Shown here in pieces: positions 1 through 64,000 of a DNA stretch of 64,000 nucleotides. Each line of letters starts with the position of its first letter. Within the stretch, counting starts at the first letter, position 1. The stretch spans positions 2,232,001 through 2,296,000 of the forward strand of contig NZ_CP108938.1 of assembly GCF_036347135.1 (NCBI RefSeq), given 5' to 3'. A program made the translations under genes and the position numbers. The notes under the pieces are model-generated. The model was not told the DNA's origin and made no database searches. It worked only from the letters and a program-made list of their open reading frames with translations. Source of the stretch: Streptomyces sp. NBC_00775. Its GTDB lineage: Bacteria; Actinomycetota; Actinomycetes; Streptomycetales; Streptomycetaceae.

Positions 1-211
1 CCGCATGGGCCGATGCGACCCGTGTCCGCGCAGGCCAAGGCAGGCCCAAGCAGGGCATTACGGGCGGTGGTTGATGCTGCGGTGGCGTGAGCTTGTCAGA
101 GGGGCGGGGGGTGCGGCGATGATGTGCCGAGGCGGGTTTGCGCCGTGGCTGTTTTCCGCCACGGACGCCACCGACCGGCCAGAACGGATCCTTGGGGAGG
201 GATGTCGCCGC

Positions 212-1192
212 ATGCTCGGAGCGATAGGTCTGGACGAGACACACGAGTCGGCGTATCGGGCGCTGGTGTCCGTGGGCGCCGCCGACGTGCCCGATCTCGC
301 GCGGCGGCTCACGCTCGGCGAGTACGACACGGAGCGCGCCCTGCGCCGCCTTGAGCGGCACGGTCTCGCCGCCCAGTCGTCGGCCCGGCCCGGGCGCTGG
401 GTCGCGGCGCCGCCCGGGGTCGCCCTCGGCGCGCTGCTCACCCAGCAGCGGCACGAGCTGGAGAAGGCGGAGCTGGCGGCCGCGCTGCTCGCCGAGGAGT
501 ACCGGGCGGCGGCGGCCGAGCCCGCGGTGCACGACCTGGTCGAGGTGGTGATCGGCGCGGCGGCGGTCGCGCAGCGCTTCCTCCAGCTCCAGCTCGGCGC
601 GAGCGACGAGGTGTGCGCGCTGGTCACCGGAAACCCGCTGGTCGTCTCCGGGACGGACAACGTCGCGGAGGAACAGGCGGCCGGGCGGGGCGTCGGCTAC
701 CGCGTGGTCGTCGAGCGGGCCGTCCTCGACATGCCGGGCGGGATCCTCGAGCTGTCCGCCGCGCTCGGCCGGGACGAGCAGGTGCGGGTCGTGGACCAGG
801 TGCCGACCAAGCTGGTGATCGCCGACCGGACGCTCGCGATGGTCCCGCTCACCTCGCACACCGCGGAGCCCGCCGCGCTGGTCGTGCACGCCAGCGGGCT
901 GCTGGAACTGCTGTCCGGACTGTTCGAGTCGGTGTGGCGCGACGCACTGCCGCTGCGGCTCGGCAGCCGGGGTGTGACGGAGCAGGAACCGGACGGGCCG
1001 GACGGCATCGACCTGGAGATCCTCTCCCTTCTCCTCGCCGGGCTGACCGACGCCAGCGTCGCCAAGCAGCTGGACCTCGGCCTGAGGACCGTGCAGCGCC
1101 GGGTGAAGCGGCTCATGGAGCTGACGGGCGTGACGACCCGGTTGCAGCTGGGCTGGCACGCGTACGAGCGGGCCTGGGTGGCGCGGGACTGA
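212..1192 (+). CDS. LuxR-type helix-turn-helix regulator with TrmB-like N-terminus
   Basis: Predicted transcriptional regulator of 326 residues. The first 60 or so residues resemble a TrmB-type winged helix (alternating short helices, then ARRL and RRLERHGL). The last 65 residues form a LuxR-type HTH, with LLAGLTDASVAKQL followed by RTVQRRVKRLM. The middle is an unassigned sensing region. The ATG at 212 was chosen because GGGGAGG lies about 11 bases upstream; the same frame is open back to position 5, but that extension is low-complexity and looks non-coding. Proteins of this layout are common in Streptomyces and mostly have no known ligand. It stands alone, 36 bases before a DUF456 gene. Family confident, target unknown. 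Confidence 0.8.
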   Translation: MLGAIGLDETHESAYRALVSVGAADVPDLARRLTLGEYDTERALRRLERHGLAAQSSARPGRWVAAPPGVALGALLTQQRHELEKAELAAALLAEEYRAAAAEPAVHDLVEVVIGAAAVAQRFLQLQLGASDEVCALVTGNPLVVSGTDNVAEEQAAGRGVGYRVVVERAVLDMPGGILELSAALGRDEQVRVVDQVPTKLVIADRTLAMVPLTSHTAEPAALVVHASGLLELLSGLFESVWRDALPLRLGSRGVTEQEPDGPDGIDLEILSLLLAGLTDASVAKQLDLGLRTVQRRVKRLMELTGVTTRLQLGWHAYERAWVARD

Positions 1193-1228
1193 CCTGCGGT
1201 TTCCCGCCCGCTCAGTCACCCTGGGCAG

Positions 1229-1711
1229 ATGGGAGTGTGGGAACTCCTGCTGGTCGGCGTGGTGATCGTGCTCGGCCTGGCCGGAGTACTGGTGCCCGGC
1301 GTGCCGGGGTCGTGGCTCGTCTGGGCCGCGGTCCTGTGGTGGGCGCTGAGCGACCCGCAGGCCCTGTCCTGGGGCGTGCTGGTGGGCGCGACCGCCGTCC
1401 TGCTGCTGGCCCAGGCGATCCGCTGGGGGCTCCCGCCCCGACGACTGCGAGAGAGCGGCGCCACCCCCCGAATGGCGGTGTACGCCGGGGCCGGGGCGCT
1501 GCTCGGTTTCCTTCTGCTGCCGGTGATCGGCGCGATACCCGGCTTCCTCGCCGGGATCTATCTCTACGAGCGGCCGCGCCTGGGCGGGCACGGGCGGGCG
1601 AAGGCGGCGGTGCGGACGGTGATGCGGGCGGGCGGGTGGAGCGTGCTGACGGAGCTGTTCGCCTGCCTGCTGATCATGGGGGCGTGGCTGGGGGCGGTGA
1701 TCTGGGGCTGA
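1229..1711 (+). CDS. DUF456 family membrane protein
   Basis: Small integral membrane protein of 160 residues. It has an N-terminal hydrophobic segment running into a VLVPGVPGSW motif, a second hydrophobic stretch (VGATAVLLLAQAI), a glycine-rich segment with GAIPGFLAGIYLYER, and a last membrane helix at the C-terminus. The PG-x-PG motif after the first helix and the overall size fit DUF456. The function of the family is not established. No strong ribosome binding site precedes the ATG, so the start is only probable. It may be cotranscribed with the regulator 36 bases upstream. Confidence 0.75.
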   Translation: MGVWELLLVGVVIVLGLAGVLVPGVPGSWLVWAAVLWWALSDPQALSWGVLVGATAVLLLAQAIRWGLPPRRLRESGATPRMAVYAGAGALLGFLLLPVIGAIPGFLAGIYLYERPRLGGHGRAKAAVRTVMRAGGWSVLTELFACLLIMGAWLGAVIWG

Positions 1712-1796
1712 GCCCCCGGCGTTTCAGGAGGCCGAGCCCCAGCGTTTCCAGGCACTGGCTCCCAGCGGATCGACACATCGGATCTCTATCACCTTA

Positions 1797-1825
1797 TTGA
1801 CGATACGAATCCCCTTCTCTACGTT
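1797..1825 (+). promoter_or_regulatory. Candidate sigma-70-like promoter of the GH95-like gene
   Basis: TTGACG at 1797-1802 and TACGTT at 1820-1825 are separated by 17 bases, in a locally AT-rich stretch about 60 bases before the glycosidase start. Spacing and hexamers fit a housekeeping-type actinomycete promoter. This is pattern matching only. Confidence 0.35.
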
Positions 1826-1882
1826 GCATCGCGGGATAGCTCCGATGAATCGCCCTCGCCCGAGCCGCCTGGAGGCACCCGC

Positions 1883-4183
1883 ATGCCCAGCCCGTCCAGA
1901 CGTACCGTCCTCGCCACCGGAACGGCCCTGGGAGGGACGCTGCTCGCCGCGGGCGTACCCGCGCAGGCCTCCGCGGGCGCGCAGCCCGACACGGACCCCT
2001 GGAAGGCGGTCCTCGACGACGCCGATCTGGTCTGGCAGCGCATGCCGACGACCTGGTACGAGGGCCCGTACCTCGGCAACGGCTTCCTCGGCTCGGGGAT
2101 CTACGCCGAGCCGGGCGCCGAGACCAGCGCCGTGCGCTTCAATGTGCAGCACTCCGAGGTGCAGGACCACCGCCCCGAGTTCGGCTCGCTCTTCGGGCTC
2201 GCGCGCCTGCCCATCGGCCACTTCACGCTGGAGCCGGTGGGCGTCATCACCGGCCTGGACTGGCGCCTCGGGCTGCGCGACGCCGAGCTGACCGGCACAC
2301 TGAACACGGACCGGGGCACGCTCACGTTCCGCGCCCTGGTGCACAACTCCCGCTCGGTCCTCGCCGTGGAGGTGACGCCGAGCGAAGGCGAGCGCGACTT
2401 CCGGTGGGTGTTCCATCCGGCGGACGCGATCAGCCCACGCGCCGCCTTCAAACCGCTGCCGGAGGGCTACCGGGGCAACCCGCCCGCCGAGGTCGCCGAG
2501 CACGACGGCGTCTCCGCCGCCGTACAGCCCCTGCTGTCGGGCGGACACCACGTGACCGCGTGGCGGGAGCGGACACGGGGCGCGGCACGGACGCTGTACG
2601 TCCATGTCGCGCACTCGTACCCGCGGTCCACGGCGCTGGGCCGGGCGCTCGCCGCCGTGCGCGAGGCATCGGCGTCACCGTACGACCGGCTGGCGCGGAC
2701 TCATCGCGACTGGTGGCACGCCTACTTCCGCAGGAGCTTCCTCTCCCTCCCCGACGCGCGCATCCAGCGCTTCTACTGGATTCAGCTGTACAAGACGGCG
2801 GCGGCCGCCCGCCGGGACGCGCCCGTGATGGCCACCAGCGGTCCCTGGCTGGAGTCCACACCGTGGCCCAACACATGGTGGAACCTCAACGTGCAGCTGG
2901 AGTACTGGCTGATCCACGGCTCCAACCATCTCGAACTCGACGCGGTGACCAGGGCGTTGAGCGAGTTCCGGGACAATCTGTCGATGGAGGTGTCGTCCCG
3001 GTACCGTGCCGACTCGCTCGGCATCCCGCGGACCACGGACCCGCAGCTCGTCAACGGCGCGGCGGGCACCCTCACCGGCTACGGCGTCGGAATCCCGGGC
3101 CAGGACCCTCCAACCCCCGAGGTCGGCAACCTCACTTGGGCGCTGCACAACGTCTGGCTCAGCTACCGCCACACCATGGACGAGTCGATCCTCCGCGACG
3201 TCCTCTTCCCCCTCCTCCGCAAGGCGGTCACCTACTACCTGCACTTCCTGGAGCCGGGTACGGACGGCAGACTGCATCTCCCGGCCACCTTCTCCCCCGA
3301 GTACGGCGGCAACACCCGCGACTGCAACTACGACCTGATGCTGCTGACCTGGGGCTGCCGGACCCTGCTGGAGTCGGCCGAACTCCTCGGCATCGACGAC
3401 GAGTTGGCGCCGCGCTGGCGGGAGGTACTGGCCAAGCGGGTGCCGTATCCGACCGACGCCAACGGCTTCATGATCGGCGCGGACATTCCCTTCGCGAAGT
3501 CGCACCGCCACTACTCGCATCTGCTCGCGGTGTACCCGCTGTACGAGCTGACGGGCCGCACCCCCGACGAACGGGACCTGATCGAAAGGTCGTTGGCGCA
3601 CTGGGTCGGCTTCGAGGGAGCACTCCAGGGCTATACGTTCACCGGCGCCGCGTCGATGTCCGCACTGCTCGGCAAGGGCGAGGACGCACTGGAGTACCTC
3701 GGTCAGCTGATGACCCGCTTCATCCAGGCCAACACCATGTACAAGGAGTCGGGCCCGGTCATCGAGACCCCGCTCTCGGCCGCCCAGTCCCTGCACGACA
3801 TGGTCTGCCAGTCGTGGGGCGGCGTCGTCCGCGTCTTCCCGGCGCTGCCCGCCGCCTGGGCGGACCTGACGGTCCACAACTTCCGTACGCAGGGCGCCTT
3901 TCTGCTCAGCGCGGTACGCGAGGGCGGGGTCACCCGCTGGGTCCGGCTGGTCAGCGAGGCGGGCGCGCCCTGCGCCGTACGGCATGGCATCGCGGGAACG
4001 GTCGATGTGCGGGACGGGCGGGGACGGCCGCTGCGGTACGAGGAGACGGGCGGCGGGGTGATCCAAGTGGCCCTGCGGAAGGGCGAGTCGGCGCTGATCA
4101 CGGCGAAGGGCGACCGCCCGGACCTCACTGTCGCGCCCGTGCCGGCGAACGAGCCTGCTCCCAGGTGGGGACTGCCCGCCTAG
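1883..4183 (+). CDS. Secreted GH95-like glycoside hydrolase (Tat signal)
   Basis: Exported glycosidase of 766 residues. It begins with a Tat-type signal (RRTVLATG, a hydrophobic core, then AQASAGA). The mature N-terminus has WYEGPYLGNGFLGSGIY, a beta-sandwich motif shared by GH95 and related families. The (alpha/alpha)6 region has WWNLNVQLEYWLIHGSNHLEL-type sequence and a SPEYGG segment, as in alpha-L-fucosidases and alpha-L-galactosidases of GH95. The C-terminus is a beta domain (FRTQGAFLLSAVREGG). GGAGG sits 8 bases before the ATG. Its stop overlaps the stop of the convergent SGNH gene. The family is fairly sure; exact substrate specificity cannot be read from sequence. Confidence 0.75.
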   Translation: MPSPSRRTVLATGTALGGTLLAAGVPAQASAGAQPDTDPWKAVLDDADLVWQRMPTTWYEGPYLGNGFLGSGIYAEPGAETSAVRFNVQHSEVQDHRPEFGSLFGLARLPIGHFTLEPVGVITGLDWRLGLRDAELTGTLNTDRGTLTFRALVHNSRSVLAVEVTPSEGERDFRWVFHPADAISPRAAFKPLPEGYRGNPPAEVAEHDGVSAAVQPLLSGGHHVTAWRERTRGAARTLYVHVAHSYPRSTALGRALAAVREASASPYDRLARTHRDWWHAYFRRSFLSLPDARIQRFYWIQLYKTAAAARRDAPVMATSGPWLESTPWPNTWWNLNVQLEYWLIHGSNHLELDAVTRALSEFRDNLSMEVSSRYRADSLGIPRTTDPQLVNGAAGTLTGYGVGIPGQDPPTPEVGNLTWALHNVWLSYRHTMDESILRDVLFPLLRKAVTYYLHFLEPGTDGRLHLPATFSPEYGGNTRDCNYDLMLLTWGCRTLLESAELLGIDDELAPRWREVLAKRVPYPTDANGFMIGADIPFAKSHRHYSHLLAVYPLYELTGRTPDERDLIERSLAHWVGFEGALQGYTFTGAASMSALLGKGEDALEYLGQLMTRFIQANTMYKESGPVIETPLSAAQSLHDMVCQSWGGVVRVFPALPAAWADLTVHNFRTQGAFLLSAVREGGVTRWVRLVSEAGAPCAVRHGIAGTVDVRDGRGRPLRYEETGGGVIQVALRKGESALITAKGDRPDLTVAPVPANEPAPRWGLPA

Positions 4184-5430
4184 CGCGTCTCCCTGGGGGC
4201 GAGGGTCGTCAGGTCGATGGTGCCGGCCAGCGCCTTCATGCCCGCGTCGTTGAAGTGGAGGTGGTCGCCGGGGTCGTAGGCGGGGCGGACGCGGTTCGGG
4301 TGGGACGGGTCGCGGACGGTGGCGTCGAAGTCCGCGACCTCGTCGAAGAGACCGCGTGTGCGGATGACGGCGTTGACGGCCTGCCGTACGGCCTCGCGGG
4401 CCCGCGTATACGCCCGGTGGCCGCCGAACGGAGTGATCGTGGCGCCGATGACACGGATACCGCGGGCGTGGGCGTGGCGCACGATGCCGCGGTACGCGTC
4501 CTCCAACGTGCCCGGGTCCGTCTGCTCCGGCGTGCCCTTGATGTCGTTGATGCCCTCCATCACGATCACCGCGCGTACGCCGGTGCGGGAGAGGACATCG
4601 GCGTCGAGGCGGGACAGGGCGCTGGGGCCGCGGCCTTCGAGCAGGACGCGGTTTCCGGCGATTCCCGCGTTGAGGACGCCGAGTCTGCGGTACGGCGGGA
4701 GGCCGCGGAGGCGGTCGGCGAGCCGGTCGGGCCAGCGGTGGTTGGCGCCGAACGTCGAGCCGGTGCCGTCGGTGAGGGAGTCGCCGAGCGCGACCACGCT
4801 GCCCACGGCAGGTGAGCCGAGTACGTCGACGCCGGTCACGTAGTACCACTTGCCGAGCGTCGCGGTGTACGCGGTGCCGCTCTCCTGGGTGGTCCGATCT
4901 CCCTTGCGGGCAAGGAAGTTGGCCTGGAGAGCGGAGCGGTGGTAGGTCGCCGGGCCCGAGTCGGCGGGGGTGTGCAGCGAGATCAGGAGGTTGGAGCCGG
5001 CGGGGACAGGGACGGCGACGGAATCGCTGACCAGGTCTCTGCCGGCGGGAATCGTCACCGACCCGGCGCCGGCGAACGTGACGGTACGCATCGAGCCCGC
5101 GACGGCCCTCGGGCTCCCCGGCGCGCCCGGCTGCTGCAATGCGAGGGTGACGGCCCCGAGTTGGAGCGGTCTCGTGCCGAGCCGGTTGGAGATGCGGACG
5201 CGTGCGGCGCGGCCGCCGACGCTGGTGTGCACGACATTGCGGATCGAGGCGCCGGGCAGCGCGGGGGTGGTGCCGGAGGCGGCGGCCTCCCACGTGCCGG
5301 TCCAGGTCTGCGCCGTGGCGGTACGGCCCACGGGCGCGGACTCCGCGTCGGCGATCGCGGTCGGCTGGGTGAGCATCACTGTGGTCACCAGGGTGGCGAG
5401 AACGTGCCGGACCTTGATCGCGCGGGTCAT
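4180..5430 (-). CDS. Secreted SGNH/GDSL hydrolase
   Basis: Extracellular esterase or lipase-like protein of 416 residues with a Sec signal (MTRAIKVRHVLATLVTTVML then an AIADAES cleavage region). The four SGNH blocks are visible: ALGDSLTDG (nucleophile Ser), GIAGNRVL (Gly), EGINDIKG (Asn) and DHLHFND (Asp and His). About 200 residues of beta-rich sequence precede the catalytic part, typical of the longer actinobacterial members. The likely substrate is an acylated glycan or lipid, but this is not resolved. It is convergent with the GH95-like gene, and both stop codons lie in the same CTAG. A joint role in deacetylating and cutting plant glycans is possible but only inferred. Confidence 0.8.
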   Translation of the reverse strand: MTRAIKVRHVLATLVTTVMLTQPTAIADAESAPVGRTATAQTWTGTWEAAASGTTPALPGASIRNVVHTSVGGRAARVRISNRLGTRPLQLGAVTLALQQPGAPGSPRAVAGSMRTVTFAGAGSVTIPAGRDLVSDSVAVPVPAGSNLLISLHTPADSGPATYHRSALQANFLARKGDRTTQESGTAYTATLGKWYYVTGVDVLGSPAVGSVVALGDSLTDGTGSTFGANHRWPDRLADRLRGLPPYRRLGVLNAGIAGNRVLLEGRGPSALSRLDADVLSRTGVRAVIVMEGINDIKGTPEQTDPGTLEDAYRGIVRHAHARGIRVIGATITPFGGHRAYTRAREAVRQAVNAVIRTRGLFDEVADFDATVRDPSHPNRVRPAYDPGDHLHFNDAGMKALAGTIDLTTLAPRETR

Positions 5431-5570
5431 GGAGGCATGGCTTCCCTGCCCGCCGGCCCCCGCAACGCACTGTCACACCATTGGACGCACCCGTACGGCA
5501 CCCCACTCCTCCCCTGGACCTAGGACCAGGACCCGATGCGGTGCGGGCCCGGGAGTGTTTGGCTGCTGTC

Positions 5571-5939
5571 ATGACCGAATTCAGCGAGGCCGAGCGTGCG
5601 TACCTGAAGTCGCAGCGGCTGGGACGGCTGGCCACCGTCGACCCCCAGGGACAGCCGCAGGCGAACCCGGTCGGCTTCTTCCCGCAGGAGGACGGGACGA
5701 TCCTGATCGGCGGCTACTCGATGGGCGCCACGAAGAAGTGGCGCAACCTGCTGAAGAACCCGAAGGTCGCCCTCGTCGTCGACGACATCGTCAGCGTCCG
5801 GCCGTGGAAGGTACGGGGTATCGACATCCGGGGTGAGGCCGAACTCCTCACGGGACCACACGAGTTGGGTCCGCACTTCAGCGAGGAGCTGATCCGCATC
5901 CACCCGAAGCGGATCCACAGTTGGGGGCTGGAGGACTGA
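5571..5939 (+). CDS. PPOX-class FMN/F420-binding split-barrel protein
   Basis: Small flavin-barrel protein of 122 residues. The N-terminal helix (SEAERAYLKSQRLGRLATVD) is followed by the strand pattern GQPQANPVGFF, the loop GATKKWRNLLKNPKVALVVDD and a C-terminal PKRIHSWGLED. This matches the TIGR03618/PPOX class of F420-dependent oxidoreductases, which use F420 or FMN to reduce unsaturated substrates. The ATG at 5571 gives the normal family length; an in-frame extension to 5481 adds 30 unlikely residues. Cofactor choice (F420 against FMN) is inferred from the actinobacterial context. It stands alone between divergent and convergent neighbours. Confidence 0.75.
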   Translation: MTEFSEAERAYLKSQRLGRLATVDPQGQPQANPVGFFPQEDGTILIGGYSMGATKKWRNLLKNPKVALVVDDIVSVRPWKVRGIDIRGEAELLTGPHELGPHFSEELIRIHPKRIHSWGLED

Positions 5940-5967
5940 ACGGCCTTGTGAACGACGGCCGTTGAAG

Positions 5968-6030
5968 GTGGCGAAGATCAGAAACCGTGGACGGCGACCG
6001 TGCAAGTGGCGAAGATCAGGAGTCGTGGAC
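5968..6030 (+). repeat. 25-bp imperfect direct repeat in the S51 peptidase promoter region
   Basis: Two copies of a 25-base sequence beginning GTGGCGAAGATCAG and ending CGTGGAC lie at 5968-5992 and 6006-6030. They differ at three positions and have a 38-base period. Both are in the gap between the split-barrel gene and the peptidase start at 6052. They may be a duplicated regulator site or a local duplication. Confidence 0.6.
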
Positions 6031-6051
6031 TGCTTGGTAGGGTCACCGACC

Positions 6052-6792
6052 ATGACCGCCACGGAACCCACCATCCTGGCCACTTCGGGTGGTCACCGCC
6101 TCGGAGACCGGACCCGGGTGACCTTCGACGCGCTCGTCCACCACGCCGTGGACCTGGCCGACGTCCAGGGGCGCCGCCCCCGCGTCCTGTACGTCGGCAC
6201 GGCGATCGGCGACGCCGAACACTTCACCACCCGGATGAGCGAGGCGGCCCGCGTGGCCGGTTTCGATCTCACTCCCCTCCATCTCTTCCCGATGCCGAAC
6301 CTCAAGGACATCGAGGGCTCGGTACTCGAACAGGACGTCGTCTGGGTCATGGGCGGCTCGGCGGCGAACCTGCTCGCCGTATGGCGTGTCCACGGACTCG
6401 ACGCGGTCTTCCGGCGTGCGTGGGAGGCCGGGGTCGTGCTCAGCGGGGTGAGCGCCGGGTCGATCTGCTGGTTCCAGGGCGGCACCACGGACTCCTTCGG
6501 ACCCGAACTGCGCCCGCTCACCAACGGGCTCGGATATCTGCCGTACGGCAACGGCGTCCACTACGACAGCGACCAGGGCCGCCGCCCCCTGGTCCACCGG
6601 CTCGTCGCCGACGGCACGTTGCCCGTCACCCACTGCACGGACGACGGGGTGGGGCTGGTGTACCGGGGCACCCAACTCGTCGAGGCGGTCACCGAGATAC
6701 CGGGCAAGGGCGCGTATGTGGTCAGGCGCGAGGGGGACTCGGCGGTCGAGGAGCGCATCGAGCCGCGCGTGTTGCCGTCACCGCGGGACTAG
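6052..6792 (+). CDS. Peptidase S51 family protein (dipeptidase E-like)
   Basis: Cytoplasmic serine peptidase-like protein of 246 residues. The nucleophile elbow is GVSAGS with Ser134, as in aspartyl dipeptidase PepE and cyanophycinase. The preceding VWVMGGSAANLLAVW block and the later VTHCTDDGVGLVY segment (a His in the usual acid-base region) support S51. The ATG at 6052 was chosen over an in-frame start 30 codons upstream because it gives the usual family length and the extension contains the direct repeat. The stop shares CTAG with the stop of the convergent Ada-AlkA gene. Substrate unknown; dipeptides with N-terminal Asp are the family default. Confidence 0.8.
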   Translation: MTATEPTILATSGGHRLGDRTRVTFDALVHHAVDLADVQGRRPRVLYVGTAIGDAEHFTTRMSEAARVAGFDLTPLHLFPMPNLKDIEGSVLEQDVVWVMGGSAANLLAVWRVHGLDAVFRRAWEAGVVLSGVSAGSICWFQGGTTDSFGPELRPLTNGLGYLPYGNGVHYDSDQGRRPLVHRLVADGTLPVTHCTDDGVGLVYRGTQLVEAVTEIPGKGAYVVRREGDSAVEERIEPRVLPSPRD

Positions 6793-8294
6793 CGGGACCA
6801 GTTCGAGCCGCTCCCCTCCAACTCACCTGCCGCCCTGAGGTGTTGTACCGCGTAGGAACGCCAGGGGCGCCAGGTGTCCGGAACGTCCTCGCCGGGCGGT
6901 GCCACATCGGGGTCGCCGAGCGCTCGGGTACGGATGACCGCGGCGGTGCCCGCGTCCATGCCGGGCAGCGCGAGCAGCGCCTCCTGGGCGTCGTCGCGGT
7001 CGGCGCCCGCGTCGAGCCGCAGGGTGCCGTCGGCGAGGGCGGCGGTCAGCGCACCGAGGGTGCCGTCCGGCTCCGCCTCCGCGAGCACGGCCGCTTCCGG
7101 GAACACATGGGTGAGCGTGCCGCACGGGGCGTCCAGCGCCTTCCCGTACCGCGCCACCAGCCGCTCGGCCTCCGCCTGCCCCACCAGCGCACGCACCGCC
7201 AGCTCGTCCGGATCGGCGGCGCCAGGCGAACGCAGCCCCGGACGCGCCACGACCAGCGGCCCCAGCCGCGGATCGGCCCCCAGCCGGTCGTCGACGGCAT
7301 ACGGATCGGCGTCGAGATCGAACAGCCGGCGCAACCGCTGCACGGCGGTGGTCAGGTCCCGGAGATCGGTGAGATGCAGCCGGGCGTCGAGCCAGCCGCC
7401 GGGGTGCGCGGCGCCGGCTCCGACGGGCGCGCGCCCGGCTGCGGGCCGGCCCGTGCCGCCGCCCGGGCGCTCGTCCACCGCCACGATTCCCGTGCCGTAC
7501 GGGAGCCGGAGTGTGCGCCGGTACGTACGGCGCCCGCGGGTGCCGCCGACGTCCTCGACCCCGGCGATCGCCTCGCCCGCGAGAAGGTCGAAGACGGCGG
7601 TGGTCTGATACGGCCCCCGATAGGCGAGCCGAAGCGGGATCCCGGCGGTGGGAGTGGCCGCGCGCCGGGCACCTGCGCCGGTGCGCGGGGCGGCGGCGCG
7701 CAGCTCGCTCGGTGTCGACGCGTACACCGCGCGGATCGTGTCGTTGAACTGCCGCACGCTGGCGAACCCGGCCGCGAACGCGATCTGCGTGATCGGGAGG
7801 CCGGTGGTCTGGAGCAGTACCCGAGCCGTGTGAGCACGCTGGGCGCGGGCCAGCGCCACGGGGCCCGCGCCGACCTCCGCGGTGAGCTGCCGCTGCACCT
7901 GGCGGGCGCTGTACCCGAGGCGCCCGGCGAGACCTCCGACACCCTCGCGGTCGACGACGCCGTCACCGATCAGACGCATCGCCCGGCCCACCACATCGGC
8001 CCGTACGTTCCACTCCGCGGAGCCCGGCGCGGCGTCCGGGCGGCATCTGCGGCAGGCCCGGAAGCCCGAGCTCTGCGCCGCGGCGGCCGTCGCGTAGAAC
8101 CGGACGTTCTGCCGCTTCGGCGTCACCGCGGGGCAGCTCGGCCTGCAGTAGATCCCCGTCGTCTCGACGGCGAAGAAGAACTCCCCGTCGAACCGGGCGT
8201 CCCGGCTTCGCACGGCCTCGTATCTGGTGTCTTCGACGATCACACCATCCAGTGTGCGGGGTCGCCTGCGGCTGGGCTGGCGGAAATCGGACAT
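6789..8294 (-). CDS. alkA: Ada-AlkA fusion: methylphosphotriester sensor, AraC HTH and 3-methyladenine DNA glycosylase
   Basis: DNA alkylation repair and response protein of 501 residues. The N-terminal Ada zinc domain has Cys50-x3-Cys54 and Cys81-x2-Cys84; the first corresponds to the methyl-accepting Cys of Ada. An AraC-type HTH follows (about 95-195, with ITQIAFAAGFASVRQFN). Then come AlkA_N and a helix-hairpin-helix glycosylase domain (LPGMDAGTAAVI, GDPDVAPPGED). Such fusions are normal in actinobacteria. The segment between the expected catalytic Asp (GED) and WRPWRSYAV is only a few residues, clearly shorter than in E. coli AlkA, so part of the C-terminal domain seems missing although the frame is intact. 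It is convergent with the S51 gene. Confidence 0.85.
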   Translation of the reverse strand: MSDFRQPSRRRPRTLDGVIVEDTRYEAVRSRDARFDGEFFFAVETTGIYCRPSCPAVTPKRQNVRFYATAAAAQSSGFRACRRCRPDAAPGSAEWNVRADVVGRAMRLIGDGVVDREGVGGLAGRLGYSARQVQRQLTAEVGAGPVALARAQRAHTARVLLQTTGLPITQIAFAAGFASVRQFNDTIRAVYASTPSELRAAAPRTGAGARRAATPTAGIPLRLAYRGPYQTTAVFDLLAGEAIAGVEDVGGTRGRRTYRRTLRLPYGTGIVAVDERPGGGTGRPAAGRAPVGAGAAHPGGWLDARLHLTDLRDLTTAVQRLRRLFDLDADPYAVDDRLGADPRLGPLVVARPGLRSPGAADPDELAVRALVGQAEAERLVARYGKALDAPCGTLTHVFPEAAVLAEAEPDGTLGALTAALADGTLRLDAGADRDDAQEALLALPGMDAGTAAVIRTRALGDPDVAPPGEDVPDTWRPWRSYAVQHLRAAGELEGSGSNWSR

Positions 8295-8751
8295 GGCGTT
8301 GTTCTCTGGCTGCGGGTGGGTGAGGGTTGGGGTGGGGGTGAGGGTGGGCTGAGCTTGTCTATTTGCCCGCGGGTGGGTGGGGGCTGGTCGCGCAGTTCCC
8401 CGCGCCCCTAAAAACCCGGGGCGGGCCGGACACTTTCAGGGGCGCGGGGAACTGCGCGAGCAACCCCCACCCACCCGCAGCCAAAGAACAAGCCGAGGGT
8501 CTGGGGGCGCGGGGAACTGCGCGACCAGCCCCCACCCACCCACAGCCAAAGAACAAGCCGAGGGTCTGGGGGCGCGGGGAACTGCGCGACCAGCCCCCAC
8601 GCACCCGCAGCCGACGAACAAGCCGGGGGTCGCGGGGCGCAGCCCCGAGCCCTCAGGGGCGCGGGGAACTGCGCGAGCAACCCCCACCCACCCGCAGCCA
8701 AAGAACAAGCCGGGGCTCGGGGCGCAGCCCCCAGAAAGCCCCTGCCCAGGC
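8295..8751. other. 457-bp intergenic region filled by repeats
   Basis: No gene is credible between the Ada-AlkA start and the rsgA stop. The first 70 bases are a purine-rich leader region of the repair gene. The rest is almost wholly repeat copies and their connectors. All six frames are open over long stretches because of the repeats and GC content; the repetitive peptides they would encode are artefacts. Confidence 0.8.
8367..8699. repeat. Array of five copies of a GC-rich intergenic repeat (one inverted)
   Basis: The core is GGGGCGCGGGGAACTGCGCG followed by a C-rich half ending in CACCCGCAGCC, about 44 bases. One inverted copy lies at 8367-8410 and direct copies at about 8439-8482, 8503-8547, 8568-8612 and 8656-8699. 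Direct copies 2 to 4 have a 64-65-base period, with a shared connector (AAGAACAAGCCG) between core units. The inverted and first direct copies can form a hairpin with arms of about 40 bases. A sixth copy is at 32676-32719, so this is a dispersed family and not a local duplication only. Confidence 0.85.
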
Positions 8752-9861
8752 CTAGTGCCAACGACCCCGCTTGGCCTCCATCGCGGCCCGCCCCTCCGCC
8801 CCCTTCCGCTTCCAGTCCCGTCGGATCTCGGCCCGCACTCGCGCATCGGTCTTGGCAACGATCCGCTGGTTCTCCCGCAGCAGCTTGCGGTAACTCTCCA
8901 GACGGCGTTCCGGAAGCACACCGGACTCGAGGGCGCCGATCACCGCACAGCCGGGCTCCGCGACATGCGCGCAGTCGTGGAAGCGGCAATCGGCGGCAAG
9001 CTCCTCGATCTCGGCGAAGACCTGCCCGACCCCGGTCTCGGCATCCCAGAGACCGACACCGCGCAGCCCCGGCGTGTCGATGAGGACACCGCCGCCCGGC
9101 AGGGCGAGGAGGTTGCGGGTGGTCGTGGTGTGCCGCCCCTTGCCGTCCATGTCGCGCGTGGCCTGCACATCCATGACGTCCTCACCGAGCAGCGCGTTGG
9201 CGAGGGTGGACTTGCCGGCCCCGGACTGACCGAGGAGCACGGACGTACCCCCGGCGAGGACGGCCTCAAGGACATCAAGGCCCTCCCCGGTCGTGGAGCT
9301 GACCGGCAGCACCGCCACACCCGGCGCCGTCGTCTCGACGTCCTCGACGAGATACCCGAGCGTCACCGCGTCCGGCACGAGGTCGGCCTTGCTGAGCACG
9401 ACCACCGGCTGCGCACCGGACTCCCAGGCCAGGGCGAGGAAGCGTTCGATACGGCCGAGGTCGAGCTCCACGGCGAGCGACACCGCCACGACCGCGTAGT
9501 CGACGTTGGCGGCGAGGATCTGCCCCTCGGACCGCTTGGAGGAGGTGGAGCGCACGAAGGCGGTACGGCGCGGCAGATACGTACGTACATAGCGCGGGTT
9601 GCCCGCGGGTTCGACGGCGACCCAGTCACCGGTGCACACGACCCGCAATGGATCGTGCGGCGTCACGAACGCGGTGTCCGCACGCACGACCCCGTCGGCG
9701 GTGACCACGTCGCACTGACCGCGGTCGACCCGGATCACGCGGCCGGCGATCAGCCCTTCGGAGGCGTACGGGGCGAACTCGTCCGCCCATGCGTCGTCCC
9801 AGCCATAGGGAGTGAGCGCGGAAGAGACGGAAAGGGCAGAAGAGGCAGAGCTGGAAGTCAA
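8752..9861 (-). CDS. rsgA: Ribosome small-subunit-dependent GTPase A
   Basis: Circularly permuted GTPase of 369 residues that helps late 30S subunit maturation and is activated by the ribosome. An N-terminal OB-like domain (about 35-100) is followed by the G4 motif SKAD at 157-160, which comes before the P-loop GQSGAGKS at 211-218. That order is diagnostic of the YjeQ/RsgA family. G3 is DTPGLRGVG. The C-terminal zinc knuckle is CRFHDCAHVAEPGC. The start is TTG at 9861 with AAGGG just upstream; AAGGG is part of an inverted repeat that includes the start codon. A possible leader peptide gene lies 60 bases upstream on the same strand. Confidence 0.92.
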   Translation of the reverse strand: MTSSSASSALSVSSALTPYGWDDAWADEFAPYASEGLIAGRVIRVDRGQCDVVTADGVVRADTAFVTPHDPLRVVCTGDWVAVEPAGNPRYVRTYLPRRTAFVRSTSSKRSEGQILAANVDYAVVAVSLAVELDLGRIERFLALAWESGAQPVVVLSKADLVPDAVTLGYLVEDVETTAPGVAVLPVSSTTGEGLDVLEAVLAGGTSVLLGQSGAGKSTLANALLGEDVMDVQATRDMDGKGRHTTTTRNLLALPGGGVLIDTPGLRGVGLWDAETGVGQVFAEIEELAADCRFHDCAHVAEPGCAVIGALESGVLPERRLESYRKLLRENQRIVAKTDARVRAEIRRDWKRKGAEGRAAMEAKRGRWH

Positions 9862-9872
9862 GGGAGACCCTT
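9860..9872 (-). promoter_or_regulatory. Inverted repeat covering the rsgA Shine-Dalgarno and start codon
   Basis: On the coding strand, AAGGG and CCCTT are separated by three bases. The first arm is the likely ribosome binding site and the second runs into the TTG start. A short stem of this kind could limit rsgA initiation. A second stem (GCGC arms around a CGAA loop) lies about 30 bases upstream at roughly 9895-9908. The function is inferred. Confidence 0.4.
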
Positions 9873-9921
9873 CACAAGGGCGGCCCCGGCACGCGCGCTT
9901 CGGCGCGTAGGAAGAGGAAGG

Positions 9922-9993
9922 TCAGCCGGCGGCCACGGAGGTGGACTTGATGAACTTCGGAATGCGGGCAGCGCCCATCACAGAGACAGTCAT
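9922..9993 (-). CDS. Putative 23-residue leader peptide upstream of rsgA
   Basis: A short frame encodes a 23-residue peptide: M-T-V-S-V-M-G-A-A-R at the start, then IPKFIKSTSVAAG and TGA. On the coding strand, AAAGGGAGG lies about 10 bases before the ATG (7 before an alternative GTG one codon earlier), a much better ribosome binding site than that of rsgA itself. The stop is 60 bases before the rsgA start, and two small stems lie between. This layout suggests a translated leader or a free small protein. I do not recognise the peptide; conservation across Streptomyces rsgA loci would decide. Confidence 0.45.
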   Translation of the reverse strand: MTVSVMGAARIPKFIKSTSVAAG

Positions 9994-10093
9994 CACCGTC
10001 ACACCTCCCTTTCCTCACTCGGCAGACAGCGGCGGCCATCGCCGCCGTGCGAACGACACCCAAGATAAAGACATCCGGACCGGGGTGCCACCG

Positions 10094-10125
10094 AATTACC
10101 GTGCTCCCCAATTACCGTGCTCCCC
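10094..10125. repeat. Perfect 16-bp tandem duplication upstream of the rsgA leader
   Basis: AATTACCGTGCTCCCC occurs twice head to tail at 10094-10109 and 10110-10125, in the 187-base gap between the LacI stop and the leader ORF. It is AT-rich relative to its surroundings. It could be a duplicated operator or promoter element for the leftward rsgA unit. Confidence 0.7.
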
Positions 10126-10180
10126 CCACCTCTTGTCGCGGGCCTCCCTCAAGTCGCCCCGCCCTGCTTCCCCATCGACT

Positions 10181-11197
10181 TCAACGCCCGTACGGCGCGT
10201 GGGGCCCCGGGATCTCTCCCGACCCTCGCGGGATCAGTTCGGTGGGCATGACGACGGTGCGGGGCGGGGACGTGTCCCCGTGGATGCGGGCGAACAGGAG
10301 ATGAGCGGCGCTCGTCGCGAGCGCGACCGGGTCCTGGGCGATGACGGTGACCGGCGGAGTCAGCTGCGCGGCCAGGGCGAAGTCGTCGAAGCTGAGAAAC
10401 GCGATGTCGGGGGGCAGGACGGCCAGCACCCCGAACGCGAGGACTTCGTTGCCGGCCAGTACCGCCGTGGGGGGCTCGGGCGAGGAGAGGATCTCGGTGA
10501 CGGCCTGCGCGGCTTCCGGGCCCGACCTCAGTCCGTGCCGGACGATCGCCGGGTCGGCGTCGATGCCCTCGGCCTCCAGCGCTGCCCGATAGCCCCGGTG
10601 GCGTTCGCCGAAGGTCCAGATCTCCGGCTTGTCTCCGACGTAGGCGATGCGGCGGTGGCCGTGCGCGATCAGGTGGTGGACGGCCTCCTTCACCGCGCCG
10701 AAGTTGTCCACCACCACGGCGTCCGCGTCCAGGCCGGGTGCCGCCCTGTCCACGCACACGATCTTGGTTCCCTGCGCCTGGGCCGAGCGCAGGAAGCGGT
10801 GGCTGCCCGCGGCCGGGATGAGGATCAGTCCGTCGACGCGGCGAGCGGTGAAGGTCTCGATGACCTCCTGTTCCCGGCGGACGTCGGCACGGCTGGAGCC
10901 GATGAGCACCATGCTGCCGCGCTGGCGGGCGACGTCCTCGGCGGCCGACGCGACGGCGGCCATGAAGGGGTCGGCGACGTTGTCGACCATCAGCCCGATG
11001 GTCTGGCTCAACTGATCGGTGCGGCGCAGTTGTCGGGCCACGTCGTCGCGCTGGTAGCCCAGCTTGCGGACCGCGGCCTCGACTCGCGCGGCGGTCGGAG
11101 GCGCCACACCCGCATCGCCGTTGACGACCCGGGACACCGTCATCACGCTGACGCCCGCTTCCGCGGCTACGTCTTTCATCCTGGGCCGCGTGGCCAC
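10181..11197 (-). CDS. LacI-family transcriptional regulator
   Basis: Sugar-responsive repressor of 338 residues. The LacI HTH is at residues 6-30 (MKDVAAEAGVSVMTVSRVVNG), followed by the hinge helix region (VARQLRRTDQLSQTIGLMV) and a periplasmic-binding-like core with DGLILIP and AGNEVLAFG. It is divergent from a sugar ABC importer whose ATPase gene starts 150 bases away, so the importer operon is the likely target, with a sugar as inducer. A LacI-type site (TGTTAACGATACCA) lies in front of the ATPase gene. The ligand cannot be assigned. Confidence 0.88.
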   Translation of the reverse strand: MATRPRMKDVAAEAGVSVMTVSRVVNGDAGVAPPTAARVEAAVRKLGYQRDDVARQLRRTDQLSQTIGLMVDNVADPFMAAVASAAEDVARQRGSMVLIGSSRADVRREQEVIETFTARRVDGLILIPAAGSHRFLRSAQAQGTKIVCVDRAAPGLDADAVVVDNFGAVKEAVHHLIAHGHRRIAYVGDKPEIWTFGERHRGYRAALEAEGIDADPAIVRHGLRSGPEAAQAVTEILSSPEPPTAVLAGNEVLAFGVLAVLPPDIAFLSFDDFALAAQLTPPVTVIAQDPVALATSAAHLLFARIHGDTSPPRTVVMPTELIPRGSGEIPGPHAPYGR

Positions 11198-11318
11198 GCC
11201 GCGTCCTCCCAGATCTCAGCCGGTGCGACCGGGAGTGACGCACCGAAGGTGTCCGCACAACTTCCCGTTCGTACCCGACCCTTGACGCCCACCCACGGGC
11301 CTCCCAGAATCGACGAGC

Positions 11319-11332
11319 TGTTAACGATACCA
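11319..11332 (+). promoter_or_regulatory. Candidate LacI-family operator
   Basis: TGTTAACGATACCA is a near-palindrome around a central CG, the usual form of LacI/GalR operators. It lies 15 bases before the ABC ATPase start and within the divergent promoter region of the LacI gene. The assignment is by motif only. Confidence 0.5.
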
Positions 11333-11347
11333 ACCCGAAGGCACCAC

Positions 11348-12232
11348 ATGGCCTCTGCAAGGGAACCACTTCTCACGGCACACGGCGTGGTCAAGCGTTT
11401 CGGCCATGTCCAGGCGCTCCAGGGCGCCGATTTCACGGCGTACCCCGGAGAGGTCGTAGCGCTGATCGGCGACAACGGCGCCGGCAAGTCGACTTTGGTG
11501 AACGTCCTTTCGGGCGTGATCACCCCTGACGACGGCGAAGTCCGCCTGGACGGGGCGCCGGTCCGGTTCAGCGGGCCAATGGAGGCGCAGCGCCACGGCG
11601 TTGAGACCGTCTACCAGGATCTTTCACTGGCGCCCGATCTGGACGCGGCGGCCAATCTGTACCTCGGCAGGGAACTTGTCCGCGGTGGCCTCCTCGGCCG
11701 TCTGGGCGTCCTCGACCGACCCGCGATGCGACGGCGGGCGGTCAAGGCGTTCGCCGAACTCAGCGTCGAACTCAAGGACGTGACGGCAGCTGTGACAACG
11801 TTGTCGGGAGGTCAGCGTCAGTCCGTGGCCGTGGCGCGCGCGGTCGCGTTCGCCAACAAGGTCATCTTCATGGACGAGCCGACCGCCGCTCTGGGTGTCG
11901 TGCAGCGCGCCCGCGTCCTGGAGACCGTGCGGAGGGTCGCCGACCAGGGCATCTGCGTGGTGCTGATCAGCCACAACATGCCCGAGGTGCTGTCGGTGGC
12001 GGACCGGGTCGAGGTGCTGCGGCTGGGCCGACGGGTCGCCTCGTTCACCGCGGCCGACACCACGATCGAGGAACTCGTCGGGGCCATGACCGGATCACTG
12101 GACGGCACCGCGCCGACGAACGGAGCCCTCGGCCCTGCCAGCCCTGCCGGCCCGGCAGGCCCAGCCGGTGCGACGGAATCGACGGAATCGACGGAATCGA
12201 CGGAGCCTACGGAATCGGAGGACGGGCGATGA
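11348..12232 (+). CDS. Sugar ABC importer ATP-binding protein
   Basis: ATPase of 294 residues for a ribose/xylose-type (CUT2) importer, with a single nucleotide-binding domain. Walker A is GDNGAGKST at 41-49, the signature is LSGGQRQ and Walker B is VIFMDEP, followed by an ISHNMPEV switch region. The last 45 residues are a non-conserved tail of PAG triplets and then EST triplets, encoded by a 9-base DNA repeat (12172-12216). GAAGG precedes the ATG at 11348. The stop overlaps the permease start as ATGA, so the two are translationally coupled. RbsA-type partners usually have two ATPase domains; this one has one, as in Frc-type systems. Confidence 0.88.
   Translation: MASAREPLLTAHGVVKRFGHVQALQGADFTAYPGEVVALIGDNGAGKSTLVNVLSGVITPDDGEVRLDGAPVRFSGPMEAQRHGVETVYQDLSLAPDLDAAANLYLGRELVRGGLLGRLGVLDRPAMRRRAVKAFAELSVELKDVTAAVTTLSGGQRQSVAVARAVAFANKVIFMDEPTAALGVVQRARVLETVRRVADQGICVVLISHNMPEVLSVADRVEVLRLGRRVASFTAADTTIEELVGAMTGSLDGTAPTNGALGPASPAGPAGPAGATESTESTESTEPTESEDGR
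12172..12216 (+). repeat. 9-bp tandem repeat in the ABC ATPase C-terminal tail
   Basis: Five units of GACGGAATC-type sequence (three exact, two with 2-3 changes) encode the repeated EST tripeptide tail. Being a multiple of three, copy-number change would lengthen or shorten the tail without a frameshift. Confidence 0.75.
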
Positions 12233-13290
12233 CCGCCGACAGCCAGGACATCCAGTCGGCCGCGCCGGCGCGGGATCCGCACCGATCCGCCAACGGAAAG
12301 ATCGCCGTACCCCCTTGGCTGCGCCGGGCGGCCTCGATCAGTGAACTGTGGACTTTCCTGATCCTCGTGGCGCTGGTCGCGTTCTTCACCATCGCCGCTC
12401 CCGGCAAGTTCTTCACCACGTACAACCTCACGCAGATCGCCGTCAACGCGGCCATCTACGTGGTTCTCGGTGTCGGCATGACGTACGTGATCATCACCGC
12501 GGGCATCGACCTGTCGATCGGCTCGGTCCTGGTCCTGGCCGCGGTGGCCGCGGGCGAATACAACGTCCACCACGGCGGGCCCACCGCCGGCTGGGGCACG
12601 GTCGCGGTCTGTGTCCTGATCGCTCTTGCCGTCGGCACCGCGTGGGGCGCGTTGCAGGGAGCGGTGGTGGCGACCGGGAAGGTGCCCCCGCTGATCGTGA
12701 CGCTCGGCGGTCTGGGCGCGGCGCTGGGGCTGGCCGAACTCGCCACCGGCGGCCAGGATCCGGCTGGTGCGTCCGCCGCCCACCTGCAGAACAGCCTCGG
12801 CTTCGGCAAAGTGCTCGGCATCCCGTGGATGGTGATCCTCGCCGCGGTGGTCACCGCCCTGTTCGGCGCGCTCCTCGGCGGTACGAGGTTCGGCAACTAC
12901 ACCCTGGCCATCGGCTCCAACCCGACCGCCGTACGCCGCGCGGGCATCCCGGTGGGCCGGCACCTGATCAAGGTGTACGGGCTGATGGGCCTGCTGGCCG
13001 GACTGGGCGCGGTGATGTGGCTGGCCTCCTACGGCACGACATCCATCGCCGGGCACTCCACCGACAACCTGAAGGTGATCACCGCGGTGGTCCTCGGCGG
13101 TACCAGCCTGTTCGGCGGGCGCGGATCGGTGGTGGGCACCGTGATCGGCGTGTTCATCCCCGCCGTGCTCACCACCGGACTGATCGTCATCGGCGTCCAG
13201 CAGTACTGGCAGGACGTGGCGGTGGGCGTCGTGCTGGTCGCGGCCGTGTACATCGACCAGATGCGCAGGAGGACCCGAGAGCGCGCATGA
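12229..13290 (+). CDS. Sugar ABC importer permease (CUT2/RbsC-like)
   Basis: Integral membrane permease of 353 residues with about ten hydrophobic segments. Family landmarks are the first-helix FFTIAAPGKFFTTYNL, GAGID-like ITAGIDLSIGSVL, and the C-terminal GGTSLFGGRGSVVGTVIG loop that contacts the ATPase. It starts with ATGA overlap after the ATPase gene and ends in an ATGA context close to the binding-protein gene, so the three genes form one operon. It would import a monosaccharide; which one is not evident. Confidence 0.88.
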   Translation: MTADSQDIQSAAPARDPHRSANGKIAVPPWLRRAASISELWTFLILVALVAFFTIAAPGKFFTTYNLTQIAVNAAIYVVLGVGMTYVIITAGIDLSIGSVLVLAAVAAGEYNVHHGGPTAGWGTVAVCVLIALAVGTAWGALQGAVVATGKVPPLIVTLGGLGAALGLAELATGGQDPAGASAAHLQNSLGFGKVLGIPWMVILAAVVTALFGALLGGTRFGNYTLAIGSNPTAVRRAGIPVGRHLIKVYGLMGLLAGLGAVMWLASYGTTSIAGHSTDNLKVITAVVLGGTSLFGGRGSVVGTVIGVFIPAVLTTGLIVIGVQQYWQDVAVGVVLVAAVYIDQMRRRTRERA

Positions 13291-13358
13291 CCACCCCTGC
13301 CCTTCTCAACACCCCACGTGTGCCGAAACAGCAAGCCCACGCTAAGGAGAACACCGTT

Positions 13359-14360
13359 ATGCCGAGCATTCGCAGCAAGCGCAGGGTCCTGGTCGCCGCA
13401 GGTGCTGTACTGGCCCTCACCGGCGCCGCCGCATGCAGTTCGTCGAACGACAGCGGAAGTTCGGGGTCGGCCGGCGGTGCCGCCGGCAAGAAGGTCAGGC
13501 TGATCACCGGTGTGAAGAGCGATCCCTTCTACATCACCATGACCTGCGCCGCGCAGACCGAGGCCAAGGCCAAGGGCATGGACTTCACCGCCGACGGTTC
13601 CGCGCAGTGGGACGTGTCGGTGCAGCGTCCCCTCCTCGACTCCGTCGCGGCGGCCCGGCCCGACGGGCTGATGATCTCGCCGGTCGACACCGCCGCGCTC
13701 ACCCCGTCGCTCAAGCAGATCCAGTCGTCCGGGACCAAGGTCGCCCTGGTGGACACCACGGTCACCGACTCGTCGATCGGCATCACCCGCATCTCGTCCG
13801 ACAACGAGAAGGGCGGACGGGTGGCCGCCGACGCGCTGGCCAAGCTGATGAACGAGAAGGGCTCGGCCATCGTGATCAGCGTCAAGCCCGGCGTCTCCAC
13901 CACCGACGCCCGGATCAAGGGCTTCACCGAGGAGATGGCCAAGTACCCGAAGATCAAGCTGCTGCCCACCCTCTACGACAACGACCTGCCGGCCACCGCC
14001 GCCTCCCAGATCCAGTCGACGCTGGCGGCCCACCCCGACCTGGGGGGCGTCTTCGCGGGCAACACCAACACCGGCCAGGGCATCGCCACCGGCCTCAAGC
14101 AGGCCGGCAAGCAGGGCGCCGTGAAGGTCGCCGCCTTCGACGCCGAGCCCGACGAGATCGCCGCGCTCAAGGCGGGCACCCTCCAGGTCCTGGTCGCCCA
14201 GGATCCCGCGGCGATCGGCAAGGAGGCCGTCGACCAACTCGCCGCCGCCTTCGAGGGCAAGACCGTCAGCAAGTCGGTCGGCACCAACATGGTCGCCATC
14301 ACCAAGGCCAACATGAACCAACCGGCGGTCAGCAAGTACTTCTACAAGTCGGGCTGCTGA
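13359..14360 (+). CDS. Sugar ABC importer substrate-binding lipoprotein
   Basis: Periplasmic-binding-type protein of 333 residues (Peripla_BP_4 group). The signal peptide (KRRVLVAAGAVLALTG) ends at AAAC, a somewhat weak lipobox, then a Ser/Gly linker. The core has VRLITGVKSDPFYITM, DGLMISPVDTAAL, DARIKGF and VAAFDAEPDEI, as in ribose/xylose-binding proteins. The ATG at 13359 has AAGGAGA 9 bases upstream; a coupled in-frame start at 13287 would add 24 residues before the signal peptide and is less likely. A strong terminator follows, closing the operon. Confidence 0.88.
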   Translation: MPSIRSKRRVLVAAGAVLALTGAAACSSSNDSGSSGSAGGAAGKKVRLITGVKSDPFYITMTCAAQTEAKAKGMDFTADGSAQWDVSVQRPLLDSVAAARPDGLMISPVDTAALTPSLKQIQSSGTKVALVDTTVTDSSIGITRISSDNEKGGRVAADALAKLMNEKGSAIVISVKPGVSTTDARIKGFTEEMAKYPKIKLLPTLYDNDLPATAASQIQSTLAAHPDLGGVFAGNTNTGQGIATGLKQAGKQGAVKVAAFDAEPDEIAALKAGTLQVLVAQDPAAIGKEAVDQLAAAFEGKTVSKSVGTNMVAITKANMNQPAVSKYFYKSGC

Positions 14361-14389
14361 CCGGCACACAGCCTGACCGGCACACTGCG

Positions 14390-14435
14390 ACCGGGTGGAC
14401 CCCGCTCTTCCGCTCGTCGGGCGGGTCCACCCGGT
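14390..14435 (+). terminator. Terminator of the sugar ABC operon
   Basis: Arms ACCGGGTGGACCC (14390-14402) and the exact reverse complement (14423-14435) enclose a 20-base loop, 30 bases after the binding-protein stop. There is no clear U-tract, as is common in Streptomyces. Confidence 0.75.
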
Positions 14436-14654
14436 GTACGTCAGCGCCCTGAAGCCCCCGGCGCCTTCACCATCTGAACTGTCAACCCGTACGGCACGCA
14501 ACCTAAGTTCCCCGGTTGAACACTGTGAGTCGCTGCCGTGATTCTTGTCGACCCCTGAGACCCGGCACAGCATGAGGCGACTCATTCGCAGGCGGGCCCG
14601 CGCACAGCGCCGTGCACGCGAATCGTTCATCCCCTCTGCCGATCGGGAGACTCT

Positions 14655-16388
14655 GTGAGCTTGCGAGACGTCCAACCCCCCACCCCCGCCGCGACCGAGT
14701 GCGGCCGCCGCGGTTTCCTCGGCCGCACCGCCGGTGCCGCGGCCGGTGCCGCGCTGCTCGGCGGCCTGGAGACCGGCCCCGCGTCGGCCGCCTCCAACAG
14801 CTCTGACAGTTCAAGGAGTTCCGAGCGCGACGCCGACCGGCCGGTGCGTACGGAGTCCGGTCTGGTGACCGGCGCCCCGGCCGCCCTCGACGGCGTCACC
14901 GTCTACAAGGGCATCCCCTACGCCGCCACCACCGCCGGCGGCAATCGCTGGCGTCCGCCGCAGCCGGCCCCGTCCTGGAAGGGCGTCCGCAAGGCGGACA
15001 CCTGGGGCGCCGCCTGCCCTCAGCCCGTCACGGGCATAGCCGCCGACAAGGTGCCCGTGCTGAGCGAGGACTGCCTGAACCTCAACATCTGGACGGGCGC
15101 GGCCTCTTCGCGCGAGCGCCGTCCGGTCTTCGTCTGGATCTACGGCGGGCGCAACAGCGCCATGTGGGCCTCGCAACCGGTCTACGACGGCGCCAACCTG
15201 GCGGCCAAGGGCACGGTTGTCGTCACCTACAACCACCGCGTCGGCGCCTTCGGCAACCTCGCCCACCCGGGGCTGAGCGCGGAGTCCGGACACGGCGGCT
15301 CCGGCAACTGGGGTGTGCAGGACACCGTGGCGGTGCTGAAGTGGATCAAGCGGAACATCGCCGCGTTCGGCGGTGACCCGGACCGGGTGACGATCGGCGG
15401 CTGGTCGCACGGCTCGTCGTTCGTCAACATCCTCATGATCTCGCGGCTCGCCCGGGGTCTGTATCACCGGGCGCTCCTCGCGGCCGGGGTCCAGTACACC
15501 AAGGACCCGGCGCTCGGCCATGTGGCGGGCGGATACGCGCCGTTGGCCACTGCCGAGGCGAACGGCACCGCGTTCGCCGCGTACATGGGCGCCTCCTCGA
15601 CCGCCGGCCTGCGGGCGCTGACCGCGGACGAGATCGTCTCGAAGGTCTACGCGTCCGGCGCCCCGGCCGCCGGCACCACCTTCGGGAACGTCCTCGACGG
15701 TTACGTACTGCCGACGACGTACACGGCCGCGATGGTTTCCGGATCCGAGTACGACGTGCCGGTCCTCACCGGCAACAACAAGGACGAGAACGGCGCCTCG
15801 CCGACCCTCGCCATGACGGTCGCCCAGTTCCAGGCGTACGCCGCGTCCACGTTCGGCGACCGGGCGGCGGACTTCCTCGCGCTCTATCCGGCCGCCACCG
15901 ACGCGGAGGCGGCACAGCAGTACAACAACTACGCGCGGGACGAGGAACGCGTCTCCACGTTCCTGTGGGGCACGCAGTTCAAGGAGACCGCCGGCAACCG
16001 GAGCCCGGTCTACAACTACTGGTGGACGCACGTTCCCCCGGGCTCGGACACCACCAATCCGATCGAGCCCGCGAACGGCGCGGGCGCGTATCACGGTGCG
16101 GAGAAGTACTACCTCTTCGGCAACCTCTACGGCACTGACCGGCCGTGGACCGAGAAGGACTACGCGATCGCCGACACCACCTCGTCGTACGTGGCGAACT
16201 TCGCGGCCACCGGCAACCCCAACAGCCACGGCGGCCGCCCGTCCCTGCCCGGCTGGCCCGCGCTGCGCACGGCGAAGCCGCTGTCGATGGAGCTCGGCGA
16301 CAACTTCGCGCCCCTCCAGGCAGCGGACACCGACGCCAAGTACACCTTCCTGAAGGACTATCTGCGGTCGCAGACGACGGAGTACTGA
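14655..16388 (+). CDS. Exported type B carboxylesterase (Tat signal), divergent active site
   Basis: Secreted esterase of 577 residues. A Tat signal (RRGFLGR, then AGAAAGAALLGG) is followed by a PF00135 alpha/beta hydrolase fold: YKGIPYA, SEDCLNLNIW and NWGVQDTVAVLKWI. Family features are altered: the nucleophile elbow reads GWSHG (Ser251) where most members have GESAG, and the oxyanion HGGG loop is YGGRNS. The acid (KDENG region) and His (GAYHGAEKYYLFGN) blocks are recognisable. The start is GTG with GGGAGA upstream. It stands alone. It may still be a hydrolase with unusual specificity; substrate unknown. Confidence 0.8.
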   Translation: MSLRDVQPPTPAATECGRRGFLGRTAGAAAGAALLGGLETGPASAASNSSDSSRSSERDADRPVRTESGLVTGAPAALDGVTVYKGIPYAATTAGGNRWRPPQPAPSWKGVRKADTWGAACPQPVTGIAADKVPVLSEDCLNLNIWTGAASSRERRPVFVWIYGGRNSAMWASQPVYDGANLAAKGTVVVTYNHRVGAFGNLAHPGLSAESGHGGSGNWGVQDTVAVLKWIKRNIAAFGGDPDRVTIGGWSHGSSFVNILMISRLARGLYHRALLAAGVQYTKDPALGHVAGGYAPLATAEANGTAFAAYMGASSTAGLRALTADEIVSKVYASGAPAAGTTFGNVLDGYVLPTTYTAAMVSGSEYDVPVLTGNNKDENGASPTLAMTVAQFQAYAASTFGDRAADFLALYPAATDAEAAQQYNNYARDEERVSTFLWGTQFKETAGNRSPVYNYWWTHVPPGSDTTNPIEPANGAGAYHGAEKYYLFGNLYGTDRPWTEKDYAIADTTSSYVANFAATGNPNSHGGRPSLPGWPALRTAKPLSMELGDNFAPLQAADTDAKYTFLKDYLRSQTTEY

Positions 16389-16403
16389 CCGGCGGACGAC
16401 GGC

Positions 16404-16440
16404 GAAGGTCCCGGCCCTCCTCCCAGCGGCCGGGACCTTC
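16404..16440. terminator. Bidirectional terminator between convergent genes
   Basis: GAAGGTCCCGGCC at 16404-16416 and its exact reverse complement at 16428-16440 enclose an 11-base loop. They sit between the carboxylesterase stop and the beta-helix gene stop, so the hairpin can end transcription from both sides. Confidence 0.8.
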
Positions 16441-16446
16441 GGCGCG

Positions 16447-18381
16447 TCAGCCGACGGGCTGCACGATCACGTCGTCCACGTACGACGCCCCACTCGACGT
16501 CGCCCGCACCCGCACCGTCGTGGCCGTCGACGGCGCGGACAGCTCCACGCGGTGCCATTCACCGGCCGTGGTGTCGGACTGCGCGGCGGTGGCCACCACC
16601 GTGCCCGCGGAGTCGAGGACCTCGACGACCACGGGCGCCGACGCGGAGTCGGAGCGCACGAGGGCGGAGACACGGCGCGTGGTGGTGCCGCCGACCGCCC
16701 GGGTGAGGGCCGAAGTCCCCGTGATCTTCGCGGAGTTGCCGAGGTCGCCCGACGGGTCGGCGGTGGCGGACGCGGTGCCGGTCACCGTCCAGCTGGACGA
16801 GAGGGTGTCGAAGAGGTCTGTCAGGACGGGAGTGGTCGTACCGGCGCCGTTGTACGCGCCGATGTTCGGGGCGGCCGTGGCCGAGACCGTGTTGCCGTAG
16901 TAGTCCAGTCCCCCGTTGCCGGAGACGACCGCGCCGGTGCCGAGCGTGCCGTACCCCGTGATCAGGCGGTAGCCGTGGGGGTCGCGGGTGCCGGGGGCGA
17001 CGAGGCCCGGGGCGGTGGTCACCGTGTTGGTGGCGCCGGTCGGTGCGGTCACGCCGTAGAAGGCGTTGTGGTCGAAGGTGACGTGGGAGTCGGAGAAGTT
17101 CCAGCTGACGGAACCGCTGCCGGTCTTGCGCACGAGGTTGTCGGTGAAGGCCAGATCGAGGGCCGCGGAGGTGGACTCGGTGAGGAACACCGGGCTCAGT
17201 CCGCTGCCCACACTGATGGTGTTGTTGTAGATCTGGCCGTTGTCGATCTGGCCCGAGCAGACCTGGAACGTACGGGTGCGGTCGTTGATGGAGATGTTGT
17301 CCCGGATGACGAAGTCCGCGACCGGTGTGTCGTACGGGCAGAGGAGGAAGAAGCCGCCGTCGTTGTCGTGGGAGAGGTTGTACTGGAAGACCGTGCCCTT
17401 GGTGGAGTGGTCGACGTCGTACGACTGGCCGTCGCTGGTGGTGTTGCCCCCCGACACCTCGTTGTACTGGAAGAGGCCGTTGTCGCTGTTGGCGGTCCAG
17501 ATGCCGATGTTGACGCTGCCCGCGCGCTCGTTGAAGCCAGTGACCTGGTTGTGCTCGACGAGGGCGCCGTCCTGGCCCTTGGCGACGATGCCGTCGCCGC
17601 CGATGTCGCGCAGGTCGTTGCCGCGGACGACCAGCCCGGTCGAGGCCTTCCAGTCGGCGAAGCACAGGGAGTCCTGCCAGAAGGCGGCGAGCTGGGTCCG
17701 CTTGCACCAGTTGGACCAGGTGTAGATGCCCTCGCGGTCCACGGAGTGGATCTCGTTGTCGAGGATGCTCGTGTTCGCGAAGGCCGTGGGTGTGGTGGTG
17801 CCCTGGGCTTCGATGACGATGCCGCCGGTGGCGTTCGCGTACTTGCCGGTGCCGTGGTAGTTGCCGCTCACGGTCGTGGGCAGCACACCGCGTACGTCGT
17901 GGATGTCGAGCCGCCGCAGCGTGATGCCGCTGACGACGCCCGCGTCGGCGGCGTACACATAAACCCCGCGCCGATACGCCGTGTTGTCGCCGTCGGCGGT
18001 CAACTCCAGGTCCTGGACGGTGGTGTAGGGGGTGTTGTCGAGGAGTACGGCGTTGGTGGCGCCGTCGGCGTTGATCGCGGGCCGGTCTCCGCTGCCGTAG
18101 GCGCCGATGACGACCGGCGCGGCGGCGGTCCCGGTGGCCTTCGGGGCGAGCTGCCCGGAGCAGGCGGTGCCGCGCTGGAGGAGTACCTGGTCGCCGGCGG
18201 TGAGGGTGAGGGCGTTGACCGAGGTCAGGGAGTTGAACGGGGAGGAGGAGCTGCCGGTGCCGCCCGCGGCGGCCGAGCAGTCGACGTAGTACGTCGTCGA
18301 GGCGGCCTCGGCGGGGGTGGCGACAAGGCCGGCGGCGAGGGCCGCCAGGCCTATGAGCAGGGCGGTGCTGCGCGATCGCAT
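16447..18381 (-). CDS. Secreted right-handed beta-helix protein with C-terminal carbohydrate-binding-like domain
   Basis: Exported protein of 644 residues. A Sec signal (ALLIGLAALAAGLVATPAEA) precedes the TYYVDCSAAAGGTGSSSSPF start typical of actinobacterial pectate-lyase-like proteins. The middle, about 90-430, is built of parallel beta-helix coils (ILDNEIHSV, VRGNDLRDIGGDGI, FQYNEVSGG, FDHNAFYG). The last 130 residues (FDTLSSSWTVTGTAS to VDDVIVQP) are a jelly-roll resembling carbohydrate-binding domains. A polysaccharide lyase or glycosidase role is likely but no catalytic residue can be named. It lies downstream of, and on the same strand as, the ROK-controlled operon, which may import its products. 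Confidence 0.75.
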   Translation of the reverse strand: MRSRSTALLIGLAALAAGLVATPAEAASTTYYVDCSAAAGGTGSSSSPFNSLTSVNALTLTAGDQVLLQRGTACSGQLAPKATGTAAAPVVIGAYGSGDRPAINADGATNAVLLDNTPYTTVQDLELTADGDNTAYRRGVYVYAADAGVVSGITLRRLDIHDVRGVLPTTVSGNYHGTGKYANATGGIVIEAQGTTTPTAFANTSILDNEIHSVDREGIYTWSNWCKRTQLAAFWQDSLCFADWKASTGLVVRGNDLRDIGGDGIVAKGQDGALVEHNQVTGFNERAGSVNIGIWTANSDNGLFQYNEVSGGNTTSDGQSYDVDHSTKGTVFQYNLSHDNDGGFFLLCPYDTPVADFVIRDNISINDRTRTFQVCSGQIDNGQIYNNTISVGSGLSPVFLTESTSAALDLAFTDNLVRKTGSGSVSWNFSDSHVTFDHNAFYGVTAPTGATNTVTTAPGLVAPGTRDPHGYRLITGYGTLGTGAVVSGNGGLDYYGNTVSATAAPNIGAYNGAGTTTPVLTDLFDTLSSSWTVTGTASATADPSGDLGNSAKITGTSALTRAVGGTTTRRVSALVRSDSASAPVVVEVLDSAGTVVATAAQSDTTAGEWHRVELSAPSTATTVRVRATSSGASYVDDVIVQPVG

Positions 18382-18466
18382 GGAGGGACTCCGTGGGAGA
18401 CGGCGGGGACGGGGACGCGTACGGAAGCGCTGCGGAGACGGGGACGGCTACATCGGGTGCGGAACA

Positions 18467-19240
18467 TCAGAGGGTGGCCTCCGGGATACGGGCGGACAGA
18501 CCGCCGTCGACGGGCAGAACGGCACCGGTGACGAACGAGGCGTCGTCCCCGGCGAGAAACGCGACGGCCCGGGCCACCTCGTGCGGCAGACCGGCCCGGC
18601 GCAGTGGATAGGGCCGGACCCGGGCAGCGAACTCCTCGGGGTCGTCGGCCAGTTGGGCATTGCGCTCGACCATGACGAGCCCCGGCGCGACCGCGTTGAC
18701 GCGGATTCCGTGCGGGCCCCATTCGAGCGCGGCGGTACGGGTGAAGGCGACGAGTCCGGCCTTGGCGGCGGAGTACGCGCCGAAGCCGGTCGCCGCGAAC
18801 CGGGCATGGACGGAGGCGATGTTGACGATCGACCCCGGCCGTTCCTCGGTGATGAGGCGGTCGGCGAAGGCCCGCGAGAGCCGGACGGCCGCGTGCAGGC
18901 TGACATCGAAGGTGAGCGCCCAGCCGAACTCCGTGGCGTCGAGAAGGGGTGAACGCTCCTCGGCGAAGGCGCAGTTGACCAGGATGCCGGGTGCGACTCC
19001 GTCGAGTACGCGGCCGGGGGCGTCCGGGTCGGTGAGGTCGACGACGACAGGGCGGATCCGCTCGGTCGCCGTCTTCCGTACGGTCTCCAGGATGTCGACG
19101 GCGACGACCTCGTGCCCACGGGCGGCGAGCTCGACGGCGATGGCGTGCCCGATGCCCCGGGCGGCGCCGGTGACGACAGCGGTGGATCCATGGGACATGC
19201 CGGCGGTGGCGCCGGTGGCCGTGTCGGCGTCTGTGGTCAT
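18467..19240 (-). CDS. Short-chain dehydrogenase/reductase
   Basis: NAD(P)-dependent oxidoreductase of 257 residues. Rossmann motif TGAARGIG, NNAG-equivalent VNCAFAEE (a departure from NNAG), the catalytic Ser in IVNIASVHA, and YSAAK with Tyr and Lys are all present, ending with the PVDGGLS motif. The chosen ATG overlaps the upstream permease stop (ATGA); a start 14 codons later would also leave an intact domain. It is the last coupled gene of the ROK-controlled operon and probably oxidises the sugar-derived compound handled by the enolase-family enzyme. Substrate not known. Confidence 0.85.
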   Translation of the reverse strand: MTTDADTATGATAGMSHGSTAVVTGAARGIGHAIAVELAARGHEVVAVDILETVRKTATERIRPVVVDLTDPDAPGRVLDGVAPGILVNCAFAEERSPLLDATEFGWALTFDVSLHAAVRLSRAFADRLITEERPGSIVNIASVHARFAATGFGAYSAAKAGLVAFTRTAALEWGPHGIRVNAVAPGLVMVERNAQLADDPEEFAARVRPYPLRRAGLPHEVARAVAFLAGDDASFVTGAVLPVDGGLSARIPEATL

Positions 19241-20103
19241 CGTTTGAGCAATCCCTTGTTCAGTCCGTCGGCGAGGAGGTTGAAGCCGATGACGAGGCCC
19301 ACGACGACGGTGATCGGTCCGAGTGCGTAGGCGGGATTGTCGGCGAGGAAGGAGACGCTGGTGCGCAGCAACGCGCCGAGCGAGGGGGTGGGAGGGGTGA
19401 CGCCGATGCCCACGAAGCTCATCGCGCCCTCGACGAAGACGGCCGTGGAGAGGGAGAGCGCGGCCTGGACGACGAGAGCGTCGAGGATGTTGGGCAGGAT
19501 GTCACCGAGCAGAATCCGCAGGCGCCGGGCGCCGAGGGCCACGGCCGCCAGGACGTACTCGCGGTCCCTCTCGACGCGGACGGCGTCGCGGGTGATCCGG
19601 CCGAAGAGGGGGATGTTGACACCGGTGACGGTCCAGAAGACGGCGGCCGTGCCCGGGCCGAGGATCGCGGCGAGGGTGACGCCGAGGACCAGGGCGGTGA
19701 AGGCCAGCATGACGTCGAAGGCACGTTGCAGAACGACGTCGAGCGACGGGTGCAGGGCGCACAGGAGCCCCAGGCCGATGCCCGCGACCGCGCCGAGCGG
19801 GACCGCGGTGAAGGCGACGAGCAGGTCGAGCCGGATCCCGTACAGCGTGCGGCTGAGCAGATCGCGGCCGAACTCGTCGGTGCCGAGCGGGTGTTCACCG
19901 CTCGGCGCGGCCAGCGCGTCGGGGCCCTGGGTGAGCGGGGAGTGCCCGGTGAGCAGGGGGGCGGCCGCCCCGAGCAGGACCAGCAGGACGACCAGGGCGA
20001 GACCCCAGCGGGCGCCGGGCGCACTGAGCGCGCGGGAGCCGGCGGCACGCCGGACCCGTGTCCATACGCGTCCCCGTACCCGTACAGCCGGAACGGCGGT
20101 CAT
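19237..20103 (-). CDS. Oligopeptide-type ABC importer permease (DppC-like)
   Basis: Membrane permease of 288 residues. The N-terminal cytoplasmic stretch is followed by the first helix (GLALVVLLVLLGAAAPLL), the HPLGTDEFGRDLLSRTLYG block characteristic of DppC/OppC, and the EAA loop (YVLAAVALGARRLRILLGDILPN). The start at 20103 overlaps the stop of the DppB-like gene (ATGA). Transporters of this class also carry oligosaccharides and sugar acids, which suits this operon better than peptides. No ATPase gene accompanies it. Confidence 0.87.
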   Translation of the reverse strand: MTAVPAVRVRGRVWTRVRRAAGSRALSAPGARWGLALVVLLVLLGAAAPLLTGHSPLTQGPDALAAPSGEHPLGTDEFGRDLLSRTLYGIRLDLLVAFTAVPLGAVAGIGLGLLCALHPSLDVVLQRAFDVMLAFTALVLGVTLAAILGPGTAAVFWTVTGVNIPLFGRITRDAVRVERDREYVLAAVALGARRLRILLGDILPNILDALVVQAALSLSTAVFVEGAMSFVGIGVTPPTPSLGALLRTSVSFLADNPAYALGPITVVVGLVIGFNLLADGLNKGLLKR

Positions 20104-21044
20104 ACGGAGCCCCCGATCCGCACCCGGGGATCGAGCCCGGCCTGCACCAGATCCGTGAGGGTCTGGAGCACCACGAACACGGCGACCGCGAACAGCAGCA
20201 GGTCCTGGACGAGCAGATAGTCGCGGCTCAGGACCGCCTGGAGCAGCAGCTGCCCCACCCCCGGCCAGGCGTAGACGGCCTCCACCACGATGGCTCCGCC
20301 GAGCAGCTGTCCGATCTGGATGCCGAGGACGGTGACGACCGGTGGCAGCGCGCCCGGCAGCACATGGCGGGCCAGCAGCCATCGCTCGGAGACGCCCTTG
20401 GCGCGGCCGGTGCGGACGAAGTCCTCCTGCCGGGATCTGCGCAGGGAGGCCGCGAGGAAGCGGGCGAGGACCGCGCCGGTGGGCAGCGCCAGGCAGAGGG
20501 CGGGCAGCAGCAGATACTGCACGCCGATCACCGGGTCGGCGAGCAGCGACTCGTGTCCGGAGGCGGGCAGCACCCGGAAGGTGACGGCGAAGACGAGGAC
20601 GAGCAGGACGCCGGTGACGTACGGCGGGACGGCGAGCGCCAGGTTCACCGCGGCGGTCAGCAGGCGCGCGCGGCGGGCCGTGCCGAGGACGATGCCCGCC
20701 GCGCCTCCGCCGATCAGCGCCAACAGCAGGGCGGCGGCGGTGAGTTCGAGAGTGTTGCCGAGGCCCTGGCCGATCAGTTGGGCGATCGGCGCGCCCAGGA
20801 TGAAGGAGGTGCCGAGGTCGCCGGTGAGGACGCCGGTGAGCCAGGTCCCGTACTGGACGGGCAGTGACGCGTCGAGGCCGAGCGAGGCCCGGACCTCGGC
20901 GACCGTGGCGGGGGACGCGTCCGGGCCCGCGAGGACGACGGCCGGGTCCCCCGGTGCGAGCCGGAGGACACCGAACACCAGCACTGACGCCACGAGCAGC
21001 ACCAGCAGGGCGGACGGCACCCGCCGAGTCGCGTAGCGGAGCAT
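20100..21044 (-). CDS. Oligopeptide-type ABC importer permease (DppB-like)
   Basis: Membrane permease of 314 residues with six predicted helices. The first helix ALLVLLVASVLVFGVLRLAPGDPA has the DppB signature ending in PGDP. Later landmarks are VQYGTWLTGVLTGDLGTSF and the EAA-type loop EDFVRTGRAKGVSERWLLARHVLPG, ending with DPRVRIGG. It starts 6 bases after the binding-protein stop and overlaps the next permease by 4 bases. It forms a heterodimer with that permease. Confidence 0.88.
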   Translation of the reverse strand: MLRYATRRVPSALLVLLVASVLVFGVLRLAPGDPAVVLAGPDASPATVAEVRASLGLDASLPVQYGTWLTGVLTGDLGTSFILGAPIAQLIGQGLGNTLELTAAALLLALIGGGAAGIVLGTARRARLLTAAVNLALAVPPYVTGVLLVLVFAVTFRVLPASGHESLLADPVIGVQYLLLPALCLALPTGAVLARFLAASLRRSRQEDFVRTGRAKGVSERWLLARHVLPGALPPVVTVLGIQIGQLLGGAIVVEAVYAWPGVGQLLLQAVLSRDYLLVQDLLLFAVAVFVVLQTLTDLVQAGLDPRVRIGGSV

Positions 21045-21049
21045 GACGG

Positions 21050-22636
21050 TCAGCCGATCGAGGTCTGGTCGAGGTCGAGGTAGTCGTACATCGTCCAGTT
21101 GAGGCCCTGGACCTTCTTGGCGCGGGTGAAGGTGTGGGAGCTCGCGACCAGGTCGGAGACGAACTGCTCTTCCAGGAGCAGGTCGTTGAGGGCGTCGGCG
21201 GCCTTCTTGGCCTCGGTCTCCTCGGTGGCCTGCCACAGCTGGTCGGCGAGTGTGCGGTATGCGTCGCTGTCGAAGTTGGAGGCGTTCTTGTCGGCGTTGA
21301 AGGGGAAGGCGCCCTTGACGAGGGTGGCCGGGTGCAGCTGTCCGAAGCCGTGGCCGTTGATGAACAGGCCCGGCAGTTCGCCCGCCTGGAGCTGGGCGAG
21401 GAAGTCGGCGGCCTGGAGGGGTTCGGCGTTCGCCTTGAGGCCGAGCTGGGTGAGGTCGTACTGCACGATCTCGGCGATCTTCGCGTTGGTGGCGAGGCCG
21501 GCGTTGTAGACGACCTTGACGGTCTTGCCGCCCGCTCCGGCGGCCTTGATGAGCGCCTTGGCTGTCTTCAGGTCGCGGCTGTAGTGGGCGGCCTTCGTCT
21601 TGTCGTACGCCGGTGAACTCGTCGCCCAGGGAAGGGAGGTGACCGTGCCGATGCCGCCGAGGACCTGGCTGAGGATGCGCTCGCGGTCGACGGCCCAGGC
21701 GATCGCCTGGCGGACGCGCTTGTCGTCGAGGGGCTTCACCTTGACGTTGGAGGCGATGTAGAAGCCGGAGTCGTGGGCGTCGGAGACGGTGACCTCGAAC
21801 TGGTCGTCGTTCTTGATGGAGGCCGCGTCGAGCGGGGCAACGTCGACGAGGAGGTGGGTGCCGCCGGAGCGCAGGGACGAGACCATCGACGGCGACTGGC
21901 TGACGACCGACACCTCGACGGCGTCGAGCAGCGGGACGCCCTTCTTCCAGTACGCGTCGTTGCGCTTGAGCTGGAAGCCGGTGCCGGGCGTGTAGTCCGC
22001 GACCTTGAACGGGCCGGTGCCGATGATCTTCGTGCCCTTGAGCAGTTCGTCGATCGACTCCTTGTCGACGATGAGGAGGATCTCGAAGAGGTCGAAGAGG
22101 TTGCTGACCGGGTGCGCCAGATGCAGCGTGACCGTGTGCTCGTCGGTCTGGTCGATCTTCTCGATGGCGAGCGCGACGTGCTTGAGCTGGGAGGCGGTGG
22201 TGTCCTTCCGCAGGTTCTCGATGGCGAAGGCGACATCCGCGGAGGTGAAGGCACGCCCGCTGTGGAAGGTGACGCCCTGGCGGAGCTTCAGGGTGATCGA
22301 CGTGCCGTCCTTCGCCTCGGTCCAGGACTCGGCGAGCGACGGCTTGGGCTGAAGCGTCTTGTGGTCGCACTCGGTCAGCGTGTTGAAGACCGTACGGGCG
22401 AGCGTGAAGTTCGGGTTGTTCTGGCCGAAGAGCGTGGCGGGCGCGATGTCGGCGGACTGCGCGATCTTCAGCGTGCCGCCCTTGGCGGCCGCTCCTGACG
22501 ACTTCCCGCTCTCGTCTGCGGCACTGCGGCAGGCCGAGACGGCGAGCAGGGCGCCTCCGGCACCGATCGCGGCGAGCAGCCTGCGGCGGGATATGACGAG
22601 TCTTTCGGGCGTACGGGGGTTGCTGTACGAGGGCAT
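21050..22636 (-). CDS. ABC importer substrate-binding lipoprotein (SBP family 5)
   Basis: Extracellular binding protein of 528 residues. A lipoprotein signal with twin arginines (ISRRRLLAAIGAGGALLAVSAC) gives Cys as the lipid anchor. The family 5 (DppA/OppA) pattern is clear: TLKIAQSADIAPATLF, LAESWTEAKDGTSITLKLRQGVTFHSG split over the usual entry region, IIGTGPFKVADYTPG, and DKRVRQAIAWAVDRE. It serves the two permeases downstream. Given the neighbours the ligand is more likely an oligosaccharide or sugar acid than a peptide. This is an inference from context. Confidence 0.88.
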   Translation of the reverse strand: MPSYSNPRTPERLVISRRRLLAAIGAGGALLAVSACRSAADESGKSSGAAAKGGTLKIAQSADIAPATLFGQNNPNFTLARTVFNTLTECDHKTLQPKPSLAESWTEAKDGTSITLKLRQGVTFHSGRAFTSADVAFAIENLRKDTTASQLKHVALAIEKIDQTDEHTVTLHLAHPVSNLFDLFEILLIVDKESIDELLKGTKIIGTGPFKVADYTPGTGFQLKRNDAYWKKGVPLLDAVEVSVVSQSPSMVSSLRSGGTHLLVDVAPLDAASIKNDDQFEVTVSDAHDSGFYIASNVKVKPLDDKRVRQAIAWAVDRERILSQVLGGIGTVTSLPWATSSPAYDKTKAAHYSRDLKTAKALIKAAGAGGKTVKVVYNAGLATNAKIAEIVQYDLTQLGLKANAEPLQAADFLAQLQAGELPGLFINGHGFGQLHPATLVKGAFPFNADKNASNFDSDAYRTLADQLWQATEETEAKKAADALNDLLLEEQFVSDLVASSHTFTRAKKVQGLNWTMYDYLDLDQTSIG

Positions 22637-22711
22637 GGCGGAACTCCGGGTCGCAGAAAGGGAGATGAGGGCAGCCGGAAGCTGCGAAAGTGCGTGGCGA
22701 GGGGTCAGCGG

Positions 22712-23809
22712 TCAGCGACAACAGGAGGGGCGCGGTTCGAGGCGTCCGCTCCACACCCGGGTGACCGCCGGGTGATCGGTGTCGAGTTCGAGGCCGATGC
22801 CGGGGGCGTCCGGCACGGTGAGCCGGCCCCGCCGGACCAGCTCGGCACCGTGCACGACGTCGGAGCGCCAGGCGACCTCGCCGTACGCGTACTCCAGGCG
22901 CTCCGCCACCGCCGCGTCGAGGGGCGCGAGGTGGGCGGCGTGCAGGGTGGCGACCGGGCCCGAGGGGTTGTGGAACGAGATGCGCGCCATGCCCCCGGTC
23001 CGGTGGGCGAGGTCGAGAGCGGCACGTGGACCACCCGCGTGCTTCACATCGGGCAGCAGTACGTCGAGGAGTCCGCGTACGGCGTCGACCTCGTCGCTCC
23101 GGTGCGCGAACTCGCCTCCGGCGAGCGGGAGTCGGGTGCGGGAGCGCAGCTCGGCCAGTTCGCCCGGGCGGGCGATGCCGACGCCGTCCTCCAGCCAGTA
23201 CAGGCCCAGCTCCTCGAACGGGCCCAGAAGTGGGGTGAGTTCGTCGAGGCTGAGGCGCTCATGGGCGTCCACCATCACGTCGACGTCCGCACCGACCGCC
23301 TCGCGCACGGCCCGTACGCGCTCCAGGCCGATCCCGGCGAGGGTGTGCCGCCCGTCGGCGTCCGGGGTGTCGAACGGGGCGAGTTTCACGGCGGTGAAGC
23401 CGTCCAGGACGGCGGCTTCGGCGGTCGCGGCGACTTCGCGTGGGGTGCGACCGCCGGGGGCGCGGTTGATGTTGGCATACAACTCGACGGACCTCAGCGA
23501 ATCCTGACCCAGGATCAGCTTCCGCAGCGGTACGTCGGCACGGCGGGCGGTCAGGTCCAGGCGGGCCTGCTCGATGCCACCGCGTACGGTGATGGCGGCG
23601 AAGTCGTCGCCCGTGTGAAGCCCATCCGTTCCGAACCCCCTTACAAACCGGTCGAGTTCGCGAACCACGTATTCCGCCGGCCCGGCGTCCGAGCACTCCC
23701 CGTACCCGTGATCGCCGTCCGGTCCGCCAACCCGCAGCACCAGCCACTCGGTGCGCGGGCTCACGGTGATCCGGAACAGCTCCCAGCTCTCCTCCTGTGC
23801 GGGGCTCAC
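22712..23809 (-). CDS. Enolase-superfamily enzyme (mandelate racemase/muconate lactonizing group)
   Basis: Probable sugar-acid dehydratase or epimerase of 365 residues. The barrel carries the metal ligands in order: DVMVDAHE (Asp), YWLEDGV (Glu) and AGGEFAHRS (Glu). SFHNPSGP near the end supplies a possible catalytic His. The usual Lys-x-Lys motif reads VKLAPFD, so the second Lys is replaced by Ala; proton chemistry would then depend on the His side or the remaining Lys. The GTG start overlaps the ROK gene stop by 4 bases (GTGA), so it is coupled to it. The C-terminus ends in two Cys. Confidence 0.83.
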   Translation of the reverse strand: MSPAQEESWELFRITVSPRTEWLVLRVGGPDGDHGYGECSDAGPAEYVVRELDRFVRGFGTDGLHTGDDFAAITVRGGIEQARLDLTARRADVPLRKLILGQDSLRSVELYANINRAPGGRTPREVAATAEAAVLDGFTAVKLAPFDTPDADGRHTLAGIGLERVRAVREAVGADVDVMVDAHERLSLDELTPLLGPFEELGLYWLEDGVGIARPGELAELRSRTRLPLAGGEFAHRSDEVDAVRGLLDVLLPDVKHAGGPRAALDLAHRTGGMARISFHNPSGPVATLHAAHLAPLDAAVAERLEYAYGEVAWRSDVVHGAELVRRGRLTVPDAPGIGLELDTDHPAVTRVWSGRLEPRPSCCR

Positions 23810-25032
23810 GACGCGACCCCCCGCGCATCGGGGCCGAGCAGTGCGATCGGGTCCTGGTAGACGCCCTCCAACAGGGGCATCGCGGAGGCGACGACGAGGG
23901 TGCCGGAGCCGAAGGTGCTGGTCACGATGCGTTCGGTGGCGCTCCAGCCGCGGTGCACGCGGTCGGTGACCTCCTCGCGCAGGTCCGTCAGATACTCGTC
24001 GGCGGCGACGATTCCGCCCGCGAGGACGACACGGCTCGGGTTGAGCAGATCGACGACGGTCGCCACGGCGCGTCCCGCGTGCCGGGCGCGGTTGCGCAGC
24101 AGTTCCTGGGCACGCAGGTCGCCGGAGCCGGACCCGGCAGGGCGCGCGGCGGCGATGAGGCGCTCCAGCGGGAGGTGTTCGTCGGACGCGGACAGGATGC
24201 CCTCGGCGCGGGCCCGCTCCACCAGGACGGCGTCGCTGGCGACCGCCGAGAGGCAGGCGGCGCCGCAGCAGGGGCAGGCGGTGCTCGACTCGCCGCTCAC
24301 CGGCAGGTGTTCGATGCCGCCGGCCGCCGCGCCGGGTCCGCGGTGCACGGAGCGGTCGACGACCACGGCGGCGCCGAGGATGTTGCCGAAGAAGACGTAC
24401 ACGAAATCGTCGACCTCGCGTCCGGCGCCGAACCACAGCTCCGCGCGGGCCGCGGCCCGGACGTTCTGGTCGAGCAGCACGGGTCCTGGCAGCCGACCGT
24501 CGAGCAGATCGAGGAGGCGTACGTCGCTCCAGCCCAGGGCGCTGTGTTCGACGACCGTGCCCGCGTCGCCGTCCACCCAGCCGCCGAGGCTGATCCCGGT
24601 GCCGAGCAGCCGGCGTCCGCCGAGCCGGTCGGCGAGGAACTCCCGGGCTCCCTCCGCGGCCTGCTCGGCGATGCGGCGCGGGTCGAGGCCGCCGTCGGCG
24701 GGCGCGTCGTGGTCGAGGACGCGCTGGGAGACGACGGTGCCGTCGAGGGCGACGAGCCCGAGCGTCGTGCGCAGCAGGCCGATGTGCACGCCGAGGGCGG
24801 CGGGCCCGAACGGGTCGACGCCGACCGGCACACGGGGCCGCCCCTGCGTGGCCTCCAGCGGCGCTTCCTCGCGCAGTACTCCCGCCTCGATGAGGACGGC
24901 GGTGAGCTTGGTGACGCTGGGCGCCGAGAGGCCCGTACCGCGTGCGATGTCCGCCCGGGAGAGCGGCCCCTGGGCGAGCACGGCACGCAGTACCGCCGAA
25001 GCGTTGCCCCGGCGCATGCCTTCGGCTCGCAT
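23806..25032 (-). CDS. ROK-family transcriptional repressor
   Basis: Regulator of 408 residues, first gene of a leftward operon. The N-terminal winged helix (SRADIARGTGLSAPSVTKLTAVLIEAG) is followed by a ROK kinase-like fold. The zinc motif CPCCGAAC departs from the canonical CxCGxxGCxE, and the phosphate-binding DxGxT motif is GISLGGW, so it is a regulator and not a sugar kinase. It probably represses itself and the importer/enolase/SDR genes by binding the perfect 27-bp palindrome 18 bases upstream of its ATG, and is released by a sugar ligand. Ligand unknown. Confidence 0.88.
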   Translation of the reverse strand: MRAEGMRRGNASAVLRAVLAQGPLSRADIARGTGLSAPSVTKLTAVLIEAGVLREEAPLEATQGRPRVPVGVDPFGPAALGVHIGLLRTTLGLVALDGTVVSQRVLDHDAPADGGLDPRRIAEQAAEGAREFLADRLGGRRLLGTGISLGGWVDGDAGTVVEHSALGWSDVRLLDLLDGRLPGPVLLDQNVRAAARAELWFGAGREVDDFVYVFFGNILGAAVVVDRSVHRGPGAAAGGIEHLPVSGESSTACPCCGAACLSAVASDAVLVERARAEGILSASDEHLPLERLIAAARPAGSGSGDLRAQELLRNRARHAGRAVATVVDLLNPSRVVLAGGIVAADEYLTDLREEVTDRVHRGWSATERIVTSTFGSGTLVVASAMPLLEGVYQDPIALLGPDARGVAS

Positions 25033-25049
25033 CGTTCCCCCTCAGCTCG

Positions 25050-25076
25050 GTGACTTAATTTCAGAAATTAAGTCAC
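25050..25076 (-). promoter_or_regulatory. Perfect 27-bp palindromic operator of the ROK operon
   Basis: GTGACTTAATTTC at 25050-25062 and its exact reverse complement at 25064-25076 flank a single A. The site is strikingly AT-rich for this genome and lies just before the ROK start. Its TTAATTTC/GAAATTAA core resembles NagC/ROK-type sites. It is almost certainly the autoregulatory operator. Confidence 0.85.
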
Positions 25077-25116
25077 GCCCACGCGGCACGCAACAGCTCC
25101 CGTGAAATGTCTCGCC

Positions 25117-25165
25117 CAGTGGACAGTGGGCGGTGGGCGGTGGACGGTGGGCGGTGGACGGTGGA
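25117..25165. repeat. Seven tandem copies of a 7-bp unit
   Basis: Seven consecutive heptamers of the form C(A/G)GTGG(A/G) fill 25117-25165, between the ROK operator and the terminator of the sensor-like gene. There is no coding gene here. Such tracts are prone to slippage. Confidence 0.8.
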
Positions 25166-25172
25166 CAACGCG

Positions 25173-25207
25173 ACGGACCCGGCGGTGGAAGTCACCGCCG
25201 GGTCCGT
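25173..25207 (-). terminator. Terminator after the CBM2 fusion gene
   Basis: A perfect 15-base stem (ACGGACCCGGCGGTG at 25173-25187, reverse complement at 25193-25207) with a 5-base loop lies 17 bases after the stop of the leftward gene. Confidence 0.8.
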
Positions 25208-25223
25208 GCTTACGCCAGAGCGC

Positions 25224-26717
25224 TCAGCCCGCGCTCGTGCAACTCCCGCCGTTCAGCGAGAAGTTCTTCGGAACCGAGTTCCCGTCGTGCCAGGAGGCGA
25301 TGAACCCGACGGCGAAGGTCCCGCCGGCGGCGACGGACTTGTTGTAGTCGGCGGCGGTGGCGGTCACCCGGGAGTCGTTCTGGACGAAGGTGCCGTCCCA
25401 CATCTGGCTGACTCGCTGACCGTCGTGGAAGGTCCAGGCGACGCTCCAGCCGTCGAGGGCCTTGGCGGAGGTGACGGTGACACTGGCCTGGAAGCCGTCC
25501 GGCCACTGGTTGACGATCTCGTACGTCACCTCGCAGGAGGACGACGCGCTGTGCGTGGGATCCGCCGAGTCGTCCGTCCCCTGGGCGGGGGACGTGGAGG
25601 TGCCCTGGGGTTCGGGGTCGGGGTTCGTCTCGGAGCCGTTCGCCGACTCCGACGGTTCGGGCGACACCAGCGTGCCCGCCGGGCGCGCGGTGGCCGAGGG
25701 GGACGACGGGGGCGACACGCCGGGGTCCGCGACGGGCTGCCGGTCCGCCGAGTCGCCGCGCGCGTCGACACTCCCGTCGCCCGCGCCGTCGAAGGGCATC
25801 AGCGAGACGGTGAGCGCCAGCGCCGACACGATGACGGCCGCGACCAGGACCCCGGTCCGGCCGATCCGGGGCCCGGTCACCTTGCCCTCGGCGAGCCCCG
25901 TGTCCACGGTCGCGTCCGTACGTCCGCCCGCCAGACCCGCCTCGGCGGCCCGGCGCCGGCGCTCCAGATAGGCGAGACCGCCCCAGCCGATCACCCCGCC
26001 CGCGAGCGCCGAGGGCAGCCCGCCGCCGTGCAGCCGCAGACAGGCGGCCGCCTCCGCGCACTCCACGCACCGGGCGAGATGCCGGGACAGGTCCTCGGGC
26101 GTCTCGGCGCCGGGCGAGCGGGTCACCGCGTCGAGGAGCCGGGCGTAGCTGCGGCAGTTGGCGTCCATCGGCGTGTCGAGGTGGTTGCGATGGCACCGGT
26201 CCCTGAACAGCGCGCGTACCTGGGCGAGTTCCTCGGCGGCGGCAGCCGGGTCGAGGCCGAGCCGCCGGGCCACCGCGGGCAGCGGCAGCGCCTCGACCTC
26301 GGCCAGCCACAGCAGCGCCGCGTCCGGTTCCTGCATGTCCCTGAGGCCGCGCAGCGCGAGCGGGCGGTGCAGCGGCGGACCGGTGTAGCGGGCGGCCTTC
26401 TCGGAGTGGAGCCACAGCCTGAGGTCGGGGTCGAGCCGATGGCCCTGCCCGTGCGCCTCCCAGGCGGCGGCCGTGGTACGAACCGACGTCAGCAGCAACG
26501 GAATCCGGGGCAGCCGGGGCGTCCTGCGGCCGGTACTCTTCGTTCCCTCGGCGGCCGCGCGCGCCTCTTGGATGCCGTGCGTGAACGCCTCGGTGGCCAG
26601 CTGGGAGGCCGCGGCGGAACCGGACGTGCACAGATCGGCGTACGACAGGACCGCGTCCCAGCACTCCGAGAACAGCGCGGCCTCGGCGGCGTCCTGAGGG
26701 GTCGGCAGGTCAGGCAT
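25224..26717 (-). CDS. Membrane protein: sigma-like region, zinc finger, one TM helix and extracellular CBM2
   Basis: Unusual modular protein of 497 residues. An N-terminal helical region includes a sigma-70 region 4-like segment (LRDMQEPDAALLWLAEVEA then LPAVARRLGLD). A zf-HC2-like motif follows (HLARCVECAEAAACL), as in anti-sigma factors. One membrane helix (VLVAAVIVSALALTVSLM) leads to a Pro/Ser/Thr linker and a complete C-terminal CBM2 fold with its paired terminal cysteines (SSCEVTY and GGSCTSAG) and three exposed-type Trp (NQW, GWSVAW, MWDG). Topology puts the CBM outside and the helical and zinc parts inside. The ATG at 26717 has GGAG 6 bases upstream; another Met is 5 codons earlier. 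It may sense or bind cellulose. Confidence 0.8.
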   Translation of the reverse strand: MPDLPTPQDAAEAALFSECWDAVLSYADLCTSGSAAASQLATEAFTHGIQEARAAAEGTKSTGRRTPRLPRIPLLLTSVRTTAAAWEAHGQGHRLDPDLRLWLHSEKAARYTGPPLHRPLALRGLRDMQEPDAALLWLAEVEALPLPAVARRLGLDPAAAAEELAQVRALFRDRCHRNHLDTPMDANCRSYARLLDAVTRSPGAETPEDLSRHLARCVECAEAAACLRLHGGGLPSALAGGVIGWGGLAYLERRRRAAEAGLAGGRTDATVDTGLAEGKVTGPRIGRTGVLVAAVIVSALALTVSLMPFDGAGDGSVDARGDSADRQPVADPGVSPPSSPSATARPAGTLVSPEPSESANGSETNPDPEPQGTSTSPAQGTDDSADPTHSASSSCEVTYEIVNQWPDGFQASVTVTSAKALDGWSVAWTFHDGQRVSQMWDGTFVQNDSRVTATAADYNKSVAAGGTFAVGFIASWHDGNSVPKNFSLNGGSCTSAG

Positions 26718-27118
26718 GGGGGGCTCCTGCATCCACTGCTTCCATGTGCAAAATCATGCAATGCCCAACTCGCCGTCCACACAAGAGAGTTGGGGCCCGT
26801 CTCTCACGACGGGGCCCGAGCCTTTCACGGTTCCCACACAACTGACAAGCGGCGTATTCAAATGATGCGGCAAGCGGTTGCTCCGCCGGGGCGACCGCGC
26901 GATGCGGCGCGGCCCCGTGATGCGGTGCAACCGCGTTCGCCTACCGGCCCTGCCGCTCGGTCGCCACAACCCGCCCCTCGGCGTCCGGGGCTTCGGCCTT
27001 GCAGACCGACCACTTCTCGGCGTCCCGAGTGTTGTACGGAAGGAAAGCCGGAACGTATCGATTCCCGGCGACTTTCACAGGACCTTCCCGAGCGGGACGT
27101 ACTCCGTCGTCGCCGTCC
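26718..27118. other. 401-bp intergenic region without a credible gene
   Basis: It holds the promoter region of the CBM2 fusion gene, including an AT-rich TGCAAAATCATGCA element near 26748, and the 3' side of the FMN reductase gene. An inverted repeat GCGGTTGC (26874-26881) with GCAACCGC (26927-26934) is present. GATGCGG occurs three times between them. No frame shows protein-like sequence. Confidence 0.6.
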
Positions 27119-27715
27119 TCATGCCGGGTACGGAGCGGCTTCGCGGGCTGACCGGAGTGCGCCCGCCCACCAGACCAGTTGGTCGAGCAGCGTCTTGGCG
27201 TACCCGGGCGCTTGAGGGTCGAGCGGGCGACCGTCCTGCCACGCCGTGAAGTAGTTCGGGAAGGCGAGACCGTCGCGGACGGTCACCGCGTGCAACTCGG
27301 TCAGCACGTTCTCCAGGTGCAGCACCGCGTGCCGACCGCCTGCCGCGCCGCCGTAGCTGACGAACGCGACGGGCTTGGCCGTCCATTGGGTGAAGTGCCA
27401 GTCGATGGCCGCCTTCAAGGACGCGGGGTAGCTGTGGTTGTACTCCGGCGTGACCACGATGAACGCATCCGCGCCCTCCAGCGCCGACGTCAGTGCCGCC
27501 ATCCCGGCCGGACGGGGGTAGGCGTCGCCGGCGTACTTCGGCGATGCCGCAGGCAGTGACAGCGGGATGTCGATCTCCGCCAGATCGACGACGTCCACGT
27601 CGAATCCACCGTGAAGGCCGGCCTGTTCGGCGATCCACGAGGCCACGACCGGGCCGAACCGTCCTTCCCGGACGCTTCCGACGATGACCACCAGCTTGAG
27701 CGTGTTGTTGTCCAT
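27119..27715 (-). CDS. NADPH-dependent FMN reductase
   Basis: Flavodoxin-like oxidoreductase of 198 residues. The phosphate-binding loop is IVGSVREGRFG, followed by DLAEIDIPL, the TPEYNHSYPASLKAAIDW active-site block and FVSYGGAAGGRHAVLHLENVL. These are the motifs of PF03358 (NADPH-dependent FMN reductases, including azoreductase-like forms). It probably reduces FMN or quinone-type compounds in the cytoplasm. A GTG two codons upstream is an alternative start; neither has a strong ribosome binding site. It is divergent from an MmyB-type regulator 113 bases away, which probably controls it. Confidence 0.85.
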   Translation of the reverse strand: MDNNTLKLVVIVGSVREGRFGPVVASWIAEQAGLHGGFDVDVVDLAEIDIPLSLPAASPKYAGDAYPRPAGMAALTSALEGADAFIVVTPEYNHSYPASLKAAIDWHFTQWTAKPVAFVSYGGAAGGRHAVLHLENVLTELHAVTVRDGLAFPNYFTAWQDGRPLDPQAPGYAKTLLDQLVWWAGALRSAREAAPYPA

Positions 27716-27828
27716 GCCCACGACGATCAGGCCGCACCATGGCCGCAGCCAGACCGTGCTCAGGCTGGCCCCCGCAGGGCCACCCTGCGCCCTGCGCGAC
27801 CAATGGGCAACCGCCCTATCCTCAGGGC

Positions 27829-28665
27829 ATGGGTACGCCGTTGGGGGACTTCATCCGGGCCAAGCGTGACAGCATCCAGCCCCACTCGCTCGGGCTGCCG
27901 GAGCACGGCCGCCGCCGGGCACCGGGCCTACGGCGCCTGGATCTCGCCACGCGGGCCGGCATCAGCGTCGAGTACCTGACCCGCATCGAGCAGGGCCGCG
28001 ACCGCAATCCCTCGGCGGCGGTGGTGAACGCCCTCGCCGATGCGCTCAGCCTGGACCCCTCGGAGCGCAGCCACCTGCGCTACCTCACGAAGATCACCGG
28101 CGGCGCATGTCCCTCTCACACCCGGCCCGCACCACCGCAGCGAGGCGTCCGCCCGTCCGTCCTGCAGACCCTCCGCCTCCTTGAACCGGGCATCGCCATG
28201 GTGACCAACCGGCTGGGCGATGTCCTCGCCCGCACCAGCGCGTTCGAGTCGGTGACGAGCGGGACCGGACTGCTCGACGCCGGCACGCCGAATCTCACCC
28301 GCTTCGTCTTCACCGACTCCCGCGCCCGGACGTTCTTCGCCGACTGGGACGACGTCGCGGACCAGCAGGCATTCGACCTGTGGCTCGCACCGTCCGTCGA
28401 GAACTCGGAGTGGTTCACCACAGAGCTCGCGCCCGTCGCCGGCCCCGACTTCACACGGCGCCTGAACCGTCACGTGGTTCCGCCACGTGGAGTCCTCCGG
28501 CTCAACCACCCTTCCGGATGCGAACTTCAACTGCTCCGCGAGACGCTCGAACTCTCCTCGGACGCACAACAACTCGTCGTCTTCCTCCCCGCGGACGAGA
28601 GGACGGCCCAGGCCGTCGGCCAACTCCGCCGCCGTACCCACGGCCGGCTCCGGGCCATCTCATAA
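27829..28665 (+). CDS. XRE-family regulator with MmyB-like ligand-binding domain
   Basis: Transcriptional regulator of 278 residues. The HTH is near residues 25-85 (LRRLDLATRAGISVEYLTRIEQGRDRNPSAAV then LADALSLDPSE). The rest is an MmyB-like PAS-type ligand-binding domain (VMVTNRLGDVLARTSAF-like segment, DWDDVADQQAFDLW, FVPAD-like VFLPADE at the end). The MmyB family is known from the methylenomycin cluster, and most members neighbour a short-chain dehydrogenase or flavoprotein that they control. Here the divergent FMN reductase fits that pattern. Ligand unknown; fatty acyl compounds have been proposed for relatives. Confidence 0.85.
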   Translation: MGTPLGDFIRAKRDSIQPHSLGLPEHGRRRAPGLRRLDLATRAGISVEYLTRIEQGRDRNPSAAVVNALADALSLDPSERSHLRYLTKITGGACPSHTRPAPPQRGVRPSVLQTLRLLEPGIAMVTNRLGDVLARTSAFESVTSGTGLLDAGTPNLTRFVFTDSRARTFFADWDDVADQQAFDLWLAPSVENSEWFTTELAPVAGPDFTRRLNRHVVPPRGVLRLNHPSGCELQLLRETLELSSDAQQLVVFLPADERTAQAVGQLRRRTHGRLRAIS

Positions 28666-28711
28666 CCCGTCCCGGCCTTCATCCGACGTCGAGCCCTCGC
28701 GCCAACGAGGA

Positions 28712-30031
28712 TTACACCTGGGACGGCTCCTGCGCGGGAAGGCTGTCCATGAAGGAGCTGACGGAGAAGACCGCGCGGCCCGGGCCGGGCTCCCCGTATC
28801 CGGGCGGGGAGGCGAGACCGAACTCGTCCATCGTGGAGCGGTACGCCTCCAGCAGGCGGATGTGGTACTCCAGCGGCGCGCCCTGCGGGTTGGCCTTGCC
28901 GAGCGGGGTCGTCGGCTCCGGGCACCACGTGGTGAACCGGGGCGTGATGCCGTGCGACATGAAGAAGCGCAGTCCCTCGGTCGTCGACGCGATCGCCTCG
29001 TCGACGGTGGTGAAGCCGAAGGGCTCGGCCATCTCCACGCCCGCCACGAAGTTGGGGATGACATTGCGCGCGCCGAAGATCTCCGCCGAGTCGAGGATGC
29101 GCTTGTGCCACTCGTCGCGGCCGACGTAGCGCTCCTTGCCGGGGCAGTACAGCTCGAAGAGCCGCCGGTCCCACACCTCGTAGTTGGGGTGGTAGATCTG
29201 CACCCCGTAGTCCTTGAAGCGCTGGACGTCGTCACGCGGCAGCGCCTGCGCGACGACCTTGCCGATCCACCGCCCGGGGAACCGCTCCTCGATGGCCTTG
29301 GCGTAGTGCCCGTAGAAGTCGGCCTCGTCGCGCCCGGCGACCGTCTTGGTGATCGCGCCACCGGTGAGGGTGTACGCGGTGGACGCCTTGGCGGTGTCGT
29401 ACCGGTCGATGATCTCCAGCGCTTCGAGGACTTCCTCGACGTCCTTCACCCCGGTGTACGGGCGGCCCGCCGCCTTGTGCTGGCGCCAGTTGTGGTTGAT
29501 GTCGCAGTACTGGCACTCCTCCTTGGCGCCGAAGTACTGACAGACGCGGAAGACGGTGAGGTAGATCAGGTACCCCCACTGGATGGTGGGCGCCACCTCC
29601 ATCACGGACTTCCCGTTCGAGAGCTTGTGCCGGTAGTACTCGGGCATCGGCGGCACCCCGACGTCGGAGATCCGCTTCCCGTCGAGGTAGAGCCCGAGCA
29701 TGCCGTCCTCGTCGGCGGCGACGCGGTACGGCGAGGCGGGATTGACCCGTACGGACACCACGGTCCGCCGCAGGTCGTACGGGCCGCCCGTGAGGATGAT
29801 CTCCTCGGGCGGGCGCCGCAGCGCGGCCTCGCCCAGCTCGGGAAGGGTGCCGTGGTCGAAGGAGAAGATGAAGTAGGACTTCGGCTTGACCTCGCCGCCC
29901 TCGTTGTCGCTGAGGGCGGACGCGTCGAAGGCGACACCTCCGCGAAGCAGGTCCTCCTTGAAGACCGCTTCCCTCGGCACGTGCGGGAACCGCTCCATCA
30001 GATCCTCGACCAGCGCGGTGCGGCTGCCCAT
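28712..30031 (-). CDS. Radical SAM protein with an unusual CX8CX2C cluster motif
   Basis: Protein of 439 residues with a radical SAM core. The cysteines are C164, C173 and C176 (VCQYFGAKEECQYCD), spacing CX8CX2C in place of the usual CX3CX2C. A GGAIT motif (LTGGAITKT) fits the GGE-like SAM-binding loop. About 150 residues precede the cluster and no extra iron-sulfur domain is obvious after it. The ATG at 30031 has GAGGAG 6 bases upstream; an in-frame ATG at 30103 overlaps the upstream stop by one base and would add 24 residues. It is cotranscribed with a NimA-like flavoprotein. I do not recognise its reaction. Confidence 0.75.
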   Translation of the reverse strand: MGSRTALVEDLMERFPHVPREAVFKEDLLRGGVAFDASALSDNEGGEVKPKSYFIFSFDHGTLPELGEAALRRPPEEIILTGGPYDLRRTVVSVRVNPASPYRVAADEDGMLGLYLDGKRISDVGVPPMPEYYRHKLSNGKSVMEVAPTIQWGYLIYLTVFRVCQYFGAKEECQYCDINHNWRQHKAAGRPYTGVKDVEEVLEALEIIDRYDTAKASTAYTLTGGAITKTVAGRDEADFYGHYAKAIEERFPGRWIGKVVAQALPRDDVQRFKDYGVQIYHPNYEVWDRRLFELYCPGKERYVGRDEWHKRILDSAEIFGARNVIPNFVAGVEMAEPFGFTTVDEAIASTTEGLRFFMSHGITPRFTTWCPEPTTPLGKANPQGAPLEYHIRLLEAYRSTMDEFGLASPPGYGEPGPGRAVFSVSSFMDSLPAQEPSQV

Positions 30032-30102
30032 CCCGTTCTCCTCGCTCCCGACCTGTTCCGTCTGCTGTGCTCGGCTCCTCACGGTATGCCCCCGCTCGGA
30101 CA

Positions 30103-30765
30103 TCAGCCGTGCCGGGTCCCCTCGCGTCGCGCGATGTGCGCCGGAGGGACGAGGTCCGGCGGCAGCAGCGGGTCGGTCTCGGGCGCGCCCCAGGTCGAGG
30201 TCAGCGGCAGCGTTCCCGCCCACAGACCGAGTGCGGCGTCAGGCCCGTCCCCGTCGTCCGGGGCGCCGGTACGGATCTTCACCGAGGCCTCTTCGAGGGA
30301 CAGTGCGAGCAGGGTCGTCGCGGCCAGCTCCTTGCGGCTGGGCCTGCGCGCGTAGTCCCACTGGCCGGGCGTGGCGTGCTCGGTGAGCCGCCGCAGACCG
30401 TCGGTCTTCTCGTCCGGGTCGGTGACCTTGCGGGGTATGCCGTGGATCATGGCGCTGCGGTAGTTCACACCGTGCTCGAACACCGAGCGGGCCAGGACGA
30501 GCCCGTCGACGTGGGTGACGGTGACGCACACGGGGGCGCCGGCCGCGAGACTCCGACTGGCCACCGACCCGTGCACGTACAGCTGCCGCTCGTCCCGCCC
30601 GTACACCGTGGGCACCACGATCGGCCGCCCCTCGACGATCACACCGAGGTGGCAGATGAATCCCGCGTCGAGGATCGCGTCCAGATCGGCGCGGTCCAGG
30701 CTGCCCTGTTCGCGGAGGCGACGGTGCCGAGTGAGGTCGGTTTCGGGGAGGGGTCCGTACGTCAT
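30103..30765 (-). CDS. Pyridoxamine 5'-phosphate oxidase-like flavoprotein (NimA-like)
   Basis: FMN-binding split-barrel protein of 220 residues. The N-terminal TDLTRHRRLREQGSLDRADL and AGFICHLGVIVEGRPIVVPTVYGRD are typical of the NimA/PPOX-like family, as are LYVHGSVASRSL, VCVTVTHVDGLVLARS and the YRSAMIHGIPRKV block. The family includes nitroimidazole reductases, but most actinobacterial members are uncharacterised. It lies directly upstream of the radical SAM gene on the same strand, so the two may act on one pathway. A divergent AT-rich promoter region separates it from an alpha/beta hydrolase. Confidence 0.82.
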   Translation of the reverse strand: MTYGPLPETDLTRHRRLREQGSLDRADLDAILDAGFICHLGVIVEGRPIVVPTVYGRDERQLYVHGSVASRSLAAGAPVCVTVTHVDGLVLARSVFEHGVNYRSAMIHGIPRKVTDPDEKTDGLRRLTEHATPGQWDYARRPSRKELAATTLLALSLEEASVKIRTGAPDDGDGPDAALGLWAGTLPLTSTWGAPETDPLLPPDLVPPAHIARREGTRHG

Positions 30766-30778
30766 GGACTCGACGCTA

Positions 30779-30871
30779 GCGATATCGCAATCCGAATGGC
30801 TACAAATAAACGAAATCAGTCACTCAAATCCATCAGAACAACGAAATCCGCAGCACGCGATCATGCTGCGG
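30779..30871. promoter_or_regulatory. AT-rich divergent promoter with two palindromes
   Basis: The 128-base gap between divergent genes is AT-rich. It contains the perfect 10-base palindrome GCGATATCGC (30779-30788) near the leftward start and an 8-bp inverted repeat CCGCAGCA/TGCTGCGG (30848-30855 and 30864-30871) near the rightward start. Either may be a repressor site. Confidence 0.5.
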
Positions 30872-30893
30872 CCCCCCTTCTAAAGTCACTCCC

Positions 30894-31691
30894 GTGACCA
30901 CGACACCCACCCCCCTCCACCACGCGGACCACCCCGGCACGGCCCCCGCCCTCCTGCTCGTCCACGGCTGGGGCGGCAACGGCGGCGACTGGGACCCCAC
31001 GCTCCCGTACTGGCGGCACCGGGTGATCGTCCCCGATCTGCGCGGCCACGGTCGCTCGCCGAAGCCCGTGGAGGGATACGGCGCCCGGGACTTCGCCGCC
31101 GATCTGGCGGAGCTGTTGCGGGGGCTGGACACCGGGCCGGTGGTGGCCGTCGGGCACTCCATGGGCGGGCAGGCGGTGACGGCACTCGCGGTCGAACACC
31201 CGGAACTCGTACGGGGGTTGGTGGTCGTCGATCCGGCGTACGGCGCGGACGAGGCGGAGGCGGCGCGGATCCCCGCGGAGCAGGAGGAGCTGCGCGCGGA
31301 GGGTCCGGAGTGGGCGGCGCGCTTCGTGACGGGGGCCTTCCGGCCGGGGGTGTACGACGAACTCCGCGACCGGCAGCGGCAGTTGATGACGGAGATGGAC
31401 ACGGACGTGCTCGTCCAGTGCAGGAACGGGATGTATCTGAACCCGGACGCCTTCGGTCTGCGGCCCGCCACGGTCACCTACCTCGCCCGGCGCGAGTGCC
31501 CGGTACTGGGCGTGTACGCGACGCCCGGGGCGGCGGAGTTCGAGCGCGGAACACTGACCGACCCGAGGTCGCGGGTGACCGTGTTCGAAGGGGCCGGGCA
31601 CTATCTGCACGAGGAACGACCGCGGGAATTCGTGGAAGCGGTGGAGCAATGGGTGACCCGGGCCGGGGCCGGGACGGGGATCGGGGCCTAG
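30894..31691 (+). CDS. Alpha/beta hydrolase
   Basis: Cytoplasmic hydrolase of 265 residues starting with GTG. Oxyanion loop VHGWGGN, strand motif VPDLRGHGRS, nucleophile elbow GHSMGG with Ser89, and a late GAGHYLHEERP with the catalytic His are all present. The acid is probably the Asp in the TDPRSRV region. Substrate unknown. The 3' end runs into a GC-rich 14-base repeat whose first copy codes for the C-terminal AGAGTGIGA tail, and the TAG stop lies between the first two copies. Confidence 0.85.
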   Translation: MTTTPTPLHHADHPGTAPALLLVHGWGGNGGDWDPTLPYWRHRVIVPDLRGHGRSPKPVEGYGARDFAADLAELLRGLDTGPVVAVGHSMGGQAVTALAVEHPELVRGLVVVDPAYGADEAEAARIPAEQEELRAEGPEWAARFVTGAFRPGVYDELRDRQRQLMTEMDTDVLVQCRNGMYLNPDAFGLRPATVTYLARRECPVLGVYATPGAAEFERGTLTDPRSRVTVFEGAGHYLHEERPREFVEAVEQWVTRAGAGTGIGA

Positions 31692-31734
31692 GCCGGGACG
31701 GGGACCGGGCCGTGGACCGGGGCCGGGACGGGGA
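31667..31734 (+). repeat. Three exact copies of a 14-bp repeat spanning a stop codon
   Basis: GGCCGGGACGGGGA occurs at 31667, 31691 and 31721. The first copy is coding, the second begins on the last base of the TAG stop, and the third is intergenic. Copy-number change could shift the reading frame and alter the C-terminus of the hydrolase. Confidence 0.75.
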
Positions 31735-31818
31735 CCGGCAGGGCGAACGGGGGACCCTGGCGGCGGTCGCCGGGGAACCCGGTTGCTCCACCCCGGCACC
31801 GCTGACAGAGTCGCGGCC

Positions 31819-32658
31819 ATGCCTACCTTCTCCGCGCCGGACGGGACCGAGCTGGCGTATCACGTGTTCGGTGACGGCCCACCCCTGGTCTGCCTCCCGG
31901 GCGGTCCCATGCAGGACTCCCGCTACCTCGGGGACCTCGGGGGCCTCTCCGCGCACCGCCAGTTGGTCATGCTGGACCTTCGGGGAACGGGCCGGTCGGC
32001 GACACCGGAGGACCCCTCCTCCTACCGCTGCGACCGGCTCGTCGACGACGTGGAATCCCTGCGTGAGCACCTGGGCCTCGACCGGATGGACCTGCTGGCG
32101 CACTCCGGCGGCACGAACCTTGCCGTCCTGTACGCGGCGCGCCATCCGGACCGCGTGGGCAGGCTCGCGCTGATCACACCGAGCGTCATGGCACTCGGCA
32201 TCACCATCCCGGCGGACGTCCGGCGCGAGACGGCACGGCTCCGCCGCGACGAGCCGTGGTTCCCGAAGGCGTACGCCGCCCTGGAAGCGATCGTCGCCGG
32301 CAAGGCGGACGCCGACTCCTTCCCGGCCATCGCCCCGTTCTGGTACGCCCGCTGGGACGACACGGCTCGGGCCCATCGCGCGGCGGAGGACGACCAACGA
32401 AACGACGAGGCCGCGGCCGTCTACGGCACCGAGGGCGCCTTCGCCCCGACCGCGACCCGCACGGCGCTGGCCCGCCTCACCTCACCCGTCCTCGTGCTGG
32501 CCGGGGAACTGGACCTGAACTCACCCCCACCCGCGATGATCGAGCTCGCCGCCCTGTTCCCCCACGCCACCCTGACCGTCCAGCCCGCCACCGCCCACTT
32601 CCCCTGGCTGGACGACGCCACCCGTTTCGTGACGACCACGGCAACGTTCCTGACTTGA
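31819..32658 (+). CDS. Alpha/beta hydrolase, prolyl iminopeptidase-like
   Basis: Hydrolase of 279 residues. Oxyanion loop LPGGPMQDSRYL, strand VMLDLRGTGRS, nucleophile Ser96 in LLAHSGGTN (Ala replaces the first Gly of GxSxG), and late LVLAGELDLNSP (Asp) and TAHFPWLDD (His). The layout is that of peptidase family S33 and epoxide hydrolase relatives. The ATG at 31819 gives the standard N-terminus (MPTFSAPDGTELAYHVFG). It follows the other hydrolase by about 130 bases including the repeat, so cotranscription is uncertain. Substrate unknown. Confidence 0.82.
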   Translation: MPTFSAPDGTELAYHVFGDGPPLVCLPGGPMQDSRYLGDLGGLSAHRQLVMLDLRGTGRSATPEDPSSYRCDRLVDDVESLREHLGLDRMDLLAHSGGTNLAVLYAARHPDRVGRLALITPSVMALGITIPADVRRETARLRRDEPWFPKAYAALEAIVAGKADADSFPAIAPFWYARWDDTARAHRAAEDDQRNDEAAAVYGTEGAFAPTATRTALARLTSPVLVLAGELDLNSPPPAMIELAALFPHATLTVQPATAHFPWLDDATRFVTTTATFLT

Positions 32659-32675
32659 GAACGAGGCCGCCCTGA

Positions 32676-32719
32676 GGGGCGCGGGGAACTGCGCGACCAG
32701 CCCCCACCCACTCGCAGCC
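32676..32719 (+). repeat. Distal copy of the GC-rich intergenic repeat
   Basis: This 44-base stretch matches the core seen five times at 8367-8699, beginning GGGGCGCGGGGAACTGCGCG and ending in CTCGCAGCC. It lies directly after a gene stop, in a 141-base gap between convergent genes. Confidence 0.85.
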
Positions 32720-32799
32720 GACACACAACCCCACGGGGCCTGGGGCGGAGCCCCAGAAGGATGGGACGGGCAGGGGCGGCGGGGGCGGGAAAACCCCAC

Positions 32800-33807
32800 T
32801 CAGGCAGCCCGCTCCAGCCCCTCCCCATCCACCCGGAACGCCAACTCCTTCCCCGCCAGCAGCCGCTCGGCCTCCTCCACCACCGTCAGCCCCAGCCGAG
32901 CCACCTCGTTCCCCTGCGACCCCGCCAGATGCGGAGTAATGAACGCGTTCGGCAGCTCGTAGAGCAAGGAATCGGCAGGCAACGGCTCAGGATCCGTCAC
33001 ATCGAGAATCGCGCTGATCCGCCCACCCCTCAGCTCATCGGCCAGCGCGTCATGATCGACCAGCGCACCCCGCGAGGTGTTGATGAGCACGGCCCCGGCC
33101 GGCATCAGAGCAAGCTCACGGCGGCCGATCATGTGCCGGGTCTCAGCGGTCTGCGGCGCGTGGACGGTCACGATGTCACTGCCGCTCAGCAGCTCGTCCA
33201 GCGGCAGCAGAGGAACACCCAGCGCGGCGGCCCCGCCCTCGTCGACGTACGGATCGGCGAGGCTCACCCGCAGATCGAACGGGCGCAGCAGCTCGATCAG
33301 CCGGCGCCCGATCCGGGACGCTCCGACGACCCCGACACGACGCCCGAAGTTGCCGATGCCGGGCACGATCTCCCCGTAGGGGAAGACGCGTTCGGCGCGC
33401 AGCCGGTCGCGGTACGCGAAGAGGTCCTTGCCCGCGAGCAGGATCATGGCGAGCGTGTACTCGGCGACGGGCAGCGCGTTCGCACCGGCCGCCGACGACA
33501 CGACCAGCCCGCGCTGCCAGACCGCGGGCGTGGTGAAGCTCTTGACGGACCCGGCGGCGTGCAGCACGGCGCGCAGCTTCGGGGCGGCGTCCAGGGTGGC
33601 TTCGTCGAGCGGCGGGCAGCCCCAGCCGGTGATCAGGATCTCGGTTCCGGCGAGGGCTTCGCGCACCCTCGGGTCGGTGAAGTTCTCCGCCACCAGAGCG
33701 GGATCGATTTCTACGAGCTCGCGCAGCCGGGCCAGTACGTCCGGAGGGAAGATCTGCGGCACGTTCTCGGCAGTCATGGCGAACATCGCCAGTGGACGCT
33801 CGGGCAA
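32800..33807 (-). CDS. D-isomer-specific 2-hydroxyacid dehydrogenase
   Basis: NAD-dependent dehydrogenase of 335 residues. The nucleotide-binding motif is VGVVGASRIGRRLIELL, and the catalytic triad is in INTSRGALVD (Arg), DVTDPEPL (Glu) and ITPHLAGS (His). A TTG at 33807 is preferred: GGAAGG lies 8 bases upstream and it gives MPERPLAMFAM, which matches the usual start of actinobacterial members; no ATG nearby has a good ribosome binding site. The substrate may be a sugar-derived or short 2-hydroxy acid. It is divergent from alditol oxidase, whose product after oxidation could be a hydroxy acid, but this link is inference. Confidence 0.85.
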   Translation of the reverse strand: MPERPLAMFAMTAENVPQIFPPDVLARLRELVEIDPALVAENFTDPRVREALAGTEILITGWGCPPLDEATLDAAPKLRAVLHAAGSVKSFTTPAVWQRGLVVSSAAGANALPVAEYTLAMILLAGKDLFAYRDRLRAERVFPYGEIVPGIGNFGRRVGVVGASRIGRRLIELLRPFDLRVSLADPYVDEGGAAALGVPLLPLDELLSGSDIVTVHAPQTAETRHMIGRRELALMPAGAVLINTSRGALVDHDALADELRGGRISAILDVTDPEPLPADSLLYELPNAFITPHLAGSQGNEVARLGLTVVEEAERLLAGKELAFRVDGEGLERAA

Positions 33808-33815
33808 GGAGGTGA

Positions 33816-35234
<1,419 letters not shown>

Positions 35235-35326
35235 CCCCTTGTCGAAAGTCCCTCACAGGCCATAGCCTTGCGCCGCGCCGGGGCCGAAGGGCCTCGCCAT
35301 GGCCCGGAGGGACCGAGGGGAGTCCG

Positions 35327-36574
35327 ATGAAGCGCGGCACATCACGCGACATCCGCACCGCGAACCGTTACGAGGTGCTGCGCCAGATCATCGCCGAATC
35401 GCCCACCTCCCGGCAGGAGTTGGCGGCGGCCACCGGGCTGAGCCTGGCCACGGTCGCCACCCTCGTCGGCGAGCTGCTCGACCTCCGGATGCTGACCGAG
35501 GTCGGGTTCGAGGACTCCGCGGGTGGCCGCCCGCGGGGACTCGTGGCCGTCAACGCGTCGGGGGGCGCGTTGATCGGCGTCGACATCGCGGAGACATACG
35601 TACGGGTCGAGCTGTTCGACCTGGCGCTGAACGTGCTCGCCCGTGCCGACGAGGACATGCGCCCCGGTGAGAGCCGCCCGGAGCAGGTCGTCGGGCATGT
35701 CGCGGCGGCCCTCGGTTCGGTGGTCGCGCAGGCCGGCGTCGAGGGCGCGCGCGTCCTGGGCGTGGGCGTGAGTGTCCCCGGGCAGGTCGACCGCGACACG
35801 GGGATCTCGGAGTACGCGCCCAACTGGGACTGGCACGACGTGCCGCTCCTCGATCTGCTCTCCGAACACATCGCCTACCCCCTGTACCTGGACAACCCGC
35901 TGCGTGCCTGCGCGGTCGCCGAGCTGTGGTTCGGGGCGGCCCGCGGACGCGGCGACGCCGTGGTGGTCAACCTGGGCACGGGAGTCGGCGCGGGGCTCGC
36001 GCTCGGCGGCGGGCTGCACCGGGGCGTCAGCAACAGCGCCGGCGAGTGGGGGCACACGACCCTCGTCCTGGACGGGCGGCTGTGCCACTGCGGCAACCAC
36101 GGCTGTGTGGAGACATACGTCGGGGCGCCCGGAATCATGCTGAATCTGCGGGAGTTGAGCCCCGGGAGCACACTGCTGCACCCGGAGGACCAGACGGCCA
36201 CGATCAACGCGCTCGCCCAGGGCGTCACCGCGCAGGATCCCGTGGCGCTCAAGGTCGTGCGCGACACCGCCCGTTACCTCGGTGCCGGGATCTCCGACCT
36301 GGTGAACCTCCTCAACCCGGAGGTGGTCGTGCTCAGCAGCTGGGTCGCGGCCACGCTCGGCGAGCCGCTGCTGAACGAGGTGCGCGAGGCCGTCGCCCGG
36401 CACGCGCTGAAGCGGCCGTACGCCGCCACCGAGATCGTCCTCTCCCCCATCCCGACCGATCCGGTCTGTCTCGGAGCCGCGACGTTCGCCCTGGAAGGGG
36501 CGCTCCAGTCGGTCGGCCAGAGGCCCCCGAAGCGCACCACCCCAGCAAGGAGCCGTACCGCACCACCTTCATGA
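35327..36574 (+). CDS. ROK-family transcriptional regulator
   Basis: Regulator of 415 residues. A winged helix (SRQELAAATGLSLATVATLVGELLD) precedes a ROK domain with the canonical zinc motif CHCGNHGCVETYV, VVVNLGTGVGAGLALGG and the sugar-contact EWGH segment. The ATG has GAGGGGAG upstream. The GH30-like enzyme gene follows 18 bases later, then an importer and beta-galactosidase, so it probably controls that locus in response to a galactose-containing ligand. The last 25 residues are a Pro/Arg/Thr-rich tail outside the domain. Confidence 0.88.
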   Translation: MKRGTSRDIRTANRYEVLRQIIAESPTSRQELAAATGLSLATVATLVGELLDLRMLTEVGFEDSAGGRPRGLVAVNASGGALIGVDIAETYVRVELFDLALNVLARADEDMRPGESRPEQVVGHVAAALGSVVAQAGVEGARVLGVGVSVPGQVDRDTGISEYAPNWDWHDVPLLDLLSEHIAYPLYLDNPLRACAVAELWFGAARGRGDAVVVNLGTGVGAGLALGGGLHRGVSNSAGEWGHTTLVLDGRLCHCGNHGCVETYVGAPGIMLNLRELSPGSTLLHPEDQTATINALAQGVTAQDPVALKVVRDTARYLGAGISDLVNLLNPEVVVLSSWVAATLGEPLLNEVREAVARHALKRPYAATEIVLSPIPTDPVCLGAATFALEGALQSVGQRPPKRTTPARSRTAPPS

Positions 36575-36592
36575 CGACGGAAGGGATGCACG

Positions 36593-38428
36593 TTGACGCG
36601 CACGAACAGATCGGTTCTCGCGACAGCCGCAGCCGCGCTGGCTGTCACCGGGACCTTGATATCCTCCCCGCCCGCATCAGCCGCCGACCCCGCGGCCGCC
36701 GAGGTCTCCCCGCACGCCGCCCAGACCATCGACAACATCGGTGCGTCCGGCGCCTGGTGGGTCAACGACCTCGAGAACTTCGACCCCAAGGTGCAGGCCC
36801 GGGTCGCGAAGCTGCTGTTCTCCTCCAAGGGCCTGGACCTCAGCAACTACCGCTACAACATCGGCGGTGGCGGCACCGCGGTCACCACCCCGTCCCGCGC
36901 CCCCGAGGACTTCCTGAACTCCGACGGAACGTACGACTGGAGCAAGGACAAGGGCGGCCGTACGTTCCTGAAGTACGCGGCGCAGTACGGCGTCGAGGAC
37001 CTGGTCGCCTTCGTCAACAGCGCGCCCGCCGCCTGGAAGACCAACTCCCAGAGCTGCGGCGGGTACTTGAAGGCGGAGAACACCGCCGACTTCGCGAAGT
37101 ACGTCGCCGACGTGACCGACCATTTCGCCAAGCAGGGCGCGAAGTTCGACTACATCAGCCCCTTCAACGAGCCGAACAACAGCTTCGACAGCTGCGGCCA
37201 GGAGGGCATGCTGGTGCCGGTCGACCAACGCGACGACATCGTGCGTGCGCTGGGCGCCGAACAGCGGGCACGGCATCAGAAGACCGGCATCATCGCCGAC
37301 GAGTCCAGCAGCACGGTCAGCTTCAACACCGAGGTCCCGCAGTGGATTTCGCAGCCGGGCACCGCCCAGTACGTGTCGAAGCTCGCCCATCACACGTACA
37401 ACAACCCCGGTGACGACCAGCGGGCGAAGATCTACGAGACGTCGAAGTCGGTCGGCAAGCAGTCCTGGTCCACCGAGATCTGCTGCTTCGGCAAGGGCGG
37501 CACGGGCTGGGCTCAGGAGTACGACCCGACCATCGACGGCGGCCTGAACCTGTCGAGCATCATCTACAAGGACTTCGCGACCGCGCACGACTCGGCGTTC
37601 CAGTGGTGGGTCGCGCTCTCCGAGATGATCGGCAGCGACCCGTACGCGAAGAACGACGACGGCTGGAACGACGGCCTGATCTACTACGACCCGAACTACG
37701 CCACCAACGGCAACCAGACGCTCTACTTCACCAAGCGCTACTACGCGCTCGGCCAGTACAGCAAGTTCGTGAAGCCGGGCGCGGTCGCGCACAACGTGAC
37801 GGGCGCTCCGAGCGGCGTCGACGTCACCTCGTACGACCGGAAGGGCAAGTGGGTGGTCGTGGTGAACAACCACAACACCACCGACACGGCGCTGAACCTG
37901 CACTTCAACAGCAAGACGCCGGGCCGTGTGGCCCAGGCCGTGCGGACGTCCGCCACCGAGGACTGGGCGAACGTCGCGGGGCCGTCGGTGGGCAAGGACG
38001 GCCAGGTCTCCGCGACGCTCGCCGCGCGCTCCATCACGACGTACGTCTTCGACCAGAAGGGTCATGACACCACGGCCGTGACCGGCGCCTGGCAGGGCAA
38101 GCAGTCGGGCAAGTGCCTGACCGCGGACGCCTCGGGGGCCTCAATCAGCGGCTGCACGGGCACCGGCGCCCAGGACTGGACGTACGACGCCAACGGCACC
38201 GTGCGGGGCGTCAACGGATGCCTGACGGCCGGGAGTTCGGGACTGGTGGCCGCCGCCTGCGCCGACAGTCCGGAGCAGCGATGGCAGTTCAACGCCAACG
38301 GACAGATCGTCAGCGAGGCATCCGGGAAGTGCCTGGACGTCAGCGGTCAGGCGACCGCCGACGGAAGCAAGGTGATCCTCTACAGCTGCACCGGCGGGAC
38401 GAACGAGGTCTGGGCCAAGCAGGAGTGA
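36593..38428 (+). CDS. Secreted GH30-like glycosidase (probable endo-beta-1,6-galactanase) with CBM13
   Basis: Exported enzyme of 611 residues. A Sec signal (VLATAAAALAVTGTLISSPPASA) is followed by a clan GH-A barrel. The likely acid/base is Glu193 in SPFNEPNN and the likely nucleophile Glu295 in WSTEICC. A small beta domain (VDVTSYDRKGKWVVVVNN) follows, then a ricin-type CBM13 from about residue 480 (GKCLTADASG, NGCLTAGSSG, GKCLDVSGQA). The layout agrees with streptomycete GH30_5 beta-1,6-galactanases. The TTG start has GGAAGG 8 bases upstream. Exact specificity is inferred from layout and the neighbouring beta-galactosidase. Confidence 0.75.
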   Translation: MTRTNRSVLATAAAALAVTGTLISSPPASAADPAAAEVSPHAAQTIDNIGASGAWWVNDLENFDPKVQARVAKLLFSSKGLDLSNYRYNIGGGGTAVTTPSRAPEDFLNSDGTYDWSKDKGGRTFLKYAAQYGVEDLVAFVNSAPAAWKTNSQSCGGYLKAENTADFAKYVADVTDHFAKQGAKFDYISPFNEPNNSFDSCGQEGMLVPVDQRDDIVRALGAEQRARHQKTGIIADESSSTVSFNTEVPQWISQPGTAQYVSKLAHHTYNNPGDDQRAKIYETSKSVGKQSWSTEICCFGKGGTGWAQEYDPTIDGGLNLSSIIYKDFATAHDSAFQWWVALSEMIGSDPYAKNDDGWNDGLIYYDPNYATNGNQTLYFTKRYYALGQYSKFVKPGAVAHNVTGAPSGVDVTSYDRKGKWVVVVNNHNTTDTALNLHFNSKTPGRVAQAVRTSATEDWANVAGPSVGKDGQVSATLAARSITTYVFDQKGHDTTAVTGAWQGKQSGKCLTADASGASISGCTGTGAQDWTYDANGTVRGVNGCLTAGSSGLVAAACADSPEQRWQFNANGQIVSEASGKCLDVSGQATADGSKVILYSCTGGTNEVWAKQE

Positions 38429-38447
38429 ACTGACGAGAGTTGAGGGT

Positions 38448-38474
38448 TGCGGGCCGCTGGTGCGGCGGCCCGCA
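38448..38474 (+). terminator. Hairpin terminator after the GH30-like gene
   Basis: TGCGGGCCGC at 38448-38457 pairs exactly with 38465-38474 across a 7-base loop, 20 bases after the stop. The importer genes that follow therefore probably have their own promoter within 38475-38643. Confidence 0.7.
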
Positions 38475-38643
38475 GCCCCGCCGTGTCCGGTATTCCGAAC
38501 CCTCCACAACACTTCGAACAGACTTCGTCCAACCCCTTGCCGAAGCCTTAGCCGAAGGTTAACGTCCCGCACCGCAACGCCATTTGAGCCACTTGGCGCA
38601 TGAACAACTGAGCCGTAGCCGTACTCGAGACAAGGACGTCAGC
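38475..38643 (+). promoter_or_regulatory. Promoter region of the galactan importer operon
   Basis: This gap is AT-richer than the genes. It contains CCGAAG twice, 11 bases apart (CCGAAGCCTTAGCCGAAGG, about 38540-38558), followed by GGTTAACG. The direct repeat may be an activator or repressor site. No start point can be assigned with confidence. Confidence 0.35.
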
Positions 38644-39909
38644 ATGTCGGCAATGAGCAGCAGCAATTGGGACCGCCGATCCGTACTGCGGGCCGCCGCG
38701 GGCCTCGCCGCCCTCGGCCCGCTGGCCGCGTGCGGCAGCAACAACGGCCGTGGCGGGGGCAGCGGTTCGGGCACGAACCTGACCCAGTACTTCCACGCGT
38801 ACGGCGAGGCCGGCACCGAGCAGGCCATCAAGCGGTACGCGAAGGCCTACGACAAGGCCAACGTGAGCACGCAGTGGATCACCGGATCGGACTTCGAGAG
38901 CAAGCTGTTCGCGACGCTGCTCACCAAGAACGCGCCCGACCTGTTCGAGTTCCACCCGCAGATCCAGCTCGTCAAGAGCGGCCAGGTGGCGGATCTGACC
39001 GACATCATCGAGCCGGTCAAGGACGACTTCAACCAGGCCGACATCCAGTCCCACACGGTCGACGGCAAGATATACGGCGTCCGGATGATCGACGACCCGC
39101 AGTTCTTCTTCTACCGCAAGTCGATGCTGGAGAAGGCGAACGTCGCGGTGCCGCAGACCCTCGACGAGCTGATCGAGGCCGCTGCCAAGCTCACCACCAG
39201 CAAGGTCAAGGGCGCCTTCCTCGGCAACGACCTGCACGCGGTGATCAACCCGCTGATCTGGTCGGCCGGCGCCGACACCCTCGACGCCCAGAACCAGCCC
39301 GCCTTCAACACGGACGGCGTCGCCGAGGGCCTGAAGAAGCTGCGCAAGCTGTTCACCAGCGGCGACCTCCTCCTGGACGCCCCGGCCGACTACTGGGACC
39401 CGTCGGCGCTCGACCAGGGCCTGTGTGCCATCCAGTTCTGCGGCATGTGGGCCATGCCCACGATGCAGAAGGCGCTCGGCGACGACCTCGGCATCTTCCC
39501 CTTCCCGAAGGTCAACGACGCCGGCAAGCCCTCGGTCTACAACGGCGGCTGGTCGATGTTCGTCAACGCCAAGGGCAAGAACGTCGACGCGGCCAAGGAG
39601 TACGTGAAGTGGCTGTGGATCGAGCAGAAGAAGTACCAGGAGGACTGGGCGACCTCGTACGGCTTCCACATCCCGCCGCGCACCTCGATCGCCGCGTCCG
39701 CCACCAAGCTCAAGTCCGGTCTGCCCGCTGAGGGCGTCAAGCTCTTCACCGACTACGGCCACTTCGACAACATCGGCTGGACCCAGGCCATGATCACCGC
39801 CACGGAGAACGTCTTCGCCGACACCGTGCGCAAGAACGGTGACCCGAAGGCCTCGCTCGACAAGGCCGAGAAGACCGTCAGCGCCGAGCTCAAGAAGCTC
39901 TTCGGATAG
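38644..39909 (+). CDS. Carbohydrate ABC importer binding lipoprotein (family 1)
   Basis: Extracellular solute-binding protein of 421 residues. The signal has a Tat-like RRSVLRAAAGLAALGPLAAC ending in a lipobox Cys. The mature protein shows the SBP family 1 pattern: LFATLLTKNAPDLFEFHP, VRMIDDPQFFFYRKSMLEKA, LDQGLCAIQFCGMWAMP and GGWSMFVNAKGKN. It precedes two CUT1 permeases by 20 bases and is followed by a GH2 beta-galactosidase gene, so a beta-galacto-oligosaccharide is the probable ligand. The ATG at 38644 was chosen because it starts the signal peptide directly. Confidence 0.88.
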   Translation: MSAMSSSNWDRRSVLRAAAGLAALGPLAACGSNNGRGGGSGSGTNLTQYFHAYGEAGTEQAIKRYAKAYDKANVSTQWITGSDFESKLFATLLTKNAPDLFEFHPQIQLVKSGQVADLTDIIEPVKDDFNQADIQSHTVDGKIYGVRMIDDPQFFFYRKSMLEKANVAVPQTLDELIEAAAKLTTSKVKGAFLGNDLHAVINPLIWSAGADTLDAQNQPAFNTDGVAEGLKKLRKLFTSGDLLLDAPADYWDPSALDQGLCAIQFCGMWAMPTMQKALGDDLGIFPFPKVNDAGKPSVYNGGWSMFVNAKGKNVDAAKEYVKWLWIEQKKYQEDWATSYGFHIPPRTSIAASATKLKSGLPAEGVKLFTDYGHFDNIGWTQAMITATENVFADTVRKNGDPKASLDKAEKTVSAELKKLFG

Positions 39910-39929
39910 GCCACCGGACGGATCACGAC

Positions 39930-40895
39930 ATGTCGACGACCACCAAGCTCGACCTCGCGCGCCCCGCCCCTGCCAAGGCCTCCAAGGCCCGGCCGCGGCG
40001 GGGTCTGCGGGGCAGCCCCACCTTCAACTTCTGGCTCTTCACCGGCCCGTTCCTCATCGGTCTGGTGATCTTCGTCTACGTTCCCATCGGCTGGAGCATC
40101 TGGCTCAGCTTCTTCGAGGCGCGCTTCACCGTCACGCCGAGCAAGTTCATCGGTTTCGACAACTACCGGTTCATGCTGGACAACGGCAACTTCACCGGTG
40201 CGCTCCTCACCTTCACCGTCTTCGCCGCGTTCATCGTGCCGACCACCTGGGCGCTGTCGCTGGGTCTGGCGATGCTGGTGAACCGGCTGCGGTTCATGCG
40301 GGCGTTCTTCCGCTCGGTGTTCTTCCTGCCGACCGCGTGCAGCTATGTCGCCGCCTCGCTGATCTGGAAGATGTCCATCTTCAACGGCGTCCGCTTCGGT
40401 CTGGCGAACACCGTCATCGGCTGGTTCGGCGTGGAGAACGTCGCCTGGCTCGCCAACCCCGACCCGCCGTGGTACTGGCTGGTCATCGTCAGCGCCCGCC
40501 TGTGGCTGCAGTCCGGCTTCTACATGATCCTGTTCCTGGCCGCGCTGCAGAACATCCCGCAGGAGCTCTACGAGGCCGCCGCGATCGACGGTGCCAAGCC
40601 GGGCTGGCAGACCTTCCGCCACATCACGCTGCCGCAGCTGCGGGCCACCTCGACGGCCGTGATCCTGCTGCTGCTCGTGGCCGCGTACCAGGCCTTCGAC
40701 GAGTTCTTCAACCTCCTGGCGAAGACGACCTGGGGCCGCCCACCGCTCGTCGAGCTGTACTACATGGCCCTCGGCCAGAACCAGGACTACGGCGCGGGCA
40801 GCGCGGGCGCGGTCATGCTGACCATGCTGATCGTCATCGTGACCCTGTTCCAGGGCAAGATCATGGGCTTCGGAAAGGGGGACGAGTCGAAGTGA
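39930..40895 (+). CDS. Carbohydrate ABC importer permease (MalF-like)
   Basis: Membrane permease of 321 residues with six predicted helices, first NFWLFTGPFLIGLVIFVYVPIG. The EAA loop is ELYEAAAIDGAKPGWQTFRHITLPQLR, which docks the ATPase. It begins 20 bases after the binding-protein gene and its TGA overlaps the next permease start (GTGA). It belongs to the CUT1 group for oligosaccharides. Confidence 0.9.
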   Translation: MSTTTKLDLARPAPAKASKARPRRGLRGSPTFNFWLFTGPFLIGLVIFVYVPIGWSIWLSFFEARFTVTPSKFIGFDNYRFMLDNGNFTGALLTFTVFAAFIVPTTWALSLGLAMLVNRLRFMRAFFRSVFFLPTACSYVAASLIWKMSIFNGVRFGLANTVIGWFGVENVAWLANPDPPWYWLVIVSARLWLQSGFYMILFLAALQNIPQELYEAAAIDGAKPGWQTFRHITLPQLRATSTAVILLLLVAAYQAFDEFFNLLAKTTWGRPPLVELYYMALGQNQDYGAGSAGAVMLTMLIVIVTLFQGKIMGFGKGDESK

Positions 40896-41785
40896 CCACG
40901 ACCGTACCCGGGGCGAGGAAGAGCGAGCGGCCGACGCAGGGGCCGCTGCGCGCGAAGCGCGGCGGCGTGATGGGCTCCACCGGCCTGTACATCGCCACCG
41001 GCGTCGCGACCCTCCTCTTCCTGATCCCGTTCTACCTGCTGATCCGCAACTCCCTCTCCACCGATCCCGACATCACCGGCGAGAACTGGAAGTTCTTCCC
41101 CACGGACATCCAGTGGAAGAACATCACCGAGCCGTTCCACGACACCACGGTCGACTTCGGCCAGTCGATGGTGAACTCGATGATCGTGGGTGTGCTGCAC
41201 ACCCTCGGCACCCTGCTGGTGTGCTCGCTGGCCGGCTACGGCCTGGCCCGCATCCCCTACCGGCACGCCAACAAGATCTTCTACGCCGTCCTGTTCACCC
41301 TGATGGTGCCGACCGCCGTCACCTTCGTCCCGAGCTTCGTGCTGGTCTCCTCGCTCGGCTGGGTCGACAGTTACCGCGGTCTCATCATTCCGGGCCTGTT
41401 CAGTGGTTTCACCTGCTTCCTCTTCCGGCAGTACTTCCTGGGGTTCCCCAAGGAGCTGGAGGAGGCGGCGCGCGTGGACGGGCTCGGCTACTGGGGCGCG
41501 TACTGGCGCGTCGTCGTGCCCAACTCGCTGAACTTCTTCGCGGCGATCGCCACCATCACGTTCATCAACGGCTGGAACTCCTTCCTGTGGCCGCTGGTCA
41601 TCGGCCAGGATCCCAGCGCCTGGACCGTGCAGGTCGCGCTCTCGTCGTACATGACCAACCAGACGGTGAACTACCACCTGATCTTCATGGCCACCGCCAT
41701 TTCCATCCTGCCCCTGTTGTTCGTGTTCCTCTTCCTCCAGCGCTGGCTGGTGCAGGGGATCGCGCAGACCGGCATCAAGGGCTGA
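40892..41785 (+). CDS. Carbohydrate ABC importer permease (MalG-like)
   Basis: Membrane permease of 297 residues that starts at GTG, coupled by a 4-base overlap. The first helix is LYIATGVATLLFLIPFYLLI and the EAA motif is ELEEAARVDGLGYWGAYWRVVVPNS. It pairs with the MalF-like protein. No ATPase gene is present; in Streptomyces the shared ATPase MsiK energises many such importers, and that is the likely arrangement here. The beta-galactosidase gene starts 27 bases downstream. Confidence 0.9.
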   Translation: MTTTVPGARKSERPTQGPLRAKRGGVMGSTGLYIATGVATLLFLIPFYLLIRNSLSTDPDITGENWKFFPTDIQWKNITEPFHDTTVDFGQSMVNSMIVGVLHTLGTLLVCSLAGYGLARIPYRHANKIFYAVLFTLMVPTAVTFVPSFVLVSSLGWVDSYRGLIIPGLFSGFTCFLFRQYFLGFPKELEEAARVDGLGYWGAYWRVVVPNSLNFFAAIATITFINGWNSFLWPLVIGQDPSAWTVQVALSSYMTNQTVNYHLIFMATAISILPLLFVFLFLQRWLVQGIAQTGIKG

Positions 41786-44677
<2,892 letters not shown>

Positions 44678-44692
44678 TCCTCACCTACGCCC

Positions 44693-44726
44693 CGCGGCCG
44701 GACGGCTCTTCTGCCGTCCGGCCGCG
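44693..44726 (+). terminator. Terminator after the beta-galactosidase gene
   Basis: A perfect 14-base stem, CGCGGCCGGACGGC at 44693-44706 with its reverse complement at 44713-44726, has a 6-base TCTTCT loop. It lies 15 bases after the stop. Confidence 0.88.
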
Positions 44727-44812
44727 CTCGCGTCCCGCGTCGCGTTCGCCCCGAACGGGGTGAACCGTATGAATCACACGCAGAAGGTGCACGGTGCAAA
44801 GGGGTTAACGAC

Positions 44813-45835
44813 ATGAATGCTGTGAACCGCGACAACACCGTGAACGGCAGCATCCAAGTCCGCGGCCTCTCCCGCACCTTTCACACCACCGTCCGCCGCC
44901 CCGGGTTCACCGGTGCCCTCCAGTCCCTCGTCAAGCCCGAGCGCGTCGCGAAGGAGGCCGTCGCCGACGTCAGCTTCGATGTCGCGCCCGGCGAGCTGCT
45001 GGCGCTGCTCGGCCCGAACGGCGCGGGCAAGTCCACCACCATCAAGATGCTCACCGGCATCCTCACCCCGACGTCCGGCGAGGCCCGCGTCGCGGGAGTG
45101 GTCCCGTACGAGGAGCGCGAGCGCAACGCGCGCAACATCGGCGCGGTGTTCGGGCAGCGCACCCAGCTGTGGTGGGACCTCCCGGTGCGCGAGTCGTTCG
45201 CGATCCTCCGCGACATCTACGGAGTGCCGGAGAGCGAACACCGCGTCCGGCTCGGTGAGTTCGACGAGCTGCTCGAACTCTCCGTCTTCTGGGACACCCG
45301 CGTACGGCATCTCTCCCTGGGCCAGCGGGTGCGCTGCGATCTCGCGGCGTCGCTGCTGCACGACCCGCCCGTGGTGTTCCTCGACGAGCCCACCATCGGC
45401 ATGGACGTGGTGGTCAAGGAGCAGGTGCGCGGCTTCCTCAAGCACCAGGTGGAGGAGCGCGGCCGGACGGTACTGCTGACCACGCACGACATGACGGAGG
45501 TCGAGCGGCTCGCCGAGCGGGTCGTGCTCATCAACCACGGGCGGCTCGTCCTGGACGGCACGCTCGACGAGATCCGCCGGAAGTTCGGCTCGACCTGGCA
45601 GGTGCGGGCCACGCTGGCCGATCCGCTCGCGCCCGTCGGGCCGTTGCCCGGGATCGCCGTGCTGCGGCGTGAGGGAGCGCGGGTCGTGTTCGGGCCCGAC
45701 GGGGCGACCGCGCCCACCGTCCACCAGGCGTTGAAGCAGGTCATCGAGCGGTACGAGGTGACCGATGTCGCCGTGGACGAGGCCGATCTGGAGGACGTGA
45801 TGCGGGCGGCCTACGTCCAGGCGGAGGCAGCATGA
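44813..45835 (+). CDS. ABC-2 type transporter ATP-binding protein
   Basis: ATPase of 340 residues of the group that pairs with DUF990 permeases. Walker A is LGPNGAGKST, the Q-loop region VFGQRTQLWWDLPVRESF is typical of this group, the signature is LSLGQRVRCDLA (variant of LSGGQ), and Walker B is VVFLDEP. A C-terminal domain of about 90 residues follows the D-loop region. The stop overlaps the first permease start (ATGA). An export function is usual for ABC-2 systems, but substrate is unknown. The N-terminal 25 residues are poorly conserved; an alternative start cannot be excluded. Confidence 0.87.
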   Translation: MNAVNRDNTVNGSIQVRGLSRTFHTTVRRPGFTGALQSLVKPERVAKEAVADVSFDVAPGELLALLGPNGAGKSTTIKMLTGILTPTSGEARVAGVVPYEERERNARNIGAVFGQRTQLWWDLPVRESFAILRDIYGVPESEHRVRLGEFDELLELSVFWDTRVRHLSLGQRVRCDLAASLLHDPPVVFLDEPTIGMDVVVKEQVRGFLKHQVEERGRTVLLTTHDMTEVERLAERVVLINHGRLVLDGTLDEIRRKFGSTWQVRATLADPLAPVGPLPGIAVLRREGARVVFGPDGATAPTVHQALKQVIERYEVTDVAVDEADLEDVMRAAYVQAEAA

Positions 45836-46641
45836 GCATCACCCTTCCCCGGGGCTGGCGGACCGCGCGGGTCACTCCGCTGGGCGAGTTGCACACCCCG
45901 CCCCGGATGACCGCCGCGCTGCTCCGGCTCACCGTGCAGGTGGTGCTGGTGGCGTCGCTGTGGCGCGGCCTGTACGCGTCGACCGGCAGCACGGCCGGGA
46001 TGAGCCGCGACCAGGCGGTCACCTATGCCGTCCTCGCCGTACTGGCCATCCGGATAAGGGAGTTGGACCAGTACTCGGGACGGGACACCGTCCAGCAGCA
46101 CATGCACTTCGGCACGATCGTGTACTGGTATCTGCGCCCGCTGCCACCACAGCGCTACTACGCGCTGCGCGCGCTCGGCGAGCAACTGTACGGATTCGCC
46201 TGGGCGTTGACCGGTTACGCGATCTGTCTGGCCGCCGGGGTCGTGCAACCCCCCGAGTCGGCCGCCGTGGCGGGGGTGTTCGCGCTGAGCGTGCTGCTCG
46301 GCCAGTGGGTCCTGTACTACATCATGCTCGTCATCGACCAGCTGTGCTTCTGGACGCTCCGCAACGACGTCGCGATCATGATCCTGATCTTCGCGCAGAA
46401 CCTGCTGTCGGGGGTGTACGCGCCGCTGTGGTTCTTCCCCGACTGGTTCATCACGTTCAGCCGCTTCCTGCCGTTCCAGGCGACGCTCAGTGTGCCGCTC
46501 TCGCTGTACGTGGGCCGGATCCCGCTGTCCGACGCGGGCCCGGAGCTCGCCGTGCAGGCCGCCTGGGTGGTGGCGCTCGCCCTGTTCACCCGACTGCTGT
46601 GGCGGCGCGCCGCCCGGCGCGTGATCTCGCAGGGAGGCTGA
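45832..46641 (+). CDS. ABC-2 family permease (DUF990 group)
   Basis: Membrane protein of 269 residues with about six helices. Landmarks are the first loop RMTAALLRLTVQVVLVASLW, DQYSGRDTVQQHMHFGTIVYWYLRPLPPQRY, a motif typical of the group, and LLSGVYAPLWFFPDWF before the last helices. It is coupled to the ATPase gene by a 4-base overlap, and the second permease follows after 2 bases. Function beyond transport is unknown. Confidence 0.85.
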   Translation: MSITLPRGWRTARVTPLGELHTPPRMTAALLRLTVQVVLVASLWRGLYASTGSTAGMSRDQAVTYAVLAVLAIRIRELDQYSGRDTVQQHMHFGTIVYWYLRPLPPQRYYALRALGEQLYGFAWALTGYAICLAAGVVQPPESAAVAGVFALSVLLGQWVLYYIMLVIDQLCFWTLRNDVAIMILIFAQNLLSGVYAPLWFFPDWFITFSRFLPFQATLSVPLSLYVGRIPLSDAGPELAVQAAWVVALALFTRLLWRRAARRVISQGG

Positions 46642-46643
46642 CC

Positions 46644-47450
46644 ATGTCCTTGGAACCCTGGCGGGTGGTGTGGCGTATCACGCGCCTCAACTTCCGTGCG
46701 CAACTGGAGTACCGCTCCGAGTTCCTGATGATGATCGCGATCGGCGCGGTCTGGCAGGTGTCGGTGATCGTGTTCGCGACGGTGCTGCTCACCCGGTTCA
46801 CCGGGATGGGCGGCTGGGCGAGCGAGGACGTGCTGCTGATCGCGGCGACGCGGTTGGTGGCGCACGGTCTCTTCGTGCTCTTCCTGGGCCGCGTGCACGG
46901 CCTCGGCCACCGCATCCAGGAGGGCGTGATCGACACGTACCTCGTCCGCCCCATGCCGGTCCACCGCCAGCTCCAGCTGTCCCACTTCCCCACCAACGCG
47001 ATCGGCGACCTGACGGTGGCGGCCGGCCTGATGGCGGGCGCGATCGGCCGCAGTCACCTGGACTGGAACGCCGCCCGGATCTCGTATCTCGTCGTCTGCG
47101 TGCTCGGCGGGATGCTTCTTGAGGCGGCGCTGTTCACGGTGGTGGCCTGTGCCTCGCTGCGCTTTCCCGCCGCCGACTACTGGGGCCGCTGGCTGGAGGA
47201 ACTGCTCGGCACCTTCGGCAGCTATCCGCTCAATGTGCTGCCGCGCGCGGTCGGCGGCTTCCTCACGTACGGGCTGCCGCTGGCGTTCGTCGCGTACTTC
47301 CCGGTCTCCGTGCTGACCGGTCACGGCGGCGACTCGGGGGTGCCGTACTGGCTGGCCGCCGGATCCCCGCTGCTGGGTGTGGCCGCCTACCTCGGTTCCC
47401 GCCTGCTGTGGCGCTGGGGCCTTCGCCACTACGCGGGGGTCAATGGCTGA
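46644..47450 (+). CDS. ABC-2 family permease (DUF990 group)
   Basis: Membrane protein of 268 residues and the second permease of the exporter. It has the RITRLNFRAQLEYRSEFLMM start, GHRIQEGVIDTYLVRPMPVHRQLQLS (the same RP motif as its partner), and a final LPLAFVAYFPVSVL helix. GGGAGG precedes the ATG. The paired permeases with one ATPase form a complete three-gene operon ended by inverted repeats downstream. Confidence 0.85.
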   Translation: MSLEPWRVVWRITRLNFRAQLEYRSEFLMMIAIGAVWQVSVIVFATVLLTRFTGMGGWASEDVLLIAATRLVAHGLFVLFLGRVHGLGHRIQEGVIDTYLVRPMPVHRQLQLSHFPTNAIGDLTVAAGLMAGAIGRSHLDWNAARISYLVVCVLGGMLLEAALFTVVACASLRFPAADYWGRWLEELLGTFGSYPLNVLPRAVGGFLTYGLPLAFVAYFPVSVLTGHGGDSGVPYWLAAGSPLLGVAAYLGSRLLWRWGLRHYAGVNG

Positions 47451-47497
47451 CCGCGTCGGCCCCTGCCGGCGGGCGAGTGGCGGTCGGGTGTGACGGC

Positions 47498-47533
47498 AGC
47501 GGGGCCCGACCGCCGACCGGTCCGGGCCCCGCT
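47498..47533. terminator. Bidirectional terminator between the ABC-2 operon and the repeat protein gene
   Basis: AGCGGGGCCCG at 47498-47508 pairs exactly with 47523-47533 across a 14-base loop. The loop and left flank can form a competing stem (GGCGGTCGGG with CCCGACCGCC). It lies between convergent stops. Confidence 0.7.
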
Positions 47534-47555
47534 CACTGCTGTGCCCTGATGTGCC

Positions 47556-49550
47556 CTAGGGGCAGCTGATCCGTGTGTCCCCCGTGTCCGTCGTGCACGT
47601 GTCCGTGCCTAGGCCCCCGTTGGCGGTGTCGTTGCCGGAGACGCTGTCGACGGTGTTGAGCTTGTCGTTGCCGTAGTTGCCGATCAGGTTGTCGTTGCCG
47701 GGGCCGCCGTTCAGCGTGTCGTCGCTGTAGCTGCCGTCGAGGCGGTCGTTGCCGTAGCCGCCGTACACCGTGTCGTTGCCGAAGCTCGCGTTGACCGTGT
47801 CGTCGCCGCCGAGGGCGCAGATCACGTCGTTGCCGTAGGTGCCGTTGAGGGTGTCGTTGCCGCTGGTGCCGATGATGGTGCAGCCGTGGCTGTTGTTGAC
47901 GGTGGTGGTCGCCGTGGCGCTGTTGTTGCCCGGGATGGGGTCGGTCTGGGTGGCGGTGACCGTGCCCCGGTCGGTGAGGGTGCCGGTGGCGCGGGGTTCG
48001 ACGACGACGGTCACCGTGGTGTGGGCGCCGGCGGCGAGCGTGCCCAGGGAGCAGTTCGCGCCGGTGGCGGTGGTGGTGCAGGTGCCCTGGCCGGGCGTGG
48101 CCGAGATAACCGTGGCGGCGGGGCCGGTGAGCGTGTCCGTGAGGGCGACGCCGGTGGCGGCGGTCGTGGTGCTGTTGTTGGTGACGGTCACGGTGTAGGT
48201 GGCCCGGTCACCGATGCCGACCGTGGCCGTACCGGACTTGGCGACCGACAGGTCCGGGGGCGGCGGGGTGCCATTGCCGCCCAGGTAGCGGACCATGGCG
48301 CGGTCGTCACCGGTGTTGCCGAAGGTGAGGATCCGGCCGTCGGACTGTACGGCCACGGAACGCGCCTCGTCGTAGTAGCCGAAGTCGGTGACCGCACGGC
48401 CGCCCGTGCCGAAACCGGTGTCCACAGTGCCGTCGGTGTTGTAGCGGGCCACCGCGAAGTCGGTGTTCCTGATGCCCGCGGCGACGATCCGGCCGTCGGA
48501 CTGGAGTGCCATGTCGTTCGCCCGGTCGGCGCTGCCGCCGAGGTCGGTGGTGGTCTTGCCGCCCGTGCCGAAGGTGGCGTCCAGGCCGCCGCTGGTGGTG
48601 TACCGGGCCAGTGCGAAGTCGCCGCCGCTGTATCCGGCGGCGACGATCCGGCCGTCCGGCTGGACACCGAGGCTCTGTGCCACGTCGTAGTCGCCGAAGT
48701 CGGTGATCACGCGGCCGCCCGTGCCGAAGGTGGTGTCCAGGCCGCCGTCGGTGTTGTAGCGGACGAGCGCGAAGTCGAAGGCGGTGCTCCCGGTGTAGCC
48801 CGCGACCACGATCCGGCCGTCCGGCTGGAGCGCCATGTCGTTTCCGAGCGCGCCCTGGTCGAAGGGGGTGACGACCTTGCCGGTGCCGCCGAAGCTCGTG
48901 TCGAGGTTGCCGTCGGTGTCGTAGCGGACCACCGCGAACCGGCCGCCGGTCTGGCCCGCGGCGACAATCCTTCCGTCGGGCTGCACCGCGACCGCCTGGG
49001 CGTCCGAGGAGCCGTTGTCGCCGAAGTCGGCGCGGACCCAGCCGTCGCCGCTGAAGGTGGTGTCCAGGCTGCCGCCCGCCGTGTAACGGGCCACCGTGAA
49101 CCAGCAGCAGCCTCCTTCGCCTTCCGGCAGCACCTCGGTGCGGCCGACCACGACGATCTTTCCGTCGGGCTGGAGCGCGACGGCCTGCGCCTGGTCCGTG
49201 CCACCGCCGAAGTCGGTGACCGTCTCGCCGGCGTCGCCGAACGAGGTGTCCGCACTGCCGTCGGCGTTGTGCCGTGTCACGGAGAAGTCGGGCGTCAGCC
49301 ACCCGGCCTGCTGGTCGGTGCCGACGGTGACGATCTTGCCGTCGGGCTGGAGGGCCGCGTCCTGCCCCTCCTCGAAGTAGCCACGGTCGATGGTGAGCTT
49401 GCCGCCACTGCCGAAGGAGGGGTCGAGATCGCCGGGCGCGGCGACCGCCCCACCGGGCAGGACGATGACGAGCGCCAGCGCCGCGGCGAGGGCCGACGCG
49501 ACCCGCCCCACGCGCGCGCGATACGGATGCCGGTAAGTGAGGGTGGACAT
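47556..49550 (-). CDS. Secreted repeat protein: delta-60 repeats, DUF11 domain and RTX calcium-binding repeats
   Basis: Extracellular protein of 664 residues. After a Sec signal (VASALAAALALVIVLPGGAVAA) come about seven delta-60 repeats of roughly 55 residues (LQPDGKIVVVG, YNTDGGLDTTFG and similar), which form a propeller-like fold. A DUF11 domain follows (DLSVAKSGTATVGIGDRATYTVTVTN-like). The C-terminal 100 residues are RTX-type nonapeptides (GNDTLNGTYGNDVICALGGDD, GYGNDRLDGSYSDD), which bind calcium. The ATG at 49550 starts the signal directly. An adhesin or surface-structural role is plausible; no enzyme domain is visible. Confidence 0.82.
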   Translation of the reverse strand: MSTLTYRHPYRARVGRVASALAAALALVIVLPGGAVAAPGDLDPSFGSGGKLTIDRGYFEEGQDAALQPDGKIVTVGTDQQAGWLTPDFSVTRHNADGSADTSFGDAGETVTDFGGGTDQAQAVALQPDGKIVVVGRTEVLPEGEGGCCWFTVARYTAGGSLDTTFSGDGWVRADFGDNGSSDAQAVAVQPDGRIVAAGQTGGRFAVVRYDTDGNLDTSFGGTGKVVTPFDQGALGNDMALQPDGRIVVAGYTGSTAFDFALVRYNTDGGLDTTFGTGGRVITDFGDYDVAQSLGVQPDGRIVAAGYSGGDFALARYTTSGGLDATFGTGGKTTTDLGGSADRANDMALQSDGRIVAAGIRNTDFAVARYNTDGTVDTGFGTGGRAVTDFGYYDEARSVAVQSDGRILTFGNTGDDRAMVRYLGGNGTPPPPDLSVAKSGTATVGIGDRATYTVTVTNNSTTTAATGVALTDTLTGPAATVISATPGQGTCTTTATGANCSLGTLAAGAHTTVTVVVEPRATGTLTDRGTVTATQTDPIPGNNSATATTTVNNSHGCTIIGTSGNDTLNGTYGNDVICALGGDDTVNASFGNDTVYGGYGNDRLDGSYSDDTLNGGPGNDNLIGNYGNDKLNTVDSVSGNDTANGGLGTDTCTTDTGDTRISCP

Positions 49551-49761
49551 GAGCCCAGCATCCGCACGTCCGTACGACCACTCCGTACGCCGGGCCATGC
49601 GCTGGGCTCACTGGGTGCCGAAGATCCACCCCCGGAGTGACGGTACCCGCCGCGACAGGAGGCCGGCCCGCGGCAACCTTTCCGCTCACGGCGGCGACAC
49701 AGAGGGAAAGCACCGCACCCGCACACCCCCATCCCACTTCGCAAGGAGTAGAGGAGCAGCC

Positions 49762-50841
49762 GTGCCGCACTCACCCGCACACCGGCGTCGCCGTCGCCTC
49801 CGTCCCCTCCCCCTCGTCGCCGCCGGCGTGCTCGTCGCCGCGGCGGCCGTCGCGTTGCCACAGCTCACGCCCGACGCCAGCGCCGCCACCACGTTGCGCG
49901 GGTACGCGGACGGGCGTGGCGTGAAGATCGGCGCGGCAGTCGGGGACACACCGCTCACCTCCGATTCCGCGTACACGAGCGTGCTGGACCGGGAGTTCAA
50001 CTCGGTGACCGCCGAGAACGCGATGAAGTGGGATGCCGTCGAGCCGACCCGCGGATCCTTCAACTGGGCCGCCGCCGACCGGCTCGTCGCCCATGCGAGC
50101 GCGCACAACCAAGGAGTACGGGGGCACACGCTCGCCTGGTACGCCCAGTTGCCGTCCTGGCTGAAGAACGGGAACTTCTCCGCGTCCGAGCTCAACTCGA
50201 TCCTCAAGAGCCACATCGACACCGAGGTCGGGCGCTACAAGGGCAAGGTGTACGCCTGGGACGTCGTCAACGAGGCGTTCAACGACGATGGTTCGATGCG
50301 CGGTTCGCTGTGGCAGGACAAGCTCGGGACCGGGTACATCGCGAACGCCCTGAAGTGGGCGCACGCCGCCGATCCCGCCGCCAAGCTGTACATCAACGAC
50401 TACAGCATCGAGGCGGACAACGCGAAGAGCGACGCCCTGTACGCCCTCGCCAAGCAACTTCTCGCGGACGGCGTGCCGTTGAACGGGATCGGCTTCCAGT
50501 CGCACTTCGTGGTCGGGCAGGTGCCGTCCACCATGAAGGCGAACCTGAAGCGGTTCTCCGACCTCGGCCTCGAAGTCTCCGTCACCGAGCTCGACATCCG
50601 CATCCCGCTCCCCGCCTCCTCCGCCGAACTCGCCCAGCAGTCCGCCGACTACAAGACGGCCAGCGAGAACTGCCTCGGCGTCCCGCGCTGCGCGGGCGTC
50701 ACCGTGTGGGGCGTCAGCGACAAGTACTCATGGATTCCGGGCACTTTCAGCGGATACGGTGCCGCCCTCCCGTACGACGAGAACTACGCGGCGAAGCCCG
50801 CCTACACGGGCCTGTCGAACGGGGTCAATCCGAACGCGTAG
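49762..50841 (+). CDS. Secreted endo-1,4-beta-xylanase, GH10
   Basis: Exported xylanase of 359 residues. A basic, Arg-rich signal (HRRRRRLRPLPLVAAGVLVAAAAV, cleaved near DASAAT) precedes a single GH10 barrel. The acid/base is Glu171 in AWDVVNEAF and the nucleophile Glu276 in VTELDI. VTAENAMKWD and RGHTLAWYAQLPSWL are the other family blocks, and WGVSDKYSWIP ends the barrel. No carbohydrate-binding module follows, unlike many streptomycete xylanases. The GTG start has AAGGAG and GAGGAG upstream. It is convergent with the AraC gene 14 bases away. Confidence 0.92.
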   Translation: MPHSPAHRRRRRLRPLPLVAAGVLVAAAAVALPQLTPDASAATTLRGYADGRGVKIGAAVGDTPLTSDSAYTSVLDREFNSVTAENAMKWDAVEPTRGSFNWAAADRLVAHASAHNQGVRGHTLAWYAQLPSWLKNGNFSASELNSILKSHIDTEVGRYKGKVYAWDVVNEAFNDDGSMRGSLWQDKLGTGYIANALKWAHAADPAAKLYINDYSIEADNAKSDALYALAKQLLADGVPLNGIGFQSHFVVGQVPSTMKANLKRFSDLGLEVSVTELDIRIPLPASSAELAQQSADYKTASENCLGVPRCAGVTVWGVSDKYSWIPGTFSGYGAALPYDENYAAKPAYTGLSNGVNPNA

Positions 50842-50855
50842 CGCTCCCGCGGCGA

Positions 50856-51827
50856 TCACGACGGACGCCCCGGCTCCCTTCGCCCGTGCCTCAGGTCGCG
50901 CGCCGACTGGCCGTAGTGCGCCTTGAGCGCGCGGGCGAGGTGCCGTGGGTCGTGGATGCCCCAGCGCGCGGCCACCGCCGCCGCCGTACGGCCGTCGTGG
51001 GCGGGGTCGAGCAGGTCGCGGCGGATGCGTTCGAGGCGTTCCTCGCGGAGCCAGGCCGCGAAGGGGGTGCCGGTGCGGTGGAACAGGCGGTGCAGCCGAC
51101 GTGCCGAGATGCCGTGCGCGGCGGCGACCGAGTCGACGCACAGGGACGGTTCGGAGATGTTCGCCAGGGTGTAGACACGGATGCGGTCCACGAGGTCCGT
51201 CTCCGTGTCCATCCTGCCGGGGGCGGAATCCGTGAACGCCGCGATCAGTAGGGACACCAGTGCGTCACCGACATGCGCCTGCGCCGGTCCCGTCAGTTCG
51301 TCGAGGTGCCGGCCGAGGCCCAGCAGGAACGCGGAGAGCACCGCCTGCGCCCCCGCGTCGGCCGGCAGCCGCCGGGCCGCCTGCCGGGCCACGGTGTCGG
51401 CGTGGCGGCCCAGCTCGGTGCGCGAGATGCCGACGGCCATCACGTCGCAGCCGTCGGGGACCGCGAGCCGGTACGGCCGCGTCATGTCGAACACCACGAA
51501 GTCCCCGCCGTGCGCCCGGGATTGCAGTCCGCCCTGGTCCGCGGCGGCGGGCCAGGCCGACCGGTGCAGCGTCACCTTCAGCAGCTCGGGATCGGTGGAC
51601 GTGATCGCCCGGGGTGTCCGCGCGACCAGATGCGCCGAGCCCCGGATCCGCGCCACGGCCGCACGCCCCACCGCCGCCGCGTCGATGTCGGCGTGAAAGC
51701 CGTCGACCCCCGGAGCGGTCACCGCGAGCGGCGCGAGGATCGAGGAAGCGGCGGTCTGGAGTTGGCCCACGGTGGCTCGGCGTACGTGTAACGCGCCTAA
51801 GACACCTGCCGCACCGTCGTCGTTCAT
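50856..51827 (-). CDS. AraC-family regulator with two early TTA codons
   Basis: Transcriptional regulator of 323 residues. The N-terminal half resembles the AraC-binding-like domain of XylS/OpuR-type proteins (FHADIDAAAVGRAAVARIRGSAHLV, SRAHGGDFVVFDMTRPYRL). The C-terminal AraC HTH pair is clear (SEPSLCVDSVAAAHGISARRLHRLFHRTG and AARWGIHDPRHLARALKAHYG). Codons 10 and 13 are both TTA (51798-51800 and 51789-51791). In Streptomyces TTA codons need the bldA tRNA, so expression is probably limited to late growth. The ATG has GAGGGG upstream. Target unknown; the adjacent xylanase or the AbaA-like locus are candidates. Confidence 0.87.
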   Translation of the reverse strand: MNDDGAAGVLGALHVRRATVGQLQTAASSILAPLAVTAPGVDGFHADIDAAAVGRAAVARIRGSAHLVARTPRAITSTDPELLKVTLHRSAWPAAADQGGLQSRAHGGDFVVFDMTRPYRLAVPDGCDVMAVGISRTELGRHADTVARQAARRLPADAGAQAVLSAFLLGLGRHLDELTGPAQAHVGDALVSLLIAAFTDSAPGRMDTETDLVDRIRVYTLANISEPSLCVDSVAAAHGISARRLHRLFHRTGTPFAAWLREERLERIRRDLLDPAHDGRTAAAVAARWGIHDPRHLARALKAHYGQSARDLRHGRREPGRPS

Positions 51828-52026
51828 GGCGCCGCCCCTCACACACCGACAACTCATCTCCCTTGACGTAAACGATAGTTGCCCGGTTCCGTGGCGCGAA
51901 TCGGCGACACCGCGGGCGGGAATCGGAGACTCGGCCGGGCGTCGGGTGCGTAGCTTGGTGTGCGGGGGAGCAATGTCGGCTGGAACGCTCACCACGGTTC
52001 CAGCCGACTGCCCTCCGGGTCCCGAG

Positions 52027-52458
52027 TCAGCACTCGACCCGGACCTCCGCCCAGACGACCTTGTACGGCGCGCCCGTCCGAGGCTCCACGCCCCACCGCT
52101 CGGCAGTCGCCGCGACGAGCAGCAGCCCGCGGCCGCCCTCGTCGGCCGACGCCCGCAGCACGGGCAGCCGGTCCGTCCGCCCGTCGGCCACCTCCACACG
52201 TACGAGCCCGTCGCGCAGCACCAGCCGTACGCGGAAGTCGCGCCCACGCACCCGCCCGTGCAGCACGGCGTTCGCGGCGAGCTCGGCGACGACGAGCGCC
52301 ACGTCGAGGCTCGCGTTCCCGTCGTACGCGAACCCCCACGCGTCCATCCGATGCTCGACGAGCCGCCGCGCGAGCCGGGCCCCTCGCGGGGTGCAGCTGA
52401 AGAGCTGCGTGAACGTACGTACGGTGACGGCTTCTTGGGCCCGGATGTCTCCTTGCAT
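52027..52458 (-). CDS. AbaA-like ATP-binding regulator (HATPase domain)
   Basis: Small protein of 143 residues with one histidine-kinase-type ATPase domain of the anti-sigma (RsbW/SpoIIAB) group. The N box is VVAELAANAVLHGRV, and the G2-like loop is ADEGGRGLLLVAATAERWG. Streptomyces has dozens of such proteins, often beside XRE-DUF5753 and DUF397 genes as here; some affect antibiotic production or development. It is divergent from the XRE gene. No strong ribosome binding site precedes the ATG at 52458. Confidence 0.85.
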   Translation of the reverse strand: MQGDIRAQEAVTVRTFTQLFSCTPRGARLARRLVEHRMDAWGFAYDGNASLDVALVVAELAANAVLHGRVRGRDFRVRLVLRDGLVRVEVADGRTDRLPVLRASADEGGRGLLLVAATAERWGVEPRTGAPYKVVWAEVRVEC

Positions 52459-52501
52459 GGGTCAACGGTGCCCATGGGCAGGCCGGTCGACCAGGTCCGC
52501 C

Positions 52502-52557
52502 ACTCGTACGCTGCGCGGCGTACGAGTTCACGCTGTGGACAGTAAGGGTAACAGTCC
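52502..52557. promoter_or_regulatory. Palindrome and GGTAACAGTCC element in the abaA-like/XRE divergent promoter
   Basis: ACTCGTACGC at 52502-52511 pairs exactly with 52518-52527 across 6 bases, a typical repressor-site layout. GGTAACAGTCC at 52547-52557 recurs at 53732-53742 in front of the TetR gene. Both lie in the 153-base divergent gap. Confidence 0.55.
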
Positions 52558-52611
52558 GTAACTATGGGTGACTTGGCGGGGTTGGCACCACAGCACTCGG
52601 GAGTACCCGGC

Positions 52612-53448
52612 ATGACCAACAGCACCACGAATGAGCCCGAGCCGTCGGACAGCCTGAAGACGTTCGGGGCCGTTCAGAAGGCCTTCCGCAAGCGGGCGGG
52701 TCTGACACAGGAGGAGTTCGCACCCTTGGTGCGGTTCCAGCCGTCGACAGTGGCGTCGATCGAGCAGGGCAGGCGACTGCCGCCGCGGGTCTACATCGAG
52801 CGGGCGGAGGAGGTACTGGACGCCTTCGGTGCCCTGTGGGCGGCCGCCAAGTACCTCGGCCGACAACCCGGGTTGGCGTCCTGGTTCCGGAAGTGGGCGG
52901 ACCTGGAGGAAGTGGCGATCAGCCTGTACACCTACGAATGCCGGTTGATTCCGGGCCTGTTGCAAACGGATGCGTACGCGCGAGCGGTGATGTGGAGCGT
53001 GCCGCTGCGGCCGACCGACGAGCAGGTCGAGCAGCGCGTGGCCGCCCGGCTCGCACGGCAGGAGCTGCTCAGCACGAGCCGGGAGCGGCCCACGGTGTTC
53101 AGCTTCATCATCGAACAGGCCATCCTGGAGCGGCACACCGGCGGCGAGGAGGTCACCCGGGATCTGATCGACCACCTGCTGGACGTGAACGAGCGACATT
53201 GGAACGTCGAGATCCAGCTGATGCCGCTGCGGCAACCCGTGCACGCGGGCCTCGACGGCCCCATGCACTTGCTGGAGACCCCGGAGAACGAGTGGTTCGC
53301 GTACGCCGAGGGCCAGAAGACCGGCCACCTGATCAGTGACCGTAAAGCGATCAGCGTGCTCCAACAGCGGTATGCCAAGATGCGCTCACAGGCTCTCACC
53401 CCAGGGGACACGGCGAGCCTGCTCCAGCAAATGCGAGGGGCGCTATGA
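52612..53448 (+). CDS. XRE-family regulator with DUF5753 domain (WhiJ-like)
   Basis: DNA-binding protein of 278 residues. The HTH is at about 18-70 (AVQKAFRKRAGLTQEEFAPLVRF then STVASIEQGRRLPP), and a DUF5753 domain fills the rest (EVAISLYTYECRLIPGLLQTDAYARAV, FIIEQAILERHTGGEEV, MPLRQPVHAGLDGPMHLLE, WFAYAEGQKTGHLISD). The arrangement is that of S. coelicolor WhiJ, which with a DUF397 partner controls aerial development. The DUF397 gene overlaps its stop by 4 bases (ATGA). The ATG at 52612 was chosen for family length. Exact regulon unknown. Confidence 0.9.
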   Translation: MTNSTTNEPEPSDSLKTFGAVQKAFRKRAGLTQEEFAPLVRFQPSTVASIEQGRRLPPRVYIERAEEVLDAFGALWAAAKYLGRQPGLASWFRKWADLEEVAISLYTYECRLIPGLLQTDAYARAVMWSVPLRPTDEQVEQRVAARLARQELLSTSRERPTVFSFIIEQAILERHTGGEEVTRDLIDHLLDVNERHWNVEIQLMPLRQPVHAGLDGPMHLLETPENEWFAYAEGQKTGHLISDRKAISVLQQRYAKMRSQALTPGDTASLLQQMRGAL

Positions 53449-53702
53449 GCACGAGCACGACCGAACTTGCCTGGTTCAAGAGCAGCTACAGCGGCTCGGA
53501 AGGCGACGACTGCGTCGAAGTCGCCCTCTCCTGGCGCAAGTCGACCTACAGCAGCGGCAGCGAGGGTGACTGTGTCGAAGTCGCCACCTGCCCCACCACC
53601 ATCCACATCCGCGACTCCAAGAACACCCGCGGCCCCCAGCTCACCCTCTCCCCCACCGCCTGGTCGGACTTCGTGGAATTCGCCGCGCACAACCGAAGCT
53701 GA
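53445..53702 (+). CDS. DUF397 protein with internally duplicated motif
   Basis: Small acidic partner protein of 85 residues. DUF397 usually has one N-terminal motif of the form W-x-K-S-S-Y-S-x-x-x-G-x-x-C-V-E-V-A. Here it occurs twice in tandem: WFKSSYSGSEGDDCVEVA then WRKSTYSSGSEGDCVEVA, followed by the normal VRDSK-like IRDSKNTRGPQLTLSP and WSDFVEF end. The family is the partner, possibly antitoxin-like, of XRE-DUF5753 proteins. Start ATGA overlaps the XRE stop. Confidence 0.88.
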   Translation: MSTSTTELAWFKSSYSGSEGDDCVEVALSWRKSTYSSGSEGDCVEVATCPTTIHIRDSKNTRGPQLTLSPTAWSDFVEFAAHNRS

Positions 53703-53716
53703 CTGCACTAGGCTGC

Positions 53717-53735
53717 TACCTAGGCATCCTAGGTA
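53717..53735 (+). promoter_or_regulatory. TetR-type operator
   Basis: TACCTAGG and CCTAGGTA are perfect 8-base arms around CAT, 25 bases before the TetR start. The two arms each contain CTAG, rare in these genomes, so the match is unlikely to be chance. It is the probable autoregulatory site of the TetR/hydrolase operon. Confidence 0.75.
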
Positions 53736-53759
53736 ACAGTCCAGTGTGAGGTGGTCCCC

Positions 53760-54359
53760 ATGGCTCGCGTCGGGCTCACGACCGAACGTGTCGTGGAAGC
53801 CGCGGCCGATCTCGCGGACGAGGTCGGGTTCGAGAACGTGACCGTGTCCGCGTTGGCACGGCACTTCGGGGTGAAGGACGCGAGCCTGTACTCGCACGTC
53901 AAGAACGTGCAGGACCTGCGTTCGCGGATCGGGCTGCTCGCGGCCGGCGAGATGATCGACCGGATCGCCACGGCCGTGGCGGGGCGCGCGGGCAAGGACG
54001 CGCTCGTCGCCTTCGCGGGCGCCTACCGGGAGTACGCCCTGGAGCGGCCCGGCCGCTACCGCGCCACGCACACACAGCAGGACCCCGCCGTGATCGCCGG
54101 GTCCACGACGTACCTCCGCACGGCCGAGGTCACGTACGGCATGCTGCGCGCCTACGGGCTGTCCGAGCCCGACCTCACCGACGCGGTACGCCTGCTGCGC
54201 AGCACCTTCCACGGCTACTGCAACCTCGAAGCGATCGGCGGATTCGGCGCCCCCCGTGACGTACAGAGGTCCTGGGAGCGCGCGCTGGACGCCCTGCACG
54301 TGGCGCTGGAGAACTGGCCGCCGACGAAGGAAGACGATAAGGACGACGCTGATGAGTGA
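53760..54359 (+). CDS. TetR-family regulator
   Basis: Repressor of 199 residues. The N-terminal TetR HTH has VVEAAADLADEVGFENVTVSALARHFGVKDASLYSHV. The C-terminal half has the DUF-type WHG/TetR_C pattern (RSTFHGYCNLEAIGGFG). The ATG at 53760 has GAGG 8 bases upstream; a GTG 3 codons earlier is possible. Its stop overlaps the hydrolase start by 8 bases, so the two are coupled, and both are probably repressed through the palindrome upstream until a small-molecule ligand binds. Confidence 0.88.
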   Translation: MARVGLTTERVVEAAADLADEVGFENVTVSALARHFGVKDASLYSHVKNVQDLRSRIGLLAAGEMIDRIATAVAGRAGKDALVAFAGAYREYALERPGRYRATHTQQDPAVIAGSTTYLRTAEVTYGMLRAYGLSEPDLTDAVRLLRSTFHGYCNLEAIGGFGAPRDVQRSWERALDALHVALENWPPTKEDDKDDADE

Positions 54360-55170
54360 CCATCTGCCCTACGCCTACGACGTGCGCGGCAGCGGCCCCG
54401 TACTGCTGGTCATCCCTGGCGGGGCCGGTCATCCCATGGGCCTGGAGGCCGTCACCACGCGCCTCGCCGAACGGTTCACCGTCGTGACGTACGACCCGCT
54501 GGGGCTGTCGCGCGGGCCGCTGGACGAGCCGGTCGGCGACCAGCGGGTGGAGGCGTGGAGCGACAACGCCCACCAGCTCCTCGAAGCCGTGCTTCCGGAC
54601 GGCGAGTCCGCGTACGTCTTCGGCACCAGCTCCGGCGGCATCGTCGCCCTGGACCTGCTGGCCCGCCACCCTGAACGGCTGCGGCGCGTGGTCGCCCACG
54701 AGCCGCCGACCGTGGAGGTGCTGCCCGACGCGGCTCGACAGCGGGCGATGGTCGGGGAGGTGGACACGATCTGCCGCACGGAGGGTGTCGGGCCCGCGAT
54801 GGCGCGCCTCAACGCCGGTCTGGAGTACCGCACTTGGACTCCTCCGACGCCGTCCCCGCGCCCGGCCGACGCGGACACGGGCACGGGCACCCCCATGGGC
54901 ATCTTCCTCGCCCACGTCCTGCGCCCCTTCGCCACCCACACACCGGACCTGGACACCCTCAAGCGCCAGTCCTCCCGGCTCACCCTCGGCGCGGGCCACG
55001 ACTCGCGGCACCAACTCCCGCACCGTACGGCCGTGTCGCTCGCCGAACACAGCGGCGCCGACCTCATCGAGTTCCCCGGGGGGCACCTGGGCTGTCTGGA
55101 ACACCCCGTCGAGTTCGCGGAACGCCTCGCCCGTGCGCTACTTGCGGTCACCCCCCAGACGCAGCGCTGA
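54352..55170 (+). CDS. Alpha/beta hydrolase under TetR control
   Basis: Hydrolase of 272 residues. Oxyanion loop VIPGGAGHP, VVTYDPLGLSRG strand, nucleophile Ser93 in FGTSSGG, and a late FPGGHLGCLEHP with the His. It is coupled to the TetR gene by an 8-base overlap and is presumably induced by its substrate or product. Its 3' end overlaps the convergent TPR gene by 33 bases. Substrate unknown. Confidence 0.85.
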   Translation: MSDHLPYAYDVRGSGPVLLVIPGGAGHPMGLEAVTTRLAERFTVVTYDPLGLSRGPLDEPVGDQRVEAWSDNAHQLLEAVLPDGESAYVFGTSSGGIVALDLLARHPERLRRVVAHEPPTVEVLPDAARQRAMVGEVDTICRTEGVGPAMARLNAGLEYRTWTPPTPSPRPADADTGTGTPMGIFLAHVLRPFATHTPDLDTLKRQSSRLTLGAGHDSRHQLPHRTAVSLAEHSGADLIEFPGGHLGCLEHPVEFAERLARALLAVTPQTQR

Positions 55171-58100
55171 ATCGCCGAGGCTTGGAGAGGTGACGTCCGG
55201 TCCGGCGCCAAGGAGTGCCGCCAGTTCATCCCCCCAGGTGAGACCGGATCGCAGCTCGACAAGGCGCCCGAGCAATCGCTTCCCCGTGGCGCTCAAGTGC
55301 TCCGACTCCACCCGCAGATCCACCATGGCCACGTCGACCAGACCACAGCGGCGCGCTTCGGGCTCCTGGTCCAGCAGGCGTATGGCGCGCCGGTGGGCGA
55401 CCTCCGCCTCGTCGTCGTTCTGCGAGGCCAGAGCCACCAGGGCGATATCGAACAGGATTCCGGAAGGGGTGGACTCGCCGTTGGCCAGAGCCGAGCGCAG
55501 TGACGCTCCCGCTTCGTCGAACCGCCCCAGCCTGTACTGACACCATCCCCTGTTCCATTCGTAGCGGGTGGAGGATCCCTCGTAGCGGCTCAGGGCCTTT
55601 TCGTACGCCGCACGCGCTTCATCGCGCCTGCCCAGGGCGTACAGGACATTCGCCTGTCCCTTCTTGGCGTCGGCGTCGGCCGGTTTGAGCCTGAGCGCCA
55701 GCTCGAAGGCGGCGAGGGCCTCCTGCCACAGCGACTCCGACCCGTTCTCGAGCGCGCTGCCCAGCGCGTCGGCCGCCTCCGCCATGGCGGTGCGGCCCGC
55801 CAGTGCCATGCGGCCGGCCTCAGCGGCGTGCGTCCACGCACCGATCTCTACCAGGACCTCGCAGTACAGCGTCCAGATCCACGGGTCCATGGGGTCCAGA
55901 TCCGTCGCGCGGCGGAACGCCTCGATGCTCTCCGCGTAGTGACCCGCTCGTGCCTGCAAGGCGCCCAAGTCGGCCTGTGTGTAAGGGTCCTCCGGGACCT
56001 CCCACGCGAGCTGGGAAAGATTGTGCAGGGCCTCCTCCTGCCTCCCCGACTCCCACTGCGCCCAGCCCAGCGCGCTGCGCAGTTCGATGTCCTCGGGCCA
56101 GCGCCACAGTGTCTGCTCGATGACGCCGATCGCCTCCGTCGGCCGCCCGACCAGACGCTCGGTCTCGCTGTAGAGCGCGACGAGGCCCGCGGTGGCCTCC
56201 TCGTCCTCCGCGGCGGCGCGCACCAGCTCCACTGCCTCATCGGCACGGTCGGTGTCCAGCAAGGTGTCGCGCAACAGCCGGAGCGCGCCGATCAGCCGAG
56301 GCCGCGCCTCTGCCGCCACCCGCAGATCCGCCTCCCCGCCCTCCACCTCACCTCGGCCGAGCCGGACCGAGCCGCGTACGAAACGTGCCGGCGCGTCGTC
56401 GGCCACTTCGGCCAGGACCCGCTCCGCCTGGTCGAAGGCATCGTCCGCCCTGCCGAGGGACTGATACGCGTCGCACAGCTGCGAACGTGCCCAGAGCATC
56501 TCCGGGTCCAGCTCCAGGGCGTACTCCAACTCCCCCACACACTCGGCGAGACGGTCGCGGTTCTTCAAGTGGAATCCGCGGGCGCTGTGCGCCTGAGCTC
56601 GGTCGATGCCCGACTCGTCCGCCCTGCGCACCGCCTCGTCCAGCTCGTCGAGAGCGGCCTCCATCCGGCCCTGCTGGTCCAGGGCTTCGGCCAGGTTGAT
56701 ACGTGCCGCGATGGCGTCGGGGTCCATCTCGACCGTGGTGCGCAGCGACTCCTCGGCCTGGGCGAACTTCCCGAGCTCCAGTCGTACGGCACCCAGCCGG
56801 GCGTGGGTCTCCGCCGTCGCGACCACGCCCTCAGCGGGTTCGGCCGCGATGACCATATGGACCTCGGCGTCGCGGGGCCGTCCCGCGATCAGCAGGGCCC
56901 AGCCCATGATGTCGTGCAGCCTGACGTCGTCGGGAGCAAGTGCCAGGGCCCGTTCCATCACGGTGACGGCGTCCTCGGGCCTCCCGTCCACGACAAGTGC
57001 GAACGCCAGCATCTGGTAATCCTCCGGTGTGCTCGGCTTGTGCAGGAGCAGGCGCCGCACCTCCCGCCGCGCGCCCTCGCTGTCCCCGAGCGACGACAGG
57101 ACGACCCCGAGACGGAAGCGGACGACGGGTGATGTCCGGTCCACGGCCTCCCGCAGGTACTTGACGACCTCGTTCAGCAGCTCCTCGTCTCTCGCGGTCA
57201 TCGCCATGTCCGCGAGGGCGATCAGCGCCTCTTCCGCGAAGGGATCGACGCGCAGCGCCTTCCGGTAGGACTCCACGGCTTCGCTCGTCGAATTCCTCCG
57301 GATGGACTGGACGTCCCCCAGACGCACCCACGCCTCCACCCACCGTGGCGCGTCGCGCGTGGCGGCGGCGAGGTGGTCCAGCGCGGCTTCGTGCTCGCCC
57401 AGCCCGAACAGCGTCAGCCCGAGCTCTCCTTCCAGCCGGTGGAACCGGATTCCCGAGTCGATGACGGTGTCGAGGTCCGCCTTGGCGCCCGCGAAGTCGG
57501 CGACACGGCGGCGCGCCTGGGCACGCACCCACACGTTCGTCATGTCGTCGGGAACCAGCTCGACCGCCCGGTCCAGCAGCGGTTCTGCCTCGGGGAAACG
57601 CCCCTGTTCGCACAGCACGATGGCCAAGTCCCGCACGACCACAGGCTCGTCGGGCAGCCGCTCGTGCGCCGCTCGCAGCGCCTCCTCGGCGTCGGCCCAA
57701 CGCCAGAGTCCGTGTTCGGCGAGGCCCGTGAGCACCGTGACGCGAGGGTCCTCGGGCACGCGGTCGCGCAGGGACAGAGCAGCGTTCAAAGCCTCCTCGG
57801 CGTGCCCGGCGGCGAGCAGGATCTGGGCCGCCGCGAACAGGACTCCCGGCTCGTTCCCTTCGGTACGCAGCACACGTTCCACCGTCGCCAGCGCGTCGTC
57901 GTCGCGGCCACTGCGAGCAGCCAGCTCGGCGGCCGCGAGCTGGACGTCGAGGTGGTCCGTCCGGTCCGTGAGGGTACCCATCCACGTATCCGCCAGAGGC
58001 TGGCTCACCGCCGCGGGAATCAGCTCGGCCAGCGGCACGTACAGACGGCTCAGTTCCGGATCCATCGTCAACGCCTGGGCGTAATCGCGTAAGGCGGCCT

Positions 58101-58758
58101 CGGTGTCCCCCGAGGAGAGGTGGAGGTCGCCGAGAGCGGCCCAGGCCCGGGCCGCGACCACTTCCTCACCGACGTCCCCCGCCAACTCCGCGCAAAGCCT
58201 GGCCGGATGTTCACAGCCCGGGGAAGCCTCGAAGGAGGCCAGCGCATGCAGGTACGCCTGTCGCGGGTTCCCGGCCCGGTGGACGGCGAGGGCCAGGAGG
58301 TAGGCGGTCGTGCCGTCCGGGCGGGACTTCGCCATGGACTGGAGCAGTCTGACCGCCTCATCGGTATGGCCGTGGTGGAGCAGCACCATCGCGCCGAGCT
58401 GATCGTCCGGGGTGAGGTCGGCGTATCCGGGCGCCAAGTTCGGTGACGGCGGTGTGTCCAGCGGCTCGTCGGCCAGCCACCGCATGGCTCGTACGCTTTC
58501 CAGAGCACCGTGCAGCACCGGGTGGTTGCTCTCGCGGTCGAACTCCAGCGCGTGCTCGCATGCCTCGACGATGGCGTCGAGCCCGCTGCCGAGAACGTCC
58601 GTACCGGAATACCAGTACGCGTTCCACACCGACCGGATCCGCAGCCACAGGACGCTCGGCGAGACGGTCAGCCTGGCCCGGCGCCCATCGCGCCAGAGCC
58701 CGTCGAAGGGGACGGAGAACGGCGGGGAAGTCGGGCTACTGCTGTCGTCGGTACTCAT
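55138..58758 (-). CDS. Large TPR-repeat protein of the metalloprotease-like operon
   Basis: Soluble protein of 1206 residues and last gene of a four-gene operon. The first 110 residues are unique (LWRDGRRARLTVSPSVLWLR). From about 115 to 1150 it is a nearly continuous series of TPR-like helical pairs, roughly 25-30, with motifs such as WAALGDLHLSSGDTEAALRDY and NVLYALGRRDEARAAYEKAL. Such solenoids serve as scaffolds or sensors. Its start lies inside the upstream gene (23-base overlap), so it is translationally coupled. Codon 223 is TTA (58090-58092), suggesting bldA dependence. There is no catalytic domain. It shares no sequence landmark with known regulators that I recognise. Confidence 0.85.
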   Translation of the reverse strand: MSTDDSSSPTSPPFSVPFDGLWRDGRRARLTVSPSVLWLRIRSVWNAYWYSGTDVLGSGLDAIVEACEHALEFDRESNHPVLHGALESVRAMRWLADEPLDTPPSPNLAPGYADLTPDDQLGAMVLLHHGHTDEAVRLLQSMAKSRPDGTTAYLLALAVHRAGNPRQAYLHALASFEASPGCEHPARLCAELAGDVGEEVVAARAWAALGDLHLSSGDTEAALRDYAQALTMDPELSRLYVPLAELIPAAVSQPLADTWMGTLTDRTDHLDVQLAAAELAARSGRDDDALATVERVLRTEGNEPGVLFAAAQILLAAGHAEEALNAALSLRDRVPEDPRVTVLTGLAEHGLWRWADAEEALRAAHERLPDEPVVVRDLAIVLCEQGRFPEAEPLLDRAVELVPDDMTNVWVRAQARRRVADFAGAKADLDTVIDSGIRFHRLEGELGLTLFGLGEHEAALDHLAAATRDAPRWVEAWVRLGDVQSIRRNSTSEAVESYRKALRVDPFAEEALIALADMAMTARDEELLNEVVKYLREAVDRTSPVVRFRLGVVLSSLGDSEGARREVRRLLLHKPSTPEDYQMLAFALVVDGRPEDAVTVMERALALAPDDVRLHDIMGWALLIAGRPRDAEVHMVIAAEPAEGVVATAETHARLGAVRLELGKFAQAEESLRTTVEMDPDAIAARINLAEALDQQGRMEAALDELDEAVRRADESGIDRAQAHSARGFHLKNRDRLAECVGELEYALELDPEMLWARSQLCDAYQSLGRADDAFDQAERVLAEVADDAPARFVRGSVRLGRGEVEGGEADLRVAAEARPRLIGALRLLRDTLLDTDRADEAVELVRAAAEDEEATAGLVALYSETERLVGRPTEAIGVIEQTLWRWPEDIELRSALGWAQWESGRQEEALHNLSQLAWEVPEDPYTQADLGALQARAGHYAESIEAFRRATDLDPMDPWIWTLYCEVLVEIGAWTHAAEAGRMALAGRTAMAEAADALGSALENGSESLWQEALAAFELALRLKPADADAKKGQANVLYALGRRDEARAAYEKALSRYEGSSTRYEWNRGWCQYRLGRFDEAGASLRSALANGESTPSGILFDIALVALASQNDDEAEVAHRRAIRLLDQEPEARRCGLVDVAMVDLRVESEHLSATGKRLLGRLVELRSGLTWGDELAALLGAGPDVTSPSLGDSALRLGGDRK

Positions 58759-60226
58759 CAGGTCGCTCCCAGGCCATCGGAGTGCTGTGTGAGGGGCGCG
58801 GCTTGCCGGCTCCGCGCGGGGAAGGCCGTCCCTGTGACTGTTTGTTGCCCGGGAGCAACTCGACGACCCGGCCGGCTATGGCTTCGACGTCGGCCCCCTT
58901 GTGGGTGCGGGCCCGCCACGCGGCGTTGAGGAGCACCACCACGTTGACATCCACGGGCCTGACCGACCGCGTCACGGTGTCCTCCAACAGCAGGGCGGCC
59001 GTGTGCGTGACGTTCTCCCACACGACATCACGGCTGCTGGGAACGCCGAGGCCGTTCAGAAAACCGTGCGCCCAAGCGACGAACTGCCGCCTCACCTCCG
59101 TGTCCGCCGGTGTCGCGTCCGGGGGATCCTGGGGCAGGAATACCTGAACGGCGAGCCGCCACATGTCGCTCAGTTCGGCGACCGCACCGCTGTAGTCGTC
59201 GAATTCGTAGCGCGGCGCCGCGTGCGACAGCATGTCCAGAATGACCTGTGCCCGCGACAGGTCGTCCGGGAGGTCCGGCGTCTTGTGACCGCTGTAGGGA
59301 TACAGCCGCAGTTCCAGCATGGCGTGGGCGTAGGCCGGCCCCAGCGTGTAGGCCCCGAACGCGTCGGCGAGCAGATGCTGAACCTGCTCCAGCGTGCCGA
59401 GCCGGTCCTCCCCGACGAAGGGGGCCAGCTCTCCGGGACCCTCCTTGGGCAACTCGGCGTGGGCGAAGGCCAGTCCGATCTCATGGGCCGCCGCGGGAAC
59501 ACTCCATACGGTCCACTCGGGAAAGCCGACCTTCACCACGTGGCTGAGGCTGAGGGCGGCCTCGTGCGCGGGCATGGACAGCGCCGGGGCATGAGGAAGG
59601 GTCGCGCTGATGAGCTCGTCGACAAGGTCACAGATATGGCCGTCGAGCGCGGTGTCCCGGACGGCGATACCCCCGAGGAAGTCGACGTAGGCGGCGAACA
59701 GGGGCTGGACGGTCTCATCCATGATCTGGCGGTACTGCTTCCACAGTTCGGCGGCCTCTTCCCCCTCCTCGTCCAGGCGCTCCGTGAGCTGCTCGATCTT
59801 GCTGGTGACCGTGGCGCACTTCTGATCGATCTCGATCTTGATCTTGTCCCCGATCCTCTTCCGGTCGCCGGAGAGATTGACCATGCCGTCCTGGATGGAC
59901 TGGAGGGTCCTCCTGGTCTCCATCACTTTCTGCCAGATCGACCTGACGTCGTCGGCCGACCGGGTGAGAACCTCGAAGAACTCCCCGTCCACCCGCTTCA
60001 CCTCGTCCTCGTCGAGGTCGAGGAACCCGAGGTCGTGGGCGCGGCCCAGATCGCTCACGAGGCGGTCCACGTTCCCGATCGGAGCCAGCATCTCCAACAG
60101 CAGTTCATTGGCTCTCCGGAGGCCCGCGGCACGCTGACGCGCCGTCTCGACCGCTTCGCCCACCTTCTTCATGGCGGAGGTGAGGGTCTCCAGGCGGGTG
60201 CGCAGCACTCCTCGGTCATCCGGCAT
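58736..60226 (-). CDS. Paralogue of the HEFGH protein with degenerate metal site and coiled-coil N-terminus
   Basis: Protein of 496 residues, function unknown. Residues 5-170 are long helices with heptad character (RTRLETLTSAMKKVGEAVE, ATVTSKIEQLTERLDEE). The C-terminal half is homologous to the neighbouring HEFGH protein: TVWSVPAAAHEIGL here against TVWDLPVVAHEFGH there, and LADAFGAYTLGPAYAHA (286-302) against AADAYATYTLGPAYAYA. The second His of HExxH is Leu (HEIGL, 248-252) and the third-ligand Glu position appears lost, so it is probably catalytically inactive. Both end with a NAAW motif. GAGGAGG precedes the ATG. It overlaps the TPR gene by 23 bases. Confidence 0.8.
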   Translation of the reverse strand: MPDDRGVLRTRLETLTSAMKKVGEAVETARQRAAGLRRANELLLEMLAPIGNVDRLVSDLGRAHDLGFLDLDEDEVKRVDGEFFEVLTRSADDVRSIWQKVMETRRTLQSIQDGMVNLSGDRKRIGDKIKIEIDQKCATVTSKIEQLTERLDEEGEEAAELWKQYRQIMDETVQPLFAAYVDFLGGIAVRDTALDGHICDLVDELISATLPHAPALSMPAHEAALSLSHVVKVGFPEWTVWSVPAAAHEIGLAFAHAELPKEGPGELAPFVGEDRLGTLEQVQHLLADAFGAYTLGPAYAHAMLELRLYPYSGHKTPDLPDDLSRAQVILDMLSHAAPRYEFDDYSGAVAELSDMWRLAVQVFLPQDPPDATPADTEVRRQFVAWAHGFLNGLGVPSSRDVVWENVTHTAALLLEDTVTRSVRPVDVNVVVLLNAAWRARTHKGADVEAIAGRVVELLPGNKQSQGRPSPRGAGKPRPSHSTPMAWERPDEYRRQQ

Positions 60227-60241
60227 CCCAGTGCCTCCTCG

Positions 60242-61435
60242 CTATGGGCCCGACGTGGAGCAGATGAGCTTGAGCGCCCGGGCGTTGACGCGGGGGCCCA
60301 GAGCGGAGAAGCGATCCCACTCACCCAGTCGCCACGACCACGCGGCGTTGACGACGTGGGCCGGCGTGGTGCCGGACGGCAGGCTCACTTCACCGTCCGC
60401 GGTCAGACACTCCATGATCGAAGCCGGTCGTGAGCCCGCGTCGTACAGCGCGTCATGGGCGTGCCTCGCCAGGCATTCGACCAGGACATCGGCGTGACGG
60501 GCCACGTGAGCTGCCGTGCGAGGGGCGACGGGCGGACTGTCCGTCATGCTCCGCCACAGGGCTTCGACGCAGTCCGCCGCCTGGGCGTACTGCTGGCGTC
60601 CCGTGCGGCGCTTGATCGCGCGCAGCACCGCGGCGGCCAGATGGATGCGCCGGCACCAGGAGGGGTGCGTCGTCGGACTCCGCATCGCTCTCGTGGGGTC
60701 GACCCGCAGGACCAGGCACGCGTAGGCGTAGGCCGGTCCCAGCGTGTACGTCGCGTAGGCGTCGGCGGCTGTCTCCTCGAGGCGGAGCTTCGCGGCGTCC
60801 GCGTCCGCGGAAGCCTGCGGGTCCCCCTTCCTGAACCGCACCTCGGCAGCGAGGTTGTCCTGGGTGAAGCGCTTCAGCGGCCGCTCGTCGTTGCCGCTCA
60901 CATGGCGCAGTTCCCGGACCAGGTGGTGCCCGAACTCATGGGCTACGACCGGCAGATCCCAGACCGTCACCGCGGGGAACGGGAGCCGCACGAGGTCGAG
61001 CGTGTGGTTGATCGACGCGGACCCGGCCGACATGCCCGTGACGATCCGATGGCGGACCTGTGATCCGGCGCCGAGGTACGCCAGGAAGGCGTCGGCCGCG
61101 TCTCCGCTTCCCCTGTCCAGAAGATGCACCCGGTACAGCACACTCTCCAGAAAGCACTGCGCCTCGATCACCACCTTTTCGGCCCGCTCGAGAAGGCGGT
61201 TGAGCCGATCCCAGGAGATGGTGTCGCCTTTTCTCCCGGCCGCCAGTGCGGCGATGCCGTCGAGTTCCGTCGCCAAGTCCCGGGCCAGGGAGTCGTAATG
61301 CCTCGCCGTGGGCAGGAACCGCGCGTCGCCGTCCACCACATCCGTGATCAACGCGGCGATGCGCAGCAGTTTCTCCCGCTCGCAGTGCACGCGCTGGGTC
61401 AGCACGTCGACGGAACCGGGGTAGTCGGAGATCAT
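60242..61435 (-). CDS. HEXXH metalloprotease-like protein
   Basis: Predicted zinc-dependent peptidase of 397 residues. HEFGH at 166-170 provides two His ligands and the catalytic Glu; EETAAD at 220-225 offers a Glu third ligand in the ExxAD pattern of gluzincins. The N-terminal 150 residues are helical. The C-terminus has VVNAAWSWRLGEWDRF, also recognisable in the next gene. There is no signal peptide. The start overlaps the membrane-protein stop (ATGA), and the paralogue follows after 15 bases. I cannot assign it to a named peptidase family. Target unknown; the companion paralogue, TPR protein and membrane protein may regulate or deliver it. Confidence 0.8.
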   Translation of the reverse strand: MISDYPGSVDVLTQRVHCEREKLLRIAALITDVVDGDARFLPTARHYDSLARDLATELDGIAALAAGRKGDTISWDRLNRLLERAEKVVIEAQCFLESVLYRVHLLDRGSGDAADAFLAYLGAGSQVRHRIVTGMSAGSASINHTLDLVRLPFPAVTVWDLPVVAHEFGHHLVRELRHVSGNDERPLKRFTQDNLAAEVRFRKGDPQASADADAAKLRLEETAADAYATYTLGPAYAYACLVLRVDPTRAMRSPTTHPSWCRRIHLAAAVLRAIKRRTGRQQYAQAADCVEALWRSMTDSPPVAPRTAAHVARHADVLVECLARHAHDALYDAGSRPASIMECLTADGEVSLPSGTTPAHVVNAAWSWRLGEWDRFSALGPRVNARALKLICSTSGP

Positions 61436-62559
61436 CGCACCGCGCCCCGCACGATGCTCCGTACACCGGTGACCCCGGACGGCAGATTCCAGGCGTCCGA
61501 GTAGTCGGCGGCGAGCACGAACGCACCGGCCAGGATGAGCACTCCGCCCCCGCCGAGCACCATGGGCAGATGAACGGCGCCGCCCGCCAGGCCCAGCAGC
61601 CAGCCCACGACGCCCACCAGGGCCGCCGCCGCACCGGCCAGCATGTCGGCGGTCCGGTCGTATCGCCGCGTCAGATCGAGCAACGACGCGGCGGCCCCGT
61701 CCAGCCGGTCCCGGTCCAGGCCCGTCCCGGCCAGACAGCTGTCGATGTCGCGCTCGACGCCCTGGAAGCCGAGCAGCCCGCTCACCACCACGGCTCCCGG
61801 AGCGGTTCCGGTGGCCAGCCGTTCCAGCAGACCGGCCGTATCCTCGCGGACGCGCTCCAGAACCTCGCCGGACACAAGCCGGCTGAGCGCCGCCAGAGCC
61901 CGCTCCACGGCACGCAGGGCAAGCCGTAACAGGGTGCCGCCCGCCTCCTGCAGACGCAGGGTCCGGCCGAGTCCGTCGAGCCACTCCGCGACCGGAACCC
62001 TGTTCCGGGAGAGTTCGGCGACGACATCCCCGACCACACCGGCCGCCCGCTCGGCGATCACGTTCAGCGTCGCCGCCGCTTCCCGCCGCACCCTCGCCGC
62101 GGCGGTCTCCGCATCGGCCGAGACCGCCGTCGCGTCCTCGACGCCCAGGGCGAGCGAGGGATCGGAACCAGTGGCGCGCTCCAGGACCAGGGTGACGGCC
62201 TGGAGTTCCCCGATCGAGTGGTCGAGCGCTGTGGGATCCGGAGACCCGCCACCCTCCCCAACAGCCTCGCTCGCGGCGAACAGCGACCCCGCCAAGGACA
62301 ACTGGCAGAAGGCCGCTGTCACGGAGTCGTCCAGCCCTTCCGGGCGGCCCATGGCAAGCTCCTCGCCGGCCTCGAAGTGCCGGACACCCCCGGAGCCGGT
62401 CTGTCCCATGGCCTCGAGTGCGGCCGCCTCCAGCTCCTGTACCGCATAACCGACCGCCCCTTGGCCCTGCTCCAGCGCGTCACGCAGATAGCGGGAAGCG
62501 GAGAGGACCGATCGGGCAGCACCGAGCATGTGCTCCCCGTTGGCACCGTTCGACGCCAT
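61432..62559 (-). CDS. Helical protein with two C-terminal membrane segments, first gene of the operon
   Basis: Protein of 375 residues, not recognised. The first 290 residues are Ala-rich helices (LSASRYLRDALEQGQGAVGYAVQELEAAALEAM, ARVRREAAATLNVIAERAAGVVGDVV). Two adjacent hydrophobic segments close the protein (LAGAAAALVGVVGWLLGLAGG and VLGGGGVLILAGAFVLA), a likely membrane hairpin. Codon 211 is TTA (61927-61929). The ATG at 62559 gives MASNGANGE; an in-frame start 12 codons earlier is less likely. It is coupled to the HEFGH gene by 4 bases. It could anchor the complex or act as a membrane effector. Confidence 0.75.
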   Translation of the reverse strand: MASNGANGEHMLGAARSVLSASRYLRDALEQGQGAVGYAVQELEAAALEAMGQTGSGGVRHFEAGEELAMGRPEGLDDSVTAAFCQLSLAGSLFAASEAVGEGGGSPDPTALDHSIGELQAVTLVLERATGSDPSLALGVEDATAVSADAETAAARVRREAAATLNVIAERAAGVVGDVVAELSRNRVPVAEWLDGLGRTLRLQEAGGTLLRLALRAVERALAALSRLVSGEVLERVREDTAGLLERLATGTAPGAVVVSGLLGFQGVERDIDSCLAGTGLDRDRLDGAAASLLDLTRRYDRTADMLAGAAAALVGVVGWLLGLAGGAVHLPMVLGGGGVLILAGAFVLAADYSDAWNLPSGVTGVRSIVRGAVR

Positions 62560-62676
62560 AGCCGGACCACCCCCTTGGCCGAGCCATCGCTCCATTGTGT
62601 GGCCGGACGAGCACGTTTCACCACACTCGCGACAGAACCTGTCGGAATGATGGTTCTGCCCCGGCCTATAGGCCTT
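62560..62676 (-). promoter_or_regulatory. Promoter region of the metalloprotease-like operon
   Basis: The 117-base gap contains an AGAACC/GGTTCT inverted repeat (about 62632-62656) and the perfect palindrome GGCCTATAGGCC at 62663-62674, immediately after the stop of the leftward PEP mutase-like gene. The latter may be a weak terminator or an operator. Confidence 0.5.
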
Positions 62677-63447
62677 TCAGCTCCGCTCGGGAGAACTCAG
62701 CGCCTGCACCTCGTCGTACGACGGCACGGCGCCCTGGGGCGACCGCCCGCCCCGGATGTCCGCCACCGCCTCCAGAACCGCGCCGAGCGCCCGCCGGTAG
62801 AGCAGCGAGCCGAGGCTGACCCTGCGTACGCCCAGGTCGCCGAGGTGGGCGACGGTCGGTCCTGAGGGTGAGTAGAGGATGTTGAGCGGGACGTCGAGGG
62901 TCTTCAACAGGGCGGAGATCCGGACCGGGTCGGTCAGGCCTGGGACGAACACGCCGTCGGCGCCCGACTGTTGGTAGGCGTCGAGGCGGCGGAGCGTCTC
63001 CCGCTCGTCCTTGTCGCCGTCGCCCAGCCAGTGCGTGTCGGTGCGGGCGTTGACGAAGAGGTCCGGCGCGGCGGCCTTCACGGCGGCGATCTTCGCGGCG
63101 TGCAGGGCGATGGAGCCGAGGCCGTCCTCCAGGTTGATGCCGACGGCCCCGGCGTCGGCCAGTGCGCGCGCCAACTCGGCTACCTCGTCCGGATCTTGGG
63201 CGAAGCCGTCCTCCGCGTCCACCGACAGCAGGTACGAGCCGGCGCCGAGGAGCCGGGTGAGGCTCAGCGTAAGGTCCCTGGTCGCCGCCGCGCCGTCCGG
63301 CAGACCGGCGGGCGCGGCCACGCCCAGACTCGTCGTGCCGATCGCCTCGAAGCCCTGGGCGGCGAGAAGCGCCGCGGAGGCGTGGTCCCAGGCGTTGGGC
63401 AGGAGGAGGGGGGTGTCGGCGTGGTGGAGCGCGGCGAAGGGGGTCAT
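62677..63447 (-). CDS. Isocitrate lyase/PEP mutase family enzyme
   Basis: TIM-barrel enzyme of 256 residues. The metal-binding segment is SVDAEDGFAQ, followed by GINLEDGLGS and LFVNARTDTHW, the standard blocks of the PEPM/ICL superfamily (including oxaloacetate decarboxylase and 2-methylisocitrate lyase relatives). The Cys-containing loop of true isocitrate lyases (KKCGH) is not seen, so lyase activity on a different substrate is likely. Its ATG overlaps the stop of the DinB-like gene (ATGA), so the two form one operon. Substrate unknown. Confidence 0.83.
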   Translation of the reverse strand: MTPFAALHHADTPLLLPNAWDHASAALLAAQGFEAIGTTSLGVAAPAGLPDGAAATRDLTLSLTRLLGAGSYLLSVDAEDGFAQDPDEVAELARALADAGAVGINLEDGLGSIALHAAKIAAVKAAAPDLFVNARTDTHWLGDGDKDERETLRRLDAYQQSGADGVFVPGLTDPVRISALLKTLDVPLNILYSPSGPTVAHLGDLGVRRVSLGSLLYRRALGAVLEAVADIRGGRSPQGAVPSYDEVQALSSPERS

Positions 63448-63902
63448 GCCAGCTTTCCTACCGCATCGGCGTAGTACGTCGATCCCTTGAGGTGCAGGGC
63501 GAGTTCGCGGAACGTCCAGCCCTCGCCCGGGGAGTCGTCGAGCTGGTCTTCGGTCAGCGTGCCCAGCCGGTTCGCCCAGATCCGGGCGAGCCGGGTGAGG
63601 CGGCTGCGGGCCTCGTCCAGGTCCTCCTGGGTGAACGGCGCGAGGTCCGCCTCCGTGGTGCTGGCCGACGCGTGCCAGTGGTCGGGCCGGGGTTCCTCGC
63701 CCACGAGGCGGGCCTCCAACTCGGCCAAGTGGTCGATGAGATGGTCGGCGACGCGGCGGACGGCCTTGTGCGGGGTGTAGAAGCGGTCGTCGACGTGCGC
63801 GGGCTTGCCGTCCCAGGTGGTCCAGGTGGCCGCCAGGGCAAGGACATGATCGACCATGGCGACAACGGCTTCAGCAGGTGTTTCCTTCGGGGAATCGGTC
63901 AT
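63444..63902 (-). CDS. DinB-like four-helix protein
   Basis: Protein of 152 residues of the DinB/mycothiol-dependent maleylpyruvate isomerase-like superfamily. His residues fitting a metal site occur in the long helices (MVDHVLALAATW, RVADHLIDHLAELEARL, WTFRELALHLKGSTYYADAVG). Actinobacterial members often use mycothiol, but the reaction here cannot be assigned. It is upstream of, and coupled to, the PEP mutase-like gene. Confidence 0.72.
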   Translation of the reverse strand: MTDSPKETPAEAVVAMVDHVLALAATWTTWDGKPAHVDDRFYTPHKAVRRVADHLIDHLAELEARLVGEEPRPDHWHASASTTEADLAPFTQEDLDEARSRLTRLARIWANRLGTLTEDQLDDSPGEGWTFRELALHLKGSTYYADAVGKLA

Positions 63903-64000
63903 GCGGGAACGCTAGAGGCGGAACACTTCGGCGCCCGCCGAACCGTACCCACGGCCACAGAGACACCCACAGACACAGCGGCAACCTTTCCGCCGTCGGT

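Follow-up and report, generated by a model that had tools for sequence, protein, structure and literature searches.

What is encoded by four tightly coupled genes in Streptomyces sp. NBC_00775, and what might they do together? The genes lie within a 64,000-nucleotide stretch of contig NZ_CP108938.1 (the window), and an original prediction, made from the sequence, had described them as a leftward operon with overlaps of 4 and 23 bases and one 15-base gap. The coordinates agree with this: the order is A-B-C-D, all on the minus strand, with a 4-base overlap (ATGA) between A and B, a 15-base gap between B and C and a 23-base overlap between C and D (Table 1). The motifs HEFGH and EETAAD in one product (B) and HEIGL in the next (C) were likewise found where they had been placed, as were a TPR protein of about 1200 residues (D, Pfam TPR_19 E 3e-57) and a two-helix membrane protein (A, with two C-terminal hydrophobic segments by hydropathy). 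That prediction did not include two features described below, the insertion of the cassette and an M48-type plug motif.

Table 1 Features of the cassette (positions in the window)
Feature	Position	Strand	Remarks
Inserted segment, 7,567 bases	55131..62697		missing from three Streptomyces relatives
Gene A (membrane protein)	62559-61432	-	375 aa; alternative longer frame from 62595
Gene B (M48-like zinc protease, predicted)	61435-60242	-	397 aa
B HEFGH, residues 166-170, predicted zinc-binding/catalytic motif	60926..60940	-	H166, E167 and H170 in 11/11 B
B ETAAD, residues 221-225, E221 predicted third zinc ligand	60761..60775	-	E221 and D225 in 11/11 B
B HPSWCRR, residues 257-263, predicted active-site plug (HPX4R)	60647..60667	-	in 11/11 B
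Gene C (pseudoprotease)	60226-58736	-	496 aa; N-terminal part longer than that of B
C HEIGL, residues 248-252, degenerate HEXXH	59471..59485	-	second His missing in 8/8 C
Gene D (TPR solenoid)	58758-55138	-	1206 aa

Window A, B and C gave nothing above cut-off in Pfam, NCBIfam or PADLOC, in keeping with the suggestion that the system was undescribed. Against PADLOC-DB 2.0.0 there was no match for A or B, C matched only at E ≥ 0.05 and D only at E 1e-5 to 1e-3 (TPR, PrimPol and PDC-M16B). Searches of the PDB by sequence and by profile returned chance matches only, and a description of the cassette was not recognised in any paper of the literature searched, although this is not proof of absence. 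The cassette is real and is described by no library searched. Its GC content is nothing unusual, and no sigma-70-type promoter or terminator-like site was seen within 62400-62760.

The cassette recurs at a minimum of eight actinobacterial loci, the window included, and the order A-B-C-D is kept in seven of these eight, across several genera. The prediction would have been refuted had its gene families not been found together elsewhere, and they are. The hosts are two Streptomyces, Nonomuraea typhae, G1064 (probably N. endophytica), Umezawaea, Cellulomonas and, for the remaining two loci, two genomes from the Umezawaea family sample. The eighth locus, ERV7, has B-C-D together with a different membrane protein, unrelated to A, so that a membrane protein is present at all eight. 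In Cellulomonas a contig end cuts gene A to a fragment and the order is still A-B-C-D. Apart from the two Nonomuraea, the neighbouring genes, judged from their starts, vary between loci. An initial contig scan gave no locus and an alignment-based rescan gave four, all through a single peptide pattern, so further loci may be missed. The protein searches for relatives scored only about 8,000 candidates each, and the profile search yielded fewer full-length relatives than the single-sequence search.

Comparison with relatives shows the cassette to be a clean insertion of 7.57 kb. Homology with the Streptomyces relative L082 ends at 55130 and restarts at 62698, and these flanks are 36 bases apart in L082; at the empty sites of L083 and L084 they are separated by 197 and 64 bases respectively. 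Only two of 392 Streptomyces carry the cassette, and at the Nonomuraea site it is present in two genomes and absent from ten. No direct repeats pairing both ends of the insertion were seen among the best 20 of 28 families (the eight smallest lying outside), and no relatives of B were found in plasmids or phages by tblastn, or in viral contigs.

At the site shared by the two Nonomuraea, the cassette genes diverge fast. Protein identity is 58, 58, 41 and 63% for A, B, C and D, against a median of 85% (range 61-96) for 26 neighbours. Pairwise dN/dS for A-D is 0.64, 0.79, 1.01 and 0.64, and 0.16 and 0.18 for two neighbours; all are upper bounds because synonymous sites, at a GC3 of about 0.93, are probably saturated, and divergence was for that reason judged by protein identity. 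The divergence could reflect exchange of old alleles.

B is best read as an M48-like zinc protease. The full M48 set of HEXXH, zinc-type Glu and HPX4R, including the plug His that caps the zinc, is kept in every one of the 11 B proteins, and position 224, beside E221 and D225, is A or S in all of them. An HPX4R motif 30-140 residues past HEXXH is the definition of the M48 active-site plug, and such an HP plug gates BepA (PMC7950410). The corresponding pattern, HE..H-x(30,140)-HP.{4}R, was found in 11/11 B, 0/8 C and 52 of 55,000 shuffles of B. This rarity, and the fact that other genera have these genes in an identical arrangement, make chance unlikely. An AlphaFold2 model of B, for which the alignment held 21 rows and omitted the Cellulomonas and Umezawaea C proteins, had a pLDDT of 90.6, and the VIA matches of B include the M48 proteases BepA, 3c37 and ZMPSTE24. 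By profile and structure B nevertheless resembles M48 only weakly, and helical proteins of no relation to it score higher. Window B matched no Pfam family, PF01435 included. Weak protease-type matches among the 11 B proteins were to MPTase-PolyVal (two members, best E 0.014) and, in one member each, Peptidase_M78 (E 0.13) and Peptidase_M48 (PF01435, E 0.28).

C is homologous to B over the full length (hhalign 99.9%, E 1.8e-34). The second His of HEXXH and the plug His are lost in all eight C proteins and the zinc Glu in seven, while the catalytic Glu and G169, G233, Y236, R263, W366 and R369 are retained in 8/8. The proposed pairing of an active enzyme with a pseudo-enzyme therefore holds at the level of the ligands. 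In a phylogenetic tree, seven of the eight C and nine of the 11 B fall into separate clades (support 95/96 and 99/96), so the duplication that gave B and C is probably old for most rows. A single clade of all 11 B or of all eight C is poorly supported (61/47 and 65/26). Outside both supported clades lie B_ERV7, P0004 and C_ERV7, the last having the longest branch within B/C (1.88), and Umezawaea C entered the tree and alignments as a 3' piece only.

For D, Pfam shows TPRs and no further domain, and in blastp window D matches all seven other D proteins at E 3e-8 to 4e-94, in alignments that take in the TPR repeats. A has a mainly helical N-terminal part ahead of its C-terminal hydrophobic pair and matches no family. 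Homologues lie at the same place in six further loci, five of them aligned and the sixth the Cellulomonas fragment (profile E 7.6e-20 among two sequences). At one hydropathy threshold, two C-terminal segments are resolved in the window, N. typhae, G1064 and G1335, the segments overlap in Umezawaea and the Cellulomonas fragment, and G1346 has a single one. The model of A (pLDDT 55.7) was unusable. For a comparison with bacterial gasdermin systems, in which an operon protease cleaves a pore protein of gasdermin fold, A offered this poor model and no Pfam match above cut-off.

These results suggest a horizontally moved four-gene cassette working as one membrane-tethered proteolytic switch, most plausibly in conflict, a reading to which we give an even chance. 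The HP plug of B, with His257 over the zinc, would hold this M48-like zinc protease in a latent state, and C, the old zinc-less paralogue, would be the dedicated regulator of B. The fold of caspase-8 and FLIP(L), an animal system unlike the cassette, is unrelated to that of B and C. As an analogy of working only, that pair also has an inactive paralogue regulating a protease (PMC7586951), and C would most likely act by dimerising with B, in a manner comparable to that of FLIP(L), a pseudo-caspase, towards caspase-8. D, as a large TPR platform, would sense a trigger and join or free B and C, and A, or the unrelated membrane protein in the one variant, would anchor the complex and be the best candidate for its substrate or effector. 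Once triggered, proteolysis would damage or reprogramme the cell, most probably in conflict, whether against a phage or another invader or as programmed death. A more specific version, which by the same analogy we put forward only tentatively and consider unlikely, is a zincin death switch: plug-locked B and zinc-less C would be held on D as a giant TPR sensor until an invader signal freed the plug, whereupon B would cut the membrane hairpin A, the cut A would open the membrane and the infected hypha would die.

The M48 relationship raises the possibility that B, C and D form an HtpX/BepA-like complex for membrane-protein quality control, with A as the anchor and D as the substrate receptor. 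M48 proteases have membrane proteins among their targets, and in BepA an M48 domain is fused with TPRs (PMC7950410). The M48-type VIA matches of B and the membrane protein at every locus fit such a role. Unlike BepA, HtpX and ZMPSTE24/Ste24, B is not matched by PF01435 (hhalign gives only 35%) and has no hydrophobic segment, its TPRs are on a separate protein, and a zinc-less paralogue adjoins it at all eight loci. The patchy presence and clean empty sites are unlike housekeeping, the window genome holds nine PF01435 matches outside the cassette, and the genes diverge fast. Quality control thus seems improbable.

A toxin-like interbacterial conflict, in which B would do harm by proteolysis and be blocked by C, an immunity-type paralogue, would suit the finding that C is the fastest-diverging cassette gene in the Nonomuraea comparison (41% identity; dN/dS about 1.0 at most), and enzyme and inhibitor can be paralogue pairs. 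D and a membrane protein would be superfluous for such a two-part system, window B and C (like D) have no hydrophobic segment by hydropathy, and C retains fold residues, even the catalytic Glu; we regard this as quite improbable. We find it very doubtful that D scaffolds a lineage-specific switch in which regulated proteolysis serves development, secretion or secondary metabolism: the named hosts are all actinobacteria and several are filamentous, but Cellulomonas lies outside the genera that form a sporulating mycelium and the neighbours change from locus to locus, the two Nonomuraea excepted. Coincidental neighbours of unrelated function, for which no supporting point was found, are refuted by the recurrence, the overlapping genes and the insertion or absence of the block as a whole.

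Returning to the conflict switch, defence and self-killing systems, like the cassette, are often present in some genomes and cleanly missing from relatives. The HEXXH proteins of four CHAT-AAA/trypsin operons (L055-L058) share with B a common core of 125 columns (hhalign 97.7%, E 1.6e-12), a GPAY-type region and a multi-gene operon; the link spans those 125 columns, and four of the 27 genomes with weak matches were examined. A CHAT-ATPase gene lies beside the metalloprotease in all four loci and a trypsin gene in three, and the operons also code for a protein of 1,540-1,770 aa. Unlike in the cassette, a pseudo-copy was not seen there, and by Pfam window A-D lack CHAT, AAA and trypsin domains. 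The operons and the cassette are not the same system.

Other conflict systems, MoxR-vWA ternary systems among them, resemble the cassette in having peptidases, TPRs, membrane parts and multi-gene sets, and they too hold inactive peptidase domains, one an inactive zincin (PMC7159879, PMC8195603; inactive zincin domains are reported in the latter). In window A-D Pfam detected neither MoxR nor vWA, and no domain of the STAND, caspase or trypsin type. Lit, a peptidase (U49) of an E. coli prophage, is a phage-exclusion protease. The HEXXH-HPX4R pattern is reported to fit Lit (PMC7950410). If the cassette is a defence or death system, the known repertoire would gain a protease family together with a dedicated pseudoprotease from bacteria and a membrane module, in a group, the actinobacteria, rich in unexplained conflict genes. 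Even otherwise, a conserved pair of M48-like proteins, one active and the other zinc-less, whose scaffold is encoded in the same operon would be a tractable model of pseudoenzyme control, and as the unit is compact its transfer into a laboratory Streptomyces for testing would be easy.

The idea that the cassette clusters with defence genes fared less well. The flanks of six other loci gave no clear PADLOC system, while the Cellulomonas copy adjoins a Lamassu defence system, so that the association is weak. At E ≤ 1e-15 the PADLOC scan covered 58 of the 88 listed flanking proteins for N. typhae, G1064 and Umezawaea, and 100 of the 115 for ERV7, G1335, G1346 and Cellulomonas plus three full Lamassu frames; the lists comprise proteins of up to 1,000 aa that are free of X. 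Only three G1064 proteins were scanned, since the rest are mostly counterparts of those of N. typhae. Other matches in the flanks were to mad3 (4 and 4 members, best E 9.9e-48), mad8 (one, 1e-24), AriA (one, 1.4e-17) and C3a206 'TAP-like protein' (one, 6.4e-102), which we take to be common ATPases and a hydrolase.

Four genes encoded on the minus strand of the window form a cassette: a membrane protein (A), an M48-like protease with an HEFGH motif (B), a pseudoprotease with HEIGL in its place (C) and a TPR protein of 1206 residues (D). The junctions given in the original prediction (a 4-base overlap, a 15-base gap and a 23-base overlap) were re-read and the same values were obtained. B retains its predicted metal ligands and C has lost them. 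Hydropathy gave a pair of C-terminal hydrophobic segments in window A and none in window B, C or D; TPRs were found along the whole of D. No above-cut-off model was returned for window A, B or C from Pfam, NCBIfam or PADLOC.

The cassette is rare. At least four proteins, window B included, were related to B at E<=0.001 (5.8 billion searched; 7,998 candidates scored). B was present in 2 of 392 Streptomyces genomes, counting the window's own, which was also the single positive among 396 genomes of a phylum sample. An alignment search gave loci in Nonomuraea typhae (L006), Cellulomonas biazotea (L007), Umezawaea endophytica (L008) and Streptomyces sp. ERV7 (L009, which coincides with L005). When four genomes were searched singly, the two matches in each were adjacent B and C. 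Any match was seen in 13/298, 19/346 and 1/200 genomes of the Nonomuraea, Umezawaea and Cellulomonas family samples, with a strong adjacent B-C pair in 2, 3 and 1 respectively (query genomes counted; for Cellulomonas, the query genome itself). Three further loci (G1064, G1335 and G1346) were gained in this way. Within the genus Nonomuraea, 5/54 genomes had a match and 2/54 the pair. Two other proteins, P0002 (a B) and P0014 (an A), each come from a 10,397-base contig, probably the same one.

The order A-B-C-D was found in seven of the eight loci, with 4-base overlaps at several junctions, and window D was matched by all seven other D proteins (E 3e-8 to 4e-94, repeats included). The contig ends within Cellulomonas A, of which the C-terminal part alone is present (profile E 7.6e-20 among 2 sequences). 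As assembled, Umezawaea C is frame-shifted, reflecting either a pseudogene or a sequencing error. In ERV7, A is absent from the locus and B-C-D is followed by a different membrane protein; this has three segments, its gene overlaps the last part of D, and the A profile did not match it; the membrane part of the cassette thus looks exchangeable. The Nonomuraea A proteins P0006-P0013 range from 350 to 444 residues, the difference, by eye, being largely a glycine-rich stretch.

Coordinates of the cassette, related operons and neighbouring features
Feature	Locus	Position
Genes A-D, minus strand	window	62559-55138
Three-segment membrane protein, ERV7	L005	12301-13032
Frame shift in Umezawaea C	L008	about 11600
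LmuA, LmuC, LmuB of Lamassu	L007	7643-11231
Protein with leucine-rich-repeat match	L006	2-1381
CHAT-ATPase / 1540-1770-aa / HEXXH operon	L055	911-10438
CHAT-ATPase / 1540-1770-aa / HEXXH operon	L056	8023-15514
CHAT-ATPase / 1540-1770-aa / HEXXH operon	L057	2677-12005
CHAT-ATPase / 1540-1770-aa / HEXXH operon	L058	1252-10738

Homology between B and C extends over their length. A 23-protein tree placed seven of eight C proteins in one clade (support 95/96) and nine of eleven B proteins in another (99/96); B_ERV7, P0004 and C_ERV7 had no settled placement, and support was poor for all B (61/47) or all C (65/26) as single clades. The separate clades suggest that the pair probably predates its acquisition by these genera and has remained intact.

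The cassette moves as a block. Its two neighbours are adjacent to each other in three Streptomyces genomes: homology of L082 to the window stops at 55130 and resumes at 62698, with 36 bases between in L082, and the flanks are separated by 197 bases in L083 and by 64 bases in L084. In two Nonomuraea genomes the cassette is flanked by an aldehyde dehydrogenase gene on one side and a conserved gene on the other. The latter is present in 12/54 Nonomuraea genomes, in 10 of which the dehydrogenase takes the cassette's place (gap of about 0.6 kb in two); these 10 gave no B match. No repeats marking the ends of the window insertion were among those listed, and no relatives of B were found in plasmids, phages or viral contigs.

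At the shared Nonomuraea site, identity between the two genomes was 41% for C, 58% for B, 58% for A and 63% for D, four of the five lowest among 30 reciprocal best pairs; the 26 neighbour genes had a median of 85% (61-96). Either the cassette genes evolve rapidly or alleles have been exchanged; the two B proteins are sisters in the B tree, and dN/dS values for the cassette genes are upper bounds.

In the Nonomuraea and Umezawaea samples, 27 genomes gave weak matches to B (E 1e-12 to 1e-3) that belong, to judge by the four loci read, to a broader family. At these four loci a CHAT-ATPase gene and a 1540-1770-aa gene precede the gene of a HEXXH protein of 386-453 residues, which is in turn followed by a trypsin gene in three and a mycothiol-isomerase-like gene in the fourth (Pfam: CHAT 4/4, trypsin 3/3 tested). 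The HEXXH proteins matched no Pfam model; hhalign aligned their family with B over 125 columns (97.7%, E 1.6e-12). Peptidase-bearing multi-gene systems, some with inactive peptidase domains, are described as conflict systems in the relevant parts of PMC7159879 and PMC8195603, the latter including an inactive zincin-like domain; those parts do not describe the present cassette. The cassette of Cellulomonas biazotea is immediately followed by three Lamassu genes, LmuA, LmuC and LmuB (E 4.8e-82, 5.5e-40 and 1.9e-189).

B would be latent, held behind its own plug (an HPX4R motif predicted to cap the zinc). C, retaining fold residues without metal ligands, would regulate B through contact, and D may hold the pair and trigger it. 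A or its replacement would anchor the complex at the membrane and could itself be the protease's substrate. A purpose in conflict or death is suggested by the movement of the cassette as a block, its patchy occurrence and rapid divergence, the relationship of B to the CHAT-operon proteases and the one Lamassu neighbour; none of these proves defence singly, and combined they give that purpose about an even chance. Membrane quality control is its main rival.

The flanks of seven loci (161 proteins including the three Lamassu proteins, with just 3 for G1064) were scanned with PADLOC at E<=1e-15. Apart from Lamassu, the matches were mad3, mad8, AriA and C3a206, assumed here to be common ATPases and a hydrolase. 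In Nonomuraea typhae, a protein about 7.5 kb ahead of the cassette, whose start lies outside the locus, has a leucine-rich-repeat match (E 2e-4) and by eye looks like the tail end of an NLR-type protein.
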